Assembly (NCBI GenBank): GCA_016207515.1
Contig: JACQPN010000002.1
Location: forward strand, 138,350 to 202,349
DNA: 64,000 nucleotides
DNA from: Euryarchaeota archaeon
GTDB taxonomy: Archaea > Thermoplasmatota > SW-10-69-26 > JACQPN01
Reading direction: 5' to 3'
Shown: in pieces, positions 1 through 64,000 of the stretch
How positions within the stretch are numbered: the first letter of the stretch is position 1
Layout: the number at the start of each line of letters is the position of its first letter
Translations under genes and position numbers: made by a program
The notes under the pieces: model-generated
Database searches by the model: none
Seen by the model: the letters and a program-made list of their open reading frames with translations, nothing else
Told to the model about the DNA's origin: nothing

Positions 1-149
1 TAGGTGTGGCCCCCGACCACGACCGTGTGCCCGGCGTTGTTTCCGCCTTGGTAACGGGCGATGACGTCGAAGCGCGACGCGTAATAATCGACGACCTTGC
101 CTTTGCCTTCGTCTCCCCATTGGGCGCCTACGACGACGGTTACGGGCAT
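1..149 (-). CDS. purA: Adenylosuccinate synthetase, N-terminal part (runs off the window edge)
   Basis: Read on the minus strand from the ATG at 149, the product begins [20 protein letters not shown] and continues through a [11 protein letters not shown] segment. These are the GTP-binding loop (GDEGKGK) and IMP-site loop of adenylosuccinate synthetase, which joins aspartate to IMP in AMP synthesis. Only about 49 residues are present; the rest lies beyond base 1. The ATG sits about 30 bases downstream of a minus-strand TATA-like element at 176-185, so the transcript is probably leaderless. The start and family are clear even in this short piece. Confidence 0.93.
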
Positions 150-175
150 CCAAGAGGCGCCCAAGGGAAGGCCGA

Positions 176-185
176 AGATAAAACC
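176..185 (-). promoter_or_regulatory. TATA box for purA
   Basis: The minus strand reads GGTTTTATCT here. Its centre is about 31 bases upstream of the purA ATG at 149, fitting an archaeal TATA box with a leaderless or very short-leader transcript. Confidence 0.5.
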
Positions 186-264
186 TTCTCTCCTGGTGAT
201 GAAGGCCGGGAGCGCCCCGGTTCCATGGCGGTGAGATGATATCCGGCGTGGCTCTTGCCCGGTC

Positions 265-1143
265 GTGGAGAGGCCTCCCCGCTGGGCCCTTGGCGCCCTA
301 CTCGCGTTGAGCATCTGCGCCGTGTCGACGGCGAGCGTCATGATCCTCCTCGCAAACGCGCCTCCGCTCGCCGTCGCCTTCTACCGGCTTGCTTTCGCGA
401 CGTTGATCCTCGCCGGGCCGGTGGCCCTCTTCTACCGGGCCGAGCTCAAGGGAATCCTGGGGCGGGACGCGCTAGCGCTACTCGTCACCGGTCTTGTCCT
501 CGCCCTCCACTTCGCCACGTGGATAACGTCGCTCTCCCTCACGTCGGTGGCGTCGAGCCTTGTGCTTGTGACGCTTCACCCGGCGATCGTCGGCGGCATC
601 ACGCAGTTCTACTACAAGGAGCGGTTGGCGGGAAGGGCCTGGTGGGGGATCGGGGCGGCGATGATGGGTGCTGTCATAATAGGTGTCGGCGACAGCGGCC
701 TCGGCGACACGAGGCTCGTCGGTGACTTGCTCGCCTTCACCGGGGGGGCGTGCGCCGCCCTGTATTTTCTCGCAGGTCGTAGGCTTCGCCAACGGGTCCC
801 CCTTCTTCCCTACGCGTTCGTCGTCTACCTCGCTTGCTCGTTATTCCTCGCGCTTTTCATGGTCGCCGCGAAAACGCCATTCACAGGCTATTCGACGGAT
901 CAGTACCTCTGGTTCGTGGCTCTCGCGGCCGTGCCCATGATCCTCGGCCACACGGTCATCAATTATCTCCTGAAGTGGCTCCCCGCGCCCCTGGTCTCGA
1001 CGAGCATCCTAGGCGAACCAGTGGGCTCGGTGGCGCTCGCCTTCGTCGTCTTGGGCCAGGTCCCGCCGGTGACGTCGGTCGTCGGCGGCGCCGTGATCCT
1101 CGTGAGCGTGTACTTCGTCTCGCGCGCCCTCGACAAGGGATGA
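265..1143 (+). CDS. EamA/DMT-family permease
   Basis: The 292-residue protein is hydrophobic throughout, with about ten predicted membrane segments arranged as two EamA repeats, the usual size of the drug/metabolite transporter superfamily. The first segment follows a short basic N-terminus, and a glycine-rich [12 protein letters not shown] stretch near residue 250 matches the conserved end of the second repeat (LGEP motif). Substrate cannot be predicted; family members export or import small metabolites. The start is a GTG at 265; no better start lies upstream in frame. It is divergent from purA with no evident operon partner. Confidence 0.85.
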
Positions 1144-1206
1144 ACGCATGGCCAGGGCGTAAGCGCCGTCGACTACCCGGCGCGCGCCGAACGTAGACCC
1201 GCCCCG

Positions 1207-2079
1207 TCAGCGCCGCGTCCTTGAGCGTGCGAGCGCGACCAACGCCGCTCCAGCGACGACCAGGGGCAAGGACACATCTGGAGTGGGATTGGCCCCGTCG
1301 GGTGCGTCCACCGATATGGTCCGGGTGGCCGTCGCGACGTCGAAACCATCGCTCGCGATCGCGTTGACCGTGAAATTCCCCTCCAACCGGAAGGCGTGGC
1401 TCGGCGCTTCACCTTCTCCTTTCGTGCCGTCGCCGAAGTCCCACTTGAAGGACACGGTGTCGCCGTCTGCGTCGGTGGCACTCGCCGCGAACGCCACGGC
1501 GACGTTCGGCTCGACAGTGACGGGCCCCGGCGCAATCGTGACGTTGGGGGCGGCATTCGTCGCCCTAAGGGCTTGGCGGTACGGGAAATAATCGTAAAAC
1601 CACGGGAACACGGGGTTTTCCATCGTCCCTTTCTTGAAGCTCTCCGCCCACGCGCAGACCTCGTACTCGCCCGTTGCGAGGCCTCGTTCCACCGAGACCT
1701 GGTGCGCCCAATGGTTCTCCTCGCCGCGGATCGTCGTCTCCTCCCCGGCCTTGAGATCGACCGACTTCACGAAGGCGGACACGCGTTCCAGGTAAGCATC
1801 ACCGGTCCCACTGTCGCAAGACCCGTCGGGCTCGATCCTGTATATGACCACGAAAAGGCCGAACGAGTGATCGACCGACGCCTTGTTCTTCGCCGTCACG
1901 TTCACGTAAAACACTTTTCCCGGGACGATGAGCGCCGGATGCTCGACCGCCGTGATGTCGATGGTCTGGCCATTGTCTATCCGCGGGTCGGGTGTCTGGG
2001 CATCGGGCCCAGCGCCTGCCCCCGCGAAGGCGACCGCCATCAACAGGGTCATCGTCAAAAATGCGGCCCGTCGCGCCAC
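1207..2079 (-). CDS. Secreted PKD-domain surface protein
   Basis: The 290-residue protein has an N-terminal signal peptide (hydrophobic, alanine-rich, first ~27 residues), a beta-rich middle, and one PKD domain at about residues 175-255 with the diagnostic WDFGDGT motif and a following FTVNAIASDG strand. A hydrophobic segment ending in RSRTRR closes the protein, suggesting membrane anchoring with most of the chain outside the cell. PKD domains act as spacers or adhesion modules in archaeal surface proteins; the substrate is unknown. The start is a GTG at 2079; an ATG at 2052 would also keep the signal peptide. Confidence 0.75.
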   Translation of the reverse strand: MARRAAFLTMTLLMAVAFAGAGAGPDAQTPDPRIDNGQTIDITAVEHPALIVPGKVFYVNVTAKNKASVDHSFGLFVVIYRIEPDGSCDSGTGDAYLERVSAFVKSVDLKAGEETTIRGEENHWAHQVSVERGLATGEYEVCAWAESFKKGTMENPVFPWFYDYFPYRQALRATNAAPNVTIAPGPVTVEPNVAVAFAASATDADGDTVSFKWDFGDGTKGEGEAPSHAFRLEGNFTVNAIASDGFDVATATRTISVDAPDGANPTPDVSLPLVVAGAALVALARSRTRR

Positions 2080-2200
2080 GGTCCCCTTGTACCGGTGAGC
2101 GCCTTAAAGGTTTTCGGCCGTTTCGTTCGGTCCTTCCCATCCATTCTACTAAAGTTCATTAGGCGAGTGGACTTCAGAAATGTAGGCAAGGAAGGCACCT

Positions 2201-5200
2201 GTGGATCTCCGACTCCCCCTGGCAGCAGTGGCGGTCCTAGGGTCCCTGCTGGTCCTGTCCCCGTCCTTTGACAAAGCGAGCTCTGGCCTTGACGGCCTGG
2301 TCACGGACATCATAGCCGAGCAGTCCCCCCCGGACAAGCTCCCGGACATCCAGCCCCCGAAGGACGTGAACATCACTCCGCCGAAGGACCTCCCGAAGGA
2401 GATCCCGCCGGACCTGAAGATATCGCCGGAACTCCTTAAGCAACTCGCCGCGATGGGGCTCGACCCGCAGATGGGCGGGATGACCGGGCAGAACAAGGGC
2501 AACTTCTCATCATTGCCGCAAGACCAATTCAGGTCTTGGAACATGGACCGGGAGAGCGGGGCCGACCGCACGACGTGCGACGCCGCCTTCGATCCGGCCC
2601 TCGGCTGCATGAAGCGCCTCAGATCGTTCGATCGCCTCGAGGCCGACTATTCGATGGGCGTGGCGGATCAGACGCTCAAGCCGATTCCGATCTCGCAGCC
2701 CCCGGGAAGCCAGGCCGAGCGCGCGAAGTTCACGGGGCGCTTCCCCGTGGTCATCTCCCAAAGCGGTCCGACCCCCATCTTTTCCGTCGCCGCCGACATG
2801 CAGATTCATGGGTACTCGTCAGACCCGCCGACCAGTTTCACGTTCTGGAAGGACGGAGCGGACGGCTACTACGTGAAGCCGGACAGGTTCGCGGAAGCGA
2901 AGGCGCCTGTTCTTGTGAACCTGAGTATCGAAGTGAGCGGCCCCCAGTATTATTATATCTTGAAAGTACCGAGGGGGACCACGCTCTCCGACGTCCCGGC
3001 GGCGCTACGCCCTTCGTTCCCCTCGCAGCTTCGCGACGAAGTGAAACTCGTCACGGACAAGTTGAACATCACCGGCGAGACCGATTACGGAAAAGTAGTG
3101 AACACCCTCTCCAAGTACTTCAACGACTTCGGCGAGGGCGAGATCCCCGACGAGTCAACCTACCCGGACAAGTTCCTCGCGATCGCCCTTGGCGAACAGG
3201 GCTGCTGCCGGCACAGGGCGTTCGCCTTCATGGTCATCGCGCAATCATACGGCATCCCGACGCGGGTGATCGCGAACGAAGGCCACGCGTTCGTCGAAGT
3301 GAACGTCCCGGACATCGGGTGGGAACAGATCAACCTCGGCGGATGCGGCAGCTACACGTTGAACAACCCCCGCGACTCGCCCATGTTCGAGCCCGTGGAA
3401 AGAGACGGCGAGAACCCCCGTGACGACGTGCCGGCGCCCGAGCCCGTGTCGCCCACCATCATCCCCACCGTGACGGACATCGTGGAGTACACGCAGGCCG
3501 CAAAGAAAGGCGACCCGATAACGGTGAAGGGCTACGTGCGCGAGGTGGAATCAAAGAAAGGCGTGTCGGGCGTCCCCATCGAACTCTTCCTCAACAAGAC
3601 GAAGGAAGCTCCGGGCGCTTCCATCGGCCATGGTCGCACCGACTCGAACGGCGATTTCGCGATCGTCACGTCGATCCCCCAGGGCCTCGGCGCCGCCGAT
3701 TACCACCTGGTGTCGCACGCGGAGAAGGTGATCGGGGACCCGAACCTCGTCTATCTCGAAAGTTGGAGCGATCCGATACTGCGCGTCGAATCCGCGTCCG
3801 CTATCGAGTTGACGCTTCCCGAGAGGGAAGGGATCGGAAGCCCCACCGTGCTCCAAGGCCGGCTCACGGACCTCACGGGGCTTGCGATAGACGGTCGGAA
3901 CGTGACCGTGGCCGTCGACGGGACCACGGCGCTGGTGGAGACGGACCGTGCCGGTGTGTTCTCGCGTAACCACACGTTCACGACGGCCGGTCCGCATCGC
4001 GTCGTCGCGACGTTCGCCGGCGACGAGTTTTACTCGGCCTCGGCCGCCAACGCGAGCGTGAAAGTGGACGACGTGAGCTTGGTCGGAGAACCGGAGCTCA
4101 CACTTGTCCGGGGCACGGACGCAAGTGTCAGGATGCGCCTCGTCCTCGGTCCACAAGGTGTGCCGCGCACGACCATCGGGGCGACACTCGACCTTGCGAA
4201 ACCCGGCCTATGCGGCAAATCGTGCACCGTCCCACGGGCCGTACAGGTGAAGACGACGGACGGGGACGGGAACGTGACCTTCATCGTCCACGCCGATGCG
4301 TCCGCCTCGCCGGGGACCGCAAGCATCGATTACACGAGCGATCGGTACGGCAAGCTCAAGACGCAACCCGTGCGGATCATGTTCAAGCCGGTCCTCGGCG
4401 TGGAGGCGCCCGCTTCGGCGCGCGGCGGGGAGAACATCACGGCGCGCCTCATCCTGGTCGACGACAAGGGCGCTCCCATGCCCGGCGTCGAAGTCTCCGC
4501 GACCCTCGTCTCGCCGGCCGGGAACGTCACGTTCAAGAACCGCACGGACGCGCGCGGTGTCGCAGAGGTGCGGATAGGCACGCCCCGATCGGCGGGCTCG
4601 GGTTTCCTCCAAGCCTCTTACGCCGGGGATTCGGGCGCCGTCCCTGTGAACAGCACCGCCCCCTTCGAGGTCCTTGCGGCGAAGACCACGGAAGTCACGC
4701 CACCCGTGAACCTCGGGACCCTCACGACACTCCTGTTCCTCGCCGTTCCAGTGGCGGCGATCGCGGGCGCCGCCTACTTCTTGAAGAACCGCATGCCGAA
4801 GAAGCGCGCGGCCGTGGAGGTCGCTGCTGGTGTCCGCCTCGAGATGAAGTTCAATGAGATCGACGACGACCTCCCGGACGTCTGGGGGCCCGGGACCCCC
4901 GTCACCCTCGAAGTGCGCCTTACACGTACCATCGCGCCCGAGGGGCCCATTGCCGGACAGGTCGAGCTCAAGATCGACGAGGAGACGCTCAAGCTGACGA
5001 CAGACGCCGAGGGCGCGGCCGGCCACACCGTCACCTTCGACAAGGAGGCCGATGTCGTTTGCGAGGCCACCCACGTGCCAGCGAGCGGTCCATGGGTCTC
5101 GGCCACGAGGGTACTTAGACTCGTCGATTACCGCCGTGAGATAGAACAGGAGTACAAAGCGCTCCTCGAGACCGTCAAGGCGAAGGGCCTCCCCGTGAAA

Positions 5201-5419
5201 CACGACACGACACCTCGCGAACTCGAGGCGATGATAGTGGACACGTTGGAGACGTCGACGCAAGCCCCCACCGTGATGGCCGCGGGTAGACGCGGCGCCG
5301 ACGAGGCCGTGTCGGTCTTCGAGATCACGAACTACGGGACGAGGCACCTCACCCGCGACGACTTCGTCCGCTTCTACAGGGCGAAGCGGGCCGTACTGGA
5401 ATACCTGGGGGTCGAGTGA
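2201..5419 (+). CDS. Membrane-anchored transglutaminase-like protein with Ig-like repeats and DUF4129-like tail
   Basis: A GTG-start 1072-residue protein. After a signal peptide comes a transglutaminase-core domain with GCCRHRA (candidate nucleophile Cys336) and GHAFVEV (His362). The third residue, normally Asp after the GW motif, is Asn378 here (GWEQINLGG). Several immunoglobulin-like beta domains follow to about residue 835, then one membrane segment near 841-863 and a cytoplasmic part. The last ~95 residues, with tPRELEAM and a FEITNYGTRHLTRDDF stretch, resemble DUF4129. The architecture is that of TgpA-like proteins encoded with MoxR and DUF58, here immediately upstream of those genes. 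It may cut or remodel extracellular protein; activity is unproven given the Asn. Confidence 0.8.
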   Translation: MDLRLPLAAVAVLGSLLVLSPSFDKASSGLDGLVTDIIAEQSPPDKLPDIQPPKDVNITPPKDLPKEIPPDLKISPELLKQLAAMGLDPQMGGMTGQNKGNFSSLPQDQFRSWNMDRESGADRTTCDAAFDPALGCMKRLRSFDRLEADYSMGVADQTLKPIPISQPPGSQAERAKFTGRFPVVISQSGPTPIFSVAADMQIHGYSSDPPTSFTFWKDGADGYYVKPDRFAEAKAPVLVNLSIEVSGPQYYYILKVPRGTTLSDVPAALRPSFPSQLRDEVKLVTDKLNITGETDYGKVVNTLSKYFNDFGEGEIPDESTYPDKFLAIALGEQGCCRHRAFAFMVIAQSYGIPTRVIANEGHAFVEVNVPDIGWEQINLGGCGSYTLNNPRDSPMFEPVERDGENPRDDVPAPEPVSPTIIPTVTDIVEYTQAAKKGDPITVKGYVREVESKKGVSGVPIELFLNKTKEAPGASIGHGRTDSNGDFAIVTSIPQGLGAADYHLVSHAEKVIGDPNLVYLESWSDPILRVESASAIELTLPEREGIGSPTVLQGRLTDLTGLAIDGRNVTVAVDGTTALVETDRAGVFSRNHTFTTAGPHRVVATFAGDEFYSASAANASVKVDDVSLVGEPELTLVRGTDASVRMRLVLGPQGVPRTTIGATLDLAKPGLCGKSCTVPRAVQVKTTDGDGNVTFIVHADASASPGTASIDYTSDRYGKLKTQPVRIMFKPVLGVEAPASARGGENITARLILVDDKGAPMPGVEVSATLVSPAGNVTFKNRTDARGVAEVRIGTPRSAGSGFLQASYAGDSGAVPVNSTAPFEVLAAKTTEVTPPVNLGTLTTLLFLAVPVAAIAGAAYFLKNRMPKKRAAVEVAAGVRLEMKFNEIDDDLPDVWGPGTPVTLEVRLTRTIAPEGPIAGQVELKIDEETLKLTTDAEGAAGHTVTFDKEADVVCEATHVPASGPWVSATRVLRLVDYRREIEQEYKALLETVKAKGLPVKHDTTPRELEAMIVDTLETSTQAPTVMAAGRRGADEAVSVFEITNYGTRHLTRDDFVRFYRAKRAVLEYLGVE

Positions 5420-6634
5420 TTGGCGGGCCGATCGTCGGTCCCTGGAGCCGCCCCGGTGAGCGCCGATGTCGGCCCGACCTCCACGGAAGGGGCGCGGAAG
5501 AAGCAAAAGCGCCCTTGGGGCCTGTATTTCAAGATCCTCCTTGCCCCCGTCTTCGCCTACGTCGTCTTCGACCACGCTTCGGTCTTCGGCCCCGACGGGC
5601 CGCTTCCCATCGAATTCGCCGACGCTGGGGTCAAGGCGTTTGAAGAGCCCCTCTACGCGCTCATCGCGCTCCGCTTCTTTTCGAACCTCCTCCAACTTCG
5701 CCTGCCCTATGAGAAGAACCCGTTGCCGCGCCTTGGGCGGTCCGTGGCATGGGCCGCGTTCTGGTCGCTCTTCTTCCTCTTCACGCTCGAGGACCTGTTC
5801 ACGTCGAAGGACCTCAACGTGACGCTCCTTGCGGCCGGCGCTCCCGCGTTCGTCATCGGCCGGGCCCTTTACAAGGAAGAGAAGCTCGTCCAGAAGACCG
5901 ATCTCCAACGGCGCCTCGCCTACGCCCTCTCGGGCGTCATCCTCATGGCGGCCGGTGTGTTCGCCTTGGGTCAGGGCGCCGGCCCGTTCGTCCCGTACCG
6001 GACGGAAGTGACGGCCACGGCCCTCGTAGGCACCGTGGTCCTGACCCTTCTCGTCCTCTTGATCCCGCTCATGAACCACCGCAACCTCCAGCTTCGGTGG
6101 TTCGCCCGCGAGTTCGGCACCGCCCGCGGCAAGACCGTCAGCCTCGCGACCACGATCTACGGCTACTACGCGTTCCGGCCGACGATCGCCGGCGGCCTCG
6201 CCCACCTCGAAGTGTACGAGTATTTCCTAGGGCTTACGCTCGCAGGCTACGTCTTCGGCCGGGTGAGGAACCATTACAGGCGCGAGATGTCGGAAACGCC
6301 CTACGTCTCGACGCATCGGAAACATTCGCAGGAGATCGAGAAGCGGCCGGACCGCACGTTCGTCGAGATCAAGGAGACCGTGGCCGGGTTCCTCGCGGGC
6401 CGCAACGTGAAGGACAAGTATCGCGGCGTTCTCGCGGAGGCGCTCAAGGGCAGCGGTCTCGAAGATTCGGAGGTCGCAAGCACCCTTTCGAAGGTGGACG
6501 CGTACAAGGACGAGAAGAGACCGCTCGTCGGGCTGGCGTTCATGGTGAAGAAGGTGAACGAGCGCAACAGGGCACGACGCCTCGAACTCCACAATCAGGT
6601 CATGCATAGTCTAACGGGTGGGCAACAGGCATGA
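5420..6634 (+). CDS. Multi-pass membrane protein of the MoxR/DUF58 cluster
   Basis: A 404-residue protein starting at a TTG directly after the preceding stop codon. It has a short basic N-terminus, roughly seven to eight hydrophobic segments between residues 30 and 285, and a charged C-terminal cytoplasmic region of about 120 residues. I do not recognise a named domain. Its stop overlaps the ATG of the MoxR ATPase by four bases (ATGA), so the two are translationally coupled. The position suggests a membrane partner of the transglutaminase-like protein and the ATPase. Confidence 0.7.
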   Translation: MAGRSSVPGAAPVSADVGPTSTEGARKKQKRPWGLYFKILLAPVFAYVVFDHASVFGPDGPLPIEFADAGVKAFEEPLYALIALRFFSNLLQLRLPYEKNPLPRLGRSVAWAAFWSLFFLFTLEDLFTSKDLNVTLLAAGAPAFVIGRALYKEEKLVQKTDLQRRLAYALSGVILMAAGVFALGQGAGPFVPYRTEVTATALVGTVVLTLLVLLIPLMNHRNLQLRWFAREFGTARGKTVSLATTIYGYYAFRPTIAGGLAHLEVYEYFLGLTLAGYVFGRVRNHYRREMSETPYVSTHRKHSQEIEKRPDRTFVEIKETVAGFLAGRNVKDKYRGVLAEALKGSGLEDSEVASTLSKVDAYKDEKRPLVGLAFMVKKVNERNRARRLELHNQVMHSLTGGQQA

Positions 6635-7713
6635 TGGGAAACCAATGGAAGGAAGAGTGCGACTTGATCATCGAGTCCGTAGGCTCGGTGTTCGTCGGGA
6701 ACAGGCTGATATTGCGAAAACTCCTCGCCGGCGCCCTTGCGAACGGGCACATCCTGTTCGAGGATTACCCGGGCCTTGGGAAGACGCTCCTCGTCAAGGC
6801 GTTCGGAAAGAGCATCGGGTGCGTGACGACGCGCGTCCAGTTCACGCCCGACATGCTTCCCGCCGACATCGTTGGGACGAAAGTGTGGAACACGAAGGCC
6901 GGCGAGTTCACGCTCGCAAAGGGGCCGGTGTTCACGAACGTGCTCCTCGCGGATGAGATAAACCGTTCGCCGCCGAAGACGCAATCGGCGCTTCTTGAAG
7001 CGATGGAAGAGCGCCAGGTCACGATCGAAGGCGAGACGTTGAAACTCGGCACCCCGTTCTTCGTCCTGGCCACGCAGAACCCCATCGAACAGGAGGGGAC
7101 GTACCCTTTGCCGGAGGCGCAGATGGACCGGTTCCTCCTGAAGCTCTCGACGGGTTACCCGCAGAGCCTCGACTCCGAGACGGAGATCCTCCGACGTCGC
7201 ATCGGTTGGAAGAAGGACGACCCGACCGATGACGTGAAACCGGTCATGGACGTCACGCGTTTCCGGGCACTCCAGGAGAAAGTGGAACGCGACGTGTTCA
7301 TCCACGACGCGATCCTCAAGTACATCGGCGAGGTCGTGAGGGCGCTACGAGACCATCCAAAGGTCGAGGTCGGCCCGTCGCCTCGCGGCTCTCTAGCCCT
7401 TCTACGCATCAGCCGCTCGAACGCCTTCTTGAGCGGACGCGATTTCGTGACCCCCGACGACGTGAAGGTGTACGCGATCGAAGCCCTTGCCCACAGGACG
7501 ATACTCGACCTCGAGCACACGCTCGAAGGCCTGAAGCCCGAAGACGTCGTGAAGGAGGTCCTCGCTTCGATCGAGACGCCGATGAGGTTCAAGAAGACGG
7601 AAGCAGGCGTACCGGAAGCCGAGGAACCGAAGGTGACGGTGCAGCCAGCGCCCGTCGCAGCGGTACAAACGCCCGCCGTCGTCGAACCGAAGAAGAAGAA
7701 ACGGTTCCTGTGA
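6631..7713 (+). CDS. MoxR-family AAA+ ATPase
   Basis: A 360-residue ATPase. The Walker A variant GLGKTLL lies near residue 50, Walker B LLADEINR near 108, a sensor stretch VLATQNPIEQEGTYPLPEAQ near 147, and an arginine-containing MDRF motif follows. This is the standard MoxR layout. The last ~45 residues are a proline/valine-rich linker ending in lysines (KKKKRFL), longer than in minimal MoxR proteins. MoxR ATPases act as chaperones or remodelers with DUF58/VWA proteins; a DUF58 protein follows about 90 bases downstream. The ATG overlaps the previous stop. Confidence 0.93.
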   Translation: MMGNQWKEECDLIIESVGSVFVGNRLILRKLLAGALANGHILFEDYPGLGKTLLVKAFGKSIGCVTTRVQFTPDMLPADIVGTKVWNTKAGEFTLAKGPVFTNVLLADEINRSPPKTQSALLEAMEERQVTIEGETLKLGTPFFVLATQNPIEQEGTYPLPEAQMDRFLLKLSTGYPQSLDSETEILRRRIGWKKDDPTDDVKPVMDVTRFRALQEKVERDVFIHDAILKYIGEVVRALRDHPKVEVGPSPRGSLALLRISRSNAFLSGRDFVTPDDVKVYAIEALAHRTILDLEHTLEGLKPEDVVKEVLASIETPMRFKKTEAGVPEAEEPKVTVQPAPVAAVQTPAVVEPKKKKRFL

Positions 7714-7806
7714 GGCGGATGGGCGAAGAGCCGTCGCGGATGCTTCCGACGCGCGTGACGCCGGGAGACGCCACGCGTGATTCCATCATAGGAGTAACGA
7801 CGAACG

Positions 7807-9237
7807 ATGCATAGCGCCACGACGCCCGCTCGACCTACGACGTTTCGCCCGGCGGGCGCCTTGCCGCAGATGGAAGAGAAACCGGTTCCACCGCCCGAAA
7901 AGGTCGAGAGCCCCATACGGCCGACGTCAGGACTCACGCGCACCGGCTACTCGGTCCTCGCCGCAGCGACGACCCTCATGTCCTTGGGCCTTGCCCTCGG
8001 GAACTACTACTTCATCTTCGCCGGCCTCTTCCCGCTCTTTCTCGCCCTCGTGGCGATGTCGCAGCCCACGCCATCCGGCTTCACAGTCACCCGCGAAGTC
8101 ACGGGCGTGCCGGCCCGCACGGGCGATCGCGTCAAGGTCGCTCTCAAGCTTCGTTGCGAAAAGGGGCGGGGTCTCATCGAAGCGTACGCGGCGATCCCTC
8201 CGTATTTCGAGCTCGTCGATGGGACGAACATCCAGCTCTTCGCGAAGGGCAGATCCATCGTCGAGAAAGAGTGGAGCTTCACGATACGCGTCACCAAACG
8301 GGGAAGTTACGTACTCCCGCCGCTTCTCGTCGAGAGCGTACACCCGCTTGGATTCCTGAAGCCGCACACCGAAAAGATCGGCGAACCGTTCACCCTCGAC
8401 GTGAGACCGCGTCTGGCGCCGGTGAGACGGATCAGGGGGCTCGCCGGCATCGCGAAACGCCCATTTCCTGAAAACGACATGGCGAAGATCGGCATCAAGA
8501 GCAACGAGTTCCGGGAGATCCGCGAATACGTGTGGGGCGATCCGCCGAAGACGATCAACTGGAAGGCGACGGCGCGCCGCGGCGAGATGCCCGGCATGAG
8601 CCCGATGCCCCTCGTCAACGAATACGAGCGGGAGGGGAAGAAGACCGTCTTCCTATTCGTCGACGCCGCGAAGTACATGGAGGTGGGCTCGTCCGTGGAG
8701 AATGCGTTCGAATACGGGCTGGAGGCCGCTTCGGGGATCGCGCAGTACTACCTCGACCGCGGCTACCAGCTCGGCGCGTACTTCTACAACGCCGCCGAGA
8801 CCAAACTCATCTATCCTGACAGCGGCAACAAGCAATTCATGAAGGTGACACAGGCAGCCGTCGGCGTCCAGGCCGGCGAGAGTCGCGAAGGGTTGCTAAG
8901 CGCCGTCGAGAAGTGCAAACATTACATCGTCACGGGCAAACCGCTTGTCATCATCGTCACGAGGCCGAGCGGAGATGTCGAAGCGACCGTCGGTGGGATC
9001 AAGCGCATCCGTGGAATACTTGGTAGACGCAAGCGCCGGCTCCCGGTCCTCGTGATAAAACCCGAGTTCCTCTCGCTCATGGGCGCCGCGGGCATCGCGG
9101 AGGCCGATGCGACGCGGATACTCGCGAAGATCGAACGTCCCGCGAGTATGCGGGTGAGAAAGCTCGGTGTCTCTATGATAGAGTGGGATCCGCGTAAGAC
9201 CAGTTTCGCGGCGGCCTTCGTAGGGAGGAGTCTATGA
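7807..9237 (+). CDS. DUF58-domain membrane protein
   Basis: A 476-residue protein with two adjacent membrane segments at about residues 45-80, a beta-rich extracytoplasmic-type domain, and the DUF58 core starting near residue 240 with REIREYVWGDPPKTINWKAT. That motif is the family signature. A VWA-like fold with LFVDAAKYM follows. DUF58 proteins are the usual partner of MoxR ATPases. The start is the ATG at 7807, preceded by a purine-rich AGGAGTAACG that can serve as ribosome binding site. Confidence 0.9.
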   Translation: MHSATTPARPTTFRPAGALPQMEEKPVPPPEKVESPIRPTSGLTRTGYSVLAAATTLMSLGLALGNYYFIFAGLFPLFLALVAMSQPTPSGFTVTREVTGVPARTGDRVKVALKLRCEKGRGLIEAYAAIPPYFELVDGTNIQLFAKGRSIVEKEWSFTIRVTKRGSYVLPPLLVESVHPLGFLKPHTEKIGEPFTLDVRPRLAPVRRIRGLAGIAKRPFPENDMAKIGIKSNEFREIREYVWGDPPKTINWKATARRGEMPGMSPMPLVNEYEREGKKTVFLFVDAAKYMEVGSSVENAFEYGLEAASGIAQYYLDRGYQLGAYFYNAAETKLIYPDSGNKQFMKVTQAAVGVQAGESREGLLSAVEKCKHYIVTGKPLVIIVTRPSGDVEATVGGIKRIRGILGRRKRRLPVLVIKPEFLSLMGAAGIAEADATRILAKIERPASMRVRKLGVSMIEWDPRKTSFAAAFVGRSL

Positions 9238-9316
9238 GCACGTGTTCCAGATTCTCGTCGTTGGCCACGACGTTTGGGCGGCAGAGCCTTCGCACGGTCG
9301 CGGCACGGGGGGTCGG

Positions 9317-9994
9317 ATGATGGCGATCGATCTTGCCCGGTTGGCGCGCGGCATCGGCTTCGCGCTTCTTTACGCCTTCTCGCTCGCCGTCATACTATGG
9401 CAATCCCCGATCTACGCGACGCTTCCCGGCGACATCCCGTTGCCATACATCCACTTGTTCCCGCTCGGACCCTTGGCAGCCCTCTTCTTTGTGGCGGCCT
9501 TCTTCATCACGATGGTGGCAGTGCTCCCGAAGCGTCACGAGGTCGGCGCCTTCGTCATCCCGCTGACCGTCACCCTCCTCATCACCGGCTTCGCCTTCAG
9601 CAACATCGATTGGACGCGCGTGATCGTGAACCTCCACCTCACCCAAGGGGGCCTCCCGCCGGCGCAAAGCGTCGTGCTCACCTGGGTCCCCCTTTCCATA
9701 CTCGTCCTCTACTTCGAGAACGAGGAGGCCGTCCGGCTCCGCAGACACTACGTCGCGAAAGGCATAGACGAGGCGGAGGCGCAAGATGCGGCGAGGAACG
9801 TGCGGATATCGAGCCTCCAATGGATACTTCCGGCCGTCGCGACGACGCTCATCGTGTTCTTCGCGTTCAGTTACTCTCGTAGCGGCGGCCTACAGGATGC
9901 GGTGAAGAGCCTTCCCATCGGGATAATCTTCGTCCCGCTGATGCTTGCCGTGTTCGTCGCTGTGCTCGCGTACGTGTTCAGCCAGCGAAAGTGA
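9317..9994 (+). CDS. Membrane protein, end of the MoxR/DUF58 cluster
   Basis: A 225-residue protein with about six hydrophobic segments and a short charged loop (RLRRHYVAKGIDEAEAQDAARN) in the middle. I chose the ATG at 9317, which gives a compact N-terminus before the first membrane segment; an upstream in-frame start at 9242 would add an unlikely polar stretch. No domain is recognised. It lies in the same direction 79 bases after the DUF58 gene and is probably co-transcribed. Confidence 0.65.
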   Translation: MMAIDLARLARGIGFALLYAFSLAVILWQSPIYATLPGDIPLPYIHLFPLGPLAALFFVAAFFITMVAVLPKRHEVGAFVIPLTVTLLITGFAFSNIDWTRVIVNLHLTQGGLPPAQSVVLTWVPLSILVLYFENEEAVRLRRHYVAKGIDEAEAQDAARNVRISSLQWILPAVATTLIVFFAFSYSRSGGLQDAVKSLPIGIIFVPLMLAVFVAVLAYVFSQRK

Positions 9995-10103
9995 GGGGGC
10001 GGTCGAGTGGATGGCGCGGGAGCGAGGCCGGGGACCGCGCCCATCGCCTGAAAAACCACGTGACAAGGTCGAGCTGGTCTGCGCGATACGTCAATGCCAA
10101 TCC

Positions 10104-10112
10104 CTTAAATAC
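10104..10112 (+). promoter_or_regulatory. TATA box of the respiratory cluster
   Basis: CTTAAATAC is centred about 32 bases upstream of the ATG at 10140, in a locally AT-rich stretch between converging GC-rich sequence. It is likely to drive the six- or seven-gene Rieske/cytochrome b cluster. Confidence 0.6.
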
Positions 10113-10139
10113 CTCTATTAGAATCCGGGCCCGAGCACG

Positions 10140-11042
10140 ATGGCTTTCCACTCTTCACGCAACAGAAGCGTCCTCGTGACGGTCCTTCTCTTGGCGGCGG
10201 CCGTGGCGGTTGCCACGGACATCGAGGCGTTTTCAGGCGGATTGGACAGGCGGATCGACCCAGATCTCGTCGTCGGCTGTACGTGCCACAACAAACTTCC
10301 AAGTAGTGCAGTGAAGATCGGCCTCGAAGGCATCCCAGCGAACTACACGATCGGCGACAAGTACACCCAGAAGACCTACCCGATCAACATCTCCATCCTC
10401 TCTGGCGGGCCCGACGTAGCGCCGGGAAAGGCTCAAGGCGGGTTCAACCTCAACGTGTCCGCGGGAAGACTCCAGGTGCCCAAGGACGCCAAAGACGTCC
10501 AGATAATGGAGATCACGAACGATGCGACGCAGACCCCGGCGGGGAACAAGCAGCGCTCGTGGATGGTCGAGTGGGTCGCCCCGGCCGCCCCGAGCGGCCC
10601 CGTCGAATTCATCCTCACGGTGAACGCCGTGAACGGGAACGGCGTGCAGGACGAGGAGGGTAAGACCCCCGAAGTCGGCACCGCCCAACAAGACGCTTGG
10701 AACCGCGTCATCCTCATATCGGAGGGCTCGGGCGCCGCGGCCGCCGGCGGGCACGCGGGCGGCGGCATCCCCGTGAACGAGATCGGCGTCACCTGGCACG
10801 CCCACTGGGTCGGCGTCGCGTCATTCTTGGCGCTTTTCGTCCTCTATGTGTTCACTTTCTTCATCCTCCGGTACGGTGAATCGAAGCATGCGACCGATCA
10901 CCGCGACAGGAGCGAGGGCGCTTCGAAGGGCGCCGGGTCCGTCGTCACCGACGCGAAGACGAACAAGCTCCTCATGTGGATGGCGATAATCGCTGCGATT
11001 CTCATCGCACTCGAGATCGCGTTCGCTTCAAAGCTCATATAG
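10140..11042 (+). CDS. Membrane-anchored reeler-like (choice-of-anchor V type) protein with a CTCH motif
   Basis: A 300-residue protein with a signal peptide (first ~30 residues), then GCTCHNKLPSS and a beta-rich domain. The domain ends in a tryptophan/proline stretch followed by FILTVNAVNGNG, the pattern of reeler-like 'choice-of-anchor V' domains, which often begin with a CxxCH haem-like motif. Here the motif is CxCH, one residue short of a c-type haem site. Two membrane segments follow (about 222-245 and 278-298). It opens the cluster containing Rieske protein and cytochrome b, so a role in electron transfer or in anchoring the complex is plausible but unproven. Confidence 0.6.
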   Translation: MAFHSSRNRSVLVTVLLLAAAVAVATDIEAFSGGLDRRIDPDLVVGCTCHNKLPSSAVKIGLEGIPANYTIGDKYTQKTYPINISILSGGPDVAPGKAQGGFNLNVSAGRLQVPKDAKDVQIMEITNDATQTPAGNKQRSWMVEWVAPAAPSGPVEFILTVNAVNGNGVQDEEGKTPEVGTAQQDAWNRVILISEGSGAAAAGGHAGGGIPVNEIGVTWHAHWVGVASFLALFVLYVFTFFILRYGESKHATDHRDRSEGASKGAGSVVTDAKTNKLLMWMAIIAAILIALEIAFASKLI

Positions 11043-11053
11043 GAGGAACGGAA

Positions 11054-11365
11054 ATGGCCGCTACCCAACGCACGATCAAGAAGGGGCCGCAACAGGGCGA
11101 CGTGACACGCTCGGAAGCGGCGACGGAGCCCCCGTCGGTCGCCGTCGCCATCGTCCTCCTGTCCATAATCGTCCTCTACTTCTCCGTCGCCTTCATAATA
11201 GGCCTCTTCGCGGGTGGGAACACCATCGCCACCCAACAGGTCCTGGCGCTCGACCTCGGTGGCGCCTTTATCGGCATGGCGTTCATCCTTTCACTTTACA
11301 GGCGCTACTTCCTTCCAGACGTCATGGTAGTGAAGAAGCGACGCGACAAGTACGAAGACTTGTGA
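11054..11365 (+). CDS. Small two-TM membrane protein of the cytochrome b cluster
   Basis: A 103-residue protein with a polar N-terminal ~35 residues, two membrane segments (about 35-58 and 65-85) and a basic C-terminus (VVKKRRDKYEDL). The ATG at 11054 is preceded by a strong GGAGGAACGG ribosome binding site only 11 bases after the previous stop codon, which fixes the start. Its place in the cluster makes it a candidate accessory subunit of the quinol-oxidising complex; no named family is recognised. Confidence 0.72.
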   Translation: MAATQRTIKKGPQQGDVTRSEAATEPPSVAVAIVLLSIIVLYFSVAFIIGLFAGGNTIATQQVLALDLGGAFIGMAFILSLYRRYFLPDVMVVKKRRDKYEDL

Positions 11366-11413
11366 CCGTGCATGATGCCCGGTCGGAAGGCCACGTGAGC
11401 AGTATGGGCCGTA

Positions 11414-12316
11414 ATGGAGCGGCCTTCAAAGGCGGAACCGACGAAAGATGGACATGAAGGGCTTGGGACCAAGATGAGCATCGACCCCGAACTGGACTCT
11501 GAAGGCGGAAAGGGAGGAAAGATCTCCCGTCGGGCCTTCGTCAAGGGTGCGATGGGTGTAGCGGCGCTTGGAGCCACCGGTGCGACCGCGGCGGCCATCC
11601 TCAACCCGTTCTCCGTCCAAAAGGGCGGTTCCTCGGTGGTCGTCCCGTTCATCGGCGCGAAAAAGGTGAGCGGTCCGGCGCCTCAAGGGATACCGCAACT
11701 TCCTCTCAAGATCAACGGCGCGGGCGAGGTCGAGGGCGTCCCAACCGACGGAAAGACGAATTTCCTCGACTGGTTCAAGTACTGCGGCCACGACGCCGCG
11801 CCTGGCCTTCAGGAAAGTTACAGCGCCGGCGACAACGTGCTCGAATACTTCCTCACCGAGGAGAAGGTCGTCTCCATCCCGGATTCCGGTTTCGAGTTCT
11901 GGTACAAGTCAAAGCTCGGCTCCCGTGTCCTCGCCTCGGATTTCGATGGGCCGCTGAGTGCCACCGGTGTGGGAAAGGGCGCCGCCGTCAAGTGGCGTAG
12001 CAAAGGCCAGACCGGGAACAACATCATCACCGCCATCATCGTGAAAGTCGACCCCTCGAAGCTCAATTTCGAGCCCGCCGGGATCAAGAACGGTTTCCTC
12101 GCAGGGACACCTGGACTTCCGGACAAGAGCGGGAGCCTCATGGCTTTCGTCTCGTTCTGCAAGCACTTCTGCTGCGTCCCCGGCTACCACGAATCGAAGA
12201 CGGCGGCCTCCCAGGGATTCTCGGACAAGCTCTTCTGCACCTGCCACTTCTCGGTCTATGACCCCGTCACCATCAAGGCATACGACCTTGTCCGCACCGT
12301 GGAGGACGGACACTGA
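11414..12316 (+). CDS. Rieske iron-sulfur protein
   Basis: A 300-residue protein with a twin-arginine-like signal (SRRAFVKGAMG) followed by an alanine-rich membrane segment. The Rieske cluster site is split into CKHFCC (Cys249, His251) and CTCHFS (Cys275, His278); Cys254 and Cys277 can form the usual disulfide. The 21-residue spacing is normal for respiratory Rieske proteins. It would carry electrons from quinol at cytochrome b to a high-potential acceptor on the outside of the membrane. The start could be 11414 or the ATG at 11474. The stop overlaps the cytochrome b ATG by one base. Confidence 0.92.
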   Translation: MERPSKAEPTKDGHEGLGTKMSIDPELDSEGGKGGKISRRAFVKGAMGVAALGATGATAAAILNPFSVQKGGSSVVVPFIGAKKVSGPAPQGIPQLPLKINGAGEVEGVPTDGKTNFLDWFKYCGHDAAPGLQESYSAGDNVLEYFLTEEKVVSIPDSGFEFWYKSKLGSRVLASDFDGPLSATGVGKGAAVKWRSKGQTGNNIITAIIVKVDPSKLNFEPAGIKNGFLAGTPGLPDKSGSLMAFVSFCKHFCCVPGYHESKTAASQGFSDKLFCTCHFSVYDPVTIKAYDLVRTVEDGH

Positions 12317-13122
12317 TGGCGACCACCACGAAGGAAGCACAAGTCGCGACGACGCGTGTCTACAGGAAGGTCACCCTTTTCGAGAAAGCCTTCCTCATCA
12401 CGTTCGCTTGGCTCGACGAGCGATTGCGCATCAGGGCCTACATGGACGATCTCAGGGACTTCTACTACGGGCTCAACATGCAGTTCCCGCGTAGCCACAC
12501 CGAGAAGTACAAGCTCCGCTCCATCTGGTACTGGTACCCCCTGTATTCCTTCGGAAGCATCTCGTTCATCGCCTTCATAGTCGCGACCGTCTCGGGGATA
12601 GTCTTGGCGCTCTACTACATCCCGTCAACGGCCCCGAAGACCGTGATGGGCTTCGAGGCGTCCGAGGCCTGGGGCTCGGTCGTCGACATAATGATCAACG
12701 TGCCGTTCGGTTTCATGATCCGCGCGATACACTTCTGGTCGGCGATGATAATGGTGGCAGCTGTCGTGCTCCACATGATACGCGTCTATTTCACGCAGGC
12801 CTACAAGAAGCCCCGCGAACTGAACTGGCTCATAGGTGTCGGGCTCTTCGGCGTGACCATCCTTCTCGGCTACTCCGGGTACCTTCTTCCCTGGAGCCAG
12901 TTGAGCTTCTGGGCCGGCCGCATCGGCCTTGAGATGTCGCTTGCCTCTCCCGTGATCGGGAATTGGCTCGCCGGGATGCTTTTTGGCGGGCTCGAGTTGA
13001 GCCAGGCCACGGTCACGAGGATGTATGTCCTCCACATCTTCCTCCTCCCGGCCGTCGCTTTCGGCCTCATGATACTGCACATGACGCTCGTTTGGATGCA
13101 AGGCATCGCGGAGCCGCATTGA
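12316..13122 (+). CDS. Cytochrome b, N-terminal (b6-like) subunit
   Basis: A 268-residue membrane protein with four core helices. The haem ligand pairs are His139/His153 (13 residues between) and His240/His255 (14 between). The 14-residue spacing in the second pair is the cytochrome b6 pattern rather than the mitochondrial bc1 one. A GYSGYLLPWSQ motif lies between helices at the quinol site. It binds two b haems in the quinol-oxidising complex with the Rieske protein encoded just upstream. The C-terminal half is a separate gene downstream, as in b6f-type complexes. Confidence 0.93.
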   Translation: MATTTKEAQVATTRVYRKVTLFEKAFLITFAWLDERLRIRAYMDDLRDFYYGLNMQFPRSHTEKYKLRSIWYWYPLYSFGSISFIAFIVATVSGIVLALYYIPSTAPKTVMGFEASEAWGSVVDIMINVPFGFMIRAIHFWSAMIMVAAVVLHMIRVYFTQAYKKPRELNWLIGVGLFGVTILLGYSGYLLPWSQLSFWAGRIGLEMSLASPVIGNWLAGMLFGGLELSQATVTRMYVLHIFLLPAVAFGLMILHMTLVWMQGIAEPH

Positions 13123-13123
13123 C

Positions 13124-13270
13124 ATGACCATGGACGCCACGCCCCGGGACGTAAGCGCGAAGCGCCCGAAGGCAGCGGTGGCTTCCATTCCCCGCGTGTC
13201 GAGCGGCGGATCCTCGTCACAGATCACCATCGTGCGCCGGCTTGAGGCGCGGGGGACGGTGTCCCTATGA
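13124..13270 (+). CDS. Small ORF between the two cytochrome b genes
   Basis: An ATG one base after the cytochrome b stop opens 48 codons whose TGA overlaps the next gene's ATG (ATGA). The peptide (MTMDATPRDVSAKRP...) is polar, basic and not membrane-like. The tight fit on both sides suggests it is translated and couples the halves of cytochrome b. Chance is possible, since GC-rich frames stay open easily. No family is recognised. Confidence 0.4.
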   Translation: MTMDATPRDVSAKRPKAAVASIPRVSSGGSSSQITIVRRLEARGTVSL

Positions 13271-13971
13271 GCCTCTCCGAGCTCACGATGGAATACCTGA
13301 AGGACGCGAAGGCCATCGAGGCGGACAAACGCTCGAAGAAGCGTTACCGCGCCGTCGAAGGCCACCCGTTCTGGCCACACGAGGTCGTTCGCGACAGCGC
13401 GATGTTGTTCTTCTTCATGGGGATAATAATGGTGCTTTGCGCCCTCACGCCTTATTACCTCGAAGCACCGGCGAACCCGGCGGGGCAGCCCGAGGTGATC
13501 CTTCCTGACTGGTACCTCCTTTGGTCGTACGGCCTTCTCAAACCAGGGGTCGCGATCCCGATAACATTCGGTGAGACGGAACTCGTGAGCGGGAAACTCA
13601 TGGGGATCCTCCTCAACATGGTGTTCGTAGGCATCCTCGCGGTCATCCCCTTCATCGATCGGGGAAAGAGCAAGCGGCCCGTCGAGTCTCCCTTCCAGGC
13701 GGCCTTCGGGATAGCGGGGCTGGTGTTCACCTTCATGGTGACGTTGTACTCGATCAACGGCGTCGTCTACGTCGAGTACGCAAAACCCATCTATCCAGGC
13801 ATCCCGACATATGGTACGGATATCCTAGTCCCCGAGGTGTCGCTGCTCGCTTGGCTCGTCTGGACGCTGCCAGTCGTCTTCTTCGCGATCACCTACATGG
13901 GACTCAAGAAGGTCCAGAGGTTGGGCGGCTACGAGTTCAACCTGAACAGGACGTATTACAAGGTAAGGTAG
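13267..13971 (+). CDS. Cytochrome b, C-terminal (subunit IV-like) protein
   Basis: A 234-residue protein with a soluble N-terminus of ~45 residues, then three to four membrane segments. The stretch EVILPDWYLLWSYGLLKP matches the conserved PEWY region of cytochrome b/subunit IV (here PDWY), part of the quinol-oxidation site. Together with the b6-like subunit it makes a complete cytochrome b. The ATG at 13267 overlaps the stop of the small ORF upstream. The N-terminus also carries HPFWPHE before the first helix, as in many prokaryotic C-terminal cytochrome b proteins. Confidence 0.9.
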   Translation: MSLSELTMEYLKDAKAIEADKRSKKRYRAVEGHPFWPHEVVRDSAMLFFFMGIIMVLCALTPYYLEAPANPAGQPEVILPDWYLLWSYGLLKPGVAIPITFGETELVSGKLMGILLNMVFVGILAVIPFIDRGKSKRPVESPFQAAFGIAGLVFTFMVTLYSINGVVYVEYAKPIYPGIPTYGTDILVPEVSLLAWLVWTLPVVFFAITYMGLKKVQRLGGYEFNLNRTYYKVR

Positions 13972-13987
13972 ACGGGACCATGGCGCG

Positions 13988-14509
13988 ATGAGCCAAAAGG
14001 TCTCCCCCGAGTCGTTCAAACGCCTCGTCCGTTTCGCGCAACTGTTCGGCGCCGTCCTCTTCGCGCTCGGTCTTGACAATTCCTTCGGCATCACCCACGT
14101 CTTCCCCGTCAATCTCCCCTTGGGGCTTTCGCTTCTTGTGGCCGGGATAGGCGTGAGCGTCATCCCGGTCTTTTTCGAGACCGAAGGGTACGGCCGCACG
14201 CAAAAGACCGGTTTTCTTGGAAAGAAGGTCTGGATCGACGAGTCCGAAGCGCTCAAGGACGCGCGCCCTGCGGTGACACTCTACGTGAGAAGCGAGTGTG
14301 CCCTCTGCGGGGAGGCCGCGACGCTTCTTGAGGCGCTTCAGAAGGAATTCGTCTTCGACATTTTGGAAGTGGACGTCGATTCCGACCCGGCGCTCATGCG
14401 ACAGTACGGTGACCTCGTCCCCGTCGGGGTCCTACGTGGTGAAGAGATCTTCCGGCTGCGCGCCGAGGTCAAGCCCCTGCGCAAAGCGTTGAAGCGCCGC
14501 TTGCTGTAG
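13988..14509 (+). CDS. Membrane protein with C-terminal glutaredoxin/thioredoxin-like domain
   Basis: A 173-residue protein. Two membrane segments lie at about residues 15-35 and 40-62. A cytoplasmic thioredoxin-fold domain (about 95-173) begins with VTLYVRSECALCGEAATLL, a CxxC active site of the DUF836/glutaredoxin-like type, and continues with an FDILEVDVDSDP strand. It is the last gene of the cytochrome b cluster and could maintain thiols or assist cofactor assembly of the Rieske complex. That role is inferred from position only. Confidence 0.75.
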   Translation: MSQKVSPESFKRLVRFAQLFGAVLFALGLDNSFGITHVFPVNLPLGLSLLVAGIGVSVIPVFFETEGYGRTQKTGFLGKKVWIDESEALKDARPAVTLYVRSECALCGEAATLLEALQKEFVFDILEVDVDSDPALMRQYGDLVPVGVLRGEEIFRLRAEVKPLRKALKRRLL

Positions 14510-14589
14510 GCGTCACGCTCCACGACCGGGAAAGCGCGCCACGCGTTTTGGAAAGAACCTCTCCGACGTAAGGCGGCGGAGGTGTCGCG

Positions 14590-15747
14590 TCATCGCTTGC
14601 GCCCAAGCGACAGGGCCAGCGCGACGGAGAGGGCGAGCGCGCCGAACTCCGGGCCGGGCGCGGGTCTTGTCCCGTCGCCACCCTCCAGGTCCTTCGCGCC
14701 GTCTGATTCCCTGACCGTCGTTTGTGGGTCTCCAGGCGGTCCCTTGACGGGCACGTTCACGACGACCTGGTCGCCCCCGCCGGTGACGGTGACCGTGAGG
14801 TTCTGGCTGGCGCTTGATATGACGGGAGTACTCACCTCGAGGCTGAACTGGCCGGTGGAGATGCTCGATGAGATAAGCGTAAGGGCGCCGATCCGCGCTT
14901 GGATCTCGAAATGTCCGGCCGCGCCGCTCGTGAGCGTCCCTTCGAGGTAGAACACGTCGCCCGAGAGGACGGTCCCGGGTTCCGGCTTCGTCACCACGAG
15001 TTCGATGTCGCCGGAGCCACCTGATGTCCCCGTGTGCAGTTCGTCTTCCCCCTCGCCCTCGGCGACGAGGACGACCGTCGATGTCGCGGCATCGGAAATC
15101 GCGCGGCCATCGCTTGCAACGACGCGGATCGGGACTACGCCGCGTTCGAAGAGCGCGTTATGCACGTCGAGACGCCAGGTCTCCGAGCCGGTGGCGATAC
15201 GTGTCGGGCCGTTTCCGATGGTGACGCTCACCGTGAGCGGGTCGCCGTCGACATCCTCGGCCGTGCCCCGTATCGTGAAATTGCGGCTCAACTTGGCCCC
15301 GTCACGGGGTGAAGCGATGACGACGCGCGGGGCAGTGTTAGGTGCGAGCATGGTGAAGTTCCCGTTCGCGTAATCGACGCCGTTACTCGTGCCGTTCGCC
15401 GCCGTCACTTGGAGCCTCACCTGGCACAGGGGGCCGCCGTTGCAACCGTTCTTCTTGTAACTGTGGTTGTTCAGCGGCCCGCCCGCCCCGCCCGTACCGT
15501 CGCCCCAGAACCAGTTGTAGTACAATGGCCGACCGTACGGGTCGTAACTCGCGGAGGCGTCCACGTGGAGTTCGAGTCCGTCCGCCTCGCCCGCAAACGT
15601 CGCCACTGGCACTTCGACAGCATGGGTACCGCCCGTATGCGTGACACCGATCCCCCCCGGTGAGATCGCTCCAGCGAACGACGAAACGCATGAGGCGGCC
15701 ACCAAGACAGCGACGATGGAGGCACGGGAAGGGGGTCTTCTTGCCAT
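14590..15747 (-). CDS. Secreted surface protein with PEF-CTERM-like tail
   Basis: A 385-residue protein with a signal peptide (first ~28 residues) and several beta-sandwich domains resembling PKD/cadherin-like repeats (WFWGDGTGG near residue 65 and FTIRGTAEDVDGDP near 160). The C-terminus reads GPEFGALALSVALALSLGRKR: a PEF tripeptide, a hydrophobic stretch and basic residues. This resembles the PEF-CTERM sorting tail processed by archaeosortases. The ATG at 15747 was chosen because it directly precedes MARRPPSRA and the signal sequence. Likely exposed on the cell surface; ligand unknown. Confidence 0.7.
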   Translation of the reverse strand: MARRPPSRASIVAVLVAASCVSSFAGAISPGGIGVTHTGGTHAVEVPVATFAGEADGLELHVDASASYDPYGRPLYYNWFWGDGTGGAGGPLNNHSYKKNGCNGGPLCQVRLQVTAANGTSNGVDYANGNFTMLAPNTAPRVVIASPRDGAKLSRNFTIRGTAEDVDGDPLTVSVTIGNGPTRIATGSETWRLDVHNALFERGVVPIRVVASDGRAISDAATSTVVLVAEGEGEDELHTGTSGGSGDIELVVTKPEPGTVLSGDVFYLEGTLTSGAAGHFEIQARIGALTLISSSISTGQFSLEVSTPVISSASQNLTVTVTGGGDQVVVNVPVKGPPGDPQTTVRESDGAKDLEGGDGTRPAPGPEFGALALSVALALSLGRKR

Positions 15748-15812
15748 TGTCCGTCGCTCCAAGAAGCGCCCTTCGCTTAACTTTTTCTCCCTTGGAAACC
15801 ACTTCCCGAACC

Positions 15813-15821
15813 CTTAAGTAC
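15813..15821 (+). promoter_or_regulatory. TATA box for fixC
   Basis: CTTAAGTAC is centred about 28 bases upstream of the fixC ATG at 15845, fitting a leaderless archaeal transcript. Confidence 0.55.
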
Positions 15822-15844
15822 CGATCTCCCGATGCGCCGTCAAC

Positions 15845-17152
15845 ATGCCGGACGAGAAGTTCGATTGCATCGTCGTCGGCGCCGGGTTGGCAGGCCTCGC
15901 GGCCGCCTACCAAATGGCGACGGACGGCCTCCAAGTGCTGGTCGTCGAGAAGGCGAAGGTGCCGGGCCAGAAGAACGTCTCGGGCGGCAGGATGTACTCG
16001 CACGCGCTCGCAAAGCTCATCCCGCGCTTCTGGGAGGAAGCCCCGGTGGAGCGGGCGGTGACCCGGGAAGGCGTCACGTTCATGACGCGTGAAAGCGCGT
16101 TCTCCATTGATTTCGAATCGAAGAAACTCGGCGACCTGCATAACTCCTACAACGTCCTTCGAACGAAGTTCGACGCGTGGTTCTCGGAAAAAGTGGCGGC
16201 TAGGGGCGCGATGATCATCCCGGGTGCTCGCATCGACCGGTTGCACATCGAGGACGGTCAGGTGAAAGGGGTCATCGCCGGATCCGACAAGCTCCTTGCC
16301 GATTCCGTCGTCCTTGCCGAGGGCGCGAACCCGCTCCTTGCCGAACAGGCCGGACTCAAACCGCCGTTGAAGCCCCATCAGACGGCCGTCGGCGTCAAGG
16401 AAGTGATCAAGCTCGGTGCCGACGTGATCAACGACCGGTTCAGGTTGGGAATGGATGAGGGCATGGCGCAGGTCTTCGTCGGCGCCCCCACGTCGGGGCT
16501 TCCAGGGGGCGGTTTCCTCTACACCAACAGGGACTCCGTATCGCTCGGCATCGTGATGCCTATCGATTCCGCGATGGGCTTCGAGCATGCTCGCGATAAG
16601 AGAAGGCAGGTGCCGGAACTCGTCGAGGACTTCAGGACGCACCCGTACCTTGCGAAACTCCTTCGAGGAGGCGAGGTCGTCGAGTACAGCGCCCACATGG
16701 TGCCCGAAGGCGGCTACCGCCAAGTGCCGAAGGTCCTGGCCCACAACGGGGCGCTCTTGACGGGCGACAGCGCGGGGTTCGTCATCAACGCAGGCCTCAC
16801 TTTCCGCGGCATGGACCTCGCCATCGAATCGGGGCGCATCGCCGGCGTCGCCGTGAAAAGGGCGAAAGACAAGGGCGATTTCACGCGAGGCGGCCTCAAG
16901 GAATACGAACGCCTCCTGAAGCAGAGCTTCGTGCTCAAAGACATGAAGCGTTTCAGGAACGCGCCGGGTTTCCTTTCAAACCCCAGGATGTACACGACCT
17001 ACCCGGAGATGATCTCGGACCTCTTCGAGACGCTCTTCACGGTCGACGGGGAGAAGCACCTGTCAAGGAAAGAGGTGCGGCAGGTCTTGATGAGGCACGT
17101 AAGCCCTGTTACCCTCGCTATGGACGCTTTGAAGGGGGTGCGCTCGCTGTGA
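15845..17152 (+). CDS. fixC: FixC-like electron-transfer flavoprotein:quinone oxidoreductase
   Basis: A 435-residue FAD protein beginning with an FAD-binding Rossmann motif (VVGAGLAGLAAAYQMA, residues ~10-25) and a KVPGQKNVSGGRMYSHAL stretch typical of FixC/geranylgeranyl-reductase-type flavoproteins. A second FAD motif LLTGDSAGFVINAG near residue 307 completes the site. FixC proteins pass electrons from an electron-transfer flavoprotein to quinone through the FixX ferredoxin, which is encoded next. FixA and FixB are not in this window. Together with the upstream quinol-oxidising complex this suggests quinone-linked electron flow. Confidence 0.88.
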   Translation: MPDEKFDCIVVGAGLAGLAAAYQMATDGLQVLVVEKAKVPGQKNVSGGRMYSHALAKLIPRFWEEAPVERAVTREGVTFMTRESAFSIDFESKKLGDLHNSYNVLRTKFDAWFSEKVAARGAMIIPGARIDRLHIEDGQVKGVIAGSDKLLADSVVLAEGANPLLAEQAGLKPPLKPHQTAVGVKEVIKLGADVINDRFRLGMDEGMAQVFVGAPTSGLPGGGFLYTNRDSVSLGIVMPIDSAMGFEHARDKRRQVPELVEDFRTHPYLAKLLRGGEVVEYSAHMVPEGGYRQVPKVLAHNGALLTGDSAGFVINAGLTFRGMDLAIESGRIAGVAVKRAKDKGDFTRGGLKEYERLLKQSFVLKDMKRFRNAPGFLSNPRMYTTYPEMISDLFETLFTVDGEKHLSRKEVRQVLMRHVSPVTLAMDALKGVRSL

Positions 17153-17227
17153 TCGTGGCCAGCCTGGTGCATGTCCTGAGTCCGCGCCTCCGTCCGCGCG
17201 TCACCCAATGCCCCGGAGGTCCTCGCC

Positions 17228-17533
17228 ATGGGCCTTGCTGAACTCATGAAGCGCCTCTCCATAGAGGAGCGCTTGGGGACGACGGTCTTCGACCAGTTTG
17301 AGGAGCCGCACATCACGGTCGACAACCGCCTCTGTGTCGATTGCGTGGAGAAGCCGTGTCTCAACACGTGCCCTTCGCGCCTTTACACCCTTCACGAGGG
17401 CGTTCTCACGTTCCAGTACGAGGGGTGCGTCGAGTGCGGGACCTGCCGCGTCGTCTGCCACAACGGTGGGAACAAGGCGGTCCGGTGGACGTATCCGCAT
17501 GGGGGATTGGGGGTCAGGTACCGTGAAGGCTGA
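17228..17533 (+). CDS. fixX: FixX-like ferredoxin
   Basis: A 101-residue protein. Cys clusters CVDCVEKPCLNTC and CVECGTCRVVC give two cysteine groups as in FixX-type ferredoxins that partner FixC. The protein ends with PHGGLGVRYREG, equivalent to the glycine-rich end of known FixX proteins, so the TGA at 17531 is the true stop. It follows fixC with a 75-base gap. It would carry electrons between FixC flavin and quinone. The reading frame continues open after the stop into the biotin ligase. Confidence 0.88.
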   Translation: MGLAELMKRLSIEERLGTTVFDQFEEPHITVDNRLCVDCVEKPCLNTCPSRLYTLHEGVLTFQYEGCVECGTCRVVCHNGGNKAVRWTYPHGGLGVRYREG

Positions 17534-17551
17534 TTCCGGGCCGTTGGCGCG

Positions 17552-18259
17552 ATTGAAGCTCGGGGAAGGATAGCCACGGATTGGAGGATCGTCCGCCTCG
17601 GCTCGATCGATTCGACCAACGACGAGGCGAAGCGACTCGCCGAAAGCGGTGCAGTGCATGGCACGGTCGTCGTCGCCAGGGCACAAACGGCGGGCCGCGG
17701 CCGGGGGGCGAGACGCTGGCATTCACCCGAAGGCGGTCTTTGGTGTTCAGTGCTTTTGAGGGAAGTTCCGTCCGGCGTCTTGGTTCTCCCGATGGTGTTC
17801 GGCGTTGCCGCCGTTGACGCCGTGGAGAAGGCCGCGGGGAGGTCCTGCCGACTCAAGTGGCCAAACGACATCATGCTCGACGGCCGTAAACTCGGCGGCA
17901 TCCTCATAGAGCCGCGTTGGAAGGGCCCGGAGCTCGACTTTTGCGTGTGTGGCGTCGGGATGAACGTCAATAACCCGCCCATGGAACTGGAAGCGGGTCG
18001 CGAAAGTTCGAATCTGGCCGGGGCCACTACGCCCGACGAGTTGCTCGGGGCGCTCCTTGACGCCCTCGCCACCCGGCTATCGGAAAACGCGGCGGCCTTG
18101 AAAGCGGATTATGAGGTGACGTGCGAGACTTTCGGCAAGGATGTCGAGGTGCCGAGAACGTATGGAGGCGGCAGGGGCCGGGCCGTGGGCGTCGACATCG
18201 ACGGGAGGCTGATCGTCGATACCGGCGGGAGGCGTGTCGTCCTTTCATCGCTCGATTGA
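17552..18259 (+). CDS. birA: Biotin-protein ligase, start unclear
   Basis: The conserved frame reads WRIVRLGSIDSTNDEAKRLA, then QTAGRGRGARRW, then LKWPNDIMLDGRKLGGILIE, the catalytic biotin ligase signatures, with a short C-terminal domain. No N-terminal DNA-binding domain is present, so it is the monofunctional form that attaches biotin to carboxylase carriers. The problem is the start. The only standard start in frame, a GTG at 17654, would remove the essential DSTN motif. Between the fixX stop (17531) and that point only ATT (17552) and ATA (17570) are candidates. A TTG at 17581 behind GGGGAAGGA is in another frame. I list 17552 as the earliest possible start. Confidence 0.82.
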   Translation: MEARGRIATDWRIVRLGSIDSTNDEAKRLAESGAVHGTVVVARAQTAGRGRGARRWHSPEGGLWCSVLLREVPSGVLVLPMVFGVAAVDAVEKAAGRSCRLKWPNDIMLDGRKLGGILIEPRWKGPELDFCVCGVGMNVNNPPMELEAGRESSNLAGATTPDELLGALLDALATRLSENAAALKADYEVTCETFGKDVEVPRTYGGGRGRAVGVDIDGRLIVDTGGRRVVLSSLD

Positions 18260-18394
18260 GGATGTTCCTCCAAGCTTCAAGGACGCGTGGTCCGTGCCCC
18301 TGTCTTTCAATGTTCCCAAGTTCAGGATGCTTCCGGTCCCGTGGCGATGCGGTGGCATGAGCGCCGAGTGGACCGGGTCTTTACAAGGAGGCGG

Positions 18395-18625
18395 TCATGG
18401 TTCCTCGATGCCGCTACGCAGTTGTGAGATGGCGGCCGGGTCCGGGGCCTCCAAGGCGCTGGGCCCCTTCAGTTCGTGGAAGTACCTGTCGAGCGCCTCG
18501 GTGATGGTGTCGCTGATCTGTTTTCCCGTCAGCACCTTCATGGAGTGCAGTTTGATGTGGTAATTGATAGGGATCTTCACCTTCACTTCCTTCAATCGCG
18601 CCAGGTCCTCGTCATTCGGTTCCAT
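18395..18625 (-). CDS. Ribbon-helix-helix type DNA-binding protein
   Basis: A 76-residue protein. VKVKIPINYHIKLHSMKVL followed by TGKQISDTITEALDRYFHEL has the strand-helix-helix pattern of ribbon-helix-helix regulators (residues ~13-52), then a short polar tail. A perfect inverted repeat lies 26-49 bases upstream of its ATG, a likely autoregulatory operator. No toxin gene is next to it; the neighbour on the other strand is larB. It could be a stand-alone repressor or an orphan antitoxin. Confidence 0.68.
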   Translation of the reverse strand: MEPNDEDLARLKEVKVKIPINYHIKLHSMKVLTGKQISDTITEALDRYFHELKGPSALEAPDPAAISQLRSGIEEP

Positions 18626-18650
18626 GAAGTTGCTCCCCCATGTATCTAAT

Positions 18651-18674
18651 CATTTCAACAATTTCGTTGAAATG
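18651..18674. promoter_or_regulatory. Inverted repeat upstream of the ribbon-helix-helix gene
   Basis: CATTTCAAC and GTTGAAATG form a perfect 9-bp inverted repeat separated by six bases (AATTTC). It lies between the divergent regulator (start 18625) and larB (start 18822) and is AT-rich against a GC-rich background. It is well placed as an operator controlling the regulator itself and possibly larB. Confidence 0.6.
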
Positions 18675-18821
18675 TTCTTGATTACAGAATGTTACCTCGT
18701 TTGCTTAAAGCTACGCCTTTCGGGCTTTGTGGCAGTGCATCTTCTGCGGAAAGATTTCGCGACAGTGTATGAAACCGGGGTGCACATTTATCAATGGGCG
18801 GCGTTAGCGTCTCCACATCGT

Positions 18822-19610
18822 ATGAAACGGCGCAATGGGATGAACGGCGCGCATCAAGCCGCGGACGCGATACGCCACGTCGGCGACTTCGCACGCCTTG
18901 ATATCGACCGGGAAAACCGCACGGGGATACCCGAGGTGGTCGTGGCAGAAGGAAAGACCGCGACCCAATTGGAGGCGATCGTGGGCGCCTACGCCGACGC
19001 GAGACCGCGCGTGATCGTGAGCAGGATCGACCGGGCAGAGGCCCGGCGCTTGCGCATCCCGAAAGGGCGGTCCAAAGAATACAACGAGGCGGGGAGGATA
19101 CTCGTCATCGCGAAGAAAGGGAGCCGCACACCGCTCCAGCGAGGGATCGTGGCCATCGTCGCTGCGGGAACGACCGACGTGGGTGTCGCCGAGGAGGCCC
19201 GGGTCGTCGCAGAGGAGATGGGGGTGCGCGTCGAGACCCATTACGACGTAGGGGTCGCGGGGCTCACGCGCCTTCTTGCTATCGTGGATAAACTCAAGAG
19301 AGCGGACGTCATCATCGCGGTCGCCGGTCGGGAAGCGGCCTTGGCGCCCGTGGTGTCGGGCTTGGTGGACAAGCCCGTCATCGGATTACCGGTGTCAAGC
19401 GGTTACGGGTTCGGCGGCAAGGGAGAGGCGGCCCTCAAGGCGATGCTCCAATCCTGCTCGCCCATCACCGTCACCAACATCGACGCTGGATTCGTTGCCG
19501 GCGCGTGCGCCGCGCAGATCGCCCGAAACGTCTGGAAGGCGGCCGGCAAGGGAGACCAGGGCATCCGCAGACGGGCACCCCTGCGGAAAAACGGTCATGA
19601 GGGAAAGTAG
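18822..19610 (+). CDS. larB: LarB-like protein (PurE-related carboxylase for nickel-pincer cofactor)
   Basis: A 262-residue protein. The N-terminal region has DIDRENRTGIPEVVVAEGKT, typical of LarB. The C-terminal half is a PurE-like domain with IVAAGTTDVGVAEEA and IGLPVSSGYGFGGKGEAAL, and a final IDAGFVAGACAAQIA. LarB carboxylates and hydrolyses nicotinic acid adenine dinucleotide in nickel-pincer nucleotide synthesis; LarC and LarE are not in the window. The ATG at 18822 (or 18840) fits the family length; the frame is open farther upstream but that part looks non-coding. Its last base overlaps the next gene's start. Confidence 0.88.
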   Translation: MKRRNGMNGAHQAADAIRHVGDFARLDIDRENRTGIPEVVVAEGKTATQLEAIVGAYADARPRVIVSRIDRAEARRLRIPKGRSKEYNEAGRILVIAKKGSRTPLQRGIVAIVAAGTTDVGVAEEARVVAEEMGVRVETHYDVGVAGLTRLLAIVDKLKRADVIIAVAGREAALAPVVSGLVDKPVIGLPVSSGYGFGGKGEAALKAMLQSCSPITVTNIDAGFVAGACAAQIARNVWKAAGKGDQGIRRRAPLRKNGHEGK

Positions 19611-20494
19611 TGGACGACGAAACCGACGCTGAACTCAAGGAGAAGAAGACGCAACGCGCCGACGCGGAAAAAAGGCTCGAAAAACTCTACGAGCGCCGCG
19701 ACGACCTCAATAGTGAGGCGCGCACGGCCCGCGAGGAGCGCGACGTCGCCAACGCCGAGCGCACCCGCATCATCGATGCGGTGAAGAAACTCCAGGCGGA
19801 ACGGGACGCGTTCAACGCCGAGATGAAGATCCACAAGGAGAAGCGCAACGAGTACCAGGACGCAGCGCGCGCCCTCATCGACACGAAGAGGGGCAAACGC
19901 GAATCCGGCCCGCGAGGACAACGCGGCCGCGCCGTGGAACTCGATGCGGAGATAAAGACGCTCGAATTCAAGCTTGAGACGGGCGTCATGAAGACGTCCG
20001 AAGAGAACGACATCATCGACGAGATAAAGGAGCGGCGAAAGGAGCTCGACGAGGCCAAGAAACTCGCGACCGTCGAGGTCGATCTCCTCACTGAGGTGAA
20101 AGACCTGGATACGAGGATAGACGGGCTTCGAAAACTCGCCGACGACGAGCACGCGGAGGTCGTGAGGCTGTCAGACTTGGCCCAAGAGGTCCACGCCAAG
20201 ATCCAGCCCATGAGGACCGAGCTAGACCATCTCAGGGGCCGCTCCGACGAGAAGCACAAACAATACCTTGAGCTGAAGGCCAGGGCGGACGAGTTCCATC
20301 AAAAGGCGGTGGCGCTACGCGGCGAGGTCCTGTCGATCCGCGACGAGGAGCGGAAGATCTGGCAAGAGCACAAGGAACTCGTCGACAGCCACGGGAAGAA
20401 AGTGAGGGACGCCTTCGCCGACGAGGCTGCAAAGGACAAGGAAGCGGACGAGGCCTTGCAGGCGCTTCTAAAGAGCAAGAAAGTAAGGCTCTAG
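19610..20494 (+). CDS. Archaeal coiled-coil protein (COG1340-like)
   Basis: A 294-residue protein that is almost entirely charged heptad repeat, rich in Glu, Lys, Arg and Asp, with no membrane segment. The length and the central stretch TGVMKTSEENDIIDEIKERR match the conserved archaeal coiled-coil family COG1340 ('(E/Q)xxxTxxLxxxxE' equivalent). Its function is not established. The GTG start shares one base with the larB stop, so the two are translationally coupled. Confidence 0.8.
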   Translation: MDDETDAELKEKKTQRADAEKRLEKLYERRDDLNSEARTAREERDVANAERTRIIDAVKKLQAERDAFNAEMKIHKEKRNEYQDAARALIDTKRGKRESGPRGQRGRAVELDAEIKTLEFKLETGVMKTSEENDIIDEIKERRKELDEAKKLATVEVDLLTEVKDLDTRIDGLRKLADDEHAEVVRLSDLAQEVHAKIQPMRTELDHLRGRSDEKHKQYLELKARADEFHQKAVALRGEVLSIRDEERKIWQEHKELVDSHGKKVRDAFADEAAKDKEADEALQALLKSKKVRL

Positions 20495-20903
20495 ACAGGG
20501 TCCAACGCCCCAGCGCGTGTCTTGGGCAAGGCCCATGAAGCGGGTTTTCCCGCAAGCAGGCCCGGGCATCGCGTTTTGCAACGGGGCGCCGGTCCATTCG
20601 CCCCGGCCGGGCTCCATGCACTTAACCACAGGCTGTCGGGGAGAATTGCCCCAAAGGCCTTGTTTCCCAATTCCCCAGGTAAGAATCAACCGCCTCGTTT
20701 CTGGTTACTTTTACCCTTAAACACCTGAGGTACTTCCCCTCCTTTGGCCTTAGAAATAGGTTGGAGTACTTCTTACGAAACGGCGCTCGGCGCCACGGAC
20801 GCGACTGGTCACTGGTTGCGGGACGGAAAAGGATCCGCCCGGCTTGCCTGATCGGGGCATCGCGCCTCGGGAGACCGAAACAGAAAAAGAGGCTGCAAAA
20901 GAC
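20495..20903. other. Intergenic stretch without a recognisable gene; possible structured RNA
   Basis: About 400 bases with no convincing reading frame. It contains several short hairpins (GCGGG-TTTT-CCCGC near 20537; GGGGCG/CGCCCC near 20582-20603) and an AT-richer part near 20690-20765 with a TATA-like CCTTAAACA near 20717 that could start a transcript for the small gene at 20904. I could not match it to RNase P RNA, SRP RNA or a tRNA. Confidence 0.3.
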
Positions 20904-21125
20904 ATGAACGTGAAAATCAGGGACATAGAGAGGCTGATGGCAGAAGGCTACGACGTCGAGGACGTATCGAGCGATGAGGAAAGCATCTACGTGACGCTCA
21001 ACGGGAACACCGACGGCTTTCCGGTAAGGCGCGTGGTAGAACTCGACCACGACGACGCCGCGGAGATCCTCTTCGGAGGCTCATGGAAGCGGGACCCGGC
21101 GTTGCTCGCAGCGCCGCTCCTTTAG
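20904..21125 (+). CDS. Small acidic hypothetical protein
   Basis: A 73-residue protein, start ATG at 20904 (MNVKIRDIERLMAEGYDVED). An upstream in-frame ATG at 20844 exists but gives a compositionally odd leader. The predicted fold is helix then strands (SIYVTLNGNT, RRVVELDHDDAAEIL). No family is recognised. A run of six T at 21180-21185 lies about 55 bases after the stop, fitting an archaeal terminator. Confidence 0.55.
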   Translation: MNVKIRDIERLMAEGYDVEDVSSDEESIYVTLNGNTDGFPVRRVVELDHDDAAEILFGGSWKRDPALLAAPLL

Positions 21126-21179
21126 CGATCAGACGTGGCCGGCACGGACGGCGCGGGCAAGTGGACCCCCGCGCCCTCG

Positions 21180-21185
21180 TTTTTT
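21180..21185 (+). terminator. T-run terminator
   Basis: Six consecutive T residues followed by CTATCC lie shortly after the small gene ending at 21125, in an otherwise GC-rich intergenic stretch. T-runs are the usual archaeal termination signal. Confidence 0.4.
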
Positions 21186-21305
21186 CTATCCTTCTTCGGT
21201 GGCCCAGCCTTTGCCAAGGGAAACGACCACGCAGCAGGGCTTCGCCCCGGGCTTTGAACGATGGCGTCATCGCGACGGCATGATCCGGCGCACGACCGAT
21301 CTCCT

Positions 21306-21365
21306 TCACGCCAGAAGCAGTTTCCCGTAGAACCAGAAACTCGATAACTCTGCCTTCGTCCCGCG
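21306..21365 (-). pseudogene. Remnant copy of the geranylgeranyl reductase C-terminus
   Basis: Read on the minus strand, this stretch encodes TKAELSSFWFYGKLLLA followed by a stop. The intact gene just upstream ends KKAEFSSFWFYVKLLLA and a stop. The two DNA segments are about 80% identical over 60 bases and lie 103 bases apart. Upstream of this piece the similarity fades, so it is a duplicated gene tail or the last trace of a second reductase gene, not a working gene. Confidence 0.75.
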
Positions 21366-21408
21366 CGACCCTTTTGCGGCTTCGACGCAAAAAATGTCGA
21401 CGGAAAAC

Positions 21409-22692
21409 TCACGCAAGGAGGAGTTTCACGTAGAACCAGAAACTCGAGAACTCCGCCTTCTTCTCGCGGTCGGCGAGCATCTCGCTGATGATCTCGCGCA
21501 CCTTCGGTCGCGTCGCAGCTCGCCGCAAGACGAAGTTGAGAAGCCAGGTCCTGCGGCCGATCTTTTGCAGCCTGTAGCTCGCCTGGAGCTCGTGGTCCAA
21601 GGTCTTCCAGACGTTGGCCTCGTACGATTGGAGGCGTTTTTCAGAGAAGTCTTTCTCTTTCGAAGCGCTGGCGATGGTCTCGGCGGCGAGATGTCCGGAG
21701 ACGAGCGCGTTCCCGATCCCCTCGCCGCTGAACGGGTCGATGAGTTGCGCCGCGTCGCCCACGAGCACCCAACCGTTGCCGGCGAGTTTTCGGTGCTCGC
21801 TTCCGCACGGGAGCTTCCAACCCTTGAAAGAGCCCGGCACCTCCTTGGCGTTCTTGAAACGCTCCTTGAACATCGGGTGCTCGCGGATGATCTTGTAAGT
21901 CTCGTCCTTCAGGTTGACCTTGTGGCCGTTCCTGGCCTTCTTGAGATCGGTCTGGATCATGCCGGAGCCCACGTTCGCCATGCCGTTCTCGAGGGGGAAT
22001 ATCCAGAAATACCCGGGTAGAAGCGAATCGACGAAATGGATCTCGATGTTCTCCGTGACGTCGGTGACGCCTTCGTAGTAGATGCGAAGCGCCCCGATCC
22101 AGTGGTCGTCGTGCTCCGTGAAGGCACCCACCTTCTTCGCGACGACCGAAAGCGCCCCATCCGCCCCGACGACCACGTTCGCCGTGAACCGCTTCTCGAC
22201 GCCGTTGTGCTTGCCAACGACGCCCGTCACCTTGCCGTCCTGCCAAGTGAGGTCGGTGGTCTCAAAGTTCTCGTACGTCGTGACGTTAGGTTGCGCCTTC
22301 GCGTTCTGGAAGACGATGTTGTCGAACACGTAGCGGCGCGACACGTAGCCGGGGTTCAGGTACTCGTGGCGGCGCTGGCCCTTCATCGTCTCGGGGTTCA
22401 CGCGTTTTGGGAAGGGGATGGTGACGAGGTCGCCCTTCGGGGAGGAGAAGGTGACGCCGTTTGCGAGGCCATGCGGCTCCTTTTCGACGTACTCGGTGAG
22501 ACCGAGTTCGCTAAGGACCGAAATGGATTTGCCCGAGATCGCGTCCCCGCAGGTCTTGTCGCGCGGGAACGTGGCCCTGTCAAGAAGAAGCGTCTTGAGG
22601 CCGTGCCGGGAGAGGAACGCAGCGCAGCTTGAACCACCCGGTCCTCCGCCGACGACTATCGCGTCAAAATCGATTCCACTAGTAGGCGCCAA
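21409..22692 (-). CDS. Geranylgeranyl reductase family flavoprotein
   Basis: A 427-residue FAD protein. The N-terminus has VVGGGPGGSSCAAFLSRHG (FAD Rossmann motif) and DRATFPRDKTCGDAISGKS, the conserved PRDKxCGD signature of the family. The second FAD motif VLVGDAAQLIDPFSGEGIGNAL lies near residue 308. In archaea such enzymes saturate geranylgeranyl chains of membrane lipids or of menaquinone; the exact substrate cannot be told. It ends in FWFYVKLLLA, a tail duplicated just downstream. The gene is transcribed alone. Confidence 0.88.
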   Translation of the reverse strand: MAPTSGIDFDAIVVGGGPGGSSCAAFLSRHGLKTLLLDRATFPRDKTCGDAISGKSISVLSELGLTEYVEKEPHGLANGVTFSSPKGDLVTIPFPKRVNPETMKGQRRHEYLNPGYVSRRYVFDNIVFQNAKAQPNVTTYENFETTDLTWQDGKVTGVVGKHNGVEKRFTANVVVGADGALSVVAKKVGAFTEHDDHWIGALRIYYEGVTDVTENIEIHFVDSLLPGYFWIFPLENGMANVGSGMIQTDLKKARNGHKVNLKDETYKIIREHPMFKERFKNAKEVPGSFKGWKLPCGSEHRKLAGNGWVLVGDAAQLIDPFSGEGIGNALVSGHLAAETIASASKEKDFSEKRLQSYEANVWKTLDHELQASYRLQKIGRRTWLLNFVLRRAATRPKVREIISEMLADREKKAEFSSFWFYVKLLLA

Positions 22693-22834
22693 GGGTCGTC
22701 TCCAAGTTGGATAGTGGCTGGAGAAAGGGGCAGGTCACATGAACGTTTCGATTGTCAAGATGATGGTCGGCGGGGCCCAAGGGGCGAGATAGACGGATGA
22801 AGAGGGCGATGACGTCGCCGACAGCCCTACGTTT

Positions 22835-22993
22835 TCAGCCGCCGCCAGACCAATCCCGGCTTATCCGGTCTTTCCAGACGCTCCACAGGTATTCGCAATC
22901 GCTATTGGCCTCGATGTGCCGATAGAAGCCTAACCCCTCATCGGCCATGCTACGGTGGCAGAAGTCGCAAGTGCATACGCCGTTCGAATACAT
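22835..22993 (-). CDS. Small cysteine/histidine-rich protein, putative zinc binding
   Basis: A 52-residue protein from the ATG at 22993 (MYSNGVCTCDFCHRSMADEG). CxCxxCH followed by a histidine (YRHIE) and a later cysteine (DCEYLW) could bind one metal ion. The ATG is preceded by AAGAGGTTCACCC, a reasonable ribosome binding site; a GTG at 23026 would add eleven residues. No family is named. It could be a tiny DNA- or RNA-binding zinc protein. Alone in a low-density stretch of about 500 bases. Confidence 0.5.
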   Translation of the reverse strand: MYSNGVCTCDFCHRSMADEGLGFYRHIEANSDCEYLWSVWKDRISRDWSGGG

Positions 22994-23216
22994 GGGTGAA
23001 CCTCTTGGTCGTTTGCAGACTGCCACAAGAATCCGCGCTATTCTCGATAAACGTTTTGATTCCGATTGTCATCAAATGACCGACATTGCGTGAAAAACGC
23101 GGTCAAATGTCCTCCAGATTTCCGGCCTTGGTCCGGTCTCCTTGATGGGCGGCCCTCAGCGTGGCGCGGGCGGCCGTTTGTCGCACAACAAGCCTTATGA
23201 AGGGTCGAGCCGACTT

Positions 23217-24557
23217 ATGCGACCGATGCGGGCCGCGGTTTCCCTAGCGACGGTGCTTATTTTCACGGCCGCCTCGGGCTGCGTGACGCAAGGGCCCGGA
23301 GGCGTCGATGCGAACTCGCTTTCCGGCCTGATTCCGGACGACCTCGCGGGCGTGGCCTCTGGTCTCACGATGAGACTTCCGGCCATCGTGGATCCCGAAC
23401 GCTGGTCGGGCGAACCGTCCATCCTCGTGACGAAACACGGGACGATCCTCATCACGGGCGCTGGAGGCGCGACTCGTTATGCGACGAACCCCGCGGACGC
23501 TGCGACGGATGCCGGTCAAAGCTACATCTGGCGTAGCAGCGACGGCGGCAAGACGTGGGACTTCGTGGACCTTCTAGACATCATCCGCGCTCGAAACGCC
23601 GGGCCAGGCGTCGAATCGGACCTGGCGGCCGATTTCGCGGGCACCATCTATTTTCCCGACATGTCCGGTGCTTCCGTCTCGTTGGGCACGAGCTCCGATG
23701 ACGGGAAGACGTGGCCGTTCGTGAACCCGATCGCCTCGACTCTGCCGGGAATCGACAGGCCGTGGGCCGCGGCGTCCCGCAATGGATTCGTCCATGTCTC
23801 GTTCCTCCAACTCGCCGCCGGTCACTACGTCTCAAGCTCGGCCAACAGCGGTTACACGTTCGACGCGCCTGTGAAGCTCGAAGGCTGCGGCGGAGTCGGC
23901 AACATCGCCGCCGACCCGGAGGCCGGCACCGTCTACCTCGCTTGCCTTAGCGGCGCCGACGTGAAACTCTTCCGCTCGCAAGACGGAGGCAAGACATTCG
24001 AATTGACCACTATCCACAGGGACCGCGGGAACTTCACCACCATCATCGGGCCCTGGGTCGACGCCGACAGCGACGGGATGGTCGCGATAACGTGGACGGA
24101 AGCGCGTCCCGAGGGCGGCTCGTCGGTCTACTACACGTTCAGTCGGGATTCAGGCAAGAGCTGGACCGAACCGCGCCGCGTCGACACGCTCGACGGGACC
24201 GCCATGATGGCCACGGTCGCGATCCATCATGACAGGCGTGCCGTCGTTGCCTGGTACGGCGCCGGCGAGGCCGGTTCGCCTGACTCTCTCGACGTGGATT
24301 GGTACGTCGTCATGGCCGCCATCGAGAACCCGGGAACGCCCGCCGAGACGATGACCGTCGGCGACGCCGTCGGCAAACCGATAAAACACGGGCCCATCTG
24401 TGGAAGTGGCCTTGGATGCGTCACGGACAACCGCGCGAAGGACCGCAACCTCCTCGACTTCTTCGAAGTGGACCTCGACGGTCAAGGAAAAGCGCATATT
24501 GCGTACACCGACGCTAGCGGCGCGGTGCCGCTCATCGGCTACGTCGGCGAGGCTTGA
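23217..24557 (+). CDS. Sialidase-fold (BNR/Asp-box repeat) lipoprotein
   Basis: A 446-residue secreted lipoprotein. The signal peptide ends in the lipobox-like TAASGC. At least four Asp-box repeats follow (SSDGGKTW, SSDDGKTW, SQDGGKTF, SRDSGKSW), each a loop of a beta-propeller as in sialidases and related proteins. The catalytic arginine triad of true sialidases was not identified, so binding or another hydrolase role is equally possible. The ATG at 23217 directly precedes the signal peptide. A second lipoprotein gene follows 4 bases after the stop. Confidence 0.75.
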   Translation: MRPMRAAVSLATVLIFTAASGCVTQGPGGVDANSLSGLIPDDLAGVASGLTMRLPAIVDPERWSGEPSILVTKHGTILITGAGGATRYATNPADAATDAGQSYIWRSSDGGKTWDFVDLLDIIRARNAGPGVESDLAADFAGTIYFPDMSGASVSLGTSSDDGKTWPFVNPIASTLPGIDRPWAAASRNGFVHVSFLQLAAGHYVSSSANSGYTFDAPVKLEGCGGVGNIAADPEAGTVYLACLSGADVKLFRSQDGGKTFELTTIHRDRGNFTTIIGPWVDADSDGMVAITWTEARPEGGSSVYYTFSRDSGKSWTEPRRVDTLDGTAMMATVAIHHDRRAVVAWYGAGEAGSPDSLDVDWYVVMAAIENPGTPAETMTVGDAVGKPIKHGPICGSGLGCVTDNRAKDRNLLDFFEVDLDGQGKAHIAYTDASGAVPLIGYVGEA

Positions 24558-24561
24558 ACCA

Positions 24562-25377
24562 GTGGGCGCAAACGCGGCGCCTGTCGTTCTTTCCGTACTA
24601 ATGGTCCTATCCGGTTGCATCAGCGGGACCGGACCGGCCGGTGATGCCACTCGCTCGGAGCTCCTGGGCAGCGTCGAGCTTGCAACGCCACCCCCTCCGC
24701 TCGTTCTCGAGGCCTGCCGAGGCTTCCTTTTCGAATGGCCGGTGCCGGTCGAACGCCTCACGCCCCTCGTTCCCAGTCCTTTCAAGGTGAAGCCGCTCGT
24801 CGAACGCCAGACGCAAGAACGCTTACCGGCGGACCCGGTGGGACTACTCAACCTAGAGGTGATCGCGTGCGGCGAAAAAGGGGCGGTTGCCTACCTCGCG
24901 ATCCTAGGGACCGATCTCGTTTCGCCCGCCGGAATGGATGCCGACACCGGTCGATCCCTGTACGTTTTCGATCTCTACGCCGGGGGCGAAGCGCTCGATT
25001 ACTACGCGTTCTTCGGACATCCGCTCGAAAACGCCTCCGGCGACGTGGCCCTCACGAGTGCGGCCGGTGAATGGAACCGCGCCGTAACAACCATAGCCTC
25101 GGGAGGGCGCGAAATCTTCAGGAGCGAGGGCGCAAACGGCGCCGCACCCGAGGAATTCAACCCGCAGCGGCACTATTTCCGCCTCGAGCGCGACACCGTG
25201 TACCAGTTCGACGGCGGATGGCGGACCCACCTCACGGAAGGCTACGGGACGGTCACCTATGCCCCAGACTCAACGTTTGCAGGCGTCCTGCCCCACGAAG
25301 CGACGCCCGTGGACTATCACCTTCTCAACCCCGCCGCCTTCCAAGGGGCGATGAGATTGAGAGAAGCACCCGCGTGA
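24562..25377 (+). CDS. Predicted lipoprotein, unknown function
   Basis: A 271-residue protein from the GTG at 24562, with a short signal peptide ending in VLSGC (lipobox). The mature part is a mixed alpha/beta protein; FEWPVPVERLTPLVPSPFKV near residue 60 and the alternating strands after it faintly recall the acetoacetate-decarboxylase fold, but I would not assign it. It begins four bases after the beta-propeller lipoprotein, so the two are probably co-expressed and may act together outside the cell. Confidence 0.65.
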   Translation: MGANAAPVVLSVLMVLSGCISGTGPAGDATRSELLGSVELATPPPPLVLEACRGFLFEWPVPVERLTPLVPSPFKVKPLVERQTQERLPADPVGLLNLEVIACGEKGAVAYLAILGTDLVSPAGMDADTGRSLYVFDLYAGGEALDYYAFFGHPLENASGDVALTSAAGEWNRAVTTIASGGREIFRSEGANGAAPEEFNPQRHYFRLERDTVYQFDGGWRTHLTEGYGTVTYAPDSTFAGVLPHEATPVDYHLLNPAAFQGAMRLREAPA

Positions 25378-25422
25378 GCACGCGTCAGCCCGGTGGGAGA
25401 GCGAAGGTTTTGTTCCCGCCCG

Positions 25423-25953
25423 CTACTTTGGCTTGTGCTCGCGAAACACCATCGCCCAGTGCGACAGTTCGTGCCCCAACTCCTCGAGGCGCACCCGCAC
25501 CTTCGCGTTGGTGATCTCGCCAGTCATCTCGTCCGATTCGACGTGGCGCACCAATACCTGCGACGGAAGCACCCACGCATGGAGCCAGCGGAAAACCGTG
25601 CGCAGGTCGTTCAAGGCGTTGAAACTCGAGCCCGTCGAGACGAGTGCGACCGCCTTCCTGTCGAAGTCTCCCATCGAGAGGTGGTCGAGCAGGTTCTTTA
25701 TCGTGCCCGAATAGCTCCCGTGGTACTCCGGGCTACCGATGACGAACCCATCAGCCTCGGCGAAGCGCTGCCGGATGGGGTCGAATTCCGGCGAAAAGCG
25801 TTCCGGGTGGAACATGGGCACCTCGACCTCGGCAAGGTCCAACATCGATGTCTCGGCCCCCGCTGCTTTCGCGGCCTGTAGGACCGCATCCACCGCCCGG
25901 CGCGTGTTGGATCCTTCGCGTAGCGACCCGACCACGCCGAGGATCTTCACCAT
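25423..25953 (-). CDS. NADPH-dependent FMN reductase
   Basis: A 176-residue flavodoxin-fold protein: GVVGSLREGSNTRRAV at the N-terminus binds FMN phosphate, and GSPEYHGSYSGTIKNLLDHL near residues 74-93 is the flavin-binding family signature. It would reduce FMN, quinones or azo compounds using NAD(P)H. The ATG at 25953 gives the normal family length and starts directly with the first strand (MVKILGVVGS); the frame stays open upstream without homology. Confidence 0.88.
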   Translation of the reverse strand: MVKILGVVGSLREGSNTRRAVDAVLQAAKAAGAETSMLDLAEVEVPMFHPERFSPEFDPIRQRFAEADGFVIGSPEYHGSYSGTIKNLLDHLSMGDFDRKAVALVSTGSSFNALNDLRTVFRWLHAWVLPSQVLVRHVESDEMTGEITNAKVRVRLEELGHELSHWAMVFREHKPK

Positions 25954-26078
25954 CAGGGCACCGACAGTCTGTCCCGTGGGAAAAGTCTTCGGATTCCAGG
26001 CCGCCGGCACGAAGCGAACCGGGACCACGTGCCCCGGGACCGGGGTGAAGCCGGCCCCGCTTTCGCGCCCTTCGGGGC

Positions 26079-26402
26079 CTATTCGACGCGGTGGCCGTTC
26101 TCCTTGTACGTCGTGACGACCATCATGGTCTTCGTGTCCTCTAGCCCATCGAGCGGCCCTAGGCTTTTCACGATGAAGTCCTTCAGTTCGCGATACGAGC
26201 TGAACGCGGTCTTGATGACGATGTCGTCCTCGCCCGTGACGAGGTACGCATGCTGGATCTCCTTGAAGTTCGCGAGTTTTTCCGCGATGTCGTCGGCTTT
26301 CGCCGTGTCCACCTTGAGGAGGATCAGCGCCTCGACCGCCCGTTGGGCGTAAGTTTTCGAGTCTGTTTCGCTCCCGGAGGCTTCCCGCGCCATTTTGGCC
26401 AC
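26079..26402 (-). CDS. Lrp/AsnC ligand-binding domain protein (stand-alone)
   Basis: A 107-residue protein. After a polar ~20-residue start, ALILLKVDTAKADDIAEKLANF and AYLVTGEDDIVIKTAFSSYREL form the RAM (regulation of amino acid metabolism) domain. No helix-turn-helix is present. Such small proteins bind amino acids or effectors, sometimes in complex with full Lrp proteins. A good TATA box lies about 25 bases upstream. It is divergent from glutamate dehydrogenase, suggesting a link with amino acid metabolism. Confidence 0.85.
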   Translation of the reverse strand: MAKMAREASGSETDSKTYAQRAVEALILLKVDTAKADDIAEKLANFKEIQHAYLVTGEDDIVIKTAFSSYRELKDFIVKSLGPLDGLEDTKTMMVVTTYKENGHRVE

Positions 26403-26422
26403 GGTGACGGTAATGTGGGCGC

Positions 26423-26431
26423 CTTATAAGA
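26423..26431 (-). promoter_or_regulatory. TATA box for the Lrp-like gene
   Basis: TCTTATAAG on the minus strand is centred about 25 bases upstream of the ATG at 26402, fitting a leaderless transcript. Confidence 0.6.
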
Positions 26432-26567
26432 TTTTTCGTTGACACCGGCGGGTGGGTACACGAAAGTTTGGCGGCACATCGGCATTGTCGTTGGCACAAT
26501 GCCGCGCGCGGGGAGCGCGCGAGGTTACATCCATGAAAGGGGCCGCAACCCATGGGCGCCCATCATC

Positions 26568-26578
26568 TTCATATAACC
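26568..26578 (+). promoter_or_regulatory. TATA box for glutamate dehydrogenase
   Basis: TTCATATAACC is centred about 38 bases upstream of the TTG start at 26611, the only AT-rich element in the stretch. Confidence 0.5.
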
Positions 26579-26610
26579 ACAGCCCGCTACGCCGCGCCAA
26601 GGTGTGACCC

Positions 26611-27867
26611 TTGGCACAGGTACCAAATCCCCTCGAAGTCGCGAACAGGCAATTCGACATTGCGGCCGACCATCTGAAGCTCGATGAGAGCACGCGCAAT
26701 TTCCTGCGCTCCGCAAAGAACGTCGTCCGGGTCTCGGTACCCGTGCGGATGGACAACGGTGTCGTCAAGGTCTTCATCGGTTTCCGGTCCCAGTACAACG
26801 ACGCACGCGGCCCCTTCAAGGGCGGCATCCGCTACCACCCTAACGTCACGATGGACGAGGTCATCGCCTTGTCCGCGTGGATGACGTGGAAGTGCGCGGT
26901 CGTCAACATCCCGTTCGGCGGCGCCAAGGGCGGCGTCATCTGCAACCCTAAGGAGATGAGCCAGAAGGAACTCGAAAGCCTCACTCGCCGCTACACGGCC
27001 GCGATCTCGGACGTCATCGGTCCGGCGCGTGACATACCGGCCCCCGACGTCTACACGAACGCCCAGACGATGGCGTGGATCATGGACACCTACTCGCAGA
27101 TCAAGGGTGTCCGCACCCCCGGCGTCGTGACCGGCAAACCAATCGAAGTGGGCGGTTCCGTCGGCCGGGACCAGGCGACCTCCCGCGGCGCGCTCATCGT
27201 CGCCCGCGAGGCGCTGAAGTACAAGAACCTCGACGCGAAGAACGCCACAATCGCGATCCAGGGATTCGGCAACGCTGGTGAGAACTGCGCCGTCTTGGCC
27301 AAGTCCATCCTCGGCGGCGGCAAAGTCGTCGCGGTGTCGGATTCGAAGGGCGGCATCTACAACCCGAGCGGGTTCGACGTCACCGCACTCGTCACTTTCA
27401 AGAGCAAGACGGGCTCGGTCGTGAACTTCCCGGGCTCGAAGAACATCTCGAACGAGGAACTCCTGACGCTTCCCGTCGACCTCTTGATCCCGGCGGCACT
27501 TGAAGGCCAGATCACGAAGGAGAACGCGGGCCACGTCAAGGCCAAGGTCATCGTCGAGGCCGCGAACGGCCCCACGACACCTGAGGCGGACGACATCCTG
27601 TTCAAGAACGGCACGCTCCTCTGCCCCGACATCCTCGCAAACGCCGGCGGCGTCACGGTGAGCTACTTCGAATGGCTCCAAGGGTACAACGAGTTCCCAT
27701 GGAGCGAGGAACTCGTCAACAGCCGCCTCGAGGAGATGATGGTGCGATCGTTCGGCGACGTGAAGAAGGTCGCAGAGGAGAAGCGCGTGCACTGGCGGAC
27801 GGCCGCATACGTGGTCGCGGTCGGGCGCGTGGCCAAGGCCCTCAACCTTCTCGGGATATGGCCGTAA
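26611..27867 (+). CDS. gdhA: Glutamate dehydrogenase
   Basis: A 418-residue protein of normal archaeal length. GPFKGGIRYHPNVTMDEV and IPFGGAKGGVICNP carry the substrate-binding and catalytic lysines. The nucleotide domain has AIQGFGNAGENCA (GxGxxG) near residue 220, and EAANGPTTPEAD follows. It interconverts glutamate and 2-oxoglutarate with ammonia. The coenzyme cannot be told. The start is a TTG at 26611 (MAQVPNPLEVANRQF). A T-rich terminator follows about 55 bases after the stop. Confidence 0.95.
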   Translation: MAQVPNPLEVANRQFDIAADHLKLDESTRNFLRSAKNVVRVSVPVRMDNGVVKVFIGFRSQYNDARGPFKGGIRYHPNVTMDEVIALSAWMTWKCAVVNIPFGGAKGGVICNPKEMSQKELESLTRRYTAAISDVIGPARDIPAPDVYTNAQTMAWIMDTYSQIKGVRTPGVVTGKPIEVGGSVGRDQATSRGALIVAREALKYKNLDAKNATIAIQGFGNAGENCAVLAKSILGGGKVVAVSDSKGGIYNPSGFDVTALVTFKSKTGSVVNFPGSKNISNEELLTLPVDLLIPAALEGQITKENAGHVKAKVIVEAANGPTTPEADDILFKNGTLLCPDILANAGGVTVSYFEWLQGYNEFPWSEELVNSRLEEMMVRSFGDVKKVAEEKRVHWRTAAYVVAVGRVAKALNLLGIWP

Positions 27868-27921
27868 CGCATTCTACATAGATCAACGAGCGGGGTCGCC
27901 TTCTTGCGGCCCTGCGCTTTC

Positions 27922-27932
27922 CTCTTTTTTTC
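27922..27932 (+). terminator. T-rich terminator after gdhA
   Basis: CTCTTTTTTTC contains seven consecutive T and lies about 55 bases after the gdhA stop and directly before the next promoter; a typical archaeal terminator. Confidence 0.5.
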
Positions 27933-27939
27933 ACAAACG

Positions 27940-27948
27940 CATTTTAAC
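27940..27948 (+). promoter_or_regulatory. TATA box for the Nudix gene
   Basis: CATTTTAAC is centred about 27 bases upstream of the ATG at 27971, fitting a leaderless transcript. Confidence 0.5.
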
Positions 27949-27970
27949 CAGCGTCGCCCTTGCCCGTCCC

Positions 27971-28402
27971 ATGGTAGAAGAACGTTCCGCCGGCGCCCTG
28001 GTTTTCAGAAGGTCGCCTTCCGGCCCCCTGTTCCTGCTGCTGAAGTACGGTGCGGGCCATTGGGATTTCCCTAAGGGCCATCTCGAACGCGGCGAGGAGG
28101 AACTCGACGCGTCCCGGCGCGAGATCGAGGAGGAGACGGGGATCCCGCCGCTGGCGCAGCGCTATATCGCCGGTTTCCGGGGTATCAACAACTACGTCTT
28201 CCGTCGCGGCGCAAAGACGGTGAAGAAGAACGTCGTCTTCTTCCTCGTGGAGACGGCCGTCGTGGACGTGAAGCTCAGCCACGAGCACCAGGCCTTCGAT
28301 TGGGTCGAATACGAGAAGGCAAGGTCGATGTTGACCTACGACACGGCCCGTTCTATCCTCGACAAGGCCTGGAACTTCATGGCCGTCGAGAAGTTGAGAT
28401 GA
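27971..28402 (+). CDS. Nudix hydrolase, Ap4A-hydrolase-like
   Basis: A 143-residue protein. The Nudix box GHLERGEEELDASRREIEEE runs from about residue 36 and continues with TGI, matching GX5EX7REUXEEXGU. The preceding GAGHWDFPKGHLERGE and a later FDWVEYEKA resemble diadenosine tetraphosphate hydrolases (COG0494 group). It would hydrolyse a nucleoside diphosphate-linked substrate for house-cleaning. A TATA box immediately upstream and lack of a close partner gene suggest single-gene transcription. Confidence 0.88.
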   Translation: MVEERSAGALVFRRSPSGPLFLLLKYGAGHWDFPKGHLERGEEELDASRREIEEETGIPPLAQRYIAGFRGINNYVFRRGAKTVKKNVVFFLVETAVVDVKLSHEHQAFDWVEYEKARSMLTYDTARSILDKAWNFMAVEKLR

Positions 28403-28485
28403 GTGGACTTCCGGCCACCGGCGCCACAATGTCGCTGGGAATGCGGCGTCGATCGCACACTGGCCTCGAACCGCTTGGTGGACTT

Positions 28486-29697
28486 TCAGATCACGGCGCC
28501 GATGGTCTGCGAGTCGAGGAAGTCCATGTCCATGAACACGAGCGCGTCCCGGGCGTCCCTTGCCGTTATCGTCTTGCGTCCGGCGAGATCGGAAAGCAGG
28601 GACGCCCTCCACCAAAGGTCCGTGGCCAACGTCACGGTCTCCTCGAGCCCAGCCTGGCACGCGTCGATCTCGTAACCTGAGTCTGCGACGATGAAGTACG
28701 AAAGGCCGGTGAAGATGTCGCGAGACAGCGTGAGGGAAACGTATTCCTCGAGAACCGACCTGGCATCAGGCTCCAGTGGTCGCAAGCCTATCGAGTCCAC
28801 GTCGCGTCGCGACACGGTCTCCTTCACGCCCGTTTCTTCGAGGCGCCTCTGGACCAATTCGCTGCCATCGATCGAGAACAGGTGCCAGCCGAGGTCGGGA
28901 TCGATGTACACCGGGAGGTCGCCGATGTCGTCCGTCTCGAATACGCTCCGCACGGTCTCATCCACGTAATCCGGAAAACCCGCCGCGCTGCTTACGCGGA
29001 TCGCGGCTTCGTACGGCGCCTGGATCGCGTCTTCCCAAGGAAGTCCCGTCGCTTGGGCGAGGAAGTCCCGGTCGAACAGGTCGGACGCGAGCGGGCGCAA
29101 GGCGGTGACGATCTCATCCTGCGTCCGGTAGGAGCCGCGCTCTCGCGCCTTCTCCTCGAACCGGCGGTACGCGGCCCGCGATCGGCGCAGTGTCTCCTCG
29201 ACCGGGGCCTTGGCCACGACCTCCTTGGCGTAAGTGAGAGCGTCGGTGCGCCCTGCGGAGCGTTCGATTCCGTCGAGGCCCAAGGCGCCTTTGGCGTTTC
29301 CTGCGAGGCCTCGGCACGAAAGATCGACATTTACTTGCGCTCGTGTCCCGCAGTGGATGTGGAACGGGAACGACGAGCAGTATCGCGGCCGTTTCTCATA
29401 GATAGTGCAGGAGCGGTCTTTGAGGAAGCGGCACGCCCCACCTTCGCCTTGGAGCTTGAGGCGATGCGTGCCGCCTTGCGAGATCAATGCGGGCTTCAGA
29501 CCAGGATCCATGAGGAAGACGTTGACGAGGCCGCGCTCGACCTCGGGCGAACAGAGGCAACAGTACCCGCAGCCTTCGAGGCAGACGAAGCCCTTGCCCG
29601 CGGCCTCGACGTAATCGACCTCGAGTTCCACGGGCGCGCAAAGATGGCGCTCGTATATTAGCGCATCAGGTGGCTTCCGGCGATGGAGGGGCCCCAT
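28486..29697 (-). CDS. YkgJ-type cysteine-cluster protein
   Basis: A 403-residue protein. The N-terminal ~120 residues contain CLEGCGYCCLCSPEV and, later, CTIYEKRPRYCSSFPFHIHCG, the Cx2CxxCC / CxxYxxRPxxC pattern of the YkgJ (zinc- or iron-chelating) domain. The remaining ~280 residues are a mostly helical domain without a name that I recognise. The metal site may carry zinc or an Fe-S cluster; function unknown. The ATG at 29697 is 38 bases from the divergent HExxH gene. Confidence 0.78.
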   Translation of the reverse strand: MGPLHRRKPPDALIYERHLCAPVELEVDYVEAAGKGFVCLEGCGYCCLCSPEVERGLVNVFLMDPGLKPALISQGGTHRLKLQGEGGACRFLKDRSCTIYEKRPRYCSSFPFHIHCGTRAQVNVDLSCRGLAGNAKGALGLDGIERSAGRTDALTYAKEVVAKAPVEETLRRSRAAYRRFEEKARERGSYRTQDEIVTALRPLASDLFDRDFLAQATGLPWEDAIQAPYEAAIRVSSAAGFPDYVDETVRSVFETDDIGDLPVYIDPDLGWHLFSIDGSELVQRRLEETGVKETVSRRDVDSIGLRPLEPDARSVLEEYVSLTLSRDIFTGLSYFIVADSGYEIDACQAGLEETVTLATDLWWRASLLSDLAGRKTITARDARDALVFMDMDFLDSQTIGAVI

Positions 29698-29735
29698 TCC
29701 GGAGATTTCAAGACGCCCTCCATTTTTCATCCCGC

Positions 29736-30221
29736 ATGGAGGGTTTCCGCCTTGACCGCGCCACGGGGCCGGGAATCCACCCGCTTACGCGTCTTGCGAC
29801 CGGCCTCGGCGGTTCGACGGCGCTACGGGAAAAGTGCGGCGGGGCCCGCCAAGCCGAGGACTTCGTCGCGACCGTGGAGGCGGTGGTCACGACCGACGAG
29901 GGATTCATGAAGATCGACGTCGGGCGGGGTGCCATCGAGATCTCCGGGCCATACCTTTCGACCGGCGATGAACGGCACATCTACCTCGACTTGATCCACG
30001 AGCTCATCCACATCCAACAGCATAGGCGCGGGTTGGAACTGTGGGACCGTCGCTACAGCTACGTGGACCGCCCGACGGAGATCGAGGCGTACAAGGCGGC
30101 GGTCCTCGAGGCGCGCTCCCTTGGTTTCACGGAAATCGAGATCGCCCAATACCTCGAGGTCCCGTGGGTCAGCCCCATAGATCATCGGAGACTATTGGAG
30201 ACCCTAGGGGTCAGAAGTTGA
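29736..30221 (+). CDS. Small HExxH protein, putative metallopeptidase
   Basis: A 161-residue protein with HELIH at residues 88-92, the metal-binding helix of zincin peptidases. About 25 residues downstream lies DRPTEIEAYKAAV, whose glutamates (near residue 117) could supply the third ligand, as in gluzincins. The N-terminal half is a beta-rich region without a signal peptide, so it should be cytoplasmic. Substrate unknown. The ATG at 29736 was chosen over an upstream in-frame start at 29670 that overlaps the divergent gene. Confidence 0.62.
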   Translation: MEGFRLDRATGPGIHPLTRLATGLGGSTALREKCGGARQAEDFVATVEAVVTTDEGFMKIDVGRGAIEISGPYLSTGDERHIYLDLIHELIHIQQHRRGLELWDRRYSYVDRPTEIEAYKAAVLEARSLGFTEIEIAQYLEVPWVSPIDHRRLLETLGVRS

Positions 30222-30279
30222 CCGTGTGGGCGGATAGGTCGCCGGGCAAGACCAATCGCATGCCGCATCGGGGAAGCGC

Positions 30280-31029
30280 ATGAGCGACCGACGCCGCACA
30301 GTCCACCTCATCGTTTATGCGGTCGTCCTTGGTGGCCTCGTTGCGGCGTCGGTTTTCGGCCCCGCCGAATACGGGGGATTATCGATGGTGGGCTTCGTCG
30401 TGGGCCTGCTCCTCTTCCTCCTCATGGGGTTCCGGCGCGAATCGAGGGAATGGAAAGAATTCGGCGCCGCGATCGGGTTCGCCGCGGCAGCGCCAGGCCC
30501 GCACGTGCCTTGGTCCCAACCGTTCCCCCTCCAAAGCGGCTCGGCGGGCGCGCATCCCGCCACGATTTGGCGACGCGGCGGGGAGGACGAAGCAAAGGCG
30601 CTCGTCTTCGGCCTCTCGCCCATGGGGGTCGATCCCGGAATCTCCCTGACCATATCGAGGGAGAACATCGGCGAACGGCTGGCCAAGGCCCTCGGTGGGC
30701 AGGACATCGAGGTGGGAAACCCAGACCTCGACGCCCGGTTCAGGGTCGTCGCAAGGGACGAGTCAAGAGCGCGATCCTTCCTCGGATTGGCGTCGCAAGC
30801 GGCGATAACGCGGCTCAACCATTTTGGAACGCTCACCGTAGGACGGCCCCGGGGATCGGAGGTTCTGGGTCCCTTCGCCCAAGTGGTCGGCGGTGCGGCC
30901 CGCCTGCCAGCTGCGCCCACTATCGTCTTCGAGCGGAAAGGGTACGACCTCGACCCCGTGAAGGCACGCGGGGACCTTGAGGCCCTTGCAATATTGGCGG
31001 ATGCGCTCGTCGCCGGGGCCCGCCGCTGA
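30280..31029 (+). CDS. Membrane protein with a soluble C-terminal domain
   Basis: A 249-residue protein with two closely spaced membrane segments (about 8-30 and 34-52) followed by a cytoplasmic ~190-residue mixed alpha/beta domain. No named domain is recognised. It follows the HExxH gene by 58 bases in the same direction and may belong to the same transcript. Confidence 0.6.
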   Translation: MSDRRRTVHLIVYAVVLGGLVAASVFGPAEYGGLSMVGFVVGLLLFLLMGFRRESREWKEFGAAIGFAAAAPGPHVPWSQPFPLQSGSAGAHPATIWRRGGEDEAKALVFGLSPMGVDPGISLTISRENIGERLAKALGGQDIEVGNPDLDARFRVVARDESRARSFLGLASQAAITRLNHFGTLTVGRPRGSEVLGPFAQVVGGAARLPAAPTIVFERKGYDLDPVKARGDLEALAILADALVAGARR

Positions 31030-31101
31030 GCTGGCGCTCCGAGCGGCGTGTCCGGCGACCACCGCAAAAGTCTATCTCCAGAAACCACGTCCTCGATTCC
31101 G

Positions 31102-31509
31102 ATGTTCAAAAAGACCCAGAAGGTCTACTTCGGCCACATCGATCGCGCCGGGATAGTCTACCACCCGCACTTCATCGATTACTTCCATCAAGCGTACGAG
31201 GACTTCCTTGAATCCTTGGGTTTTGCCGAGCAGACCATGTCCGAGGAATTGGGAGCGCGCTTCCCCGTCGTCAATGTCAACGTGGACTATCACAGGCCGG
31301 TGCAGCCGAATTCGCGCCTCGCGATCGAATTGCACGTGAAACGCATCGGGCGGACTTCCATCACGTACGGTTTCCGGGCGCTCGAGGCGCAGGGGCAGGC
31401 GGTCGCGGAGGGGGACATCGTGCGCGTGGCGATCGACAAGGATTTCAGACCCGTGCCCGTGCCTAAAAGACTTCGTAACGCTTTGGCCCGGCACTTGGAA
31501 AACGCATAG
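31102..31509 (+). CDS. Acyl-CoA thioesterase (4-hydroxybenzoyl-CoA thioesterase family)
   Basis: A 135-residue hot-dog-fold protein. VYFGHIDRAGIVYHPHFIDY contains the family's aspartate (DRAG) and the following YHPHF helix start; VNVDYHRPVQPNSRLAIEL is the central strand pair. It hydrolyses an acyl-CoA thioester. The ATG at 31102 gives the usual length; an in-frame GTG upstream at 31048 is less likely. Confidence 0.85.
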   Translation: MFKKTQKVYFGHIDRAGIVYHPHFIDYFHQAYEDFLESLGFAEQTMSEELGARFPVVNVNVDYHRPVQPNSRLAIELHVKRIGRTSITYGFRALEAQGQAVAEGDIVRVAIDKDFRPVPVPKRLRNALARHLENA

Positions 31510-31826
31510 ACCCATCGAGGGGGCGGAGAGGGTAAAGGAACGGCGTCTTCCGCCCCACGACGTGGTTCGACGCCCATGAGGCGCGCCGGCGTGGCGTCGG
31601 GGCCCCCGGGCAGTTACGCGACGGCACGTGCCAAGGAAGCGTTCTCGTGCAAGGGCCGGGAGGAGCCGGCGCCTAGCTGTCGCGTCGGAGACGACGCGTA
31701 GGCGGCGCGTCTCATCACCCTATCTGGAGGCGTTGTCGGCTCCACGGCGCGGAAAGAACCCGCCCGGCCAATCCGTGCACAAGAAGCTATTTAAACGCTC
31801 ATCCTCGTTAATCGTGCTTGTAGCCT
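31510..31826. other. GC-rich intergenic stretch upstream of a secreted hydrolase
   Basis: About 317 bases. A short open frame (from 31628, arginine-rich) exists on the plus strand but has no protein-like composition. The only clear signal is the TATA box near 31791. I see no RNA gene here. Confidence 0.3.
31787..31796 (+). promoter_or_regulatory. TATA box for the CocE-type hydrolase
   Basis: CTATTTAAAC is centred about 35 bases upstream of the ATG at 31827 and is the strongest AT element in the gap. Confidence 0.6.
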
Positions 31827-33665
31827 ATGCATAGGGGAGCGCGCGCTTTTCTTGGATCGTTTGCCTTCTTGGCGATCACCCTTTCGGGGTGCGTTTCGCA
31901 GCCAGGGCTCGCCCCCTCCGACTCGACGCTTGGCGCCGACCTAGGCGCCTCGATAGCTCTCGATGATCCCATCCTGTCGCAGGTATCGCTCGGGATATCC
32001 GCGATCGAGCGCCTCGACATCGTTTCCTTCGACGGCGTCTTGATCAACCAATACGTCTGGCGCCCGACGGGCGCTCCGGCGGACGCGACCTTCCCCGTCA
32101 TCATCAACTCCAGCCCCTATTGGTCCAACCTCGAAACACCGGCCCGCTTCGGTGGCGACGACTTCGGCTGGTGGCTCGTAAACTTCTTCGTCCCCCGGGG
32201 TTACATCGTAGCGCTCCAAAGTGTCCGCGGCACGGGCGAATCGGGCGGTTGCTTCAACCTTGGGGGCGCGACCGAGATGAAGGATATGTACGAGACCGTC
32301 GAGTTCTTCGGGACGAAATACCCGGGGACCAACGGCAAGGTCGCGGTCATCGGCAAGTCCTACGACGGCACGACGCCGCACATGGCATCGGTGCTTCAGC
32401 CGCCGCATCTTGCCACGATCGTCCCGATCGCGGGCATAACCGATTGGTATCGTTACCTTAACACGAACGGCGTCTCCTACACGGCCCGGTCGATTTTCAA
32501 CACGCAGTACACGACCACGGTGGATTGGGGCGCTGATGGTTTCGGGCCCTTGGCCCTCATCGACGGTGACCCGTCACAACTGGATCCCACGAATGCGCTT
32601 CCCCGCGAAGAGAATTACCGCAACTGGCCGAACTCGGCCTGCCATGATCTAGCGCTCTCGGGACTCGCGGCCGCGCGCACGGAAGCCACGGGAAGCTACA
32701 ACGAGTGGTGGCAGGAGCGTAACTACAGGAAAGACCTCGCCAAGGTCAAAGTGCCCGTCTTTCTCGTCCACGGGATGCAGGATTGGAACGTGAAGCCCGA
32801 CCAGTTCGGCGACTGGTACAACGACCTGACCGTCCCGAAGCGAGCGCTTCTAGGCCAATGGGACCACTCCTATCCGCTTCGCGCAGATTGGAACGTGACG
32901 CTCCTACGCTGGTTCGACTGGACGCTCAAAGGCGTCGAGAACGGCCTCATGGACGGTCCGACCGTCCAGATCGAGGATTCCTCGGGGCGCTGGCGCACAG
33001 AATCCGAATGGCCGCCGAAGCGCGCCACACCCATCGATTTCTTCCTTGGAATGAGCGGGACCGAAGGGGCGGCGACACCTGGAGCCCCGGGAGCGCATGC
33101 GACCGCCTCATACTTTGACGGGCCCACGAACGGCCCCGACAACCTCCCCGGTGGTAACGGCGACGTGACCTGGGGAACGCTTGCCTTCGAAACCCCGGCC
33201 TTCGAGTCGGACATGGTGGTCACGGGCCTGCCGAAGGCCACGTTGTTCGTGTCGGTGGACAGGCCGGCGACACGTCTCGTCGTCACGGAGAGGCTGGTTG
33301 CCCCCAACGGCACGATGGAGGAGGTGAACCGCGGGTTCATCAGTGTAGCGCACAGGAACGGTCCAGAAGGCCAACCGGAAGCGCTTCTTCCCGGCGAGAT
33401 CGCGAAGATCGAGCTCAGCCTCTTCCCGGAAGACACGTTCGTCCCCGCGGGCTTCAAACTCAGGTACATCGTGACAGGATACCACTCGTGGGTGGAACCC
33501 GTACCGACAGGAGGTATGGTGACCCTTCATTTCGGCGGCGACGTCGCAAGCAAGATGACGCTTCCCATGGTGGCCGACGGTGCTTTCGACGCGCCGCAGC
33601 CGGTGGTCGTCGACCACGACGAGGTTCCCGGGAACAGGCCGCGGCCGGCGCCCGATCGGCCGTAA
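31827..33665 (+). CDS. Secreted CocE/NonD-family hydrolase lipoprotein (copy 1)
   Basis: A 612-residue protein with a signal peptide ending in a lipobox (ITLSGC). An alpha/beta-hydrolase domain follows: VRGTGESGGCFNL (oxyanion region), VAVIGKSYDGTTPH (nucleophile elbow G-K-S-Y-D-G, serine near residue 174) and LVHGMQDWNVKP with LGQWDHSYP near residue 350 giving the Asp and His. A beta-rich C-terminal jelly-roll domain completes the X-Pro dipeptidyl-peptidase/CocE architecture. It probably cleaves peptides or esters outside the cell. A paralogue is at 61052. Confidence 0.9.
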   Translation: MHRGARAFLGSFAFLAITLSGCVSQPGLAPSDSTLGADLGASIALDDPILSQVSLGISAIERLDIVSFDGVLINQYVWRPTGAPADATFPVIINSSPYWSNLETPARFGGDDFGWWLVNFFVPRGYIVALQSVRGTGESGGCFNLGGATEMKDMYETVEFFGTKYPGTNGKVAVIGKSYDGTTPHMASVLQPPHLATIVPIAGITDWYRYLNTNGVSYTARSIFNTQYTTTVDWGADGFGPLALIDGDPSQLDPTNALPREENYRNWPNSACHDLALSGLAAARTEATGSYNEWWQERNYRKDLAKVKVPVFLVHGMQDWNVKPDQFGDWYNDLTVPKRALLGQWDHSYPLRADWNVTLLRWFDWTLKGVENGLMDGPTVQIEDSSGRWRTESEWPPKRATPIDFFLGMSGTEGAATPGAPGAHATASYFDGPTNGPDNLPGGNGDVTWGTLAFETPAFESDMVVTGLPKATLFVSVDRPATRLVVTERLVAPNGTMEEVNRGFISVAHRNGPEGQPEALLPGEIAKIELSLFPEDTFVPAGFKLRYIVTGYHSWVEPVPTGGMVTLHFGGDVASKMTLPMVADGAFDAPQPVVVDHDEVPGNRPRPAPDRP

Positions 33666-33808
33666 GCGTCCTGCGGTTCGAAACCGGCTCCGTGGTTCCC
33701 AGGGCTCATTCTTGTTTGCCTCTCTGATACGTCCGTGTTACACTTGTTCGAGTCGGTGGGGCTCTTTCGTCGCCTTGATAAGAAGGATGCCGCAAACCTC
33801 ATCGCGGG

Positions 33809-34246
33809 ATGAATAGACGGGGGGAGCGTGCCCGTTCGATCGCCCTCGCGCTTCTAGTGGCCGCGGGGGTGGTCCTTTCGGGCTGCTTTGCGAACGTCAG
33901 GGACTTGCCGCGTGTCCGCATGGAAGGCTACGACTCGAACGCCGACGGAGCGGACGATGTCATCCGGTTGATCCTCTACGAACTTCATGAGGACGCTCTA
34001 CAGCCCGAGATCGTGGAGATCCATCGCGATGGCGTCGAACTGCAAGACACTGGCGCCATGGACAGCGATGACCCGTGGTTCATAGTGTATCATGATCCGA
34101 CGATGAAGAAGCCGTGGGGAAGGGAAGTAGGATGGGCGATCGGTGAGAATCGGTTCCTGGACTGCAAGCACGCATCGCACAGGGTAAGCGTCACCATACA
34201 CGCCGACCTGATAGCGAATTCGACGGTCGAATGCGGTGGATCATGA
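33809..34246 (+). CDS. Small predicted lipoprotein
   Basis: A 145-residue protein, ATG at 33809 followed by a basic start and a signal peptide ending in VVLSGC (lipobox). The mature part has an acidic loop YDSNADGADDV that resembles a calcium-binding (EF-hand-like) loop, and two further cysteines (residues ~124 and ~142). Function unknown. It follows the CocE-type hydrolase by 143 bases and may be expressed with it. Confidence 0.6.
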   Translation: MNRRGERARSIALALLVAAGVVLSGCFANVRDLPRVRMEGYDSNADGADDVIRLILYELHEDALQPEIVEIHRDGVELQDTGAMDSDDPWFIVYHDPTMKKPWGREVGWAIGENRFLDCKHASHRVSVTIHADLIANSTVECGGS

Positions 34247-34379
34247 TTCCCACGGTCCTTCTTTCCTGATCGGCCACGGACGCGCCGCCGATCGATACGA
34301 GGAGGACCACGGGCCCACCGTGGCTGTCCTTTGCCGCTTGGGACACGGGGTGGGATAGCAAGCCGTAAACGCGCTGGCA

Positions 34380-37199
34380 TCAGTCCCAGAACCGCCTCGT
34401 CCTCGCGTAGTTTATCTCCGCCTCAAGGACGTCCCTAAGGAACGTCTCCTCGTCGGAGCGTTGCTTGTACAGGACGCGCCCCGCGGTGTCGGGCCCGACC
34501 CCGCGTGCCACGAGCGCAATGACCGCGCGTTTGCCGTGGGCGGTCACGAGGTTCGCGTTGGTGTTTAGCCGCTTCCATTCCTTGCGCTCGTCGTCGGTGA
34601 GCTTTCGCTTGTCCTTTGATATGAGCTTCAAGGAGCGTTCGTGCCATGGGCGTAGCGCCGCGACGAGAACACTTGCACACTTTCCACAGACAATCGGCTC
34701 CGGCACGGCGGCCACTTTCCTTTTTGACTTCCACTCGCAACAGTTCACGCACGCCAGCACGACCGATTCCTCCGATAGTCGGTTCTTCAAGGCCGTGAGT
34801 ATCGTGCGATCCGCCCTCGCGGGGCTGATGAGCTCGATACGTGTGTCGAGGCCTGCCGCCCCGATGGGAGAGAGATCTTGGACGACGAGGCGTATCTCCT
34901 CGTTCGCGATCCCGTGGAGGACGAGTTTCGTGGTCTCGACGTCGAGCCGGTCGACGAGGACCTCCCGCATTGCCTCCTCGTAGATGGGAGTGCGCCTGAA
35001 GGTCTCGATGAGTCTCTGGACCGAGAGCTTTCGGAAATCCACGTCCCGTTCGACCGCTCCGAATTTCCGGGCGACGTTCACTAGCCGATGCCGAAGGTAC
35101 GAGGAGTTCGTGAGGACGATGTCGAGGAGGGGAAGGATGTTGTCCGGCTCGATCCCCTGGAGCGCTCCGAGGATCATTTTCGGAGGGACGCGGGACGGGA
35201 CGGTGACTATGATGCGATAAGGGTCGATGTCGAGCCCGACGCTTGCACCGAGGCGGGCCGAGAGCATCGTCGTCATTAGCCGCCCGAGCGTTTCGTTGAC
35301 CCTGTGGCCGAAACAGGCATTCACGACCACTTTCCCGGTCGTGAACTCGACGGTCACGGTCTCATTCGTCGCGAGGACCTTCGGGCTTTGGCTTGCGACG
35401 TAGCGGACGAGTTTCAAGATCCCCGCCCGGTCGCCGGGATACTCGGATATGAGGATGTCGACGCACGCGTCCTCGCCTTTTTCCTCGGAAAGAGAAGCAA
35501 TGCGCGCCCGGAGCTTCCCGACTTCCTGCGCGACGGCGAAAGGGACGGGGATCTCCTCGCCCACCCACGACGGGATCGCCCCAAGGGGGTCTTTCACGGG
35601 TTCGACGCGGATGAGGTCTTTCTCGGGGTCTATCTCAAGGACGCGCCACGGGTGGCCTTGGCAGATGAAGATCGCGGACGGTTCGATGTAGGACGAGACG
35701 AAGCTCTCGTCGAGTGTCGCCACGGGTTTTCCGGTGACGATGTTCACGACGTGGAAGTCCTTCTCGTCCGGAATCATTGAGAGGTTCTCGAAGAAGTACG
35801 GGTAGCTCCTTCGTTTGGCGGATATCGTCTTCTCGTCGAGGAAAATCAGGTGGAGCTCTTCGAGCATCTTGACGACGCGGTCGAATTCCTTGCGTGGCAT
35901 GTCCCGGAAGGGGTGGCTGCGCCGGAACATCTCGAACGCCTCCTCGAGCGCGACGCGGCCGCGGCTCAACGTGTAGGCGATGAGCTGGTTCGCGAGCACG
36001 TCGAGCGGCTCCTTGTGGCTTTTGAAGACCTCGAGTTCCCCGGCCTTCGCTCGCCGCGCAATGACCAGCGATTCGGCGATGTCATCGGGGTCGGTCGCCA
36101 GGATTATCCCGTTCGACACAAGGTCCGCGCGATGACCGGCCCTTCCCACACGCTGTACAAGCCGCGTCACCTGCCTTGGGGAGTTGTACTGCAACACGAG
36201 GTCGGCGGTCCCGATATCGATGCCAAGCTCCATCGAACTCGTGCACACCAAGGCTCGCGCTCTTCCCTCGCGGAAATCCTCTTCCGCCATCACACGGACG
36301 TCGCGGGAGAGCGATCCGTGGTGCACCACCAGCGGGAAGGATTCATCTATCATGTGGACGCGGGCGGAGAGTACCTCCGCGGTCTCGCGAGTGTTGACGA
36401 AGAGCAATGTGCTTCGGCGGCCCATGACCTCCGCCATCGCGACCCGGAGGTACGCGGCGGCCTCGGGTTTTGCGAGGACCTTGTCGGCCGTCTTCACGTC
36501 CTCCTCCGTCGGTTCGGGGCTCACGACCCGGATGTCGAGTGCTTTGAGGATGGGCACTTTCACGACCCTGACGGGGCGTCGCCCGCCGAGGAACGCGGCC
36601 ACTTCCGCGTCGTCGCCGACGGTGGCCGACAGGCCTATGCGCTGGAATTCCCCAGCGATCTCCACTAGCCGCTCCATCGCGACCGCAAGCTGGGAGCCCC
36701 GTTCGTCCTGCGCCAATTCATGCACCTCATCGACGACGACCCACCGGAGTCCAGAGAGATGCTCCTTGAGGCGCCTTCCCGAGAGCATCGCTTGCACCGT
36801 CTCCGGCGTCGTGATGAGCATGTCCGGGGGGTGTTTGCTTTGGCGCGAGCGCTCGGCAGTCGTCGTGTCGCCGTGGCGGACCTTCACATCGATGTCAAGC
36901 GCCTTTCCCCAGTCCTCGAGCCGGTTCAGGAGGTCGCGGTTCAACGCGCGTAGCGGCGTCACGTAGAGGATGCTGATGCCTTTCTTCGGGAGAGCCGCTT
37001 TGATGAAGGAATCGAAGATGGGGATAATGGCGGATTCCGTCTTTCCCATGCCCGTAGGCGCGATGAGGAGCGTGTGCGCGCCCGATTCGATGACGGGGAT
37101 CGCGAGTTGCTGCGCTGCGGTCGGCGCCTCGAAGCCTTCGGCCGCAAGGAGGCGCTTCAGGGGGTCCGAGAGAAGGTCAAACGTGGTCGGCCGCGTCAC
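34380..37199 (-). CDS. Lhr-type large helicase (DEAD/DEAH)
   Basis: A 939-residue helicase. Motif Q (FEAPTAAQQLAIP), Walker A (APTGMGKTESA), DEVHE (motif II), LSATVGD (motif III) and the helicase-C domain (VHHGSLSRDVRVM, STSMELGIDIG, QRVGRAGHR motif VI) occur in order over the first ~440 residues. Long Lhr-specific domains follow, and a C-terminal region with a C4 zinc-like motif (CVNCCEW ... CGKC). These proteins act in DNA repair and replication stress. The GTG at 37199 overlaps the TGA of the upstream phosphoesterase (GTGA), giving an Lhr of family length. Confidence 0.93.
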   Translation of the reverse strand: MTRPTTFDLLSDPLKRLLAAEGFEAPTAAQQLAIPVIESGAHTLLIAPTGMGKTESAIIPIFDSFIKAALPKKGISILYVTPLRALNRDLLNRLEDWGKALDIDVKVRHGDTTTAERSRQSKHPPDMLITTPETVQAMLSGRRLKEHLSGLRWVVVDEVHELAQDERGSQLAVAMERLVEIAGEFQRIGLSATVGDDAEVAAFLGGRRPVRVVKVPILKALDIRVVSPEPTEEDVKTADKVLAKPEAAAYLRVAMAEVMGRRSTLLFVNTRETAEVLSARVHMIDESFPLVVHHGSLSRDVRVMAEEDFREGRARALVCTSSMELGIDIGTADLVLQYNSPRQVTRLVQRVGRAGHRADLVSNGIILATDPDDIAESLVIARRAKAGELEVFKSHKEPLDVLANQLIAYTLSRGRVALEEAFEMFRRSHPFRDMPRKEFDRVVKMLEELHLIFLDEKTISAKRRSYPYFFENLSMIPDEKDFHVVNIVTGKPVATLDESFVSSYIEPSAIFICQGHPWRVLEIDPEKDLIRVEPVKDPLGAIPSWVGEEIPVPFAVAQEVGKLRARIASLSEEKGEDACVDILISEYPGDRAGILKLVRYVASQSPKVLATNETVTVEFTTGKVVVNACFGHRVNETLGRLMTTMLSARLGASVGLDIDPYRIIVTVPSRVPPKMILGALQGIEPDNILPLLDIVLTNSSYLRHRLVNVARKFGAVERDVDFRKLSVQRLIETFRRTPIYEEAMREVLVDRLDVETTKLVLHGIANEEIRLVVQDLSPIGAAGLDTRIELISPARADRTILTALKNRLSEESVVLACVNCCEWKSKRKVAAVPEPIVCGKCASVLVAALRPWHERSLKLISKDKRKLTDDERKEWKRLNTNANLVTAHGKRAVIALVARGVGPDTAGRVLYKQRSDEETFLRDVLEAEINYARTRRFWD

Positions 37200-37954
37200 T
37201 CGCGAGCGAACCTCCGCAGTTCCCGGATGGGACCGAGGTCTATCCCGTCCACCGTGTAGACGCTTGCCGCCTCGACGTCCACATAGGAATTCTTGATGAG
37301 CGGGCCCAGAAGGTCCTCGGGGCCGAACGCGTTGAAGGCAACGCCGCCGAGGAGGTTGTTGAAGGCGGGCATCACCAGGAACTCGGCTCCACGTTTCAAG
37401 TCGGTGTATCTTTCGCGCGCAGTCTTGGTGAGCTTCCCGCGGATCCACGCGGGCTCCTTGTGGCGACCGCCCAACTCATCACGCAGAAGCACAGCCGGGT
37501 GATTGTGGCAGGTGACGAGGAGCTTCCGCTCTGCGACACTTTTCGCGGGCCAAGCATGACCATGTGCCACTCCCACTTCCTCAAGTGACATCCCGTCGGC
37601 GGAATGGACTTTCACGTTGTCGCTCATCGGCGGGAGGGCGCCGTCGTGGTTACCGGGCACGATATCCACGGGGACGCCGAGCGAGCGGAAGAACTCTGGG
37701 AGTTCCCTCACTTCCTGCGTCGTCGGGTGGTCGATCGAGTGTTTGAGGTCACCAAGGATCACGAGCCTCGTCGCCCCGGTGGTCGTGAGCAATCCTTCGA
37801 CGCGTCGTCGCATCGACTCGGTCTGCGATGGGAGATTGATGCCGCTGTGCCGGAGCGCCGATTCCAGGCCGATGTGGAGATCGCCGATGAGCAAGGCCGT
37901 TTCGTCGCCCTCGACAAGGAGGGCGCGCTCGCCGTGGACGGGTTGGGACTTCAC
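37196..37954 (-). CDS. Metallophosphoesterase linked to the Lhr helicase
   Basis: A 252-residue calcineurin-fold protein: LLIGDLHIGLE (D-x-H), VILGDLKHSID (GDxxH-like), VPGNHDGALPP (GNHD), LVTCHNHP and a GVAHGHAWP motif supply the two-metal site. It resembles archaeal PdeM/SbcD-like phosphoesterases often found beside Lhr. It overlaps the Lhr start by four bases, so both are one translationally coupled unit, probably in nucleic acid repair. Confidence 0.87.
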   Translation of the reverse strand: MKSQPVHGERALLVEGDETALLIGDLHIGLESALRHSGINLPSQTESMRRRVEGLLTTTGATRLVILGDLKHSIDHPTTQEVRELPEFFRSLGVPVDIVPGNHDGALPPMSDNVKVHSADGMSLEEVGVAHGHAWPAKSVAERKLLVTCHNHPAVLLRDELGGRHKEPAWIRGKLTKTARERYTDLKRGAEFLVMPAFNNLLGGVAFNAFGPEDLLGPLIKNSYVDVEAASVYTVDGIDLGPIRELRRFARE

Positions 37955-38077
37955 GAGTTACCTCTGGGATTGACGGAAACCCGGGAGCGCGATAGAGGTT
38001 CCGGTAGGGGAGGCGGGAGAAGGCTTCGGATGTCGGACCCCGAGGTCGGACGCCGACGGGACGTCGTTTGCCGGCCG

Positions 38078-39538
38078 TTACACGTGCTCCTTCAGCACCC
38101 GCGGCAACGCCTCGACCACGTCCGTGGCCAAGAGCCCGTAGCTCTTCTCCGCGAACGCGAAGTCGCCTGCCCTTCCGTTCATGAACGCCGCGACGCGCGC
38201 CGCGTCGAACGTGTCCATCTTCTTTGCAAGAAGCGCCGCGACGACGCCGCAAAGGCTGTCGCCGGTGCCGCCGTGGCTCATCGCCGGGTTTCCGGTCTCA
38301 TTGAGTTTCAGGCGCTTGCCGTCTGCGACCACATCAACCGGGCCTTTGAGAAGGATCGTCGCTTTCAAGGCCTTCGATTGCTCGCTCACGAGCTTCGAAC
38401 GCGCCTCGATGTCGGCGGGTACTTTCTTTCCCGTGAGTTCCTGGAATTCGCGCTCATGCGGCGTCAGGACCATGGTCTTGTCGAGAAGCGTCGTCTTACC
38501 TGCGACAGCGTAGATGGCGTCAGCATCGATCGACACTGGTTTTCCTGCGCGTCCGGCCGCTTTGACCGCGTAAAGTACCGACTCCAAGACCCCACTCGAG
38601 CGGCCAAGTCCGGGCCCGATCGCGAGGGAGTCGCACTTCTCAAGCCACCGCTCGAACTCGGTGACGTTCGCCTTGTCGTTGAAGTCGAGTTCGTTCCCCT
38701 TGAGCGATCGCGTGATGAGGTTCGGGTTGTAGCTTGAGACCGATGTGAAACTCGATTGCGGCGTCAAGACTATCGCCAGGTCCGCACCTGTGCGCATTGC
38801 AGCCATCGCGCAGATGACCGGTGCGCCGTGGTAGGGCCCGCCGGCGATGACCAGGACGGTTCCGCCCTCGCCTTTGTGCTGACTCTTTGCCGGTTTCGGG
38901 TAGAGGGTCATGTCGCCGGGCCCCGTGTGGGTCTCGGCCTTCTTCGGTATGCCGATGTCGCGGATGAGGATGCGGCCCGAGTTCTCCTTCGTCATCCCTT
39001 CCTTGATGTCGTGGAACGTGACCGTCACTTCTGGCTTGATCGCGACCTCTGTCCCAAGGCCGGTCGGGACGTCAACGGAGACGATCGTTTTCTTCAATTT
39101 GTTGACCATCTTGACGAGCGACTTGTACGGCTCGTCGAGTTCGCCCTTTATCCCGGCGCCGAGAAGGGAATCCACGATGGTGTTCGCCTGGGTGATCCGG
39201 TCCTTCAGCACTTCCGGGCTCAAGTCGATGGCCGAAACGACCTTCACCTTGCTCGGGAGGTTGCTGAACGCCTCGCGGTTCAATTTGGACTTGACCTCGG
39301 CCTGGGGCTTTGCAAGGACCACGTCGACCTCGAAGTTCTCCGACAGGATCCGCGCCGCCACGAGTCCATCGCCGCCGTTGTTCCCGGGGCCCGCAAGGAC
39401 GGTGATCTTCCCGGCCGTGTGGAGCTTCAGGACTTCCTCCGCTACGGCCTTGCCGGCGTTACGCATAAGTGAGTTCAGCGGGACGCCGAGCGCCTCCGCA
39501 TTGCCATCCAGGACCCTCGCTTCGGAAAAAGTCAACAT
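38078..39538 (-). CDS. nnr: Bifunctional NAD(P)HX epimerase/dehydratase
   Basis: A 486-residue fusion. The N-terminal YjeF domain (residues 1-~210) has AGPGNNGGDGLVAARIL. The C-terminal kinase-like domain has SIDADAIYAV, TPHEREFQELTG and the MSHGGTGDSLCGVVAALLAKK signature of ADP-dependent NAD(P)H-hydrate dehydratase. The enzyme repairs hydrated NAD(P)H. The start is the ATG at 39538 (MLTFSEARVLDGNAEALG); an AT-rich promoter region lies just upstream. Confidence 0.93.
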   Translation of the reverse strand: MLTFSEARVLDGNAEALGVPLNSLMRNAGKAVAEEVLKLHTAGKITVLAGPGNNGGDGLVAARILSENFEVDVVLAKPQAEVKSKLNREAFSNLPSKVKVVSAIDLSPEVLKDRITQANTIVDSLLGAGIKGELDEPYKSLVKMVNKLKKTIVSVDVPTGLGTEVAIKPEVTVTFHDIKEGMTKENSGRILIRDIGIPKKAETHTGPGDMTLYPKPAKSQHKGEGGTVLVIAGGPYHGAPVICAMAAMRTGADLAIVLTPQSSFTSVSSYNPNLITRSLKGNELDFNDKANVTEFERWLEKCDSLAIGPGLGRSSGVLESVLYAVKAAGRAGKPVSIDADAIYAVAGKTTLLDKTMVLTPHEREFQELTGKKVPADIEARSKLVSEQSKALKATILLKGPVDVVADGKRLKLNETGNPAMSHGGTGDSLCGVVAALLAKKMDTFDAARVAAFMNGRAGDFAFAEKSYGLLATDVVEALPRVLKEHV

Positions 39539-39552
39539 CGGATTTACCGCAG

Positions 39553-39584
39553 CCTTATATATCTCGGGTTCATTAAAATTTCCC
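39553..39584 (-). promoter_or_regulatory. AT-rich promoter region between nnr and the NAC gene
   Basis: The minus strand contains GATATATAAGG at 39553-39563 and GAAATTTTAATG at 39573-39584, centred about 20 and 40 bases upstream of the nnr ATG. The second fits the usual spacing better. The symmetric first element could also serve the divergent NAC gene. Confidence 0.45.
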
Positions 39585-39651
39585 ACGCCCACGCGGCAAG
39601 TAAGCACTCGGCTTCAAGTGCCGTTGGGCGTCAATACAGTGAGGAAAACCC

Positions 39652-40035
39652 ATGATACCCGGCGGACGGGGCATGAATCCCCGAAAAATCAACCAAATGA
39701 TGAAATCGATGGGGATCTCCGTCGAGGAGATCGATGGTGTCGAGAGCGTCGTCATCACGACACCCGAAAAGGAGTACGTTTTCACCGACGCCGAGGTGTC
39801 GATAATGAAAACGCCTCAGGGGAAGACCTACCAGGTCGTCGGCGAGCCCGAGGTCCGGAGCCGCGCACCCGGCGGGAAATCGGCCGCAACGACGCCGAAG
39901 GGGCCCAAGTTCACCGATGACGACGTCGCCCTCGTGATGGCGCAGACGGGGGCGCCGCGGGAAAAAGCCGTCGCCGCCCTCGAGGAGTGCGACGGCGAAA
40001 TCGCAAGGGCCATCGTGTCGCTTGGCGGCTCTTGA
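39652..40035 (+). CDS. nac: Nascent polypeptide-associated complex protein (archaeal NAC)
   Basis: A 127-residue protein. The N-terminal MNPRKINQMMKSMGISVEEI and the IDGVESVVITTPEKEYVFTD beta stretch are the NAC domain, and the C-terminal ~40 residues (DDVALVMAQTGAPREKAVAA) form the UBA domain. It binds nascent chains at the ribosome. The start is the ATG at 39652. Length and domain order match the single archaeal NAC family, here divergent from nnr. Confidence 0.95.
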   Translation: MIPGGRGMNPRKINQMMKSMGISVEEIDGVESVVITTPEKEYVFTDAEVSIMKTPQGKTYQVVGEPEVRSRAPGGKSAATTPKGPKFTDDDVALVMAQTGAPREKAVAALEECDGEIARAIVSLGGS

Positions 40036-40059
40036 AGGCGTTCGCGGCCTTGGATTGAG

Positions 40060-40395
40060 CTACGTTTGTGGCGCGTGGACCGGCTCCGATGGCGTTGGAC
40101 GCGCGGCGGAGTCGAACTGCATCACGAGACCGCCGACCTTGGTCGCGGCAAAGTTGTAGATGAGGGCGCCGAAGGCGCCCATGACGTAGCCCAGGATCCC
40201 GAAGAGTATGGGGAAAATGATTAGGGATGCGATTCCGAACCCGGCGAACCCAGGCCCGCCTCCTGGTGTGGGGATCGCGAGGGCGATGGCGGCGAAGAGG
40301 GCGCCCTCCAATAGCCCAACGAAGCCAAGGATCAGCGCATACATCTTGGCGAAGGATCTCACACCCACGCGAACCAACACAAGCGTGTCGCGCAT
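40060..40395 (-). CDS. Small membrane protein, DUF3566-like
   Basis: A 111-residue protein with two hydrophobic segments (about 16-42 and 52-85) and a glycine/proline-rich loop between them. The stretch FAKMYALILGFVGLLEG and the following GFAGFGIASLIIFPILFGILGY loosely match DUF3566-type membrane proteins. No activity can be named. It is convergent with NAC, the stops being about 25 bases apart. Confidence 0.6.
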   Translation of the reverse strand: MRDTLVLVRVGVRSFAKMYALILGFVGLLEGALFAAIALAIPTPGGGPGFAGFGIASLIIFPILFGILGYVMGAFGALIYNFAATKVGGLVMQFDSAARPTPSEPVHAPQT

Positions 40396-40439
40396 GGGCT
40401 TCCAGCGCCGCCGCTCCGGATAAGGCCTTCGAAAGGGAG

Positions 40440-40631
40440 CTACAGCCGCGCTATCGAGTCCAAGAGGTCCGTCACCCTCGCGGGTTTCGTTTCCCGCTTC
40501 ATTTCCGAGACGAGTCGCTCATAGTATGCGACTTGCGAGCGGATACCGGCGAGCTCGCGCTCGATGGCTGCTTGCCGCTCGCGCCACTTCTCAAGTTCTC
40601 GAAGGGTCTCCAGGATCGCCTCGTCTCGCAT
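40440..40631 (-). CDS. Short coiled-coil protein
   Basis: A 63-residue, highly charged helical protein (MRDEAILETLRELEKWRERQ...), start ATG at 40631. A TATA box on the same strand lies about 34 bases upstream, supporting expression. No function is recognised; it likely works as a partner or regulator subunit. Confidence 0.6.
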   Translation of the reverse strand: MRDEAILETLRELEKWRERQAAIERELAGIRSQVAYYERLVSEMKRETKPARVTDLLDSIARL

Positions 40632-40660
40632 TGGATTAGCGCACCCGACTTGGTTAGCCG

Positions 40661-40670
40661 CTATTTAAGG
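40661..40670 (-). promoter_or_regulatory. TATA box for the short coiled-coil gene
   Basis: CCTTAAATAG on the minus strand is centred about 34 bases upstream of the ATG at 40631. Confidence 0.55.
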
Positions 40671-40760
40671 GTTGTTGATGGAAAACGGAGCCTGACGAAA
40701 GCACCGTTCTGCCATGGTAGGCGCCAAGCACGGCACCACAAGCGCCCACTTGTGAAGGGC

Positions 40761-41387
40761 CTACCTTGTGCACTTGACGTTGCTCATCATCCCGCCCAGC
40801 TGGGTTTGCCATTGCGTGCCGACGAGGGCTTCCCAGGTGGAAAAGTCGTTGGCCGTCCCTTGGCTTCCAATTGGTAGGTTGGTCGAGGCCGGGACCTCCG
40901 TCTGGGCCAAGCCGACGGCCGCGACAAGCGTCGACGATTGCGTGCATTCGAATTGGACCACGACCGCTTTGCCCTTCACCTTCGCGCCGTTCACGGTGAG
41001 CGTCGCGTCGAAAAGCTCGTAGGCCAGCGAGTTCCCGCCGACGTTTTGGACCCCCGTGCGGTCGGTCGTCGTCGTGATCCCACTGTCCTCAAGCGTCTTG
41101 TCAATCTGCTCCCGTATCACGGGCTTCACATCGTAGATGGGGACCTTCGTGACCGTTGCGACGGACGCCGACCCGAGCGGCAGCGCGTCGCGCTCGTAGG
41201 CGCGTAGCGTTATGAGGATCTGAGCGACGGTGAGGTCCTTTTTGTCGTCCTTGTCCTTCGTGGGGTTGTGGATCCAGCCCGTCGCCAGCGCGGAATCCGG
41301 GATCGTGGCCGCGACGAAGTTGGAGTTCGAGATGCAGCCCGGGATGGCGACCAAGGCGGCAAGGAGAAGGCTAGGGAAGGCGCGCAT
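40761..41387 (-). CDS. Predicted lipoprotein, unknown function
   Basis: A 208-residue protein with a signal peptide ending in VAIPGC (lipobox), and a mature mixed alpha/beta part with two further cysteines (near residues 150 and 206). No domain is recognised. The ATG at 41387 gives a normal short basic start. It is transcribed alone, toward the coiled-coil gene. Confidence 0.65.
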   Translation of the reverse strand: MRAFPSLLLAALVAIPGCISNSNFVAATIPDSALATGWIHNPTKDKDDKKDLTVAQILITLRAYERDALPLGSASVATVTKVPIYDVKPVIREQIDKTLEDSGITTTTDRTGVQNVGGNSLAYELFDATLTVNGAKVKGKAVVVQFECTQSSTLVAAVGLAQTEVPASTNLPIGSQGTANDFSTWEALVGTQWQTQLGGMMSNVKCTR

Positions 41388-41473
41388 GGGTCCATGTAGG
41401 CCTACTCCAAGGCTAAAAGGTTTGTCGACGCGTCCTAGCGGACGGGTCGTCGAGTGCTCGCTTCCGATACCGC

Positions 41474-42034
41474 CTAGAACCGGGGAAGATAGGCGCTTTG
41501 GCGCGTCATGCGCCCCGGGGCGATGTCAAGCCGCTCGCCCCGTTCCAAAGCAAGTAGGCGCGCTTTCGTCGGAAGGCCCGCCCCGTAGCCGCCCATCGAT
41601 CCGTCGGCCGCGATGACACGATGGCACGGGACGACGATCGCGACCGGGTTGCTGCCGTTGGCGCTTCCCACTGCCCGAAACCCATTCTCCGAGCCGCAAG
41701 CGTTCGCGAGGGCCTTGTACGAGCACGTCGAGCCGTACGGGATCTCTTGGAGGTGCCTCCACACGTTCTTTTGGAACTCCGTCCCTTCCAGGAAATCCAC
41801 AGGGACTGTGAAATCCCGCCGCTTTCCGGCGAAGTATTCGGTGAGCTCACGCGCCGCTCGCCGCAGCATGGGCGTCTCGGCGCGCGAAACCTGGAACCCG
41901 TCCGCTCGAAGGGTTTCGCCGAAATCCTCGCGAGGCGAGAGGAAGTTCAGCCGGACGAGCGCCTTGTCGGTCGTCGCGAGGCCGAGCGGGCCGACGGGAC
42001 TCTCGAATACCGAATAATTCACCTTGGTGGGCAT
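41474..42034 (-). CDS. ogt: Methylated-DNA--protein-cysteine methyltransferase
   Basis: A 186-residue protein. The active-site motif VPCHRVIAADGSMGGYG (PCHRV, acceptor Cys) and the upstream GSTCSYKALANACGSENGFRAVG helix-turn-helix are those of O6-alkylguanine-DNA alkyltransferases. It removes alkyl groups from O6-guanine in a single-use reaction. The ATG at 42034 directly precedes the first strand (VNYSVFESPVG); an ATG at 42052 is also possible. Confidence 0.93.
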   Translation of the reverse strand: MPTKVNYSVFESPVGPLGLATTDKALVRLNFLSPREDFGETLRADGFQVSRAETPMLRRAARELTEYFAGKRRDFTVPVDFLEGTEFQKNVWRHLQEIPYGSTCSYKALANACGSENGFRAVGSANGSNPVAIVVPCHRVIAADGSMGGYGAGLPTKARLLALERGERLDIAPGRMTRQSAYLPRF

Positions 42035-42065
42035 GGACGCGAATCTCGTCACGCCCTCTTCAACC

Positions 42066-42422
42066 CTACTCCTGAGGCTTCAAAACTGTCCGTCGCCCAC
42101 GTGGAACGAAGCGCTGGGCCGCTCTAATGGTTCCAGATGTTCCAAGGGTGGTCACGGTCACGGTGGCCGTTGGCCGCCCCGCCCACGTGATTCCGGTAAG
42201 GGCGTCGATGGCGTCACCCTTCATGATGTGAGGAACGCGAAGGATACCGACGCCCTCTTCGTAGGCGATCAGCGCCGGTTTCCGAATGGCTGGGCCGAGA
42301 CCGGAAACGTGCCGGCTCAGGACACCGAGTATCGAGCCTTGCACATCACGTTTTGGCGTACTCGTCGGCTCCACCTTGAAGACGATGTACCGGTTTCGCC
42401 CCACGCGGTCCTTGACCGTCAT
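42066..42422 (-). CDS. rnp2: Ribonuclease P protein component 2 (Pop5/Rpp14 family)
   Basis: A 118-residue protein. NRYIVFKVEP at the start, IRKPALIAYEEGVGILRVPH in the middle and a final TVTTLGTSGTIRAAQRFV match the Pop5 fold, whose C-terminal GTSGTI motif is diagnostic. It supports RNase P RNA in 5' maturation of tRNA. The ATG at 42422 (MTVKDRVGRNRY) is preferred to one at 42434. It is divergent from pyrD. Confidence 0.8.
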   Translation of the reverse strand: MTVKDRVGRNRYIVFKVEPTSTPKRDVQGSILGVLSRHVSGLGPAIRKPALIAYEEGVGILRVPHIMKGDAIDALTGITWAGRPTATVTVTTLGTSGTIRAAQRFVPRGRRTVLKPQE

Positions 42423-42566
42423 CCAGGTCCACATCGCGCTCCCGTATTTTCCCCTTATGCCGCATCATGCGCGTTTGCCGCCCGACGGCTCCCCTTTGGC
42501 CAACGCCCGGCGGGCCACCGGGGACCGGAACGCCGTCGCGGCAAGCGTATTCCGCCGCCACCCAAC

Positions 42567-42575
42567 AATTAATTA
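42567..42575 (+). promoter_or_regulatory. TATA-like element for pyrD
   Basis: AATTAATTA is centred 31 bases upstream of the ATG at 42602. Confidence 0.5.
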
Positions 42576-42601
42576 CGGCTCCGCGGGTTGACAGCGCGTC
42601 A

Positions 42602-43519
42602 ATGGTGAACACTTCGACGACACTCGCGGGCCTGAGACTGAGAAGCCCCACGGTCCTCGCTTCTGGTATCCTCGACGAGACGGGAAGCGCCATGCACAGG
42701 GCTGCGCGAAGCGGCGCGGGGGCGGTCGTCACGAAATCCATCGGTGCGAAGCCCCGCGTCGGTTACGCGAACCCGAGTTGCATCGAGCTCGACGGAGTCG
42801 GTGTCCTCAATGCCGTCGGCCTTCCGAATCCCGGTGTGGAGAACGTGGCGCAGGAGCTTTGGGCGGCCGCAAGGGGCGGCGTCCCCGTAATCGCGTCGGT
42901 CTTCGGCGGGACCCCCGAGGAGTTCTCGGAAGTGGGCGGCATGATGGCCGGTTATGGGGCGCAAGCCATCGAACTGAACCTGAGCTGCCCGCACGCGAAA
43001 GGCTACGGGACGGAGATCGGGACGGACCCCGCGTTGGTCACCGAGGTCGTTCGAGCGGTTAAACAGCGGGTACGCCTACCCGTGTTCGCAAAATTGGCCC
43101 CGAACGTCCCCGACATCGCGGGGCTGGCGAAGGCCGCGGTCGCCGCGGGCGCAGACGGCATCACCGCGATAAACACGGTGAAGGCGATGGCGATCGACGT
43201 TCGCGCCGGGCGACCCATACTTGCAAACCGCGTCGGTGGCCTCTCCGGCCGCGCGATCAAGCCCGTCGGTCTCAGGGCCGTCTATGAGATCGCCCAAGAG
43301 GTCGATGCGCCGATCATGGGCGTCGGCGGCGTCTACACGGGCGAGGACGCGCTCGAATACATCATGGCCGGTGCCTCCGCGGTCCAGGTGGGTAGCGCCG
43401 TCATGGAGCGTGGGTGGGACGTGTTCGCGAAGATCGACTCGGAACTCAAGGCACTCCTGGACGAATGCGGCTATCCGTCGGTCGAGGCGGCACGGCGCGT
43501 GGCGGTGACGGCAAAGTGA
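42602..43519 (+). CDS. pyrD: Dihydroorotate dehydrogenase, catalytic subunit (class 1B)
   Basis: A 305-residue TIM-barrel protein: TVLASGILDETGSAMHRA, ELNLSCPHAKGYGTEIG and the FMN phosphate site VGGVYTGEDALEYIMAGASA. It oxidises dihydroorotate to orotate in pyrimidine synthesis; class 1B enzymes pass electrons to the PyrK subunit encoded next. The ATG at 42602 gives family length. The stop overlaps pyrK (GTGA), so the pair is translationally coupled. Confidence 0.94.
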   Translation: MVNTSTTLAGLRLRSPTVLASGILDETGSAMHRAARSGAGAVVTKSIGAKPRVGYANPSCIELDGVGVLNAVGLPNPGVENVAQELWAAARGGVPVIASVFGGTPEEFSEVGGMMAGYGAQAIELNLSCPHAKGYGTEIGTDPALVTEVVRAVKQRVRLPVFAKLAPNVPDIAGLAKAAVAAGADGITAINTVKAMAIDVRAGRPILANRVGGLSGRAIKPVGLRAVYEIAQEVDAPIMGVGGVYTGEDALEYIMAGASAVQVGSAVMERGWDVFAKIDSELKALLDECGYPSVEAARRVAVTAK

Positions 43520-44298
43520 CGTTCACCACACGTGTCACCCGGGTCGTCGAGGAGAACCCCAAGGTCCGCACCATCCACTTCCGGCACGAGAAGGCGGGCG
43601 AAGCGCGCCCCGGCCAATTCGTGATGGTGTGGATCCCCGGCGTCGACGAAGTCCCAATGTCGCTTTCAAAGGCAGGGCGCGAGTGCGCAGTGACCGTGGG
43701 GGCGATCGGCGACGCTACGTCGGCGATGGCCGGGATGAAGAAAGGGGACGTCATCGGCATCCGCGGCCCATACGGGCGACCGTACTCCATGACCCACCGA
43801 AGAATCCTCTTCGTCGGGGGCGGGACGGGGATCGCGTCGATCGCGACCGCTGTCGAAGCGCACAGGAAAAAGAGACGCTCATGTACCGTCGCCCTAGGTG
43901 CCCGGACAAAGGAGCTCATCTTCTTTGCCAACCGCTTCAAGCGCGCCGGAGCGAAGGTGAGGATCACGACGGACGACGGCTCGATGGGCGAGAAGCGCTT
44001 CGTCACGGATACGGTCGAAGAGGAGCTGCGCCGCGGCGCGTTCGACGCCGTGTACACCTGCGGGCCCGAGAAGATGATGGCGCGCGTCGTCGACATAGCG
44101 AACGCGGCCCGCGTCGAGGTAGAAGCCAGTCTGGAACGTCACATGCGCTGCGGTTTTGGCATATGTGGCGCTTGCACGCTCGACGATGGGGGCGAGCGCG
44201 TCTGCCAGGAAGGGCCGATGTTCACGGGCAAAGAGCTAAGGAAGATCACGGAATTCGGGAAGTACCACCGCGACGCGTCCGGACGCAAGGTAGCGTAG
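43516..44298 (+). CDS. pyrK: Dihydroorotate dehydrogenase electron transfer subunit
   Basis: A 260-residue flavoprotein. Its FAD/NAD domain has GIRGPYGRPYSM and the pyridine nucleotide motif LFVGGGTGIASIATAV; the C-terminal CGFGICGACTLDDGGERVC cluster holds a 2Fe-2S centre (four cysteines). It transfers electrons from PyrD to NAD. The GTG start at 43516 overlaps the pyrD stop. Confidence 0.94.
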   Translation: MTFTTRVTRVVEENPKVRTIHFRHEKAGEARPGQFVMVWIPGVDEVPMSLSKAGRECAVTVGAIGDATSAMAGMKKGDVIGIRGPYGRPYSMTHRRILFVGGGTGIASIATAVEAHRKKRRSCTVALGARTKELIFFANRFKRAGAKVRITTDDGSMGEKRFVTDTVEEELRRGAFDAVYTCGPEKMMARVVDIANAARVEVEASLERHMRCGFGICGACTLDDGGERVCQEGPMFTGKELRKITEFGKYHRDASGRKVA

Positions 44299-44435
44299 TA
44301 CGCTTCCGCCGGACGAGCACCGGCGACGGCCGCTGGCGCCGCGCGTTTCGTGTCCTGGGGCCAGAATTGATTCGATTGGAGGGTCGCTGCCCGGAAATTG
44401 CCTTATTTCGGCGATAGACGGTGCAGTTCGGAATA

Positions 44436-44444
44436 ATATTTAAG
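44436..44444 (+). promoter_or_regulatory. TATA box for the second Lrp-like gene
   Basis: ATATTTAAG is centred about 37 bases upstream of the ATG at 44477. Confidence 0.6.
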
Positions 44445-44476
44445 AATCCGCGGGCTTAATCCTTCGTGGTGCGGAA

Positions 44477-44710
44477 ATGGCAGTAGGATTCGTACTGATT
44501 TCAGCGGCCCCGGCAAAAGAGCACGAGGTCTACAACGCGCTTTTGAAAGTGCCAGAGATCGTGGAACTCCACCCGCTCTTCGGCGAATATGACCTCATCG
44601 CGAAGATCGAAGGGCCAGACTTCGACACCCTCGGGCAGATAATCGTGAACAAGGTACGCACCATCCAGGGCGTCATGGACACGAAGACCCTGACCGGGAC
44701 CCGCTTCTAG
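44477..44710 (+). CDS. Lrp/AsnC ligand-binding domain protein, short
   Basis: A 77-residue protein that consists only of the RAM domain: GFVLISAAPAKEHEVYNALL, EYDLIAKIEGPDFDTLGQII and a final VMDTKTLTGTRF. This is the effector-binding half of Lrp proteins without DNA-binding. Together with the gene at 26079 it suggests small sensor proteins for amino acids in this genome. Confidence 0.87.
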   Translation: MAVGFVLISAAPAKEHEVYNALLKVPEIVELHPLFGEYDLIAKIEGPDFDTLGQIIVNKVRTIQGVMDTKTLTGTRF

Positions 44711-44782
44711 CCGAGGCGTCCGGCACGTTCGCTTGCGTGCGGCGCGGCTCGTCGCGCTAGTCGCACGAGTCGAAGGAGTCAT

Positions 44783-44792
44783 GCTTTAAGTA
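44783..44792 (+). promoter_or_regulatory. TATA box for the hairpin-linked membrane protein
   Basis: GCTTTAAGTA is centred about 36 bases upstream of the ATG at 44824. Confidence 0.5.
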
Positions 44793-44823
44793 GCGGCGGC
44801 CATTTCACGCCCGAGAAGAGAAC

Positions 44824-45132
44824 ATGGCCGTAACATCTGACGTATTCCTTAGCACGCTTCTGATTTCCTTCGGCGTCTTCACGCTCCTTGCAGGGCTGTT
44901 CACGGCCTACTTCGGTGCTGGCCGGAGCCGTCGCATCGGCTTGGCGCTCACCATCGTCGGCCTTTTGTCGGTCCTCATCTTCGCGGCGTTCACGTGGCCG
45001 ATAGCCCCCGGGGCCGTCGCCCCCATCTGGGACCCCGAGAACACGATACTCGCCATCGTCGCGGTGCTTGCCGCCGGAGTCGGGGCCTTTGTCTCGATGG
45101 GTGTTTTCTTGATGGCGATAATGCGAGCCTAG
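44824..45132 (+). CDS. Small three-TM membrane protein
   Basis: A 102-residue protein with three hydrophobic segments (about 8-28, 36-57 and 72-100), a short basic loop (GRSRR) and almost nothing after the last segment. No domain is recognised. Its stop codon lies in the loop of the first of four tandem hairpins, so its mRNA 3' end is likely structured. Confidence 0.65.
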   Translation: MAVTSDVFLSTLLISFGVFTLLAGLFTAYFGAGRSRRIGLALTIVGLLSVLIFAAFTWPIAPGAVAPIWDPENTILAIVAVLAAGVGAFVSMGVFLMAIMRA

Positions 45133-45312
45133 TGGCTCGCATTTCGTCTCGCGAAGCTTCGCTCCGCTTCGACCATAATGCGCGCCTAAGCGCGCATTTG
45201 GCGGAGCGTACGAACCGCTTGCGCCACCGCGATAATGCGGGCTTGAGCCGGCATTTGGCGTCGCGCACTAAAGATGCGCTTGGGTGATCATGCGGGCCTG
45301 ACGGTTCGCATT
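45120..45312 (+). repeat. Array of four hairpins with a 57-nt period
   Basis: Four stem-loops start at 45120, 45177, 45234 and 45289 (steps of 57, 57 and 55). Each begins (A/C)ATGCG and ends CGCATT or GGCATT. Stem 1 has ten perfect pairs, stem 2 nine, stem 3 eight of nine, and stem 4 nine of ten when G-U pairs are counted. Inner bases differ between copies but pairing is kept (AGCC/GGCT; CGC/GCG; GGCC/GGTT). The ~33-base spacers can fold into a second, smaller hairpin (for example CGAAGC/GCTTCG; GCGCA/TGCGC). The G-U pairs point to a plus-strand RNA, the mRNA of the membrane protein. Confidence 0.8.
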
Positions 45313-45508
45313 AGGTCTGGCCGCGCGACCAAGTGGGCTCAAGGTGTTTTTCCGTTGAAAAGTCGCTCGACATACGTCGGATTGGGGCGTTTGCATCCAA
45401 GGTACCCGCCATGCGAAAGGCGTCACGAAGGGCGCAGGGTGAATTTCTTGCGCCGCGTGTCCGCCCGCGGATGAGGAACCGTCACCCGCCCGGCAATTCT
45501 TCAGGCAT
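45313..45508. other. Rest of the intergenic stretch after the hairpin array
   Basis: About 200 bases between the last hairpin and the converging acylation gene. A GTTTTTCC stretch near 45346 could end transcription from the left; otherwise no gene, repeat or RNA signal is visible. Confidence 0.3.
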
Positions 45509-46585
45509 TCAGGATTCGGCGAGTTTGGCACACAGTTCGCCAGATTCTGAGCTCAGCACACCTAACATGGCCCTCGTGTTTGGTCGTTCCACGTGGATTC
45601 CGTCAAAGAACGCGCCCGGATCGCCGCCGAAAGTCTCCACGCTTGTGAAATCGTAGAGGCGGATTCCGATTTGACAGAGACTTTTGAGCTCCACGATCAT
45701 AGCATAGTGAGCGTCGTTGAATTTGGGCGTGTCCATGGCGGCGAGCAATGCGGGATGCACGGGGGTCATGATGATTGAAACATTTACACCGGCAGAACGC
45801 GCTTCGTACGAGAGCCGTCCTATGCTAGTGTCGTTCACTGGTCGGGGGTCAACGATTCGAGAAAGAAGTTCGTCGCGGGAATCGACCATCGATGCAACGC
45901 GCTTGGCAAGTACCTCCGCGGGAGTTTTCACCCCATCGCCCCGCCCTCCATAAAAGTCCCTCAGGGAATAGCCGTCTGGTGCATATTCCCCAGACAAGAC
46001 CGGGGTCCCCAGTACGAATCCGGCCAGGACCTTCAGACTATCGCGCAAATATCTTGCCGAAAAAGACCCCATCAGCAATCTAGCGTCGTCCGTCGGCGTC
46101 GCCGCAACGGCGGCCGCAGCCTCGGGTAACTGGGCCGCAAGCGGCGGCGTCGCCAGCACCTGCGGATGTGCGTCTCTCCCAATGGCATATGTAAGTTCGC
46201 TATCTTCGAGCGCCAACAGGATGTGCGCGGGGGCTCGTCCGCTCGCGACCGCGTACCGGTATATTGCCAAGTAGTCACCGGGCTTCCCACCGGGCAGGGC
46301 GAAGTTGAAGGCCGAACGACCAGTGAACTCGGAATAATCCGTCGGTGCAAACGTCATCGCCTTTGACGAGCCCAGAATCAGTGTTTCCGGGGCGCTCTTC
46401 ATCGCATGGAAAAGCGCGATTTTTGCGTAGGCGTCATTTCTAGCGTATGGTTGAAAATATTGCGTGCTGAAGTCGCCATGGGGATTTACAAAGTAATTCA
46501 AGCCTAAGATGCTCCCCGTGCCAAGACAGAGCGCGGCTAGGAACACTGCGACGAAGCGGTGAGTCGTGGGATTCCTTTTCTCCAT
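45509..46585 (-). CDS. SGNH/DltD-like acyltransferase partner protein
   Basis: A 358-residue protein with one N-terminal membrane segment (residues ~10-32) and an extracytoplasmic SGNH-type domain: LILGSSKAM holds the candidate serine (73/74), and the C-terminal FFDGIHV gives Asp328 and His331. This resembles AlgJ/AlgX or DltD proteins that hand acyl groups onto surface polymers. It follows the MBOAT gene in the same direction with a 72-base gap. Base composition is lower in GC than neighbours. Confidence 0.72.
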   Translation of the reverse strand: MEKRNPTTHRFVAVFLAALCLGTGSILGLNYFVNPHGDFSTQYFQPYARNDAYAKIALFHAMKSAPETLILGSSKAMTFAPTDYSEFTGRSAFNFALPGGKPGDYLAIYRYAVASGRAPAHILLALEDSELTYAIGRDAHPQVLATPPLAAQLPEAAAAVAATPTDDARLLMGSFSARYLRDSLKVLAGFVLGTPVLSGEYAPDGYSLRDFYGGRGDGVKTPAEVLAKRVASMVDSRDELLSRIVDPRPVNDTSIGRLSYEARSAGVNVSIIMTPVHPALLAAMDTPKFNDAHYAMIVELKSLCQIGIRLYDFTSVETFGGDPGAFFDGIHVERPNTRAMLGVLSSESGELCAKLAES

Positions 46586-46657
46586 GCTAGTTTCTCCGCG
46601 GCCGCGAAGCCGGCCAACTGGTGGACCGTTCACGCGCGAGACCGACGCGGTAGGCCC

Positions 46658-48049
46658 CTAGAATTGGTAGTACAGGAATGGGCTGCTCACCTCTGCAAGC
46701 CTTAAGATTGAAATAATCATCAAACCCGCACTTAGAATGGCCCATCTTGGCTTGTGGTCGACCTTCAATTCGATAGAAGGTTTTGCGCCCCAGCAAAAGG
46801 CCGCTAGGCCGCAAAGCACTATGGCAACCTCTGCAAATGTACGCCACTCCCGTTGAACATCCAAAGCGAAAAGGGCCTGGATGACGAATAGCGCCGATGT
46901 CAGGTCGGTGGCGCGGAAGAAAACCCAACCAAACGTGACGGCGGCGTAAGTCGTGAATCGTTGAACCAAGACAGGAGCCGCGTCCCAGGGGCGCCGGAAA
47001 ACGTGGTAAGTTGCCAACAGGGCTCCGTGGTAGACGCCCCACGCGAAGAATACCCATCCCGCCCCATGCCATAGGCCGCCAATGGCCATCACCACGACGA
47101 GATTCAGTACGGTCCGGATCCAGCCCAATCGATTCCCGCCGAGCGGATAGTACAGATAATCGCGAAGCCACGAAGACAGCGAAATGTGCCATCTCCGCCA
47201 GAAATCCGAGGGGTTACGGGCCTGGTACGGTGCGCGAAAGTTGATTGGAAGCTCCAATCCGACCAGGCGGCCGAGACCGATGGCCATGTCGCTATAACCC
47301 GAAAAGTCGAAGTACAGTTGTAACCCGAACCCAACAAGGGCCAGCGCCGCGCCCATGCTGTCGAGCGATGCCGGTGACGCCCACAACTGGTCTACATAGG
47401 GGGCGATGCCGTCGGCGACAATCACTTTCTTTGCAAGTCCGATGGAGAACAGGGCCACGCCCCCGACAACTCTTGGCACATGCGTGGGCGCGCCCATGTT
47501 GGAAAGCTGCGAAGAAAGACCCTTGAAACGGACAATCGGTCCAGCGACCAGGTCGGCGAAGAGAGTGATGAACGCGAGGTACGAAAGCAGGTCGTGTGTG
47601 GGCTGGATTGTTTTTCGGTAAACGTCTATGGTGTAACTCAGCGACTTGAAAGTGAAGAATGAGATTCCCACCGGCAAGACGATTTCGTAATGCGGGAGGG
47701 CAGAATCCGTGCCAACCAGCGACAGGAGAGTGGTGGCGTTTTCGACCACGAATCCAGCGTACTTGAAGAAAACAAGGATTCCCAAATTAAATGCGATTGA
47801 CAGGCTTAGGTACTGAAGGCGACGCGATCCTTGTGCGCGCGCAATCAGGCCTCCTAAAGCGTAATCGACCGCGGCGACCGCAAGGAGCAGGCCTGCAAAT
47901 CGAACGTCCCACAGGCTGTAAAACGTCAACCCAGAGGCAATCAGTACACCCAGCCGCCACCTCTTGCTTGCCACAATCCAGAACAAGAACAGCGTTATTG
48001 GAAGGAAGACGCCGAGAAAACAAAAGTCGTTAAACAGGGCGCGGCACAT
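46658..48049 (-). CDS. MBOAT-family O-acyltransferase (AlgI/DltB-like)
   Basis: A 463-residue multi-pass membrane protein (about eleven segments). RAPYQARNPSDFWRRWHISL and GLWHGAGWVFFAWGVYHG are the conserved MBOAT motifs; the histidine near residue 330 is the catalytic one. It moves an acyl group (often acetyl) across the membrane to an acceptor polymer, here with the SGNH partner downstream. The ATG at 48049 is the better start, giving family length. Local GC falls to about 40-50%. Confidence 0.9.
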   Translation of the reverse strand: MCRALFNDFCFLGVFLPITLFLFWIVASKRWRLGVLIASGLTFYSLWDVRFAGLLLAVAAVDYALGGLIARAQGSRRLQYLSLSIAFNLGILVFFKYAGFVVENATTLLSLVGTDSALPHYEIVLPVGISFFTFKSLSYTIDVYRKTIQPTHDLLSYLAFITLFADLVAGPIVRFKGLSSQLSNMGAPTHVPRVVGGVALFSIGLAKKVIVADGIAPYVDQLWASPASLDSMGAALALVGFGLQLYFDFSGYSDMAIGLGRLVGLELPINFRAPYQARNPSDFWRRWHISLSSWLRDYLYYPLGGNRLGWIRTVLNLVVVMAIGGLWHGAGWVFFAWGVYHGALLATYHVFRRPWDAAPVLVQRFTTYAAVTFGWVFFRATDLTSALFVIQALFALDVQREWRTFAEVAIVLCGLAAFCWGAKPSIELKVDHKPRWAILSAGLMIISILRLAEVSSPFLYYQF

Positions 48050-48133
48050 TTGATGATGCACGTCGAGAGGCTGGCCCATACATGAAGCCTTCTGAGCGAT
48101 TTCTGCCCCGCGCTCCTTACGGAAATCCGGCCA

Positions 48134-49786
48134 TTGGTGCGGTTGGCACCCCACCGTTTATTACCACCTTCTCCACTTGGCTCGACGTTGAGCCGGGCAT
48201 ATTACGCGGAACTCATCTCGCGCCTTGCCGCGGGCGAAGCGTCGACCAAGGACGACGTCCACAAGATCAAGGTCGAGCTCGCTCGCCGCCACGAGATGTC
48301 GGCGATCCCGTCCGACGCTGACGTGTGGAACGAGGCGTCCGGCGAGCTCAAGGAACGTCTGCGGTCCCTTCTCACCATCAAACGGACGCGGTCCATCTCC
48401 GGTGTCGCGGTCGTCGCTGTGATGACGAGCCCGGCTTACTGCCCGCATGGGACCTGCCTCTATTGTCCAGGCGGGCCGGACTGGGAGCGGCCGGCGGCGC
48501 AGGCGTACACCGGCCTCGAGCCGGCGGGAGCAAGGGGCCTTCGCAACGACTTCGACCCGTTCAAGCAGACCTATGGGCGCTTGCATGAGATCGAACGCAT
48601 GGGACATCCGATCGACAAAGTGGACCTCATCGTCATGGGCGGCACCATCACGTCTCGCGCGGTCGCTTACCAGGAAGGGTTCGTGAAGGGGTGCCTTGAC
48701 GCCATGAACTGTGTTGACGGGGGCGAGCCGGCGCCCACGCTCGAGGAATCCGTCTCGCGAAACGAGGAGGCCCGCGTGCGCTGCGTCGGCATGACGCTTG
48801 AGACGCGTCCCGATCAATGCTCGCCGCAACAGATCCAGAAAGCGCTTGAGATGGGCGCGACGCGCTTCGAACTTGGCGTGCAGTCGACGCGCGACGACGT
48901 CTTGCGAAACGTCGCGCGTGGCCACGATGTACAGGCGACGATCGATGCAACTCGGCGCCTAAAGGACGCCGGGCTCAAAGTCGGTTATCACATGATGCCG
49001 GGGCTACCGGGCTCGTCGCGGGAGCGTGACATCGCGTCGTTCCGCCGGATATTCGAAGACCCTGATTTCCGCCCGGACATGTTGAAGATATACCCCACGC
49101 TGGTCATCGCCGGCACCGGGCTTTACGAGTTCTGGAAGCGCGGGAAGTACCACGCGATGACGACGGAAGAGGCGACCGACCTAGTGCGCGAAGTCATGTC
49201 GTTCGTCCCCACGTGGGCGCGGATAATGCGTGTCGACCGGGACATCCCGACAACGGAGGTCGAGGCCGGTGTCATGAAAAGCAACCTGCGGGAACTGGCG
49301 GAAGAGGATGGGAATTGCCGGTGCATCAGGTGTCGTGAGGCCGGGCATAAGGCACGACGAGGGATCCACGTCGATCCCGGATCCGTCGGTGAGTACGAGG
49401 AGGTCTACGAGGCGGCGGGCGGGAAAGAGTATTTCCTGACGGTCGAGGACAGGTCGCAAGACATCCTCCTCGCGTACCTCCGGCTCCGTGTTCCATCGGA
49501 GGGAAGCGCCGCGTTGGGCGCACCGCATCTTTCATGCGCGCCGGGTCACGCCTTCGTTCGTGAAGTGAAGGTCTTGGGTCATCACGTTGCGATAAGCGAT
49601 GCGCCGGAAGCAGGGGAGCTCCAACATCGCGGATACGGTCGTCGCCTCCTGGAGCGGGCGGAGGGGATCGCCCGGGGTGATGGTGTGCGGAGGCTCCTCG
49701 TGACGAGCGGAGTGGGCGCACGGGCCTATTACGGGAAGCTCGGCTACGAGCGGGTCGGGACTTACATGGGACGGACCCTTGCGTAG
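48134..49786 (+). CDS. elp3: Elp3-type tRNA uridine-34 modification enzyme (radical SAM + GNAT)
   Basis: A 550-residue protein. The N-terminal radical-SAM domain has CPHGTCLYC (three cysteines of the 4Fe-4S cluster, residues ~102-111) and ARGLRNDFDP; LETRPDQC and ELGVQSTRDDVL follow. The C-terminal ~90 residues are a GNAT acetyltransferase (HRGYGRRLLERAE). It makes the 5-carboxymethyl group on wobble uridine of tRNA. Translation may begin at 48134 or the TTG at 48188. It is divergent from the MBOAT gene. Confidence 0.94.
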   Translation: MVRLAPHRLLPPSPLGSTLSRAYYAELISRLAAGEASTKDDVHKIKVELARRHEMSAIPSDADVWNEASGELKERLRSLLTIKRTRSISGVAVVAVMTSPAYCPHGTCLYCPGGPDWERPAAQAYTGLEPAGARGLRNDFDPFKQTYGRLHEIERMGHPIDKVDLIVMGGTITSRAVAYQEGFVKGCLDAMNCVDGGEPAPTLEESVSRNEEARVRCVGMTLETRPDQCSPQQIQKALEMGATRFELGVQSTRDDVLRNVARGHDVQATIDATRRLKDAGLKVGYHMMPGLPGSSRERDIASFRRIFEDPDFRPDMLKIYPTLVIAGTGLYEFWKRGKYHAMTTEEATDLVREVMSFVPTWARIMRVDRDIPTTEVEAGVMKSNLRELAEEDGNCRCIRCREAGHKARRGIHVDPGSVGEYEEVYEAAGGKEYFLTVEDRSQDILLAYLRLRVPSEGSAALGAPHLSCAPGHAFVREVKVLGHHVAISDAPEAGELQHRGYGRRLLERAEGIARGDGVRRLLVTSGVGARAYYGKLGYERVGTYMGRTLA

Positions 49787-49881
49787 CGCCATACATACAA
49801 GTACCTACCTCTTGGAAGGTGCGAAGTTGCTGCAATCAGACGTCTCTCGGTTGGGACACGGGAAGCGCCCCAAGATAGGAA

Positions 49882-49922
49882 TATTGGTAGAAAAGTCTAA
49901 TAAGTAGAAAAAACTACCAATA
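49882..49922. promoter_or_regulatory. Inverted repeat at the first VapBC-type promoter
   Basis: TATTGGTAG (49882-49890) and CTACCAATA (49914-49922) form a perfect 9-bp inverted repeat with 23 bases between. The spacer is AT-rich (AGTCTAATAAG) and may hold the TATA box. The right half ends three bases before the antitoxin start at 49926, as expected for an autoregulatory operator. Confidence 0.62.
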
Positions 49923-49925
49923 GTC

Positions 49926-50210
49926 ATGGCGACTTCGGTGAAGATGCGCCGCGCCGACAAGGAACGCCTCGACAGGCTCCAGGCTGAGATTGTGGCCCGG
50001 TCTGGCAAGAGGCTGTCGCAACAGGAACTGCTGGCGCTGCTCGTGGCACTTGGCGAACGGGACCGGGAGGCACTGACCGGCGAGTTGCGTCCACCCGGTG
50101 GTCGGGAACTCGCCGCACTCATGGCGCTTCCCGTCTCCACGGGGAAAAGGACGACCGAGGAGACGATCGACCGCGATCTCTATGGAGGACCCGTTGAGCC
50201 TTCTGATTGA
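49926..50210 (+). CDS. vapB: Antitoxin, VapB-type (module 1)
   Basis: A 94-residue protein with a short N-terminal DNA-binding-like region (VKMRRADKERLDRLQAEIVA then GKRLSQQELLALLV), compatible with ribbon-helix-helix, and a flexible acidic C-terminus that would wrap the toxin. It overlaps the PIN-domain gene by up to 29 bases. An inverted repeat in front supports autoregulation. Confidence 0.7.
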   Translation: MATSVKMRRADKERLDRLQAEIVARSGKRLSQQELLALLVALGERDREALTGELRPPGGRELAALMALPVSTGKRTTEETIDRDLYGGPVEPSD

Positions 50211-50613
50211 TACGGGCGTCCTGTTCGCGTTTCTCAACAACGACGACGCGCGCCATGGACAGGCGGTGGGGGCGATCGAACGAATCGCCAGGGGGGAGTG
50301 GGGCACGCCGCTCGTCTCTGACTACGTCGTGGATGAGCTCTTCACCCTCATCCGGGCCCGCACGGGCAACCCAGACCTCGAGACGGCCGCGAAACGGCTC
50401 CTGCCGTTTCCGAAGCCGATGCTCCCGAGGTTACAACTCGTTCCAGTGGGTCCACGCCACCTCGACGCGACGCTCGCGCTTTTTCTCCGCCACCGCACGC
50501 GGCGGCTGTCGTTCACGGACGCGAGCATCCTCGCGCTCATGCCGGAACTCGGCATCGAGACCCTTGCGACCTTCGACGACGGTTTCGATGGCCTCGCCGA
50601 GATCGTGCCGTAG
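50182..50613 (+). CDS. vapC: PIN-domain toxin, VapC-type (module 1)
   Basis: A 143-residue PIN-domain ribonuclease: LLIDTGVLFAFLNNDD (Asp10) at the N-terminus, YVVDELFTLIRAR (acidic residue) and LSFTDASILALM with a late TFDDGFDG. These acidic residues make the metal site. It would cleave RNA when unbound. The start may be the ATG at 50182 or a TTG at 50194; both overlap the antitoxin. Confidence 0.88.
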   Translation: MEDPLSLLIDTGVLFAFLNNDDARHGQAVGAIERIARGEWGTPLVSDYVVDELFTLIRARTGNPDLETAAKRLLPFPKPMLPRLQLVPVGPRHLDATLALFLRHRTRRLSFTDASILALMPELGIETLATFDDGFDGLAEIVP

Positions 50614-50688
50614 CCGAAACACTCAATCGCAAACATCTGCGGAGGAGCGCGCGGTGATCGTCTTGGCCCGAGCGACCATGGACCGCCG

Positions 50689-51528
50689 TCAGAACATCGG
50701 CAGAGGGCCAGGAGGCGGCCTCGGGAACGCCGCCTCGATCTCGCGCAGATCGTCATTCGTCAATACCCATCCGACGCCGCCCGCGTTCTCCCTCGCGTGT
50801 TCCACCTTCTCGGCCTTCGGTATGGTGAAGACGCTCTCGTTGCGCGTCAGGAAGTTCAGCGCCACCTGCCTCGCCGTCTTCCCATGCCGTTTCCCGATGT
50901 CTTCCAGCACGCGTAGTCCCTTCACACCGCCCGGCGGCCAGGGCACGTAATCACCGCCGAACGGGGCGTATGCGACCACCGCGATGTCGTTCCGTTCGCA
51001 GTAGGGGATGACGCCGTTCTCGATGCCCCGGTCCGCGACATGGTAAAGGACCTGGTTGCAAGCGATCGGCCGGCTCGAAAGGTGCTTCGTCGCTTCCTCC
51101 AAGTCGGCCACGTCGAAGTTCGAGACACCGATGTGCCTCGTCCATCCACGCTTTGCGACCTCCTCGAGGCCGTGCATCGCGCCTCGAAGATCGAGCGTGT
51201 CCTCGCGCCAGTGAAGGAGGTATACGTCCAAGTGGTCGGTGCCGAGGCGTTTGAGACTCGCCTCGCACGCGGCGACGACGCCCTCCCGTGTCGCGTTACG
51301 CGGCAGCACCTTGCTCACGAGGAAGACGTCGTCGCGGCGGTTTTGGATCGCGCGGGCGACCACTTCCTCGCTGCCGCGGTAGAGTTCCGCCGTGTCGATG
51401 TGGGTCATGCCAAGGTCGAGGCCGGCCTTGAGCGCCTGCTCCGCACGCTTGGCGTTCTTCAGTTGCCACGTACCTTGGCCGATGACGGGGACGTCGATCC
51501 CTGTAGGCCCAAACGCGCGAGCGTCCAC
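50689..51528 (-). CDS. Aldo-keto reductase
   Basis: A 279-residue (beta/alpha)8 protein. The GTG start at 51528 gives MDARAFGPTGIDVPVIGQGT; HIDTAELYRGSE (Asp, Tyr), VLPRNATREGV (with VSKVLP before it, Lys) and DHLDVYLLHWRE (His) form the catalytic set; ACNQVLYHVADR and FTIPKAEKVEHARENAGG complete the NADPH site. Substrate unknown. Confidence 0.9.
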   Translation of the reverse strand: MDARAFGPTGIDVPVIGQGTWQLKNAKRAEQALKAGLDLGMTHIDTAELYRGSEEVVARAIQNRRDDVFLVSKVLPRNATREGVVAACEASLKRLGTDHLDVYLLHWREDTLDLRGAMHGLEEVAKRGWTRHIGVSNFDVADLEEATKHLSSRPIACNQVLYHVADRGIENGVIPYCERNDIAVVAYAPFGGDYVPWPPGGVKGLRVLEDIGKRHGKTARQVALNFLTRNESVFTIPKAEKVEHARENAGGVGWVLTNDDLREIEAAFPRPPPGPLPMF

Positions 51529-51626
51529 GCGGGATGCAACGAGCGGCGGCCATTAGAGATTTTTGGCGCGCTCCAAAGCGGCCGGCCGTCGATGGGCGAC
51601 GGTAGTCCCGTGGTGCGGTAATCCTT

Positions 51627-52715
51627 ATGAGGAGCGGGCGTCGTGTTTTCGACGTGGCCGGCTTCGCCATTGAAACGACGGGACTCACAAAGACCTTCGA
51701 GCGAAAGCCCGAGAGGGGGATCAAGGGGTGGTTCGACCGACGTCCAAAGGCCACGATCACCGCCGTCGACCATGTCGACCTCCAGATACGCGAGGGGGAA
51801 CTCTTCGGCCTCCTGGGTCCCAACGGGGCTGGAAAGACCACACTCGTGAAACTGCTCTCGACCCTTCTACTTCCGGGATCCGGAAGCGCCAGGATATGCG
51901 GCCTCGACATCGAACGCGATGCGGATGCCATCCGTCGAAAGGTCGGCGTCGTCCTGGGCGGCGAGAGGGCGTTGTACTGGCGCCTCACCGGCCGCGAGAA
52001 CCTTTGGTACTTCTCCCAGCTTTACAACATGCAAGATGCTCCCGCGCGCAATCGCATCAAGGAACTTCTCGACGTCGTGGGAATCGCCGACCGCGCGGAT
52101 GAGCGCGTCGAGAACTATTCGAAAGGCATGAAGCAGCGCCTGCACATCGCGCGTGGACTTCTCACGGACCCCGAGGTGCTGCTCCTCGACGAGCCCACGA
52201 TCGGCCTCGACCCGCAGGCCGCGCGCACCCTCCGCTCGCTTGTGAGCGAGGTGGCGCGCGGGCTCGGGCACACGGTCGTCATGAGCACGCATTACATGTA
52301 CGAGGCTGACGCGCTTTGCGACCGTGTCGCCATAATGAACCGTGGAAAGATAGTCGCGTGCGATTCGCCGGCGGCGCTCAAGGGAAGGCACGCGGACGGC
52401 GGGGCGTTCCTCGTCTCCGTGCGGACGGCCGGCGGAGAAGACGTCCGCCGGGGCCTCGAACAGGCGGGAAGCGTGGGCGCGGTGATATCGGAGACCAACG
52501 ACGCGGCGACGGGTGTCGTGACTTTCAGACTTGCCATCCGGGCGGGGGCCGCCGACGAAGCACCGCAGGAACTCGCACGCGCGGTCGCCGATGCGAAAGG
52601 ACGCCTTGTGGCGCTTCGGCAGGAGGAGCCCACGTTGGAGGACGTATTCGTGCGGCTCACGGGGGAGACGCTCGGCGTGGACGCGCCTCCGGGGGGAAAG
52701 CCGAGCGTTGAGTGA
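51627..52715 (+). CDS. ABC transporter ATP-binding protein
   Basis: A 362-residue ATPase of the ABC-2/CcmA-type: Walker A LGPNGAGKTTL near residue 70, signature NYSKGMKQRL, Walker B LLLDEPTIGLDP and the H-loop MSTHYMYE. A C-terminal ~100 residues carry an extra domain. The start is an ATG at 51627. The two permeases follow with overlapping starts, a complete exporter of unknown cargo. Confidence 0.93.
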   Translation: MRSGRRVFDVAGFAIETTGLTKTFERKPERGIKGWFDRRPKATITAVDHVDLQIREGELFGLLGPNGAGKTTLVKLLSTLLLPGSGSARICGLDIERDADAIRRKVGVVLGGERALYWRLTGRENLWYFSQLYNMQDAPARNRIKELLDVVGIADRADERVENYSKGMKQRLHIARGLLTDPEVLLLDEPTIGLDPQAARTLRSLVSEVARGLGHTVVMSTHYMYEADALCDRVAIMNRGKIVACDSPAALKGRHADGGAFLVSVRTAGGEDVRRGLEQAGSVGAVISETNDAATGVVTFRLAIRAGAADEAPQELARAVADAKGRLVALRQEEPTLEDVFVRLTGETLGVDAPPGGKPSVE

Positions 52716-53550
52716 GATCGGTCTCGCAGCCTATCCGCGCGCGTTGCGTGCGAGCATGTTCAAGAACTGGCGCCTCTCGACGAGTTATCCGAGTTGGATC
52801 ATCAACCGGCTCATCGGCCCCATAGTCTGGGTCGCTCTCTCCGTCTACGCGTTCACGGGACTAGCGGACCCCGAAAGCGTCTCCAAGGCGTTCGAGGCGT
52901 CCGGGGAGACGGCCTCCTTCACGGGTTTTCTCGTCCTCGGCCAGACCGTCTTCTCATTCTTCATGGGCATGAACTGGCGCGGCGGCATGGCGATCCAGCG
53001 GGAACGTTGGTACGGGACCTTGGAGATGGTGCTTCTTGCGCCGACGTCCCGAGTCGCTTTCGTCCTGGGGGAAGCGCTCTTCGGGCTCCTTGACAGCGGA
53101 TGGACGATTTTCCTCGCGATGTTCGTCGGTTTCATGCTCTTCGGCGTGGAATTCCACGTGGCCGATCCTCTCGCCGTCGTCGTCGTGATAACCCTGACGC
53201 TTCTTTCGATGGTGAGCCTCGGCCTGTTCTTTTCCGGTTTCTACATGTTGACGCGCGCCGCCGGTCCGATGTCGCAAGCGATCCAAGCACCCGTGCGGTT
53301 CCTCTCCGGGACGCAGTTTCCCGTGGGTGCACTCCCCATCGCCCTTCAAGGCGCGGCATATGCGATCCCCGTTACCTTTGGGCTCATCGCGGTCAGGGGA
53401 ACGCTCCTTGGGGGCCAGCACCTCGACGCCCTTGGCCCACAGATGGCGGCGCTTGTAGGAATGACCATCGTATTCTCCCTCGCTGGTGCTTGGCTCATCG
53501 GCGACATGGAGAAACGCGCAAAGAGGAACGGGACGCTCCATGCCTATTGA
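52708..53550 (+). CDS. ABC-2 type permease 1
   Basis: A 280-residue permease with six membrane segments; RERWYGTLEMVLLAPTSRVAF is the ABC-2 coupling region. The TTG at 52708 starts eight bases before the ATPase gene ends. It pairs with the next gene as a heterodimer. Confidence 0.85.
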   Translation: MSEIGLAAYPRALRASMFKNWRLSTSYPSWIINRLIGPIVWVALSVYAFTGLADPESVSKAFEASGETASFTGFLVLGQTVFSFFMGMNWRGGMAIQRERWYGTLEMVLLAPTSRVAFVLGEALFGLLDSGWTIFLAMFVGFMLFGVEFHVADPLAVVVVITLTLLSMVSLGLFFSGFYMLTRAAGPMSQAIQAPVRFLSGTQFPVGALPIALQGAAYAIPVTFGLIAVRGTLLGGQHLDALGPQMAALVGMTIVFSLAGAWLIGDMEKRAKRNGTLHAY

Positions 53551-54418
53551 ACCAAGCCCGGCCGCGCCAGTTTTTTCGAGGACGACGCTAGCGTGGGGCC
53601 GCACCTTCCGCGCGACATATGTTTCCAACTTCAAGGGACAACTGCGGTATTACACGACCTCCGGCTGGATGATTTCATCGCTCCTCTCACCAGTCTTTCT
53701 CCTCGCAAGCGCCGCGGTCATAGCCCATTTCCTGGCGGGCGGAGGCGTGCCGCCGCGCTTCTTCGAACTCACCGGTTACCCCGACTACCTCGCCTTCGTC
53801 GTCATCGGTCTCGCGACGAACGGTCTAGTGAACAGCGCGCTCGACGACGGCGGCACGGCCATCTACGACGAGGAGTCTGCGGGAACGTGGGACCTCATCG
53901 CGCTCACCCCGACGAACCGCTTCGTGTGGATTTTCGGTAAGACCTTGGCCGGCATGACGGCGAGCATCCTCGACCTCGTCATCGTCCTCGCGGCGGGTGT
54001 CTTGATCTTCGGGATCGTCCTCACGCCGGCGAACCTGACGGTCGCCTTGGTCGGCCTTTTACTGACTCTCATCGGGCTCCAAGGCTTCGGTTTTCTCATG
54101 GCGGCGGCCGGTCTCTACTGGAAACAGCCCTATGCCCTCGCGATGCTCTTCAGCCCCGTGTTCATCTTCCTTTCTGGGATGGTATTTCCAGTCGAAGCGC
54201 TGCCCGGTTGGGTCCAAGCGATTTCAAGTGCGTTCCCGTTGACCCACGGCCTCCACATCATGCGAGACGCGGTGCTCCTTGGCAAGGGCTTCACCGATCT
54301 CACACAATCGTTCTCGATGCTTGTCCTCACAGGCGCTGCATTCATGATCGTCGGGTTCGCCGCGTTCGCCGCCATGGAAAAAAGGGCAAGACGGCACGGC
54401 GTGTTGGGAAGATACTGA
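53540..54418 (+). CDS. ABC-2 type permease 2
   Basis: A 292-residue permease with six membrane segments; DEESAGTWDLIALTPTNRFV is the same coupling motif as in permease 1, indicating an old gene duplication. The ATG at 53540 overlaps the stop of permease 1 by eleven bases. Confidence 0.87.
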   Translation: MPIEPSPAAPVFSRTTLAWGRTFRATYVSNFKGQLRYYTTSGWMISSLLSPVFLLASAAVIAHFLAGGGVPPRFFELTGYPDYLAFVVIGLATNGLVNSALDDGGTAIYDEESAGTWDLIALTPTNRFVWIFGKTLAGMTASILDLVIVLAAGVLIFGIVLTPANLTVALVGLLLTLIGLQGFGFLMAAAGLYWKQPYALAMLFSPVFIFLSGMVFPVEALPGWVQAISSAFPLTHGLHIMRDAVLLGKGFTDLTQSFSMLVLTGAAFMIVGFAAFAAMEKRARRHGVLGRY

Positions 54419-54469
54419 CGAATCCTGTCGGGGCGGGATTTCGCCGGCTCCCTGCGGCCCGTATTGGAA

Positions 54470-54690
54470 CATCTCGGAGGAAGCACGTTTCGCGCACTTC
54501 GCCAAGATCATCTCGACGTTCTGTGGGCTTGGACGGTCCCACAGCGCCTTTTCGAAGTAGACGCTCGCCTCGCAGTAGTCATCGCGTAAGGATCGCGGAT
54601 GCCGGTGCCCATGCGCATGGCCTTCTCCGTGGGCGCCACCCGTTGGAAGCGATCGGTCACGCAACAACTCGTCGTGCGGGGCCGGCGAAG
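54470..54690 (-). pseudogene. Frameshifted copy of the small TPR-like gene
   Basis: On the minus strand, VYFEKALWDRPSPQNVEMIL then AKCAKRAS matches the end of the intact gene at 55433 (KTHFEAVLVDLPGLKNVELM then LAECVQRCS). The DNA aligns at about 65% for ~150 bases. A single missing base near 54590 shifts the frame, so the N-terminal part (PTEKAMRMGTGI, matching EASSYARLGAGI) continues in another frame. This is a decayed paralogue between the ABC permease and the second VapBC-type module. Confidence 0.7.
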
Positions 54691-54733
54691 CTCAGCCTTT
54701 TTCCGCCGCCTGTGGGGAGAATCATGAGAATCC

Positions 54734-54753
54734 TTATCTATGCGTATAGATAA
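54734..54753. promoter_or_regulatory. Palindrome in front of the second VapBC-type module
   Basis: TTATCTATGCGTATAGATAA is a perfect 8-bp inverted repeat around a four-base centre, ending ten bases before the antitoxin ATG at 54763. It is AT-rich and overlaps where the TATA box must be. A likely autoregulatory operator. Confidence 0.7.
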
Positions 54754-54762
54754 TCTTCATGT

Positions 54763-55011
54763 ATGCCCGCCACCAAATCCGAACCCATGGACAAGATGAC
54801 CTTCACGGTGCCAGCGCGCATCAAGAAGCGTGCCCAGGCGAGAGGCGACGTGAATTGGAGCGCGGTTGTGGCCAAGACCATCGAGCAGAAACTCGCATCA
54901 TTGGAACTAGCCGACCGCCTCGCGGCCAAGTCGCAACTCACCGAGGCGGATGTTGACGAGATCGCCGATCTGGTCGACTCGGCCATGGCGAAGCACTTCG
55001 GGCTTGCATGA
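54763..55011 (+). CDS. vapB: Antitoxin, VapB-type (module 2)
   Basis: An 82-residue protein: TFTVPARIKKRAQARGDVNW then SAVVAKTIEQKL is a ribbon-helix-helix DNA-binding domain; the acidic helical tail (EADVDEIADLVDSAMAKHF) would bind the toxin. The stop overlaps the toxin ATG by four bases (ATGA). A palindrome lies just upstream. Confidence 0.82.
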   Translation: MPATKSEPMDKMTFTVPARIKKRAQARGDVNWSAVVAKTIEQKLASLELADRLAAKSQLTEADVDEIADLVDSAMAKHFGLA

Positions 55012-55412
55012 AGATCGTTGTCGACGCCAACCGCTTCTTTAGCGCGTTATTGAAGGACGGCCCCGCGCGAAAGGCCATATATGAGACGCGGGCGGCGCTC
55101 TTCGCTCCCGAGTTTCTGAAAATCGAGCTCGCCCGACACCGCGAAGAGCTCCAACGGAGGAGCCGCCTGACGCCCACGGATTTCTCGAAGCTCATGGACG
55201 AGGTTGCGGCCCAGATAGTTTGGGTCCCCGACGAAGCGATCCACGCCCACCTTTCCGACGCCGCGAGGGCGATCGGCACGGTGGACATATCCGACGTGCC
55301 GTATCTCGCATCTGCTTTGGCGATCAAGGCCGACGCGATCTGGAGTCACGATCTCGATTTCGACAAGCAGACGCTCGTTCCACGGGTCCCACACCCGGAC
55401 TCACGCCCATGA
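55008..55412 (+). CDS. vapC: PIN-domain toxin, VapC-type (module 2)
   Basis: A 134-residue PIN ribonuclease: KIVVDANRFFSALL (Asp6), FLKIELARHREEL, DISDVPYLASALAI and WSHDLDFDKQ supply the acidic metal site. Translation is coupled to the antitoxin by an ATGA overlap. Only 20 bases separate its stop from the end of the converging TPR-like gene. Confidence 0.88.
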   Translation: MKIVVDANRFFSALLKDGPARKAIYETRAALFAPEFLKIELARHREELQRRSRLTPTDFSKLMDEVAAQIVWVPDEAIHAHLSDAARAIGTVDISDVPYLASALAIKADAIWSHDLDFDKQTLVPRVPHPDSRP

Positions 55413-55432
55413 GGCTATCACGGCGTCGCGTG

Positions 55433-55753
55433 TCATACGACCGACGAAGAACACCTTTGCACGCATTCCGCCAACATCAGCTCCACGTTCTTGAGGCCTG
55501 GAAGATCCACCAAGACAGCTTCGAAATGTGTTTTCGCCCTTGCGTAGTCCTCGAGAAAGTAATGGGCGATGCCGGCGCCCAGCCGAGCGTACGAGGACGC
55601 CTCAACGGCGAGCGATTTTTCGAACGCCTCCGCGGCGCCCTCGTTGTCGCCCGTGCCGATCGCCCGATCGCCTTTCTCGCAAAGCGCCCTTGCGGCGGCC
55701 AAGCTCGGAAGAAGCGCCTTTCCGTCGGACATCGCGAGCGGGACAGACGTCAT
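55433..55753 (-). CDS. Small TPR-like protein
   Basis: A 106-residue protein from the ATG at 55753. It has two or three helix-turn-helix TPR-like units, with GDRAIGTGDNEGAAEAFEKSL, SYARLGAGIAHYFLEDYARA and a last helix NVELMLAECVQRC. TPRs bind proteins; partner unknown. A damaged copy lies about 750 bases away on the other side of the VapBC-type module. Confidence 0.68.
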   Translation of the reverse strand: MTSVPLAMSDGKALLPSLAAARALCEKGDRAIGTGDNEGAAEAFEKSLAVEASSYARLGAGIAHYFLEDYARAKTHFEAVLVDLPGLKNVELMLAECVQRCSSSVV

Positions 55754-55999
55754 CGCGACGACGAGATACCGACCGAATACATAACCGTGCGCGGGCGGGG
55801 AACGCCGGAAATGAGCGCGGAAGAGGGGACAAGGCCGAACCGCGGCCTTCGCGCAAACCCGAACCGGCGTAAAGCCCAGATGCGCCCTTCCAATATCCGG
55901 GAGCACGGCGACCTTCGAGGGAAAACCGTTGACGCCCTTCTACACCAACGCGGGCTACCACTTGGTCGAATTCGTGGGCGTCGCGATCCTCCATACGCT

Positions 56000-57946
56000 T
56001 CACGCTTCAAGTCGCTCGACGGCCCTTGTGGCGCCGCGCTCCCGGGCGACCTCGGCTTCTATCCTGGCCATGTCGTCGGGCTTCAACCGGAGGTTCTTGG
56101 CCAGGGCCTCGAGCGCGCGACGTTCGCGCTCGGTTATCGCCGCATCCGCTGAAAGGTCCTCGAACGTGGCCCTGTAGACCTCCCAACGCCGGAATTCCTG
56201 GTATTTCGCTGCATCACCCCCGACGGGAACGACGCGATCCGCGAGCCTGTCCGCCGCACGCTGCAAAGGCGCCAAGGCGAAAAGCAGAAGGCCAGCCGCG
56301 ATCCCGCCAGCGATGAGGCCGTATTGCGCACTAAGCACGTTCTGGGCGAGTTGGCTCACGACGAAGAAGACGGCCAGGAAGATTGTCGCGAGCGCCCCCT
56401 TGGAGAGAGCGAACCTGACCTTTAGGTCGATGTCCAAGAGATGGTACTTGAGAACGCCGTAGCCGAGGCCGACGGCCGGGACAAGGACGACGCCGGTAAT
56501 GATTATCACCGGCACGATCACGAACCACCCGGGCGGCTCCCCCTGGATAAGGACGACGGCGCCAAGCATCGTGACTATGAACGCGGCTAGGAGAAACGCC
56601 ATCGGGAAGGCGATCACCCACATCATGTAACGAAGCCGCGACCTCTCGAGCGTGGTCGCCGCTCTCTTGGCACGCCGCCAGAAGATAAGACCCGCGAAAA
56701 GCGCCCCTCCAAGAAGGTAACCGAACACGGACAGCGGTCCCGTGACCTCGGTGAAAAACGTCCGACCAAAAAAGAGGGTCGCGAAAATGGTGGCCGAGAC
56801 CACCAATGGGACAGCGAACAGGTAGGGGCGTCGGGCGACGGTGGGCATCGTGGTTGGATACGTGACGGCAAAGAGGATGTCGAGGCTTGGCAGGAGGCTT
56901 GCCGTAAGGGCCACCATTCCGATTGCAATCTCAGAATCGAGCGCTAGATCCACCCGCAGTTCGTTGAGGATCGAACCGATTGGAAGCGTCCCATACGCTA
57001 GCGGGTGTAGGACGAGGTAGAGGCCCAAGAGGCGCGCCGGCAGCCTTCCTCCACCCTTGGTGAGGACCAGGACGCCTAGCGCTGCTTCGCCGACGGCGAC
57101 GACCGCGAACAGCGTGAACAGGGCCTGCGGACCCCACCAATCGGAAGGCCTATGGTAAGTCAGGGTACGCAGCGGCGGATCCGCGAACACCGCCCGTCCT
57201 CCCCCTTCCGGGGCAAACCGGAGTTCCACGTCCGGCGGAGCGCCCTCGACACGGATCTCCCGATGGAACACGTAAGGTTGTACATCCTGCTCGCTCACGA
57301 CTCGATGGAGGATGGACACGTTAGGTTGGAGCGGCCGCGCACCGGGGCCGCTCCCGTCGGCTGCCGACACGCTCACGTTCACCGGCCCGTTCGCGTCGAC
57401 GGTGATATTGACACTCACGAGCAAGCCCCAAGTGTGCCACTCGTCGTACTCCTTCGAAGCCTCGAGGCGCCGCACGACGAGCGGCACGTCGATTTGCGAG
57501 GACGTCTCGCCCGATGCGCTTCGATGGGAGTTGGTGCCCATCGCCGTCGCGCGCAAGGACAAGGAGTAGGTACCGGCGCTCGTGTCCGGCGAAACGGTCA
57601 CCGAGACGGGAACAGACGCTGTGGCACCGGCTGTGGCCGTCGCGGAGCGCCCGACGCAGCCGAAGCCCGCCGCCGGCGTGCAGGTCACGCTGACGGTGGT
57701 CATGGCACCGGGCGCGGCGTTGGGCGCAACATAGCTGACGTTCACGACGAAATCGAACGCCGCCGACTGGTTCTTGGAAATCGGTGCGGCTGGCACCAAG
57801 ACACGTGGCGCCGAGATCGTGAGTGTCGCGTCCTGGCAGCTTGCGAGTTGTGGATTCCCATCGCAGACGCCTTGGCCGCTCGTGGGCGCCGCGATCAACA
57901 ATAGGGCAAAGCCTAATGCCGCCGGGACGAAGATGAGCTCTCTCAT
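56000..57946 (-). CDS. Large membrane protein: extracytoplasmic beta domains plus seven-helix core
   Basis: A 648-residue protein with a signal peptide (MRELIFVPAALGFALLLIAA), two beta-rich extracytoplasmic domains (about 30-290, with a Cys-containing stretch VTCTPAAGFGCVG), then a block of about eight or nine hydrophobic segments (310-560), and a cytoplasmic tail of ~85 residues (LSADAAITERERRALEALAK). The layout recalls 7TM sensor proteins (histidine-kinase-N 7TM type) but no kinase domain follows. Possibly a receptor that signals through other proteins. No exact family recognised. Confidence 0.6.
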   Translation of the reverse strand: MRELIFVPAALGFALLLIAAPTSGQGVCDGNPQLASCQDATLTISAPRVLVPAAPISKNQSAAFDFVVNVSYVAPNAAPGAMTTVSVTCTPAAGFGCVGRSATATAGATASVPVSVTVSPDTSAGTYSLSLRATAMGTNSHRSASGETSSQIDVPLVVRRLEASKEYDEWHTWGLLVSVNITVDANGPVNVSVSAADGSGPGARPLQPNVSILHRVVSEQDVQPYVFHREIRVEGAPPDVELRFAPEGGGRAVFADPPLRTLTYHRPSDWWGPQALFTLFAVVAVGEAALGVLVLTKGGGRLPARLLGLYLVLHPLAYGTLPIGSILNELRVDLALDSEIAIGMVALTASLLPSLDILFAVTYPTTMPTVARRPYLFAVPLVVSATIFATLFFGRTFFTEVTGPLSVFGYLLGGALFAGLIFWRRAKRAATTLERSRLRYMMWVIAFPMAFLLAAFIVTMLGAVVLIQGEPPGWFVIVPVIIITGVVLVPAVGLGYGVLKYHLLDIDLKVRFALSKGALATIFLAVFFVVSQLAQNVLSAQYGLIAGGIAAGLLLFALAPLQRAADRLADRVVPVGGDAAKYQEFRRWEVYRATFEDLSADAAITERERRALEALAKNLRLKPDDMARIEAEVARERGATRAVERLEA

Positions 57947-58139
57947 TCCCCGACGGCGAGATGCCGGTCGATTATACGGTCTTGTCGCCTTGCTTGCCCC
58001 TTTGTGCCCTCGGCTGTCTGGGTCGCCTGCGTGGCGTTGCGACGAGCCCCGGCATTCTCTTGCCCGTTGCAAGCTGCAACAGGTCGGAAAACACGACGCA
58101 CCCCCGAGGCAACGCGTCCCCTGTCACGCGACACGGGGA

Positions 58140-58769
58140 TCAACCGCCGCCCTTGCGGCCACGCGATGTGGCCAGCCTCGTCCCGATGGCGCCAAGGATC
58201 GACCCGAACATCACGGCAAAAAGGACCTCGGGTGCGAAAAGAACGGATCGTAACGCCAACGTCAGCGTCCAATCTGCGGCCCCCCGTCCCTCCGACGTCG
58301 CATATGACACGTTGTAGGCGCCGCTCGTTGAGGGTGTGAACGCGCCAAGTATGTAGGACGTGGGCACACCGATGTCGTCTTCGGGGTCGAGCCGCTGTGT
58401 CTCCGACCAGACGACTTCGCCGCCGGTCGCGCGGGAGATCCTGACGTCGACTTGCATCGAACAGTTGAAGCACGACCGCGTGAGAGTGTCGAGCGCGACG
58501 GAATACGTGGTGGACGACGAGAGCGTCACGTTCAAAGTGTCGGCGCCGCCGATCGGCGGTATTTCCGTCGAGGCGACCGTTTGCGCGGCGAACGAATCGT
58601 AGAAGAATAGGCCGCCGGACGCGAACGCGCCGATGACGAACGTTGCGAAGACGATCTGGCCGACTTTCGAGCCCTCTCGCTTCCCTTTCGGTTCTCGCTG
58701 GGCCCACCATTCGGCGCTCCCGGGTTCCGGCTGACCGCCGGCGGAGCCGTACGTCTGCTCATCGGCCAA
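58140..58769 (-). CDS. Membrane-anchored protein with an extracytoplasmic beta domain
   Basis: A 209-residue protein: polar N-terminus (~35 residues), one membrane segment (~37-60), a beta-rich external domain with two cysteines (SCFNCSM) and a second membrane segment near the end (VLFAVMFGSILGAIGTRLAT). No family is recognised. It lies between the acyl-CoA synthetase and the large 7TM-like protein, all on the minus strand. Confidence 0.6.
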   Translation of the reverse strand: MADEQTYGSAGGQPEPGSAEWWAQREPKGKREGSKVGQIVFATFVIGAFASGGLFFYDSFAAQTVASTEIPPIGGADTLNVTLSSSTTYSVALDTLTRSCFNCSMQVDVRISRATGGEVVWSETQRLDPEDDIGVPTSYILGAFTPSTSGAYNVSYATSEGRGAADWTLTLALRSVLFAPEVLFAVMFGSILGAIGTRLATSRGRKGGG

Positions 58770-58787
58770 TGAGGCGGACTCCCATTC

Positions 58788-61019
58788 TCAGAGATCCCCG
58801 TCGGCGATGCGCCTTTCATAGTCCGCCCGGTACCACTTCCTCGTCTTCGTCTTGTTGTTCTCGGTCGTCTCGAACGCCTGGACGAGGACGACATCGTGGA
58901 CGTGTCCCACGAGGGGGCTCACTTTCGCCTTTATCGATTTCGCGAATTCGGTCTTGAGTTCAGCCCTCATGAGCGAACGGGAATCCTTCGATGCGAGCAC
59001 CGTCGGCTCCTTCGGGATCGCGTAGACGACGAGCCGGTGCTGACCGCTAACGTCGGTCACCGCGATGGGTTTCGTGTCGACGACCTCGGTATGACGGATT
59101 GCGGCGCGGATCTCTTCGCTTGACGTCTTCACGCCGTTGATGTTGATCATGTCGTCGATGCGGCCCAAGTGGCGCCAGTAATCCTTCCCAAGACGCTTCA
59201 AGTGGTCGCCGTGTCGGCGGAGAATCTCGCCGTTCGGCCCACGGGGCATCCCTTCATAGTACACGTCGCGGTTGTCGTAGTTGAGGAGTTCCGTGGATTG
59301 TCCGATCCAGGGACCGATGACGCCGATCTCGCCATCTTCCGAGGGGTTGCCATGCTCGTCGAAGACCACGAAATCAAGACCCAGCGCCGGGGTCGAAAAA
59401 GTCGAGGGCGACCACGGCCTCGCAAGCGTCCCCGTGTTGAGGCCCCCGCCGGTCTCCGTTCCACCGGAATACTCCATGACCTGCGTGTACTCAGCTTTCC
59501 CGTCGACGAGTTTTGACGCAAGCCACGAAAGGTAGAAGGTGTCCTCCGGTTGAGACGGTTCGGCCGTGGAGCTGAACAGTCTCACCTTTCCCCAGTCGAG
59601 GCCTTCCATCGTCTTGTTCGTCCGCCAGCTTTGCACGATCTTCGGCACGGTCCCGAGCAAGGTCACCCCGGCGTCGCGGACGAACTCGCCGAATCCGCGC
59701 GCCGCCGGGTTGCCGTTGTAGAGGGCCATCGTCGCGTCGTTCACGAAGCTTGCGGCGGTGAGCCATTGGCCCATCATCCAACCGTAGCTCGTCGGCCAGC
59801 ACAGGACATCCTCCGCTTTCACGTCGTGGTGCCAGTAGGCGTCCGATGCGCTCTTGATGGGCGTCACGTGCGTCCAGGGGATCGCCTTCGGGTCCCCGGT
59901 CGTTCCGGAGGAGAACAGGACGTTGCTGTGGTCGCCGGGCTTTCGCATGACGCTTGCGAAGTGTACGTCGCTCGATAGGAACTGGCCCCACGTCATGTCC
60001 GGGCCGCGCATCGCGGTCGCGAACCCCTTGGTCCATTCGGACGGAAGCACCACGGCGCGAGGAGAACCGGCCTTCTTCGCATTCTCGTAGACTTTGAACT
60101 CCTTTCCGCCTCGTGAGTAGGAATCGACCGTGAAGATGAGCGTCGCTTTTGCAATCTCGAGCCGACGGGAAAGCGCTTCGGGCGCGGCCGAGTCCGGGAT
60201 GCCGACGATCGCTCTCCCGCTCTTGATGATGCCAAGGTAGATGGCGACGGCCTCGACGTTCATGGGCATATAGAGGGCTATCTTGGCGTCGGGGGGAAGC
60301 CCCAATCGGTCCAGGCCGTTTGCGATCCTTGCGGCCAGTTTCTCCAATTCGGCGTAGGTGACGCGGCGAAGATTCGTGGCGCCTTCGCGTCGGTAGACGA
60401 TCGCGGTCTTCGTCCGCTCCGCCTTGAGGTGGCTCTCGGCGATGTTCAACTCGGCGCCTGGAAGCCACCTCGGGGCCGTCGGTTCGCTTTCGGGATCGAG
60501 CATCCTGTCGGGCCTCTTCTTGAAGATGATGCCGAGCGTCGCGATCGTGGTCGACCAGAACGCTTCGCGCTCGGTCGTCGACCACCGGTGGAGCTCGCGG
60601 TAATCGTTGAAACCTTTCTCCATCATGAGCCGGCCGACGTTCGTGCGGGCGATACTCTCCGCCGTCGGCGACCAGGCCGGGGCCGGACCGTCCGAGGCTT
60701 CACGGCCTTCGAACGCGGCTTGGAAAAGCGCCGCGTGGGAAGCGTGGCCGTACGATGGGTCGGCAAGGATCTCGCGAAATGAATCCCAGATCATCTGCTG
60801 GCCCGCGGGAGTCCTCGCATCCAAGGAATGGCGTTCGAGCACGTCGTTCGCGCGCTTCGCGAGGTCGGGGGCTGTTTCGGCGTCGACGCCTGCTTCGACC
60901 AGCCGCGATGCCTCGAGCCTCGCCACGAAGAGCGGATCGCGGCCCCGATTAATGTAGGTTCGGCCGCCGACGACAGGGATGGGGGGTGAGGCCGCCGTTG
61001 GAGGAGACGCGGCCCACAA
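58788..61019 (-). CDS. AMP-forming acyl-CoA synthetase (acetate/short-chain type)
   Basis: A 743-residue ANL-superfamily enzyme. NVLFSSGTTGDPKAIPWTH is the phosphate-binding loop; GGTETGGG, YYEGMPRGPNGEI, RRHGDHLKRLGKDYWRHLGR then IDDMININGVKTSSEE (motif A8) and a late TKTRKWYR (candidate catalytic lysine) follow. An N-terminal ~130-residue domain precedes the synthetase core. It activates an acid to acyl-CoA using ATP. The start is uncertain: the TTG at 61019 is the earliest, but the TATA element near 61026 would fit a start farther downstream. Confidence 0.9.
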   Translation of the reverse strand: MWAASPPTAASPPIPVVGGRTYINRGRDPLFVARLEASRLVEAGVDAETAPDLAKRANDVLERHSLDARTPAGQQMIWDSFREILADPSYGHASHAALFQAAFEGREASDGPAPAWSPTAESIARTNVGRLMMEKGFNDYRELHRWSTTEREAFWSTTIATLGIIFKKRPDRMLDPESEPTAPRWLPGAELNIAESHLKAERTKTAIVYRREGATNLRRVTYAELEKLAARIANGLDRLGLPPDAKIALYMPMNVEAVAIYLGIIKSGRAIVGIPDSAAPEALSRRLEIAKATLIFTVDSYSRGGKEFKVYENAKKAGSPRAVVLPSEWTKGFATAMRGPDMTWGQFLSSDVHFASVMRKPGDHSNVLFSSGTTGDPKAIPWTHVTPIKSASDAYWHHDVKAEDVLCWPTSYGWMMGQWLTAASFVNDATMALYNGNPAARGFGEFVRDAGVTLLGTVPKIVQSWRTNKTMEGLDWGKVRLFSSTAEPSQPEDTFYLSWLASKLVDGKAEYTQVMEYSGGTETGGGLNTGTLARPWSPSTFSTPALGLDFVVFDEHGNPSEDGEIGVIGPWIGQSTELLNYDNRDVYYEGMPRGPNGEILRRHGDHLKRLGKDYWRHLGRIDDMININGVKTSSEEIRAAIRHTEVVDTKPIAVTDVSGQHRLVVYAIPKEPTVLASKDSRSLMRAELKTEFAKSIKAKVSPLVGHVHDVVLVQAFETTENNKTKTRKWYRADYERRIADGDL

Positions 61020-61021
61020 GG

Positions 61022-61030
61022 CTTTTTAAG
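61022..61030 (+). promoter_or_regulatory. TATA box of the second CocE-type hydrolase
   Basis: CTTTTTAAG is centred about 26 bases upstream of the ATG at 61052; leaderless spacing. Confidence 0.55.
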
Positions 61031-61051
61031 ATACCGGTGAATCGTCATTGG

Positions 61052-62821
61052 ATGCAGCGGGGGAGACTAGGATTAGTGGGGGCGATACTCTTCACCGCGA
61101 CCCTCGCTGGGTGCGTTTCCCCTGCTTCCACGCCGATCGACGTCGCATCGGCGGCGCAGACTTCGATCGGTCCCTATTCGGTGCGCGCTCCCGACGTTGC
61201 GCTTCGGCTCTTGGAATCCGGGCACCTCGTGCCGACGATCGGCGACGACGTCCAGATCCACGTAAGGATGGTGCGCCCGGACACGAGCGAGAAGGTCCCG
61301 ATAATCGTCCAGTTCACGCCCTACACGGCGCCGGGTCGAGGCATGCTCTACGAGCCGATGGTGCCACAGGATTCTCCGGTGCGCCAGACGGTCGGATCGA
61401 ACGCGTTCAGCAACCTCGAGGACAATTTCGTCAAGCAGTTCGTGAGGCGAGGGTTCGCGTTCGGTTACGCCGACGTCCGCGGCACGGGAGATTCTGGCGG
61501 GTGCATGGACCTGCGGGGCCAACTCGACATCGAGGACGCGTACCGGCTAACGGAATGGTTGGGGACTCGCGAATGGTCGAACGGCAAGGTCGGTTTCATC
61601 GGAGCGAGCTACCCTGGTAGCGAGGCGCACATCGCGGCGATAGCCAACAACCCGCACCTCGGCGGCGTCATCCCTGTCGTCGCGTCAACGAGCTTCTACA
61701 ATTACCATCACAAGGGAGGCGTCCCGTACTCGAACCATTTCGGGACGAACACCGGTTACACGCAGAACGCCTACGGTCCGACGCGTAACCCCCAGTACGA
61801 GAACTGGCTCGAGCGCCAAGCGACGGAGCCCGCAAAGTGCGACACGTCGTACCAGCTCGCGGTCCAGCTCGATCAGTCGGGTGCTTACAACGCCTGGTGG
61901 AACGACCGCAACCTCCGCTGGCGCGTCGGCGAGGCCAAAGTGCCCGTACTCATGGGTCAAGGACTCGCCGATTGGAACGTCAAACCGGACCATATCGCGA
62001 ACTATTACAACGACCTCGGCAACGCGAGGAAGATACTCATCGCGGGCCAGTGGCCGCACCAGTATCCGGCGAACGCGACGTTGCCGGACGCCTCGGGACC
62101 CGGGGACACCGCAAGATTCACCGCTTATGGCGCTTGGTGGGAGTACGCGGTCGCGTTCTTCGATGAGACGTTGCTCAGCGTCCACACCGGACTCTTCGAT
62201 GAGGACATTGCCTTCATCCAGGGAAGCGACAAAGTCTGGCGCACGTATCCGGGCGAATGGCCGCCGAAGGGTGTAGAGAAACTCATGTTGGGCCTCACTC
62301 CGTCGGGCCTTACGCTCGACGGGTCATCTTCCGGCACACTTTCGTGGGACGCCAAACCAAAACAGGTTGCTGGCTCGCCGGTGGCGGCCGACGAGACGAT
62401 CGGCGCCAGTGAACAGGTCGTACTCGAACTTCCTCCGCTCGCTGGGGCGATCCACACGGCGGGGACGCCGAAGCTCAACGTCACTATCGTATCCACTGCG
62501 GCAAACGTGCACCTCGTCGCCGTGTTGGAAGCGACGAACGAGACGGGAGCGTGGGTGCGCGAAAACTACGGCTACCTGAACCCGATCTACAGAAGCGGTC
62601 TTGAGACGCCGGAGAAGTTGATCCCTGGCAAGGCCACCCGTGTCACGATCGAGATGTATCCGCAGGAGGACGTGTTCAAGGCGGGGACAAAGCTGCGCCT
62701 TATCCTGCGTAGCGTGGACGAGGGGCGCACGATTTCAGCCTTCGATGAGGCCAAGATCATGGTGATGCTCGACGGCGAGCGGCCGGCGGTATTGAAGTTG
62801 CCGCTAAGCCCGATTCCATAG
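61052..62821 (+). CDS. Secreted CocE/NonD-family hydrolase lipoprotein (copy 2)
   Basis: A 589-residue protein with signal peptide and lipobox (LAGC). DVRGTGDSGGCMDLRGQ, VGFIGASYPGSEAH (nucleophile elbow with Ser) and LMGQGLADWNVKPDHI with AGQWPHQYP (Asp, His) give the alpha/beta hydrolase triad; a C-terminal beta sandwich follows. It parallels copy 1 at 31827 in order and length (ADWNVKPD in both) and probably has a related extracellular hydrolase role with different specificity. Confidence 0.9.
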   Translation: MQRGRLGLVGAILFTATLAGCVSPASTPIDVASAAQTSIGPYSVRAPDVALRLLESGHLVPTIGDDVQIHVRMVRPDTSEKVPIIVQFTPYTAPGRGMLYEPMVPQDSPVRQTVGSNAFSNLEDNFVKQFVRRGFAFGYADVRGTGDSGGCMDLRGQLDIEDAYRLTEWLGTREWSNGKVGFIGASYPGSEAHIAAIANNPHLGGVIPVVASTSFYNYHHKGGVPYSNHFGTNTGYTQNAYGPTRNPQYENWLERQATEPAKCDTSYQLAVQLDQSGAYNAWWNDRNLRWRVGEAKVPVLMGQGLADWNVKPDHIANYYNDLGNARKILIAGQWPHQYPANATLPDASGPGDTARFTAYGAWWEYAVAFFDETLLSVHTGLFDEDIAFIQGSDKVWRTYPGEWPPKGVEKLMLGLTPSGLTLDGSSSGTLSWDAKPKQVAGSPVAADETIGASEQVVLELPPLAGAIHTAGTPKLNVTIVSTAANVHLVAVLEATNETGAWVRENYGYLNPIYRSGLETPEKLIPGKATRVTIEMYPQEDVFKAGTKLRLILRSVDEGRTISAFDEAKIMVMLDGERPAVLKLPLSPIP

Positions 62822-62937
62822 GGCGAGGGGGAAGGAATTGTCGCCGGCGCGCTCTGCTCCGCGGCAACCCCATACCCATCGCGGAACTTGGCGAAGCTCC
62901 GGTCAACAAAGCCTATATAGAGACCCACCCCTGGATA

Positions 62938-62947
62938 GCTTATATAC
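62938..62947 (+). promoter_or_regulatory. TATA-like elements of the multicopper oxidase gene
   Basis: GCTTATATAC is centred about 21 bases upstream of the ATG at 62964; a second TATA-like CCTATATAG lies at 62912-62920 (about 48 bases upstream). The pair may represent two start sites. Confidence 0.5.
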
Positions 62948-62963
62948 TCCAGGTAGCGCCAGA

Positions 62964-64000
62964 ATGTCGTCTATAGCATCGAGACCGACGCAGATCGGCT
63001 TCGTCTTCATCCTGCTTCTTGCAAGCCTCTCAGGCTGCGTCGGGACGAGCCCCGCCCCAAGCGAGGGTGCGCCTGTCCAATTCGCTTCCTCCGGGGAGGT
63101 GAAGGAGTTCGACCTCTTCGTCCACCACGGCATCATCCAACTCTTCCCTGGCGCAACGGTCCAGGCGATGTTCTTCACCGACAAGGAAACGGCGCCCGCG
63201 CCCGGCGAGGTGGTGCACTCGGGCCATGGCACCGTCCCGGGACCGATGATCCGGGTCCGTGAAGGCGACCTCGTGCGGGTCAACGTCCGCAACCTCGCCG
63301 CCCCGTTCAACCACACGTTCCACGTCCACGGCCTCATCGTCCCGTGGGAGCAGGACGGCGTCCCGTACCTCACGCAAGCTCCGATCAAGCCCGGCGAGGC
63401 GTACACGTACGAGTTCACGTTGAAGCAAAGCGGCACCTATTGGTACCACTGCCACGTCGACGCCGCGCACCACATCGACATGGGGATGTACGGCGCCTTC
63501 ATAGTGGAGCCCGCAGACAACTCAAAGGAGCCGAAGTTCAACCGCGAGGAGACGCTCATCTTCGACGAGTGGGACACGAGCCACATCCACAATCTCGCCG
63601 TCGGCCAGAACGCCATCCCAAAAAGCGGCGACCCGCTTGCGGTCGGCGATTACGCAACGAGGCAGGCGCGAGACGGTTACAACAACCAACAGGTCGCGGC
63701 GAACCCGGTGCGTGAGCCGCGCAATTGGTACCCGGAGACGTATCCCCCGTACATGCCGCAGTACAACGCCTTCCTCATCAACGGAAAGGCGTTCCCCGAG
63801 ACGGAGACCATCTCGGTGGAGACCGGCGACACGTTGCGCCTGCGCCTCATCAACGCCGGCTTCGAGTGGCACGCGATACACCTTCATGGCCACAACTTCT
63901 TGGTCACCCACAAGGACGGGTACCTCCTCTCGGCCCCTTACAGGGCCGACACCATCTCGATAGGTCCCGGAGAGCGCTACGACATCGTCGTCGAGTTGAA
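62964..64000 (+). CDS. Multicopper oxidase, N-terminal part (runs off the window)
   Basis: About 345 residues are present. MSSIASRPTQIGFVFILLLA and the lipobox SLSGC show a secreted lipoprotein. HTFHVHG (His117, 120, 122), YWYHCHVDAAHH (His162, 164) and AIHLHGHNF (His306, 308, 310) are copper-binding motifs of laccase-like multicopper oxidases. It may oxidise metal ions or organics at the cell surface. The C-terminal motif set is outside the window. Confidence 0.93.
   Translation, partial: MSSIASRPTQIGFVFILLLASLSGCVGTSPAPSEGAPVQFASSGEVKEFDLFVHHGIIQLFPGATVQAMFFTDKETAPAPGEVVHSGHGTVPGPMIRVREGDLVRVNVRNLAAPFNHTFHVHGLIVPWEQDGVPYLTQAPIKPGEAYTYEFTLKQSGTYWYHCHVDAAHHIDMGMYGAFIVEPADNSKEPKFNREETLIFDEWDTSHIHNLAVGQNAIPKSGDPLAVGDYATRQARDGYNNQQVAANPVREPRNWYPETYPPYMPQYNAFLINGKAFPETETISVETGDTLRLRLINAGFEWHAIHLHGHNFLVTHKDGYLLSAPYRADTISIGPGERYDIVVEL

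Follow-up and report, generated by a model that had tools for sequence, protein, structure and literature searches.

This locus raises the question of why the end of a small protein-coding gene should be followed by hairpins in regular series, and whether RNA structure or events at the DNA level account for them. The array of four hairpins occupies positions 45118-45312 of the window (the whole stretch of DNA analysed, 64 kb long), at the 3' end of a small membrane-protein gene and between convergent genes. The genome (G000, 2.67 Mb) is 98% complete and its relatives are Thermoplasmata. The four hairpins and the period of about 57 nt described in an earlier note were both confirmed. The units begin at 45118, 45175, 45232 and 45287, giving two steps of exactly 57 nt, as had been claimed, and a third of 55 nt. 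The features are listed in Table 1.

Table 1. The hairpin array, the gene-end copies within it and related features, in window coordinates
Feature	Position	Strand	Remarks
Small membrane-protein gene	44824..45132	+	102 aa; conserved end A-I-M-[KR]-X-stop; close downstream of AsnC ligand-binding-domain gene
Gene-end copy 1 (real end)	45118..45132	+	ATA ATG CGA GCC TAG
Gene-end copy 2	45175..45189	+	ATA ATG CGC GCC TAA; synonymous
Gene-end copy 3	45232..45246	+	ATA ATG CGG GCT TGA; synonymous
Gene-end copy 4	45287..45301	+	ATC ATG CGG GCC TGA; synonymous; identical to G004 gene end
Hairpin 1	45120..45143	+	10-bp stem; loop TAGT contains the stop codon
Hairpin 2	45177..45198	+	9-bp stem; loop CTAA
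Hairpin 3	45234..45255	+	stem with one G-G mismatch; loop TTGA
Hairpin 4	45290..45311	+	stem with two G-T pairs; loop TGAC
GTTTTTCCGTTGAA, like the cassette left end (partial)	45345..45358	+	follows the array; may be chance
Two-gene island (DUF1574-like, below cut-off; MBOAT)	45509..48154	-	lower GC; between the array and elp3
Cassette TTTTCCGTCGAC...AAAAGGGTCG with copy of C-terminal codons and stop	21306..21408	-	directly 3' of gene 21409-22692 (-)

When compared with dinucleotide shuffles, hairpins 1 to 4 gave fold z-scores of -5.6, -3.1, -2.8 and -3.7, respectively, and the array as a whole -5.3. Hairpins 1 and 2 ranked 8th and 14th among the 666 hairpins of the 64 kb window, and the array region was 7th of 105 3' regions ordered by structure. 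A stop codon had been noticed in the loop of the first hairpin. It is present there, but is not a peculiarity of that hairpin, as a stop codon lies in or at the 4-nt loop of all four. The compensatory and wobble changes reported earlier were recovered in part: clear covariation was seen at one base pair (A-U, C-G, G-C, G-U) and one other pair changes from G-C to G-U, but hairpin 3 contains a mismatch. The suggestion that the spacers form a second hairpin, making each unit a two-hairpin module, found no support, with z-scores of -0.8, -1.5, +0.6 and +0.4 for the spacer hairpins, none of them significant against shuffles.

The left arm of each hairpin proved to be a copy of the final four codons and the stop codon of the upstream gene (Ile-Met-Arg-Ala-stop). 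All four units encode I-M-R-A, and all three types of stop codon are used (TAG, TAA, TGA and TGA in units 1 to 4). Relative to unit 1, the other units have eight codon differences, every one of them synonymous, an outcome reached in 0 of 50,000 trials with an equal number of random changes, under a null that ignores the hairpin constraint, which would also fix some positions. The right arm is the inverted partner of this coding arm. The membrane-protein gene was present at most of the 80 loci compared (mainly Thermoplasmata), and because the terminal motif of its product is conserved in relatives, the left arm is ancestral coding sequence. The copy most distant from the gene, in unit 4, is the one that matches the gene end of the order relative G004 exactly; its ATC codon is found in all four order relatives, and units 1 to 3 have ATA. 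The array itself is absent from all four order relatives that made up the comparison set, the array's own family being represented by one genome, and the 15-nt core of the array was found at a single location in the 2.67 Mb genome, with no copies elsewhere. The gene for the small membrane protein, which belongs to no Pfam family, forms a pair with the AsnC ligand-binding-domain gene (44477-45132 in the window) that was also seen at about 70 other loci and is conserved over the Thermoplasmata.

The earlier note had read the compensatory changes as a sign of selection on a plus-strand RNA structure. As the main cause of the array this was not supported, as the left arm is a conserved coding end with only synonymous codon changes, and its copying as a gene end matches that of many tRNA ends. 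An RNA element in the 3' untranslated region, acting in stability, processing or termination, would account for the four folded stems, the covarying pair and the strong overall fold, and its placement between convergent genes and the high structural rank of the region also favour it. However, relatives do not share the hairpin at the stop codon (mean z of the region +0.5 over 64 loci), and pairing leaves the all-synonymous changes unexplained. A covariance model built from the four units, a check proposed in the note, was run against 390 genomes of the phylum without revealing a second array, and this also counts against an RNA element, which we judge improbable. Beyond the four units the model produced one weak match in the same genome (L103) and two weak single matches (G364 and G317). 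The former was rejected as a second array and is a Y-shaped element between a 5S rRNA gene and a ZPR1-like gene, and the latter two are single GC-rich hairpins that probably match by chance. The array had no match in Rfam at the gathering score and none in a DNA similarity search of phage and plasmid sequences, and a limited search of the literature did not find such arrays described.

We give about an even chance to a different explanation, in which the array is the scar left by serial insertion of small gene-less hairpin cassettes at the end of the gene. On three occasions the final codons of the membrane-protein gene would have received a very small cassette of about 57 bp. Each insertion would bring a complete working end (I-M-R-A-stop) and shift the previous end downstream, so that every left arm in the array would be coding sequence that ends the gene now or did so in the past. 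Together with the left arm, each right arm would make up a recombination core with dyad symmetry around the stop codon, used by a site-specific recombinase that made the cassettes mobile. The symmetry of this proposed core, the palindrome, would also explain why the two arms change together. The model predicts direct copies, exact ends, functional (that is, synonymous) copies and serial arrays, and all of these were seen. Judged as an integrative element, the array has direct copies of the target end, and, to judge by the synonymous differences, the proximal end is functional and the displaced ends once were; a recombinase gene is lacking, as the 57-bp units hold no gene. To our knowledge, inserts of 57 bp are far below the size of any known integrative element.

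The main rival to serial insertion is plain tandem duplication, in which slippage at a strong gene-end palindrome copied a 57-bp block three times, unequal exchange kept the copies alike and template switching during repair of the palindrome preserved the pairing of the arms. The near-constant period and the similarity of neighbouring spacers (78% over 40 nt for units 2 and 3) are in its favour, and the lack of the array in relatives agrees with it. Similar neighbouring spacers count against insertion, and tandem duplication would also give these. However, the cores of the array have been conserved while the spacers have diverged, and changes that are all synonymous are unexpected in downstream non-coding copies. 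The end copies at many unrelated genes of the genome and at both ends of tRNA genes, described below, also count against it. We regard it as rather unlikely, though less so than the RNA element.

The ends of tRNA genes were examined genome-wide, using 50 of the 52 tRNA matches. A copy of the gene's own 3' end (last 14 nt, up to 2 mismatches, within 400 nt) was found downstream of 23 of the 50, and a copy of the 5' end (first 14 nt) upstream of seven. Searches on the wrong sides gave 0/50 each, and shuffled ends gave one downstream match in 500. Some tRNA genes are followed by two or three end copies in series; examples of end copies can be seen at L117:413-637, L169, L187, L195 and L264. This copying of tRNA ends may outweigh the array in importance. 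At several tRNA genes an inverted copy lying between the direct copies was recognized by eye, but a strict automatic search recovered only two cases, so that this observation is weak. The tRNA genes are also flanked by hairpins with a varied, covarying outer stem and two facing GA dinucleotides (GA hairpins). These point outward rather than inward in a ratio of 42 to 4 (25 to 3 downstream and 17 to 1 upstream), and their background frequency, 21 in 458 kb, is far below that in the tRNA flanks.

Five matches to tyrosine recombinases (integrases) were found in G000, four of them adjoining tRNA genes and none adjoining the array. The numbers of integrase matches and the frequencies of tRNA 3'-end copies in four genomes (G000, 5 and 23/50; G004, 3 and 3/20; G001, 2 and 2/15; G003, 0 and 0/15) are suggestive only.

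Protein genes were surveyed in 0.86 Mb of stretches, about 32% of the genome. A downstream copy of the C-terminal peptide with its stop codon was detected for eight of 673 genes, with none for reversed peptides or on the antisense strand. Clear cases, in addition to the array, are L233, L110, L119 and the window gene 21409-22692 (-), in which SSFWFYVKLLLA-stop is copied downstream. The clearest is L233:4073-5070 (G000 C12), where several copies of KVISKFFS-stop, synonymous or near, are spaced about 60-75 nt apart, with hairpin spacers between them and a serine codon changed from AGC to TCG. The end copied at L110 is IWGEARGR-stop and all the differences are synonymous. The matches at L125 and L238, included in the eight, are weak. 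L114, also one of the eight, was rejected as a copied gene end, being a ribosomal P0/P1 pair with an ordinary shared C-terminus. L111 and L254 are protein-gene cases found by routes other than the C-terminal peptide survey. Over seven sets of gene ends, 38 codon differences were synonymous and eight non-synonymous, compared to a null mean of 15% synonymous, an excess that is partly selection bias as some loci, though not the array, were found by peptide similarity.

These synonymous differences bear on a further possibility, that the copies are target-site duplications made by a Cas1-like (casposon-type) integrase inserting at gene 3' ends. Direct repeats of about 15-27 nt do flank short inserts at gene ends, and the 3' end of tRNA genes is a known type of casposon target. 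However, target-site duplications are identical when formed and the outer copy is free to decay, whereas the differences observed are mainly synonymous. Because of this, each copy appears to have served as a real gene end, and we consider a casposon-type origin quite unlikely. Less likely still, and highly doubtful, is the idea that a DNA-binding protein recognizes the cores as a series of palindromic sites. Each core does form an inverted repeat of 22-24 bp, but the distance between half-sites differs by 2 bp between units, and a gene end between convergent genes is not a promoter position.

At four or more places (21407 in the window, L110, L254 and tRNA-Phe at L117) the gene end is separated from its copy by a recurring cassette, TTTTCCGTCGACGCTTTTT - hairpin of varied sequence - AAAAAGGGTCG. 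A variant, TTTTCCGTGCACG...GGGTGC, was found at the 5' end of a tRNA-Arg gene (L264) and in other places, with CGAC/GTCG replaced by GCAC/GTGC. The cassette pattern has 30 matches in the genome at up to 3 mismatches, compared to five for a reversed control. The core of the recurring cassette TTTTCCGTCGACG-hairpin-GGGTCG is absent between the array units, and no GA hairpin (a stem with two facing GA dinucleotides) was found in 45101-45400. Because the cassette core and the GA hairpin are both lacking, it is the gene-end copies that place the array in this class. The lack of these two features and of an adjacent integrase gene counts against insertion at the array.

Taking the tRNA and protein genes together, it is conceivable, though we hold it somewhat less firmly than serial insertion at the array, that this lineage hosts an undescribed class of mobile mini-cassettes. 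Such cassettes, about 40-190 bp long, gene-less and built of hairpins, would insert serially at the exact ends of tRNA and protein genes and would leave every gene intact, since each brings a working copy of the target end.

Elements with a recombinase gene of their own are known to insert at tRNA ends, and integrative elements of the tyrosine-recombinase type target the 3' ends of genes, both tRNA genes and, in the case of coliphage 21 and e14, icd. Archaeal partial tRNA genes arising from such insertions have been documented, with inserts of about 9-23 kb (PMC9897764). The loci described here resemble these elements in having direct copies of the gene end that are functional and silently different, with the displaced end downstream. 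They differ in that the inserts are about 40-190 bp, gene-less, made of hairpins and often serial, and in that near half of the tRNA genes are involved and tRNA 5' ends are used as well. In Escherichia coli, 178-bp repeats lie in tandem after the tyrT tRNA gene, each with a copy of the tRNA 3' end. The arrangement of tandem units containing the end of the gene is the same, but tyrT is one locus with longer units, whereas many genes including protein genes are affected here. Integron gene cassettes (attC) are also small serial units with hairpin recombination sites; the units found here, in contrast, are gene-less and carry the host gene's end as a copy. REP/BIME and MITE sequences are likewise short, gene-less, palindromic and intergenic, but each is one dispersed sequence, whereas the array core is unique and equals the end of its own gene.

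If serial insertion is the correct explanation, gene-less inserts that restore the end of their target would have accumulated in series at close to half of the tRNA genes and roughly 1% of the protein genes sampled. Such loci would form a natural archive of insertion history in which the displaced ends are gene fossils, and they would raise the question of how such small inserts carry target-specific ends. The array also suggests caution more generally, as compensatory changes in hairpins close to a stop codon can stem from coding ends and recombination sites rather than an RNA function.

A foreign-looking two-gene island is found beyond the array (Table 1), which is compatible with the spot occupied by the array being a target. 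At L011, elp3 follows the membrane-protein gene and the island is not present.

Other repeats were seen in the same genome. Two 49-nt tandem copies that are 96% alike lie in an intergenic position at L116:210-307, with no tie to a gene end seen. A Y-shaped family (model R2; L129-L144) has about a dozen dispersed copies in G000 that match on both strands, each built of an outer stem and two GC-rich hairpins of varied sequence. The best match to this model in the window falls inside the array and is weak (E about 0.001 in the window). The Y-shaped element in the interval between the 5S rRNA gene and the ZPR1-like gene (L103:1490-1575, minus strand) has direct repeats about 150 nt apart on its flanks, and at L111 one Y-shaped copy is filled and a neighbouring copy is without the inner part.
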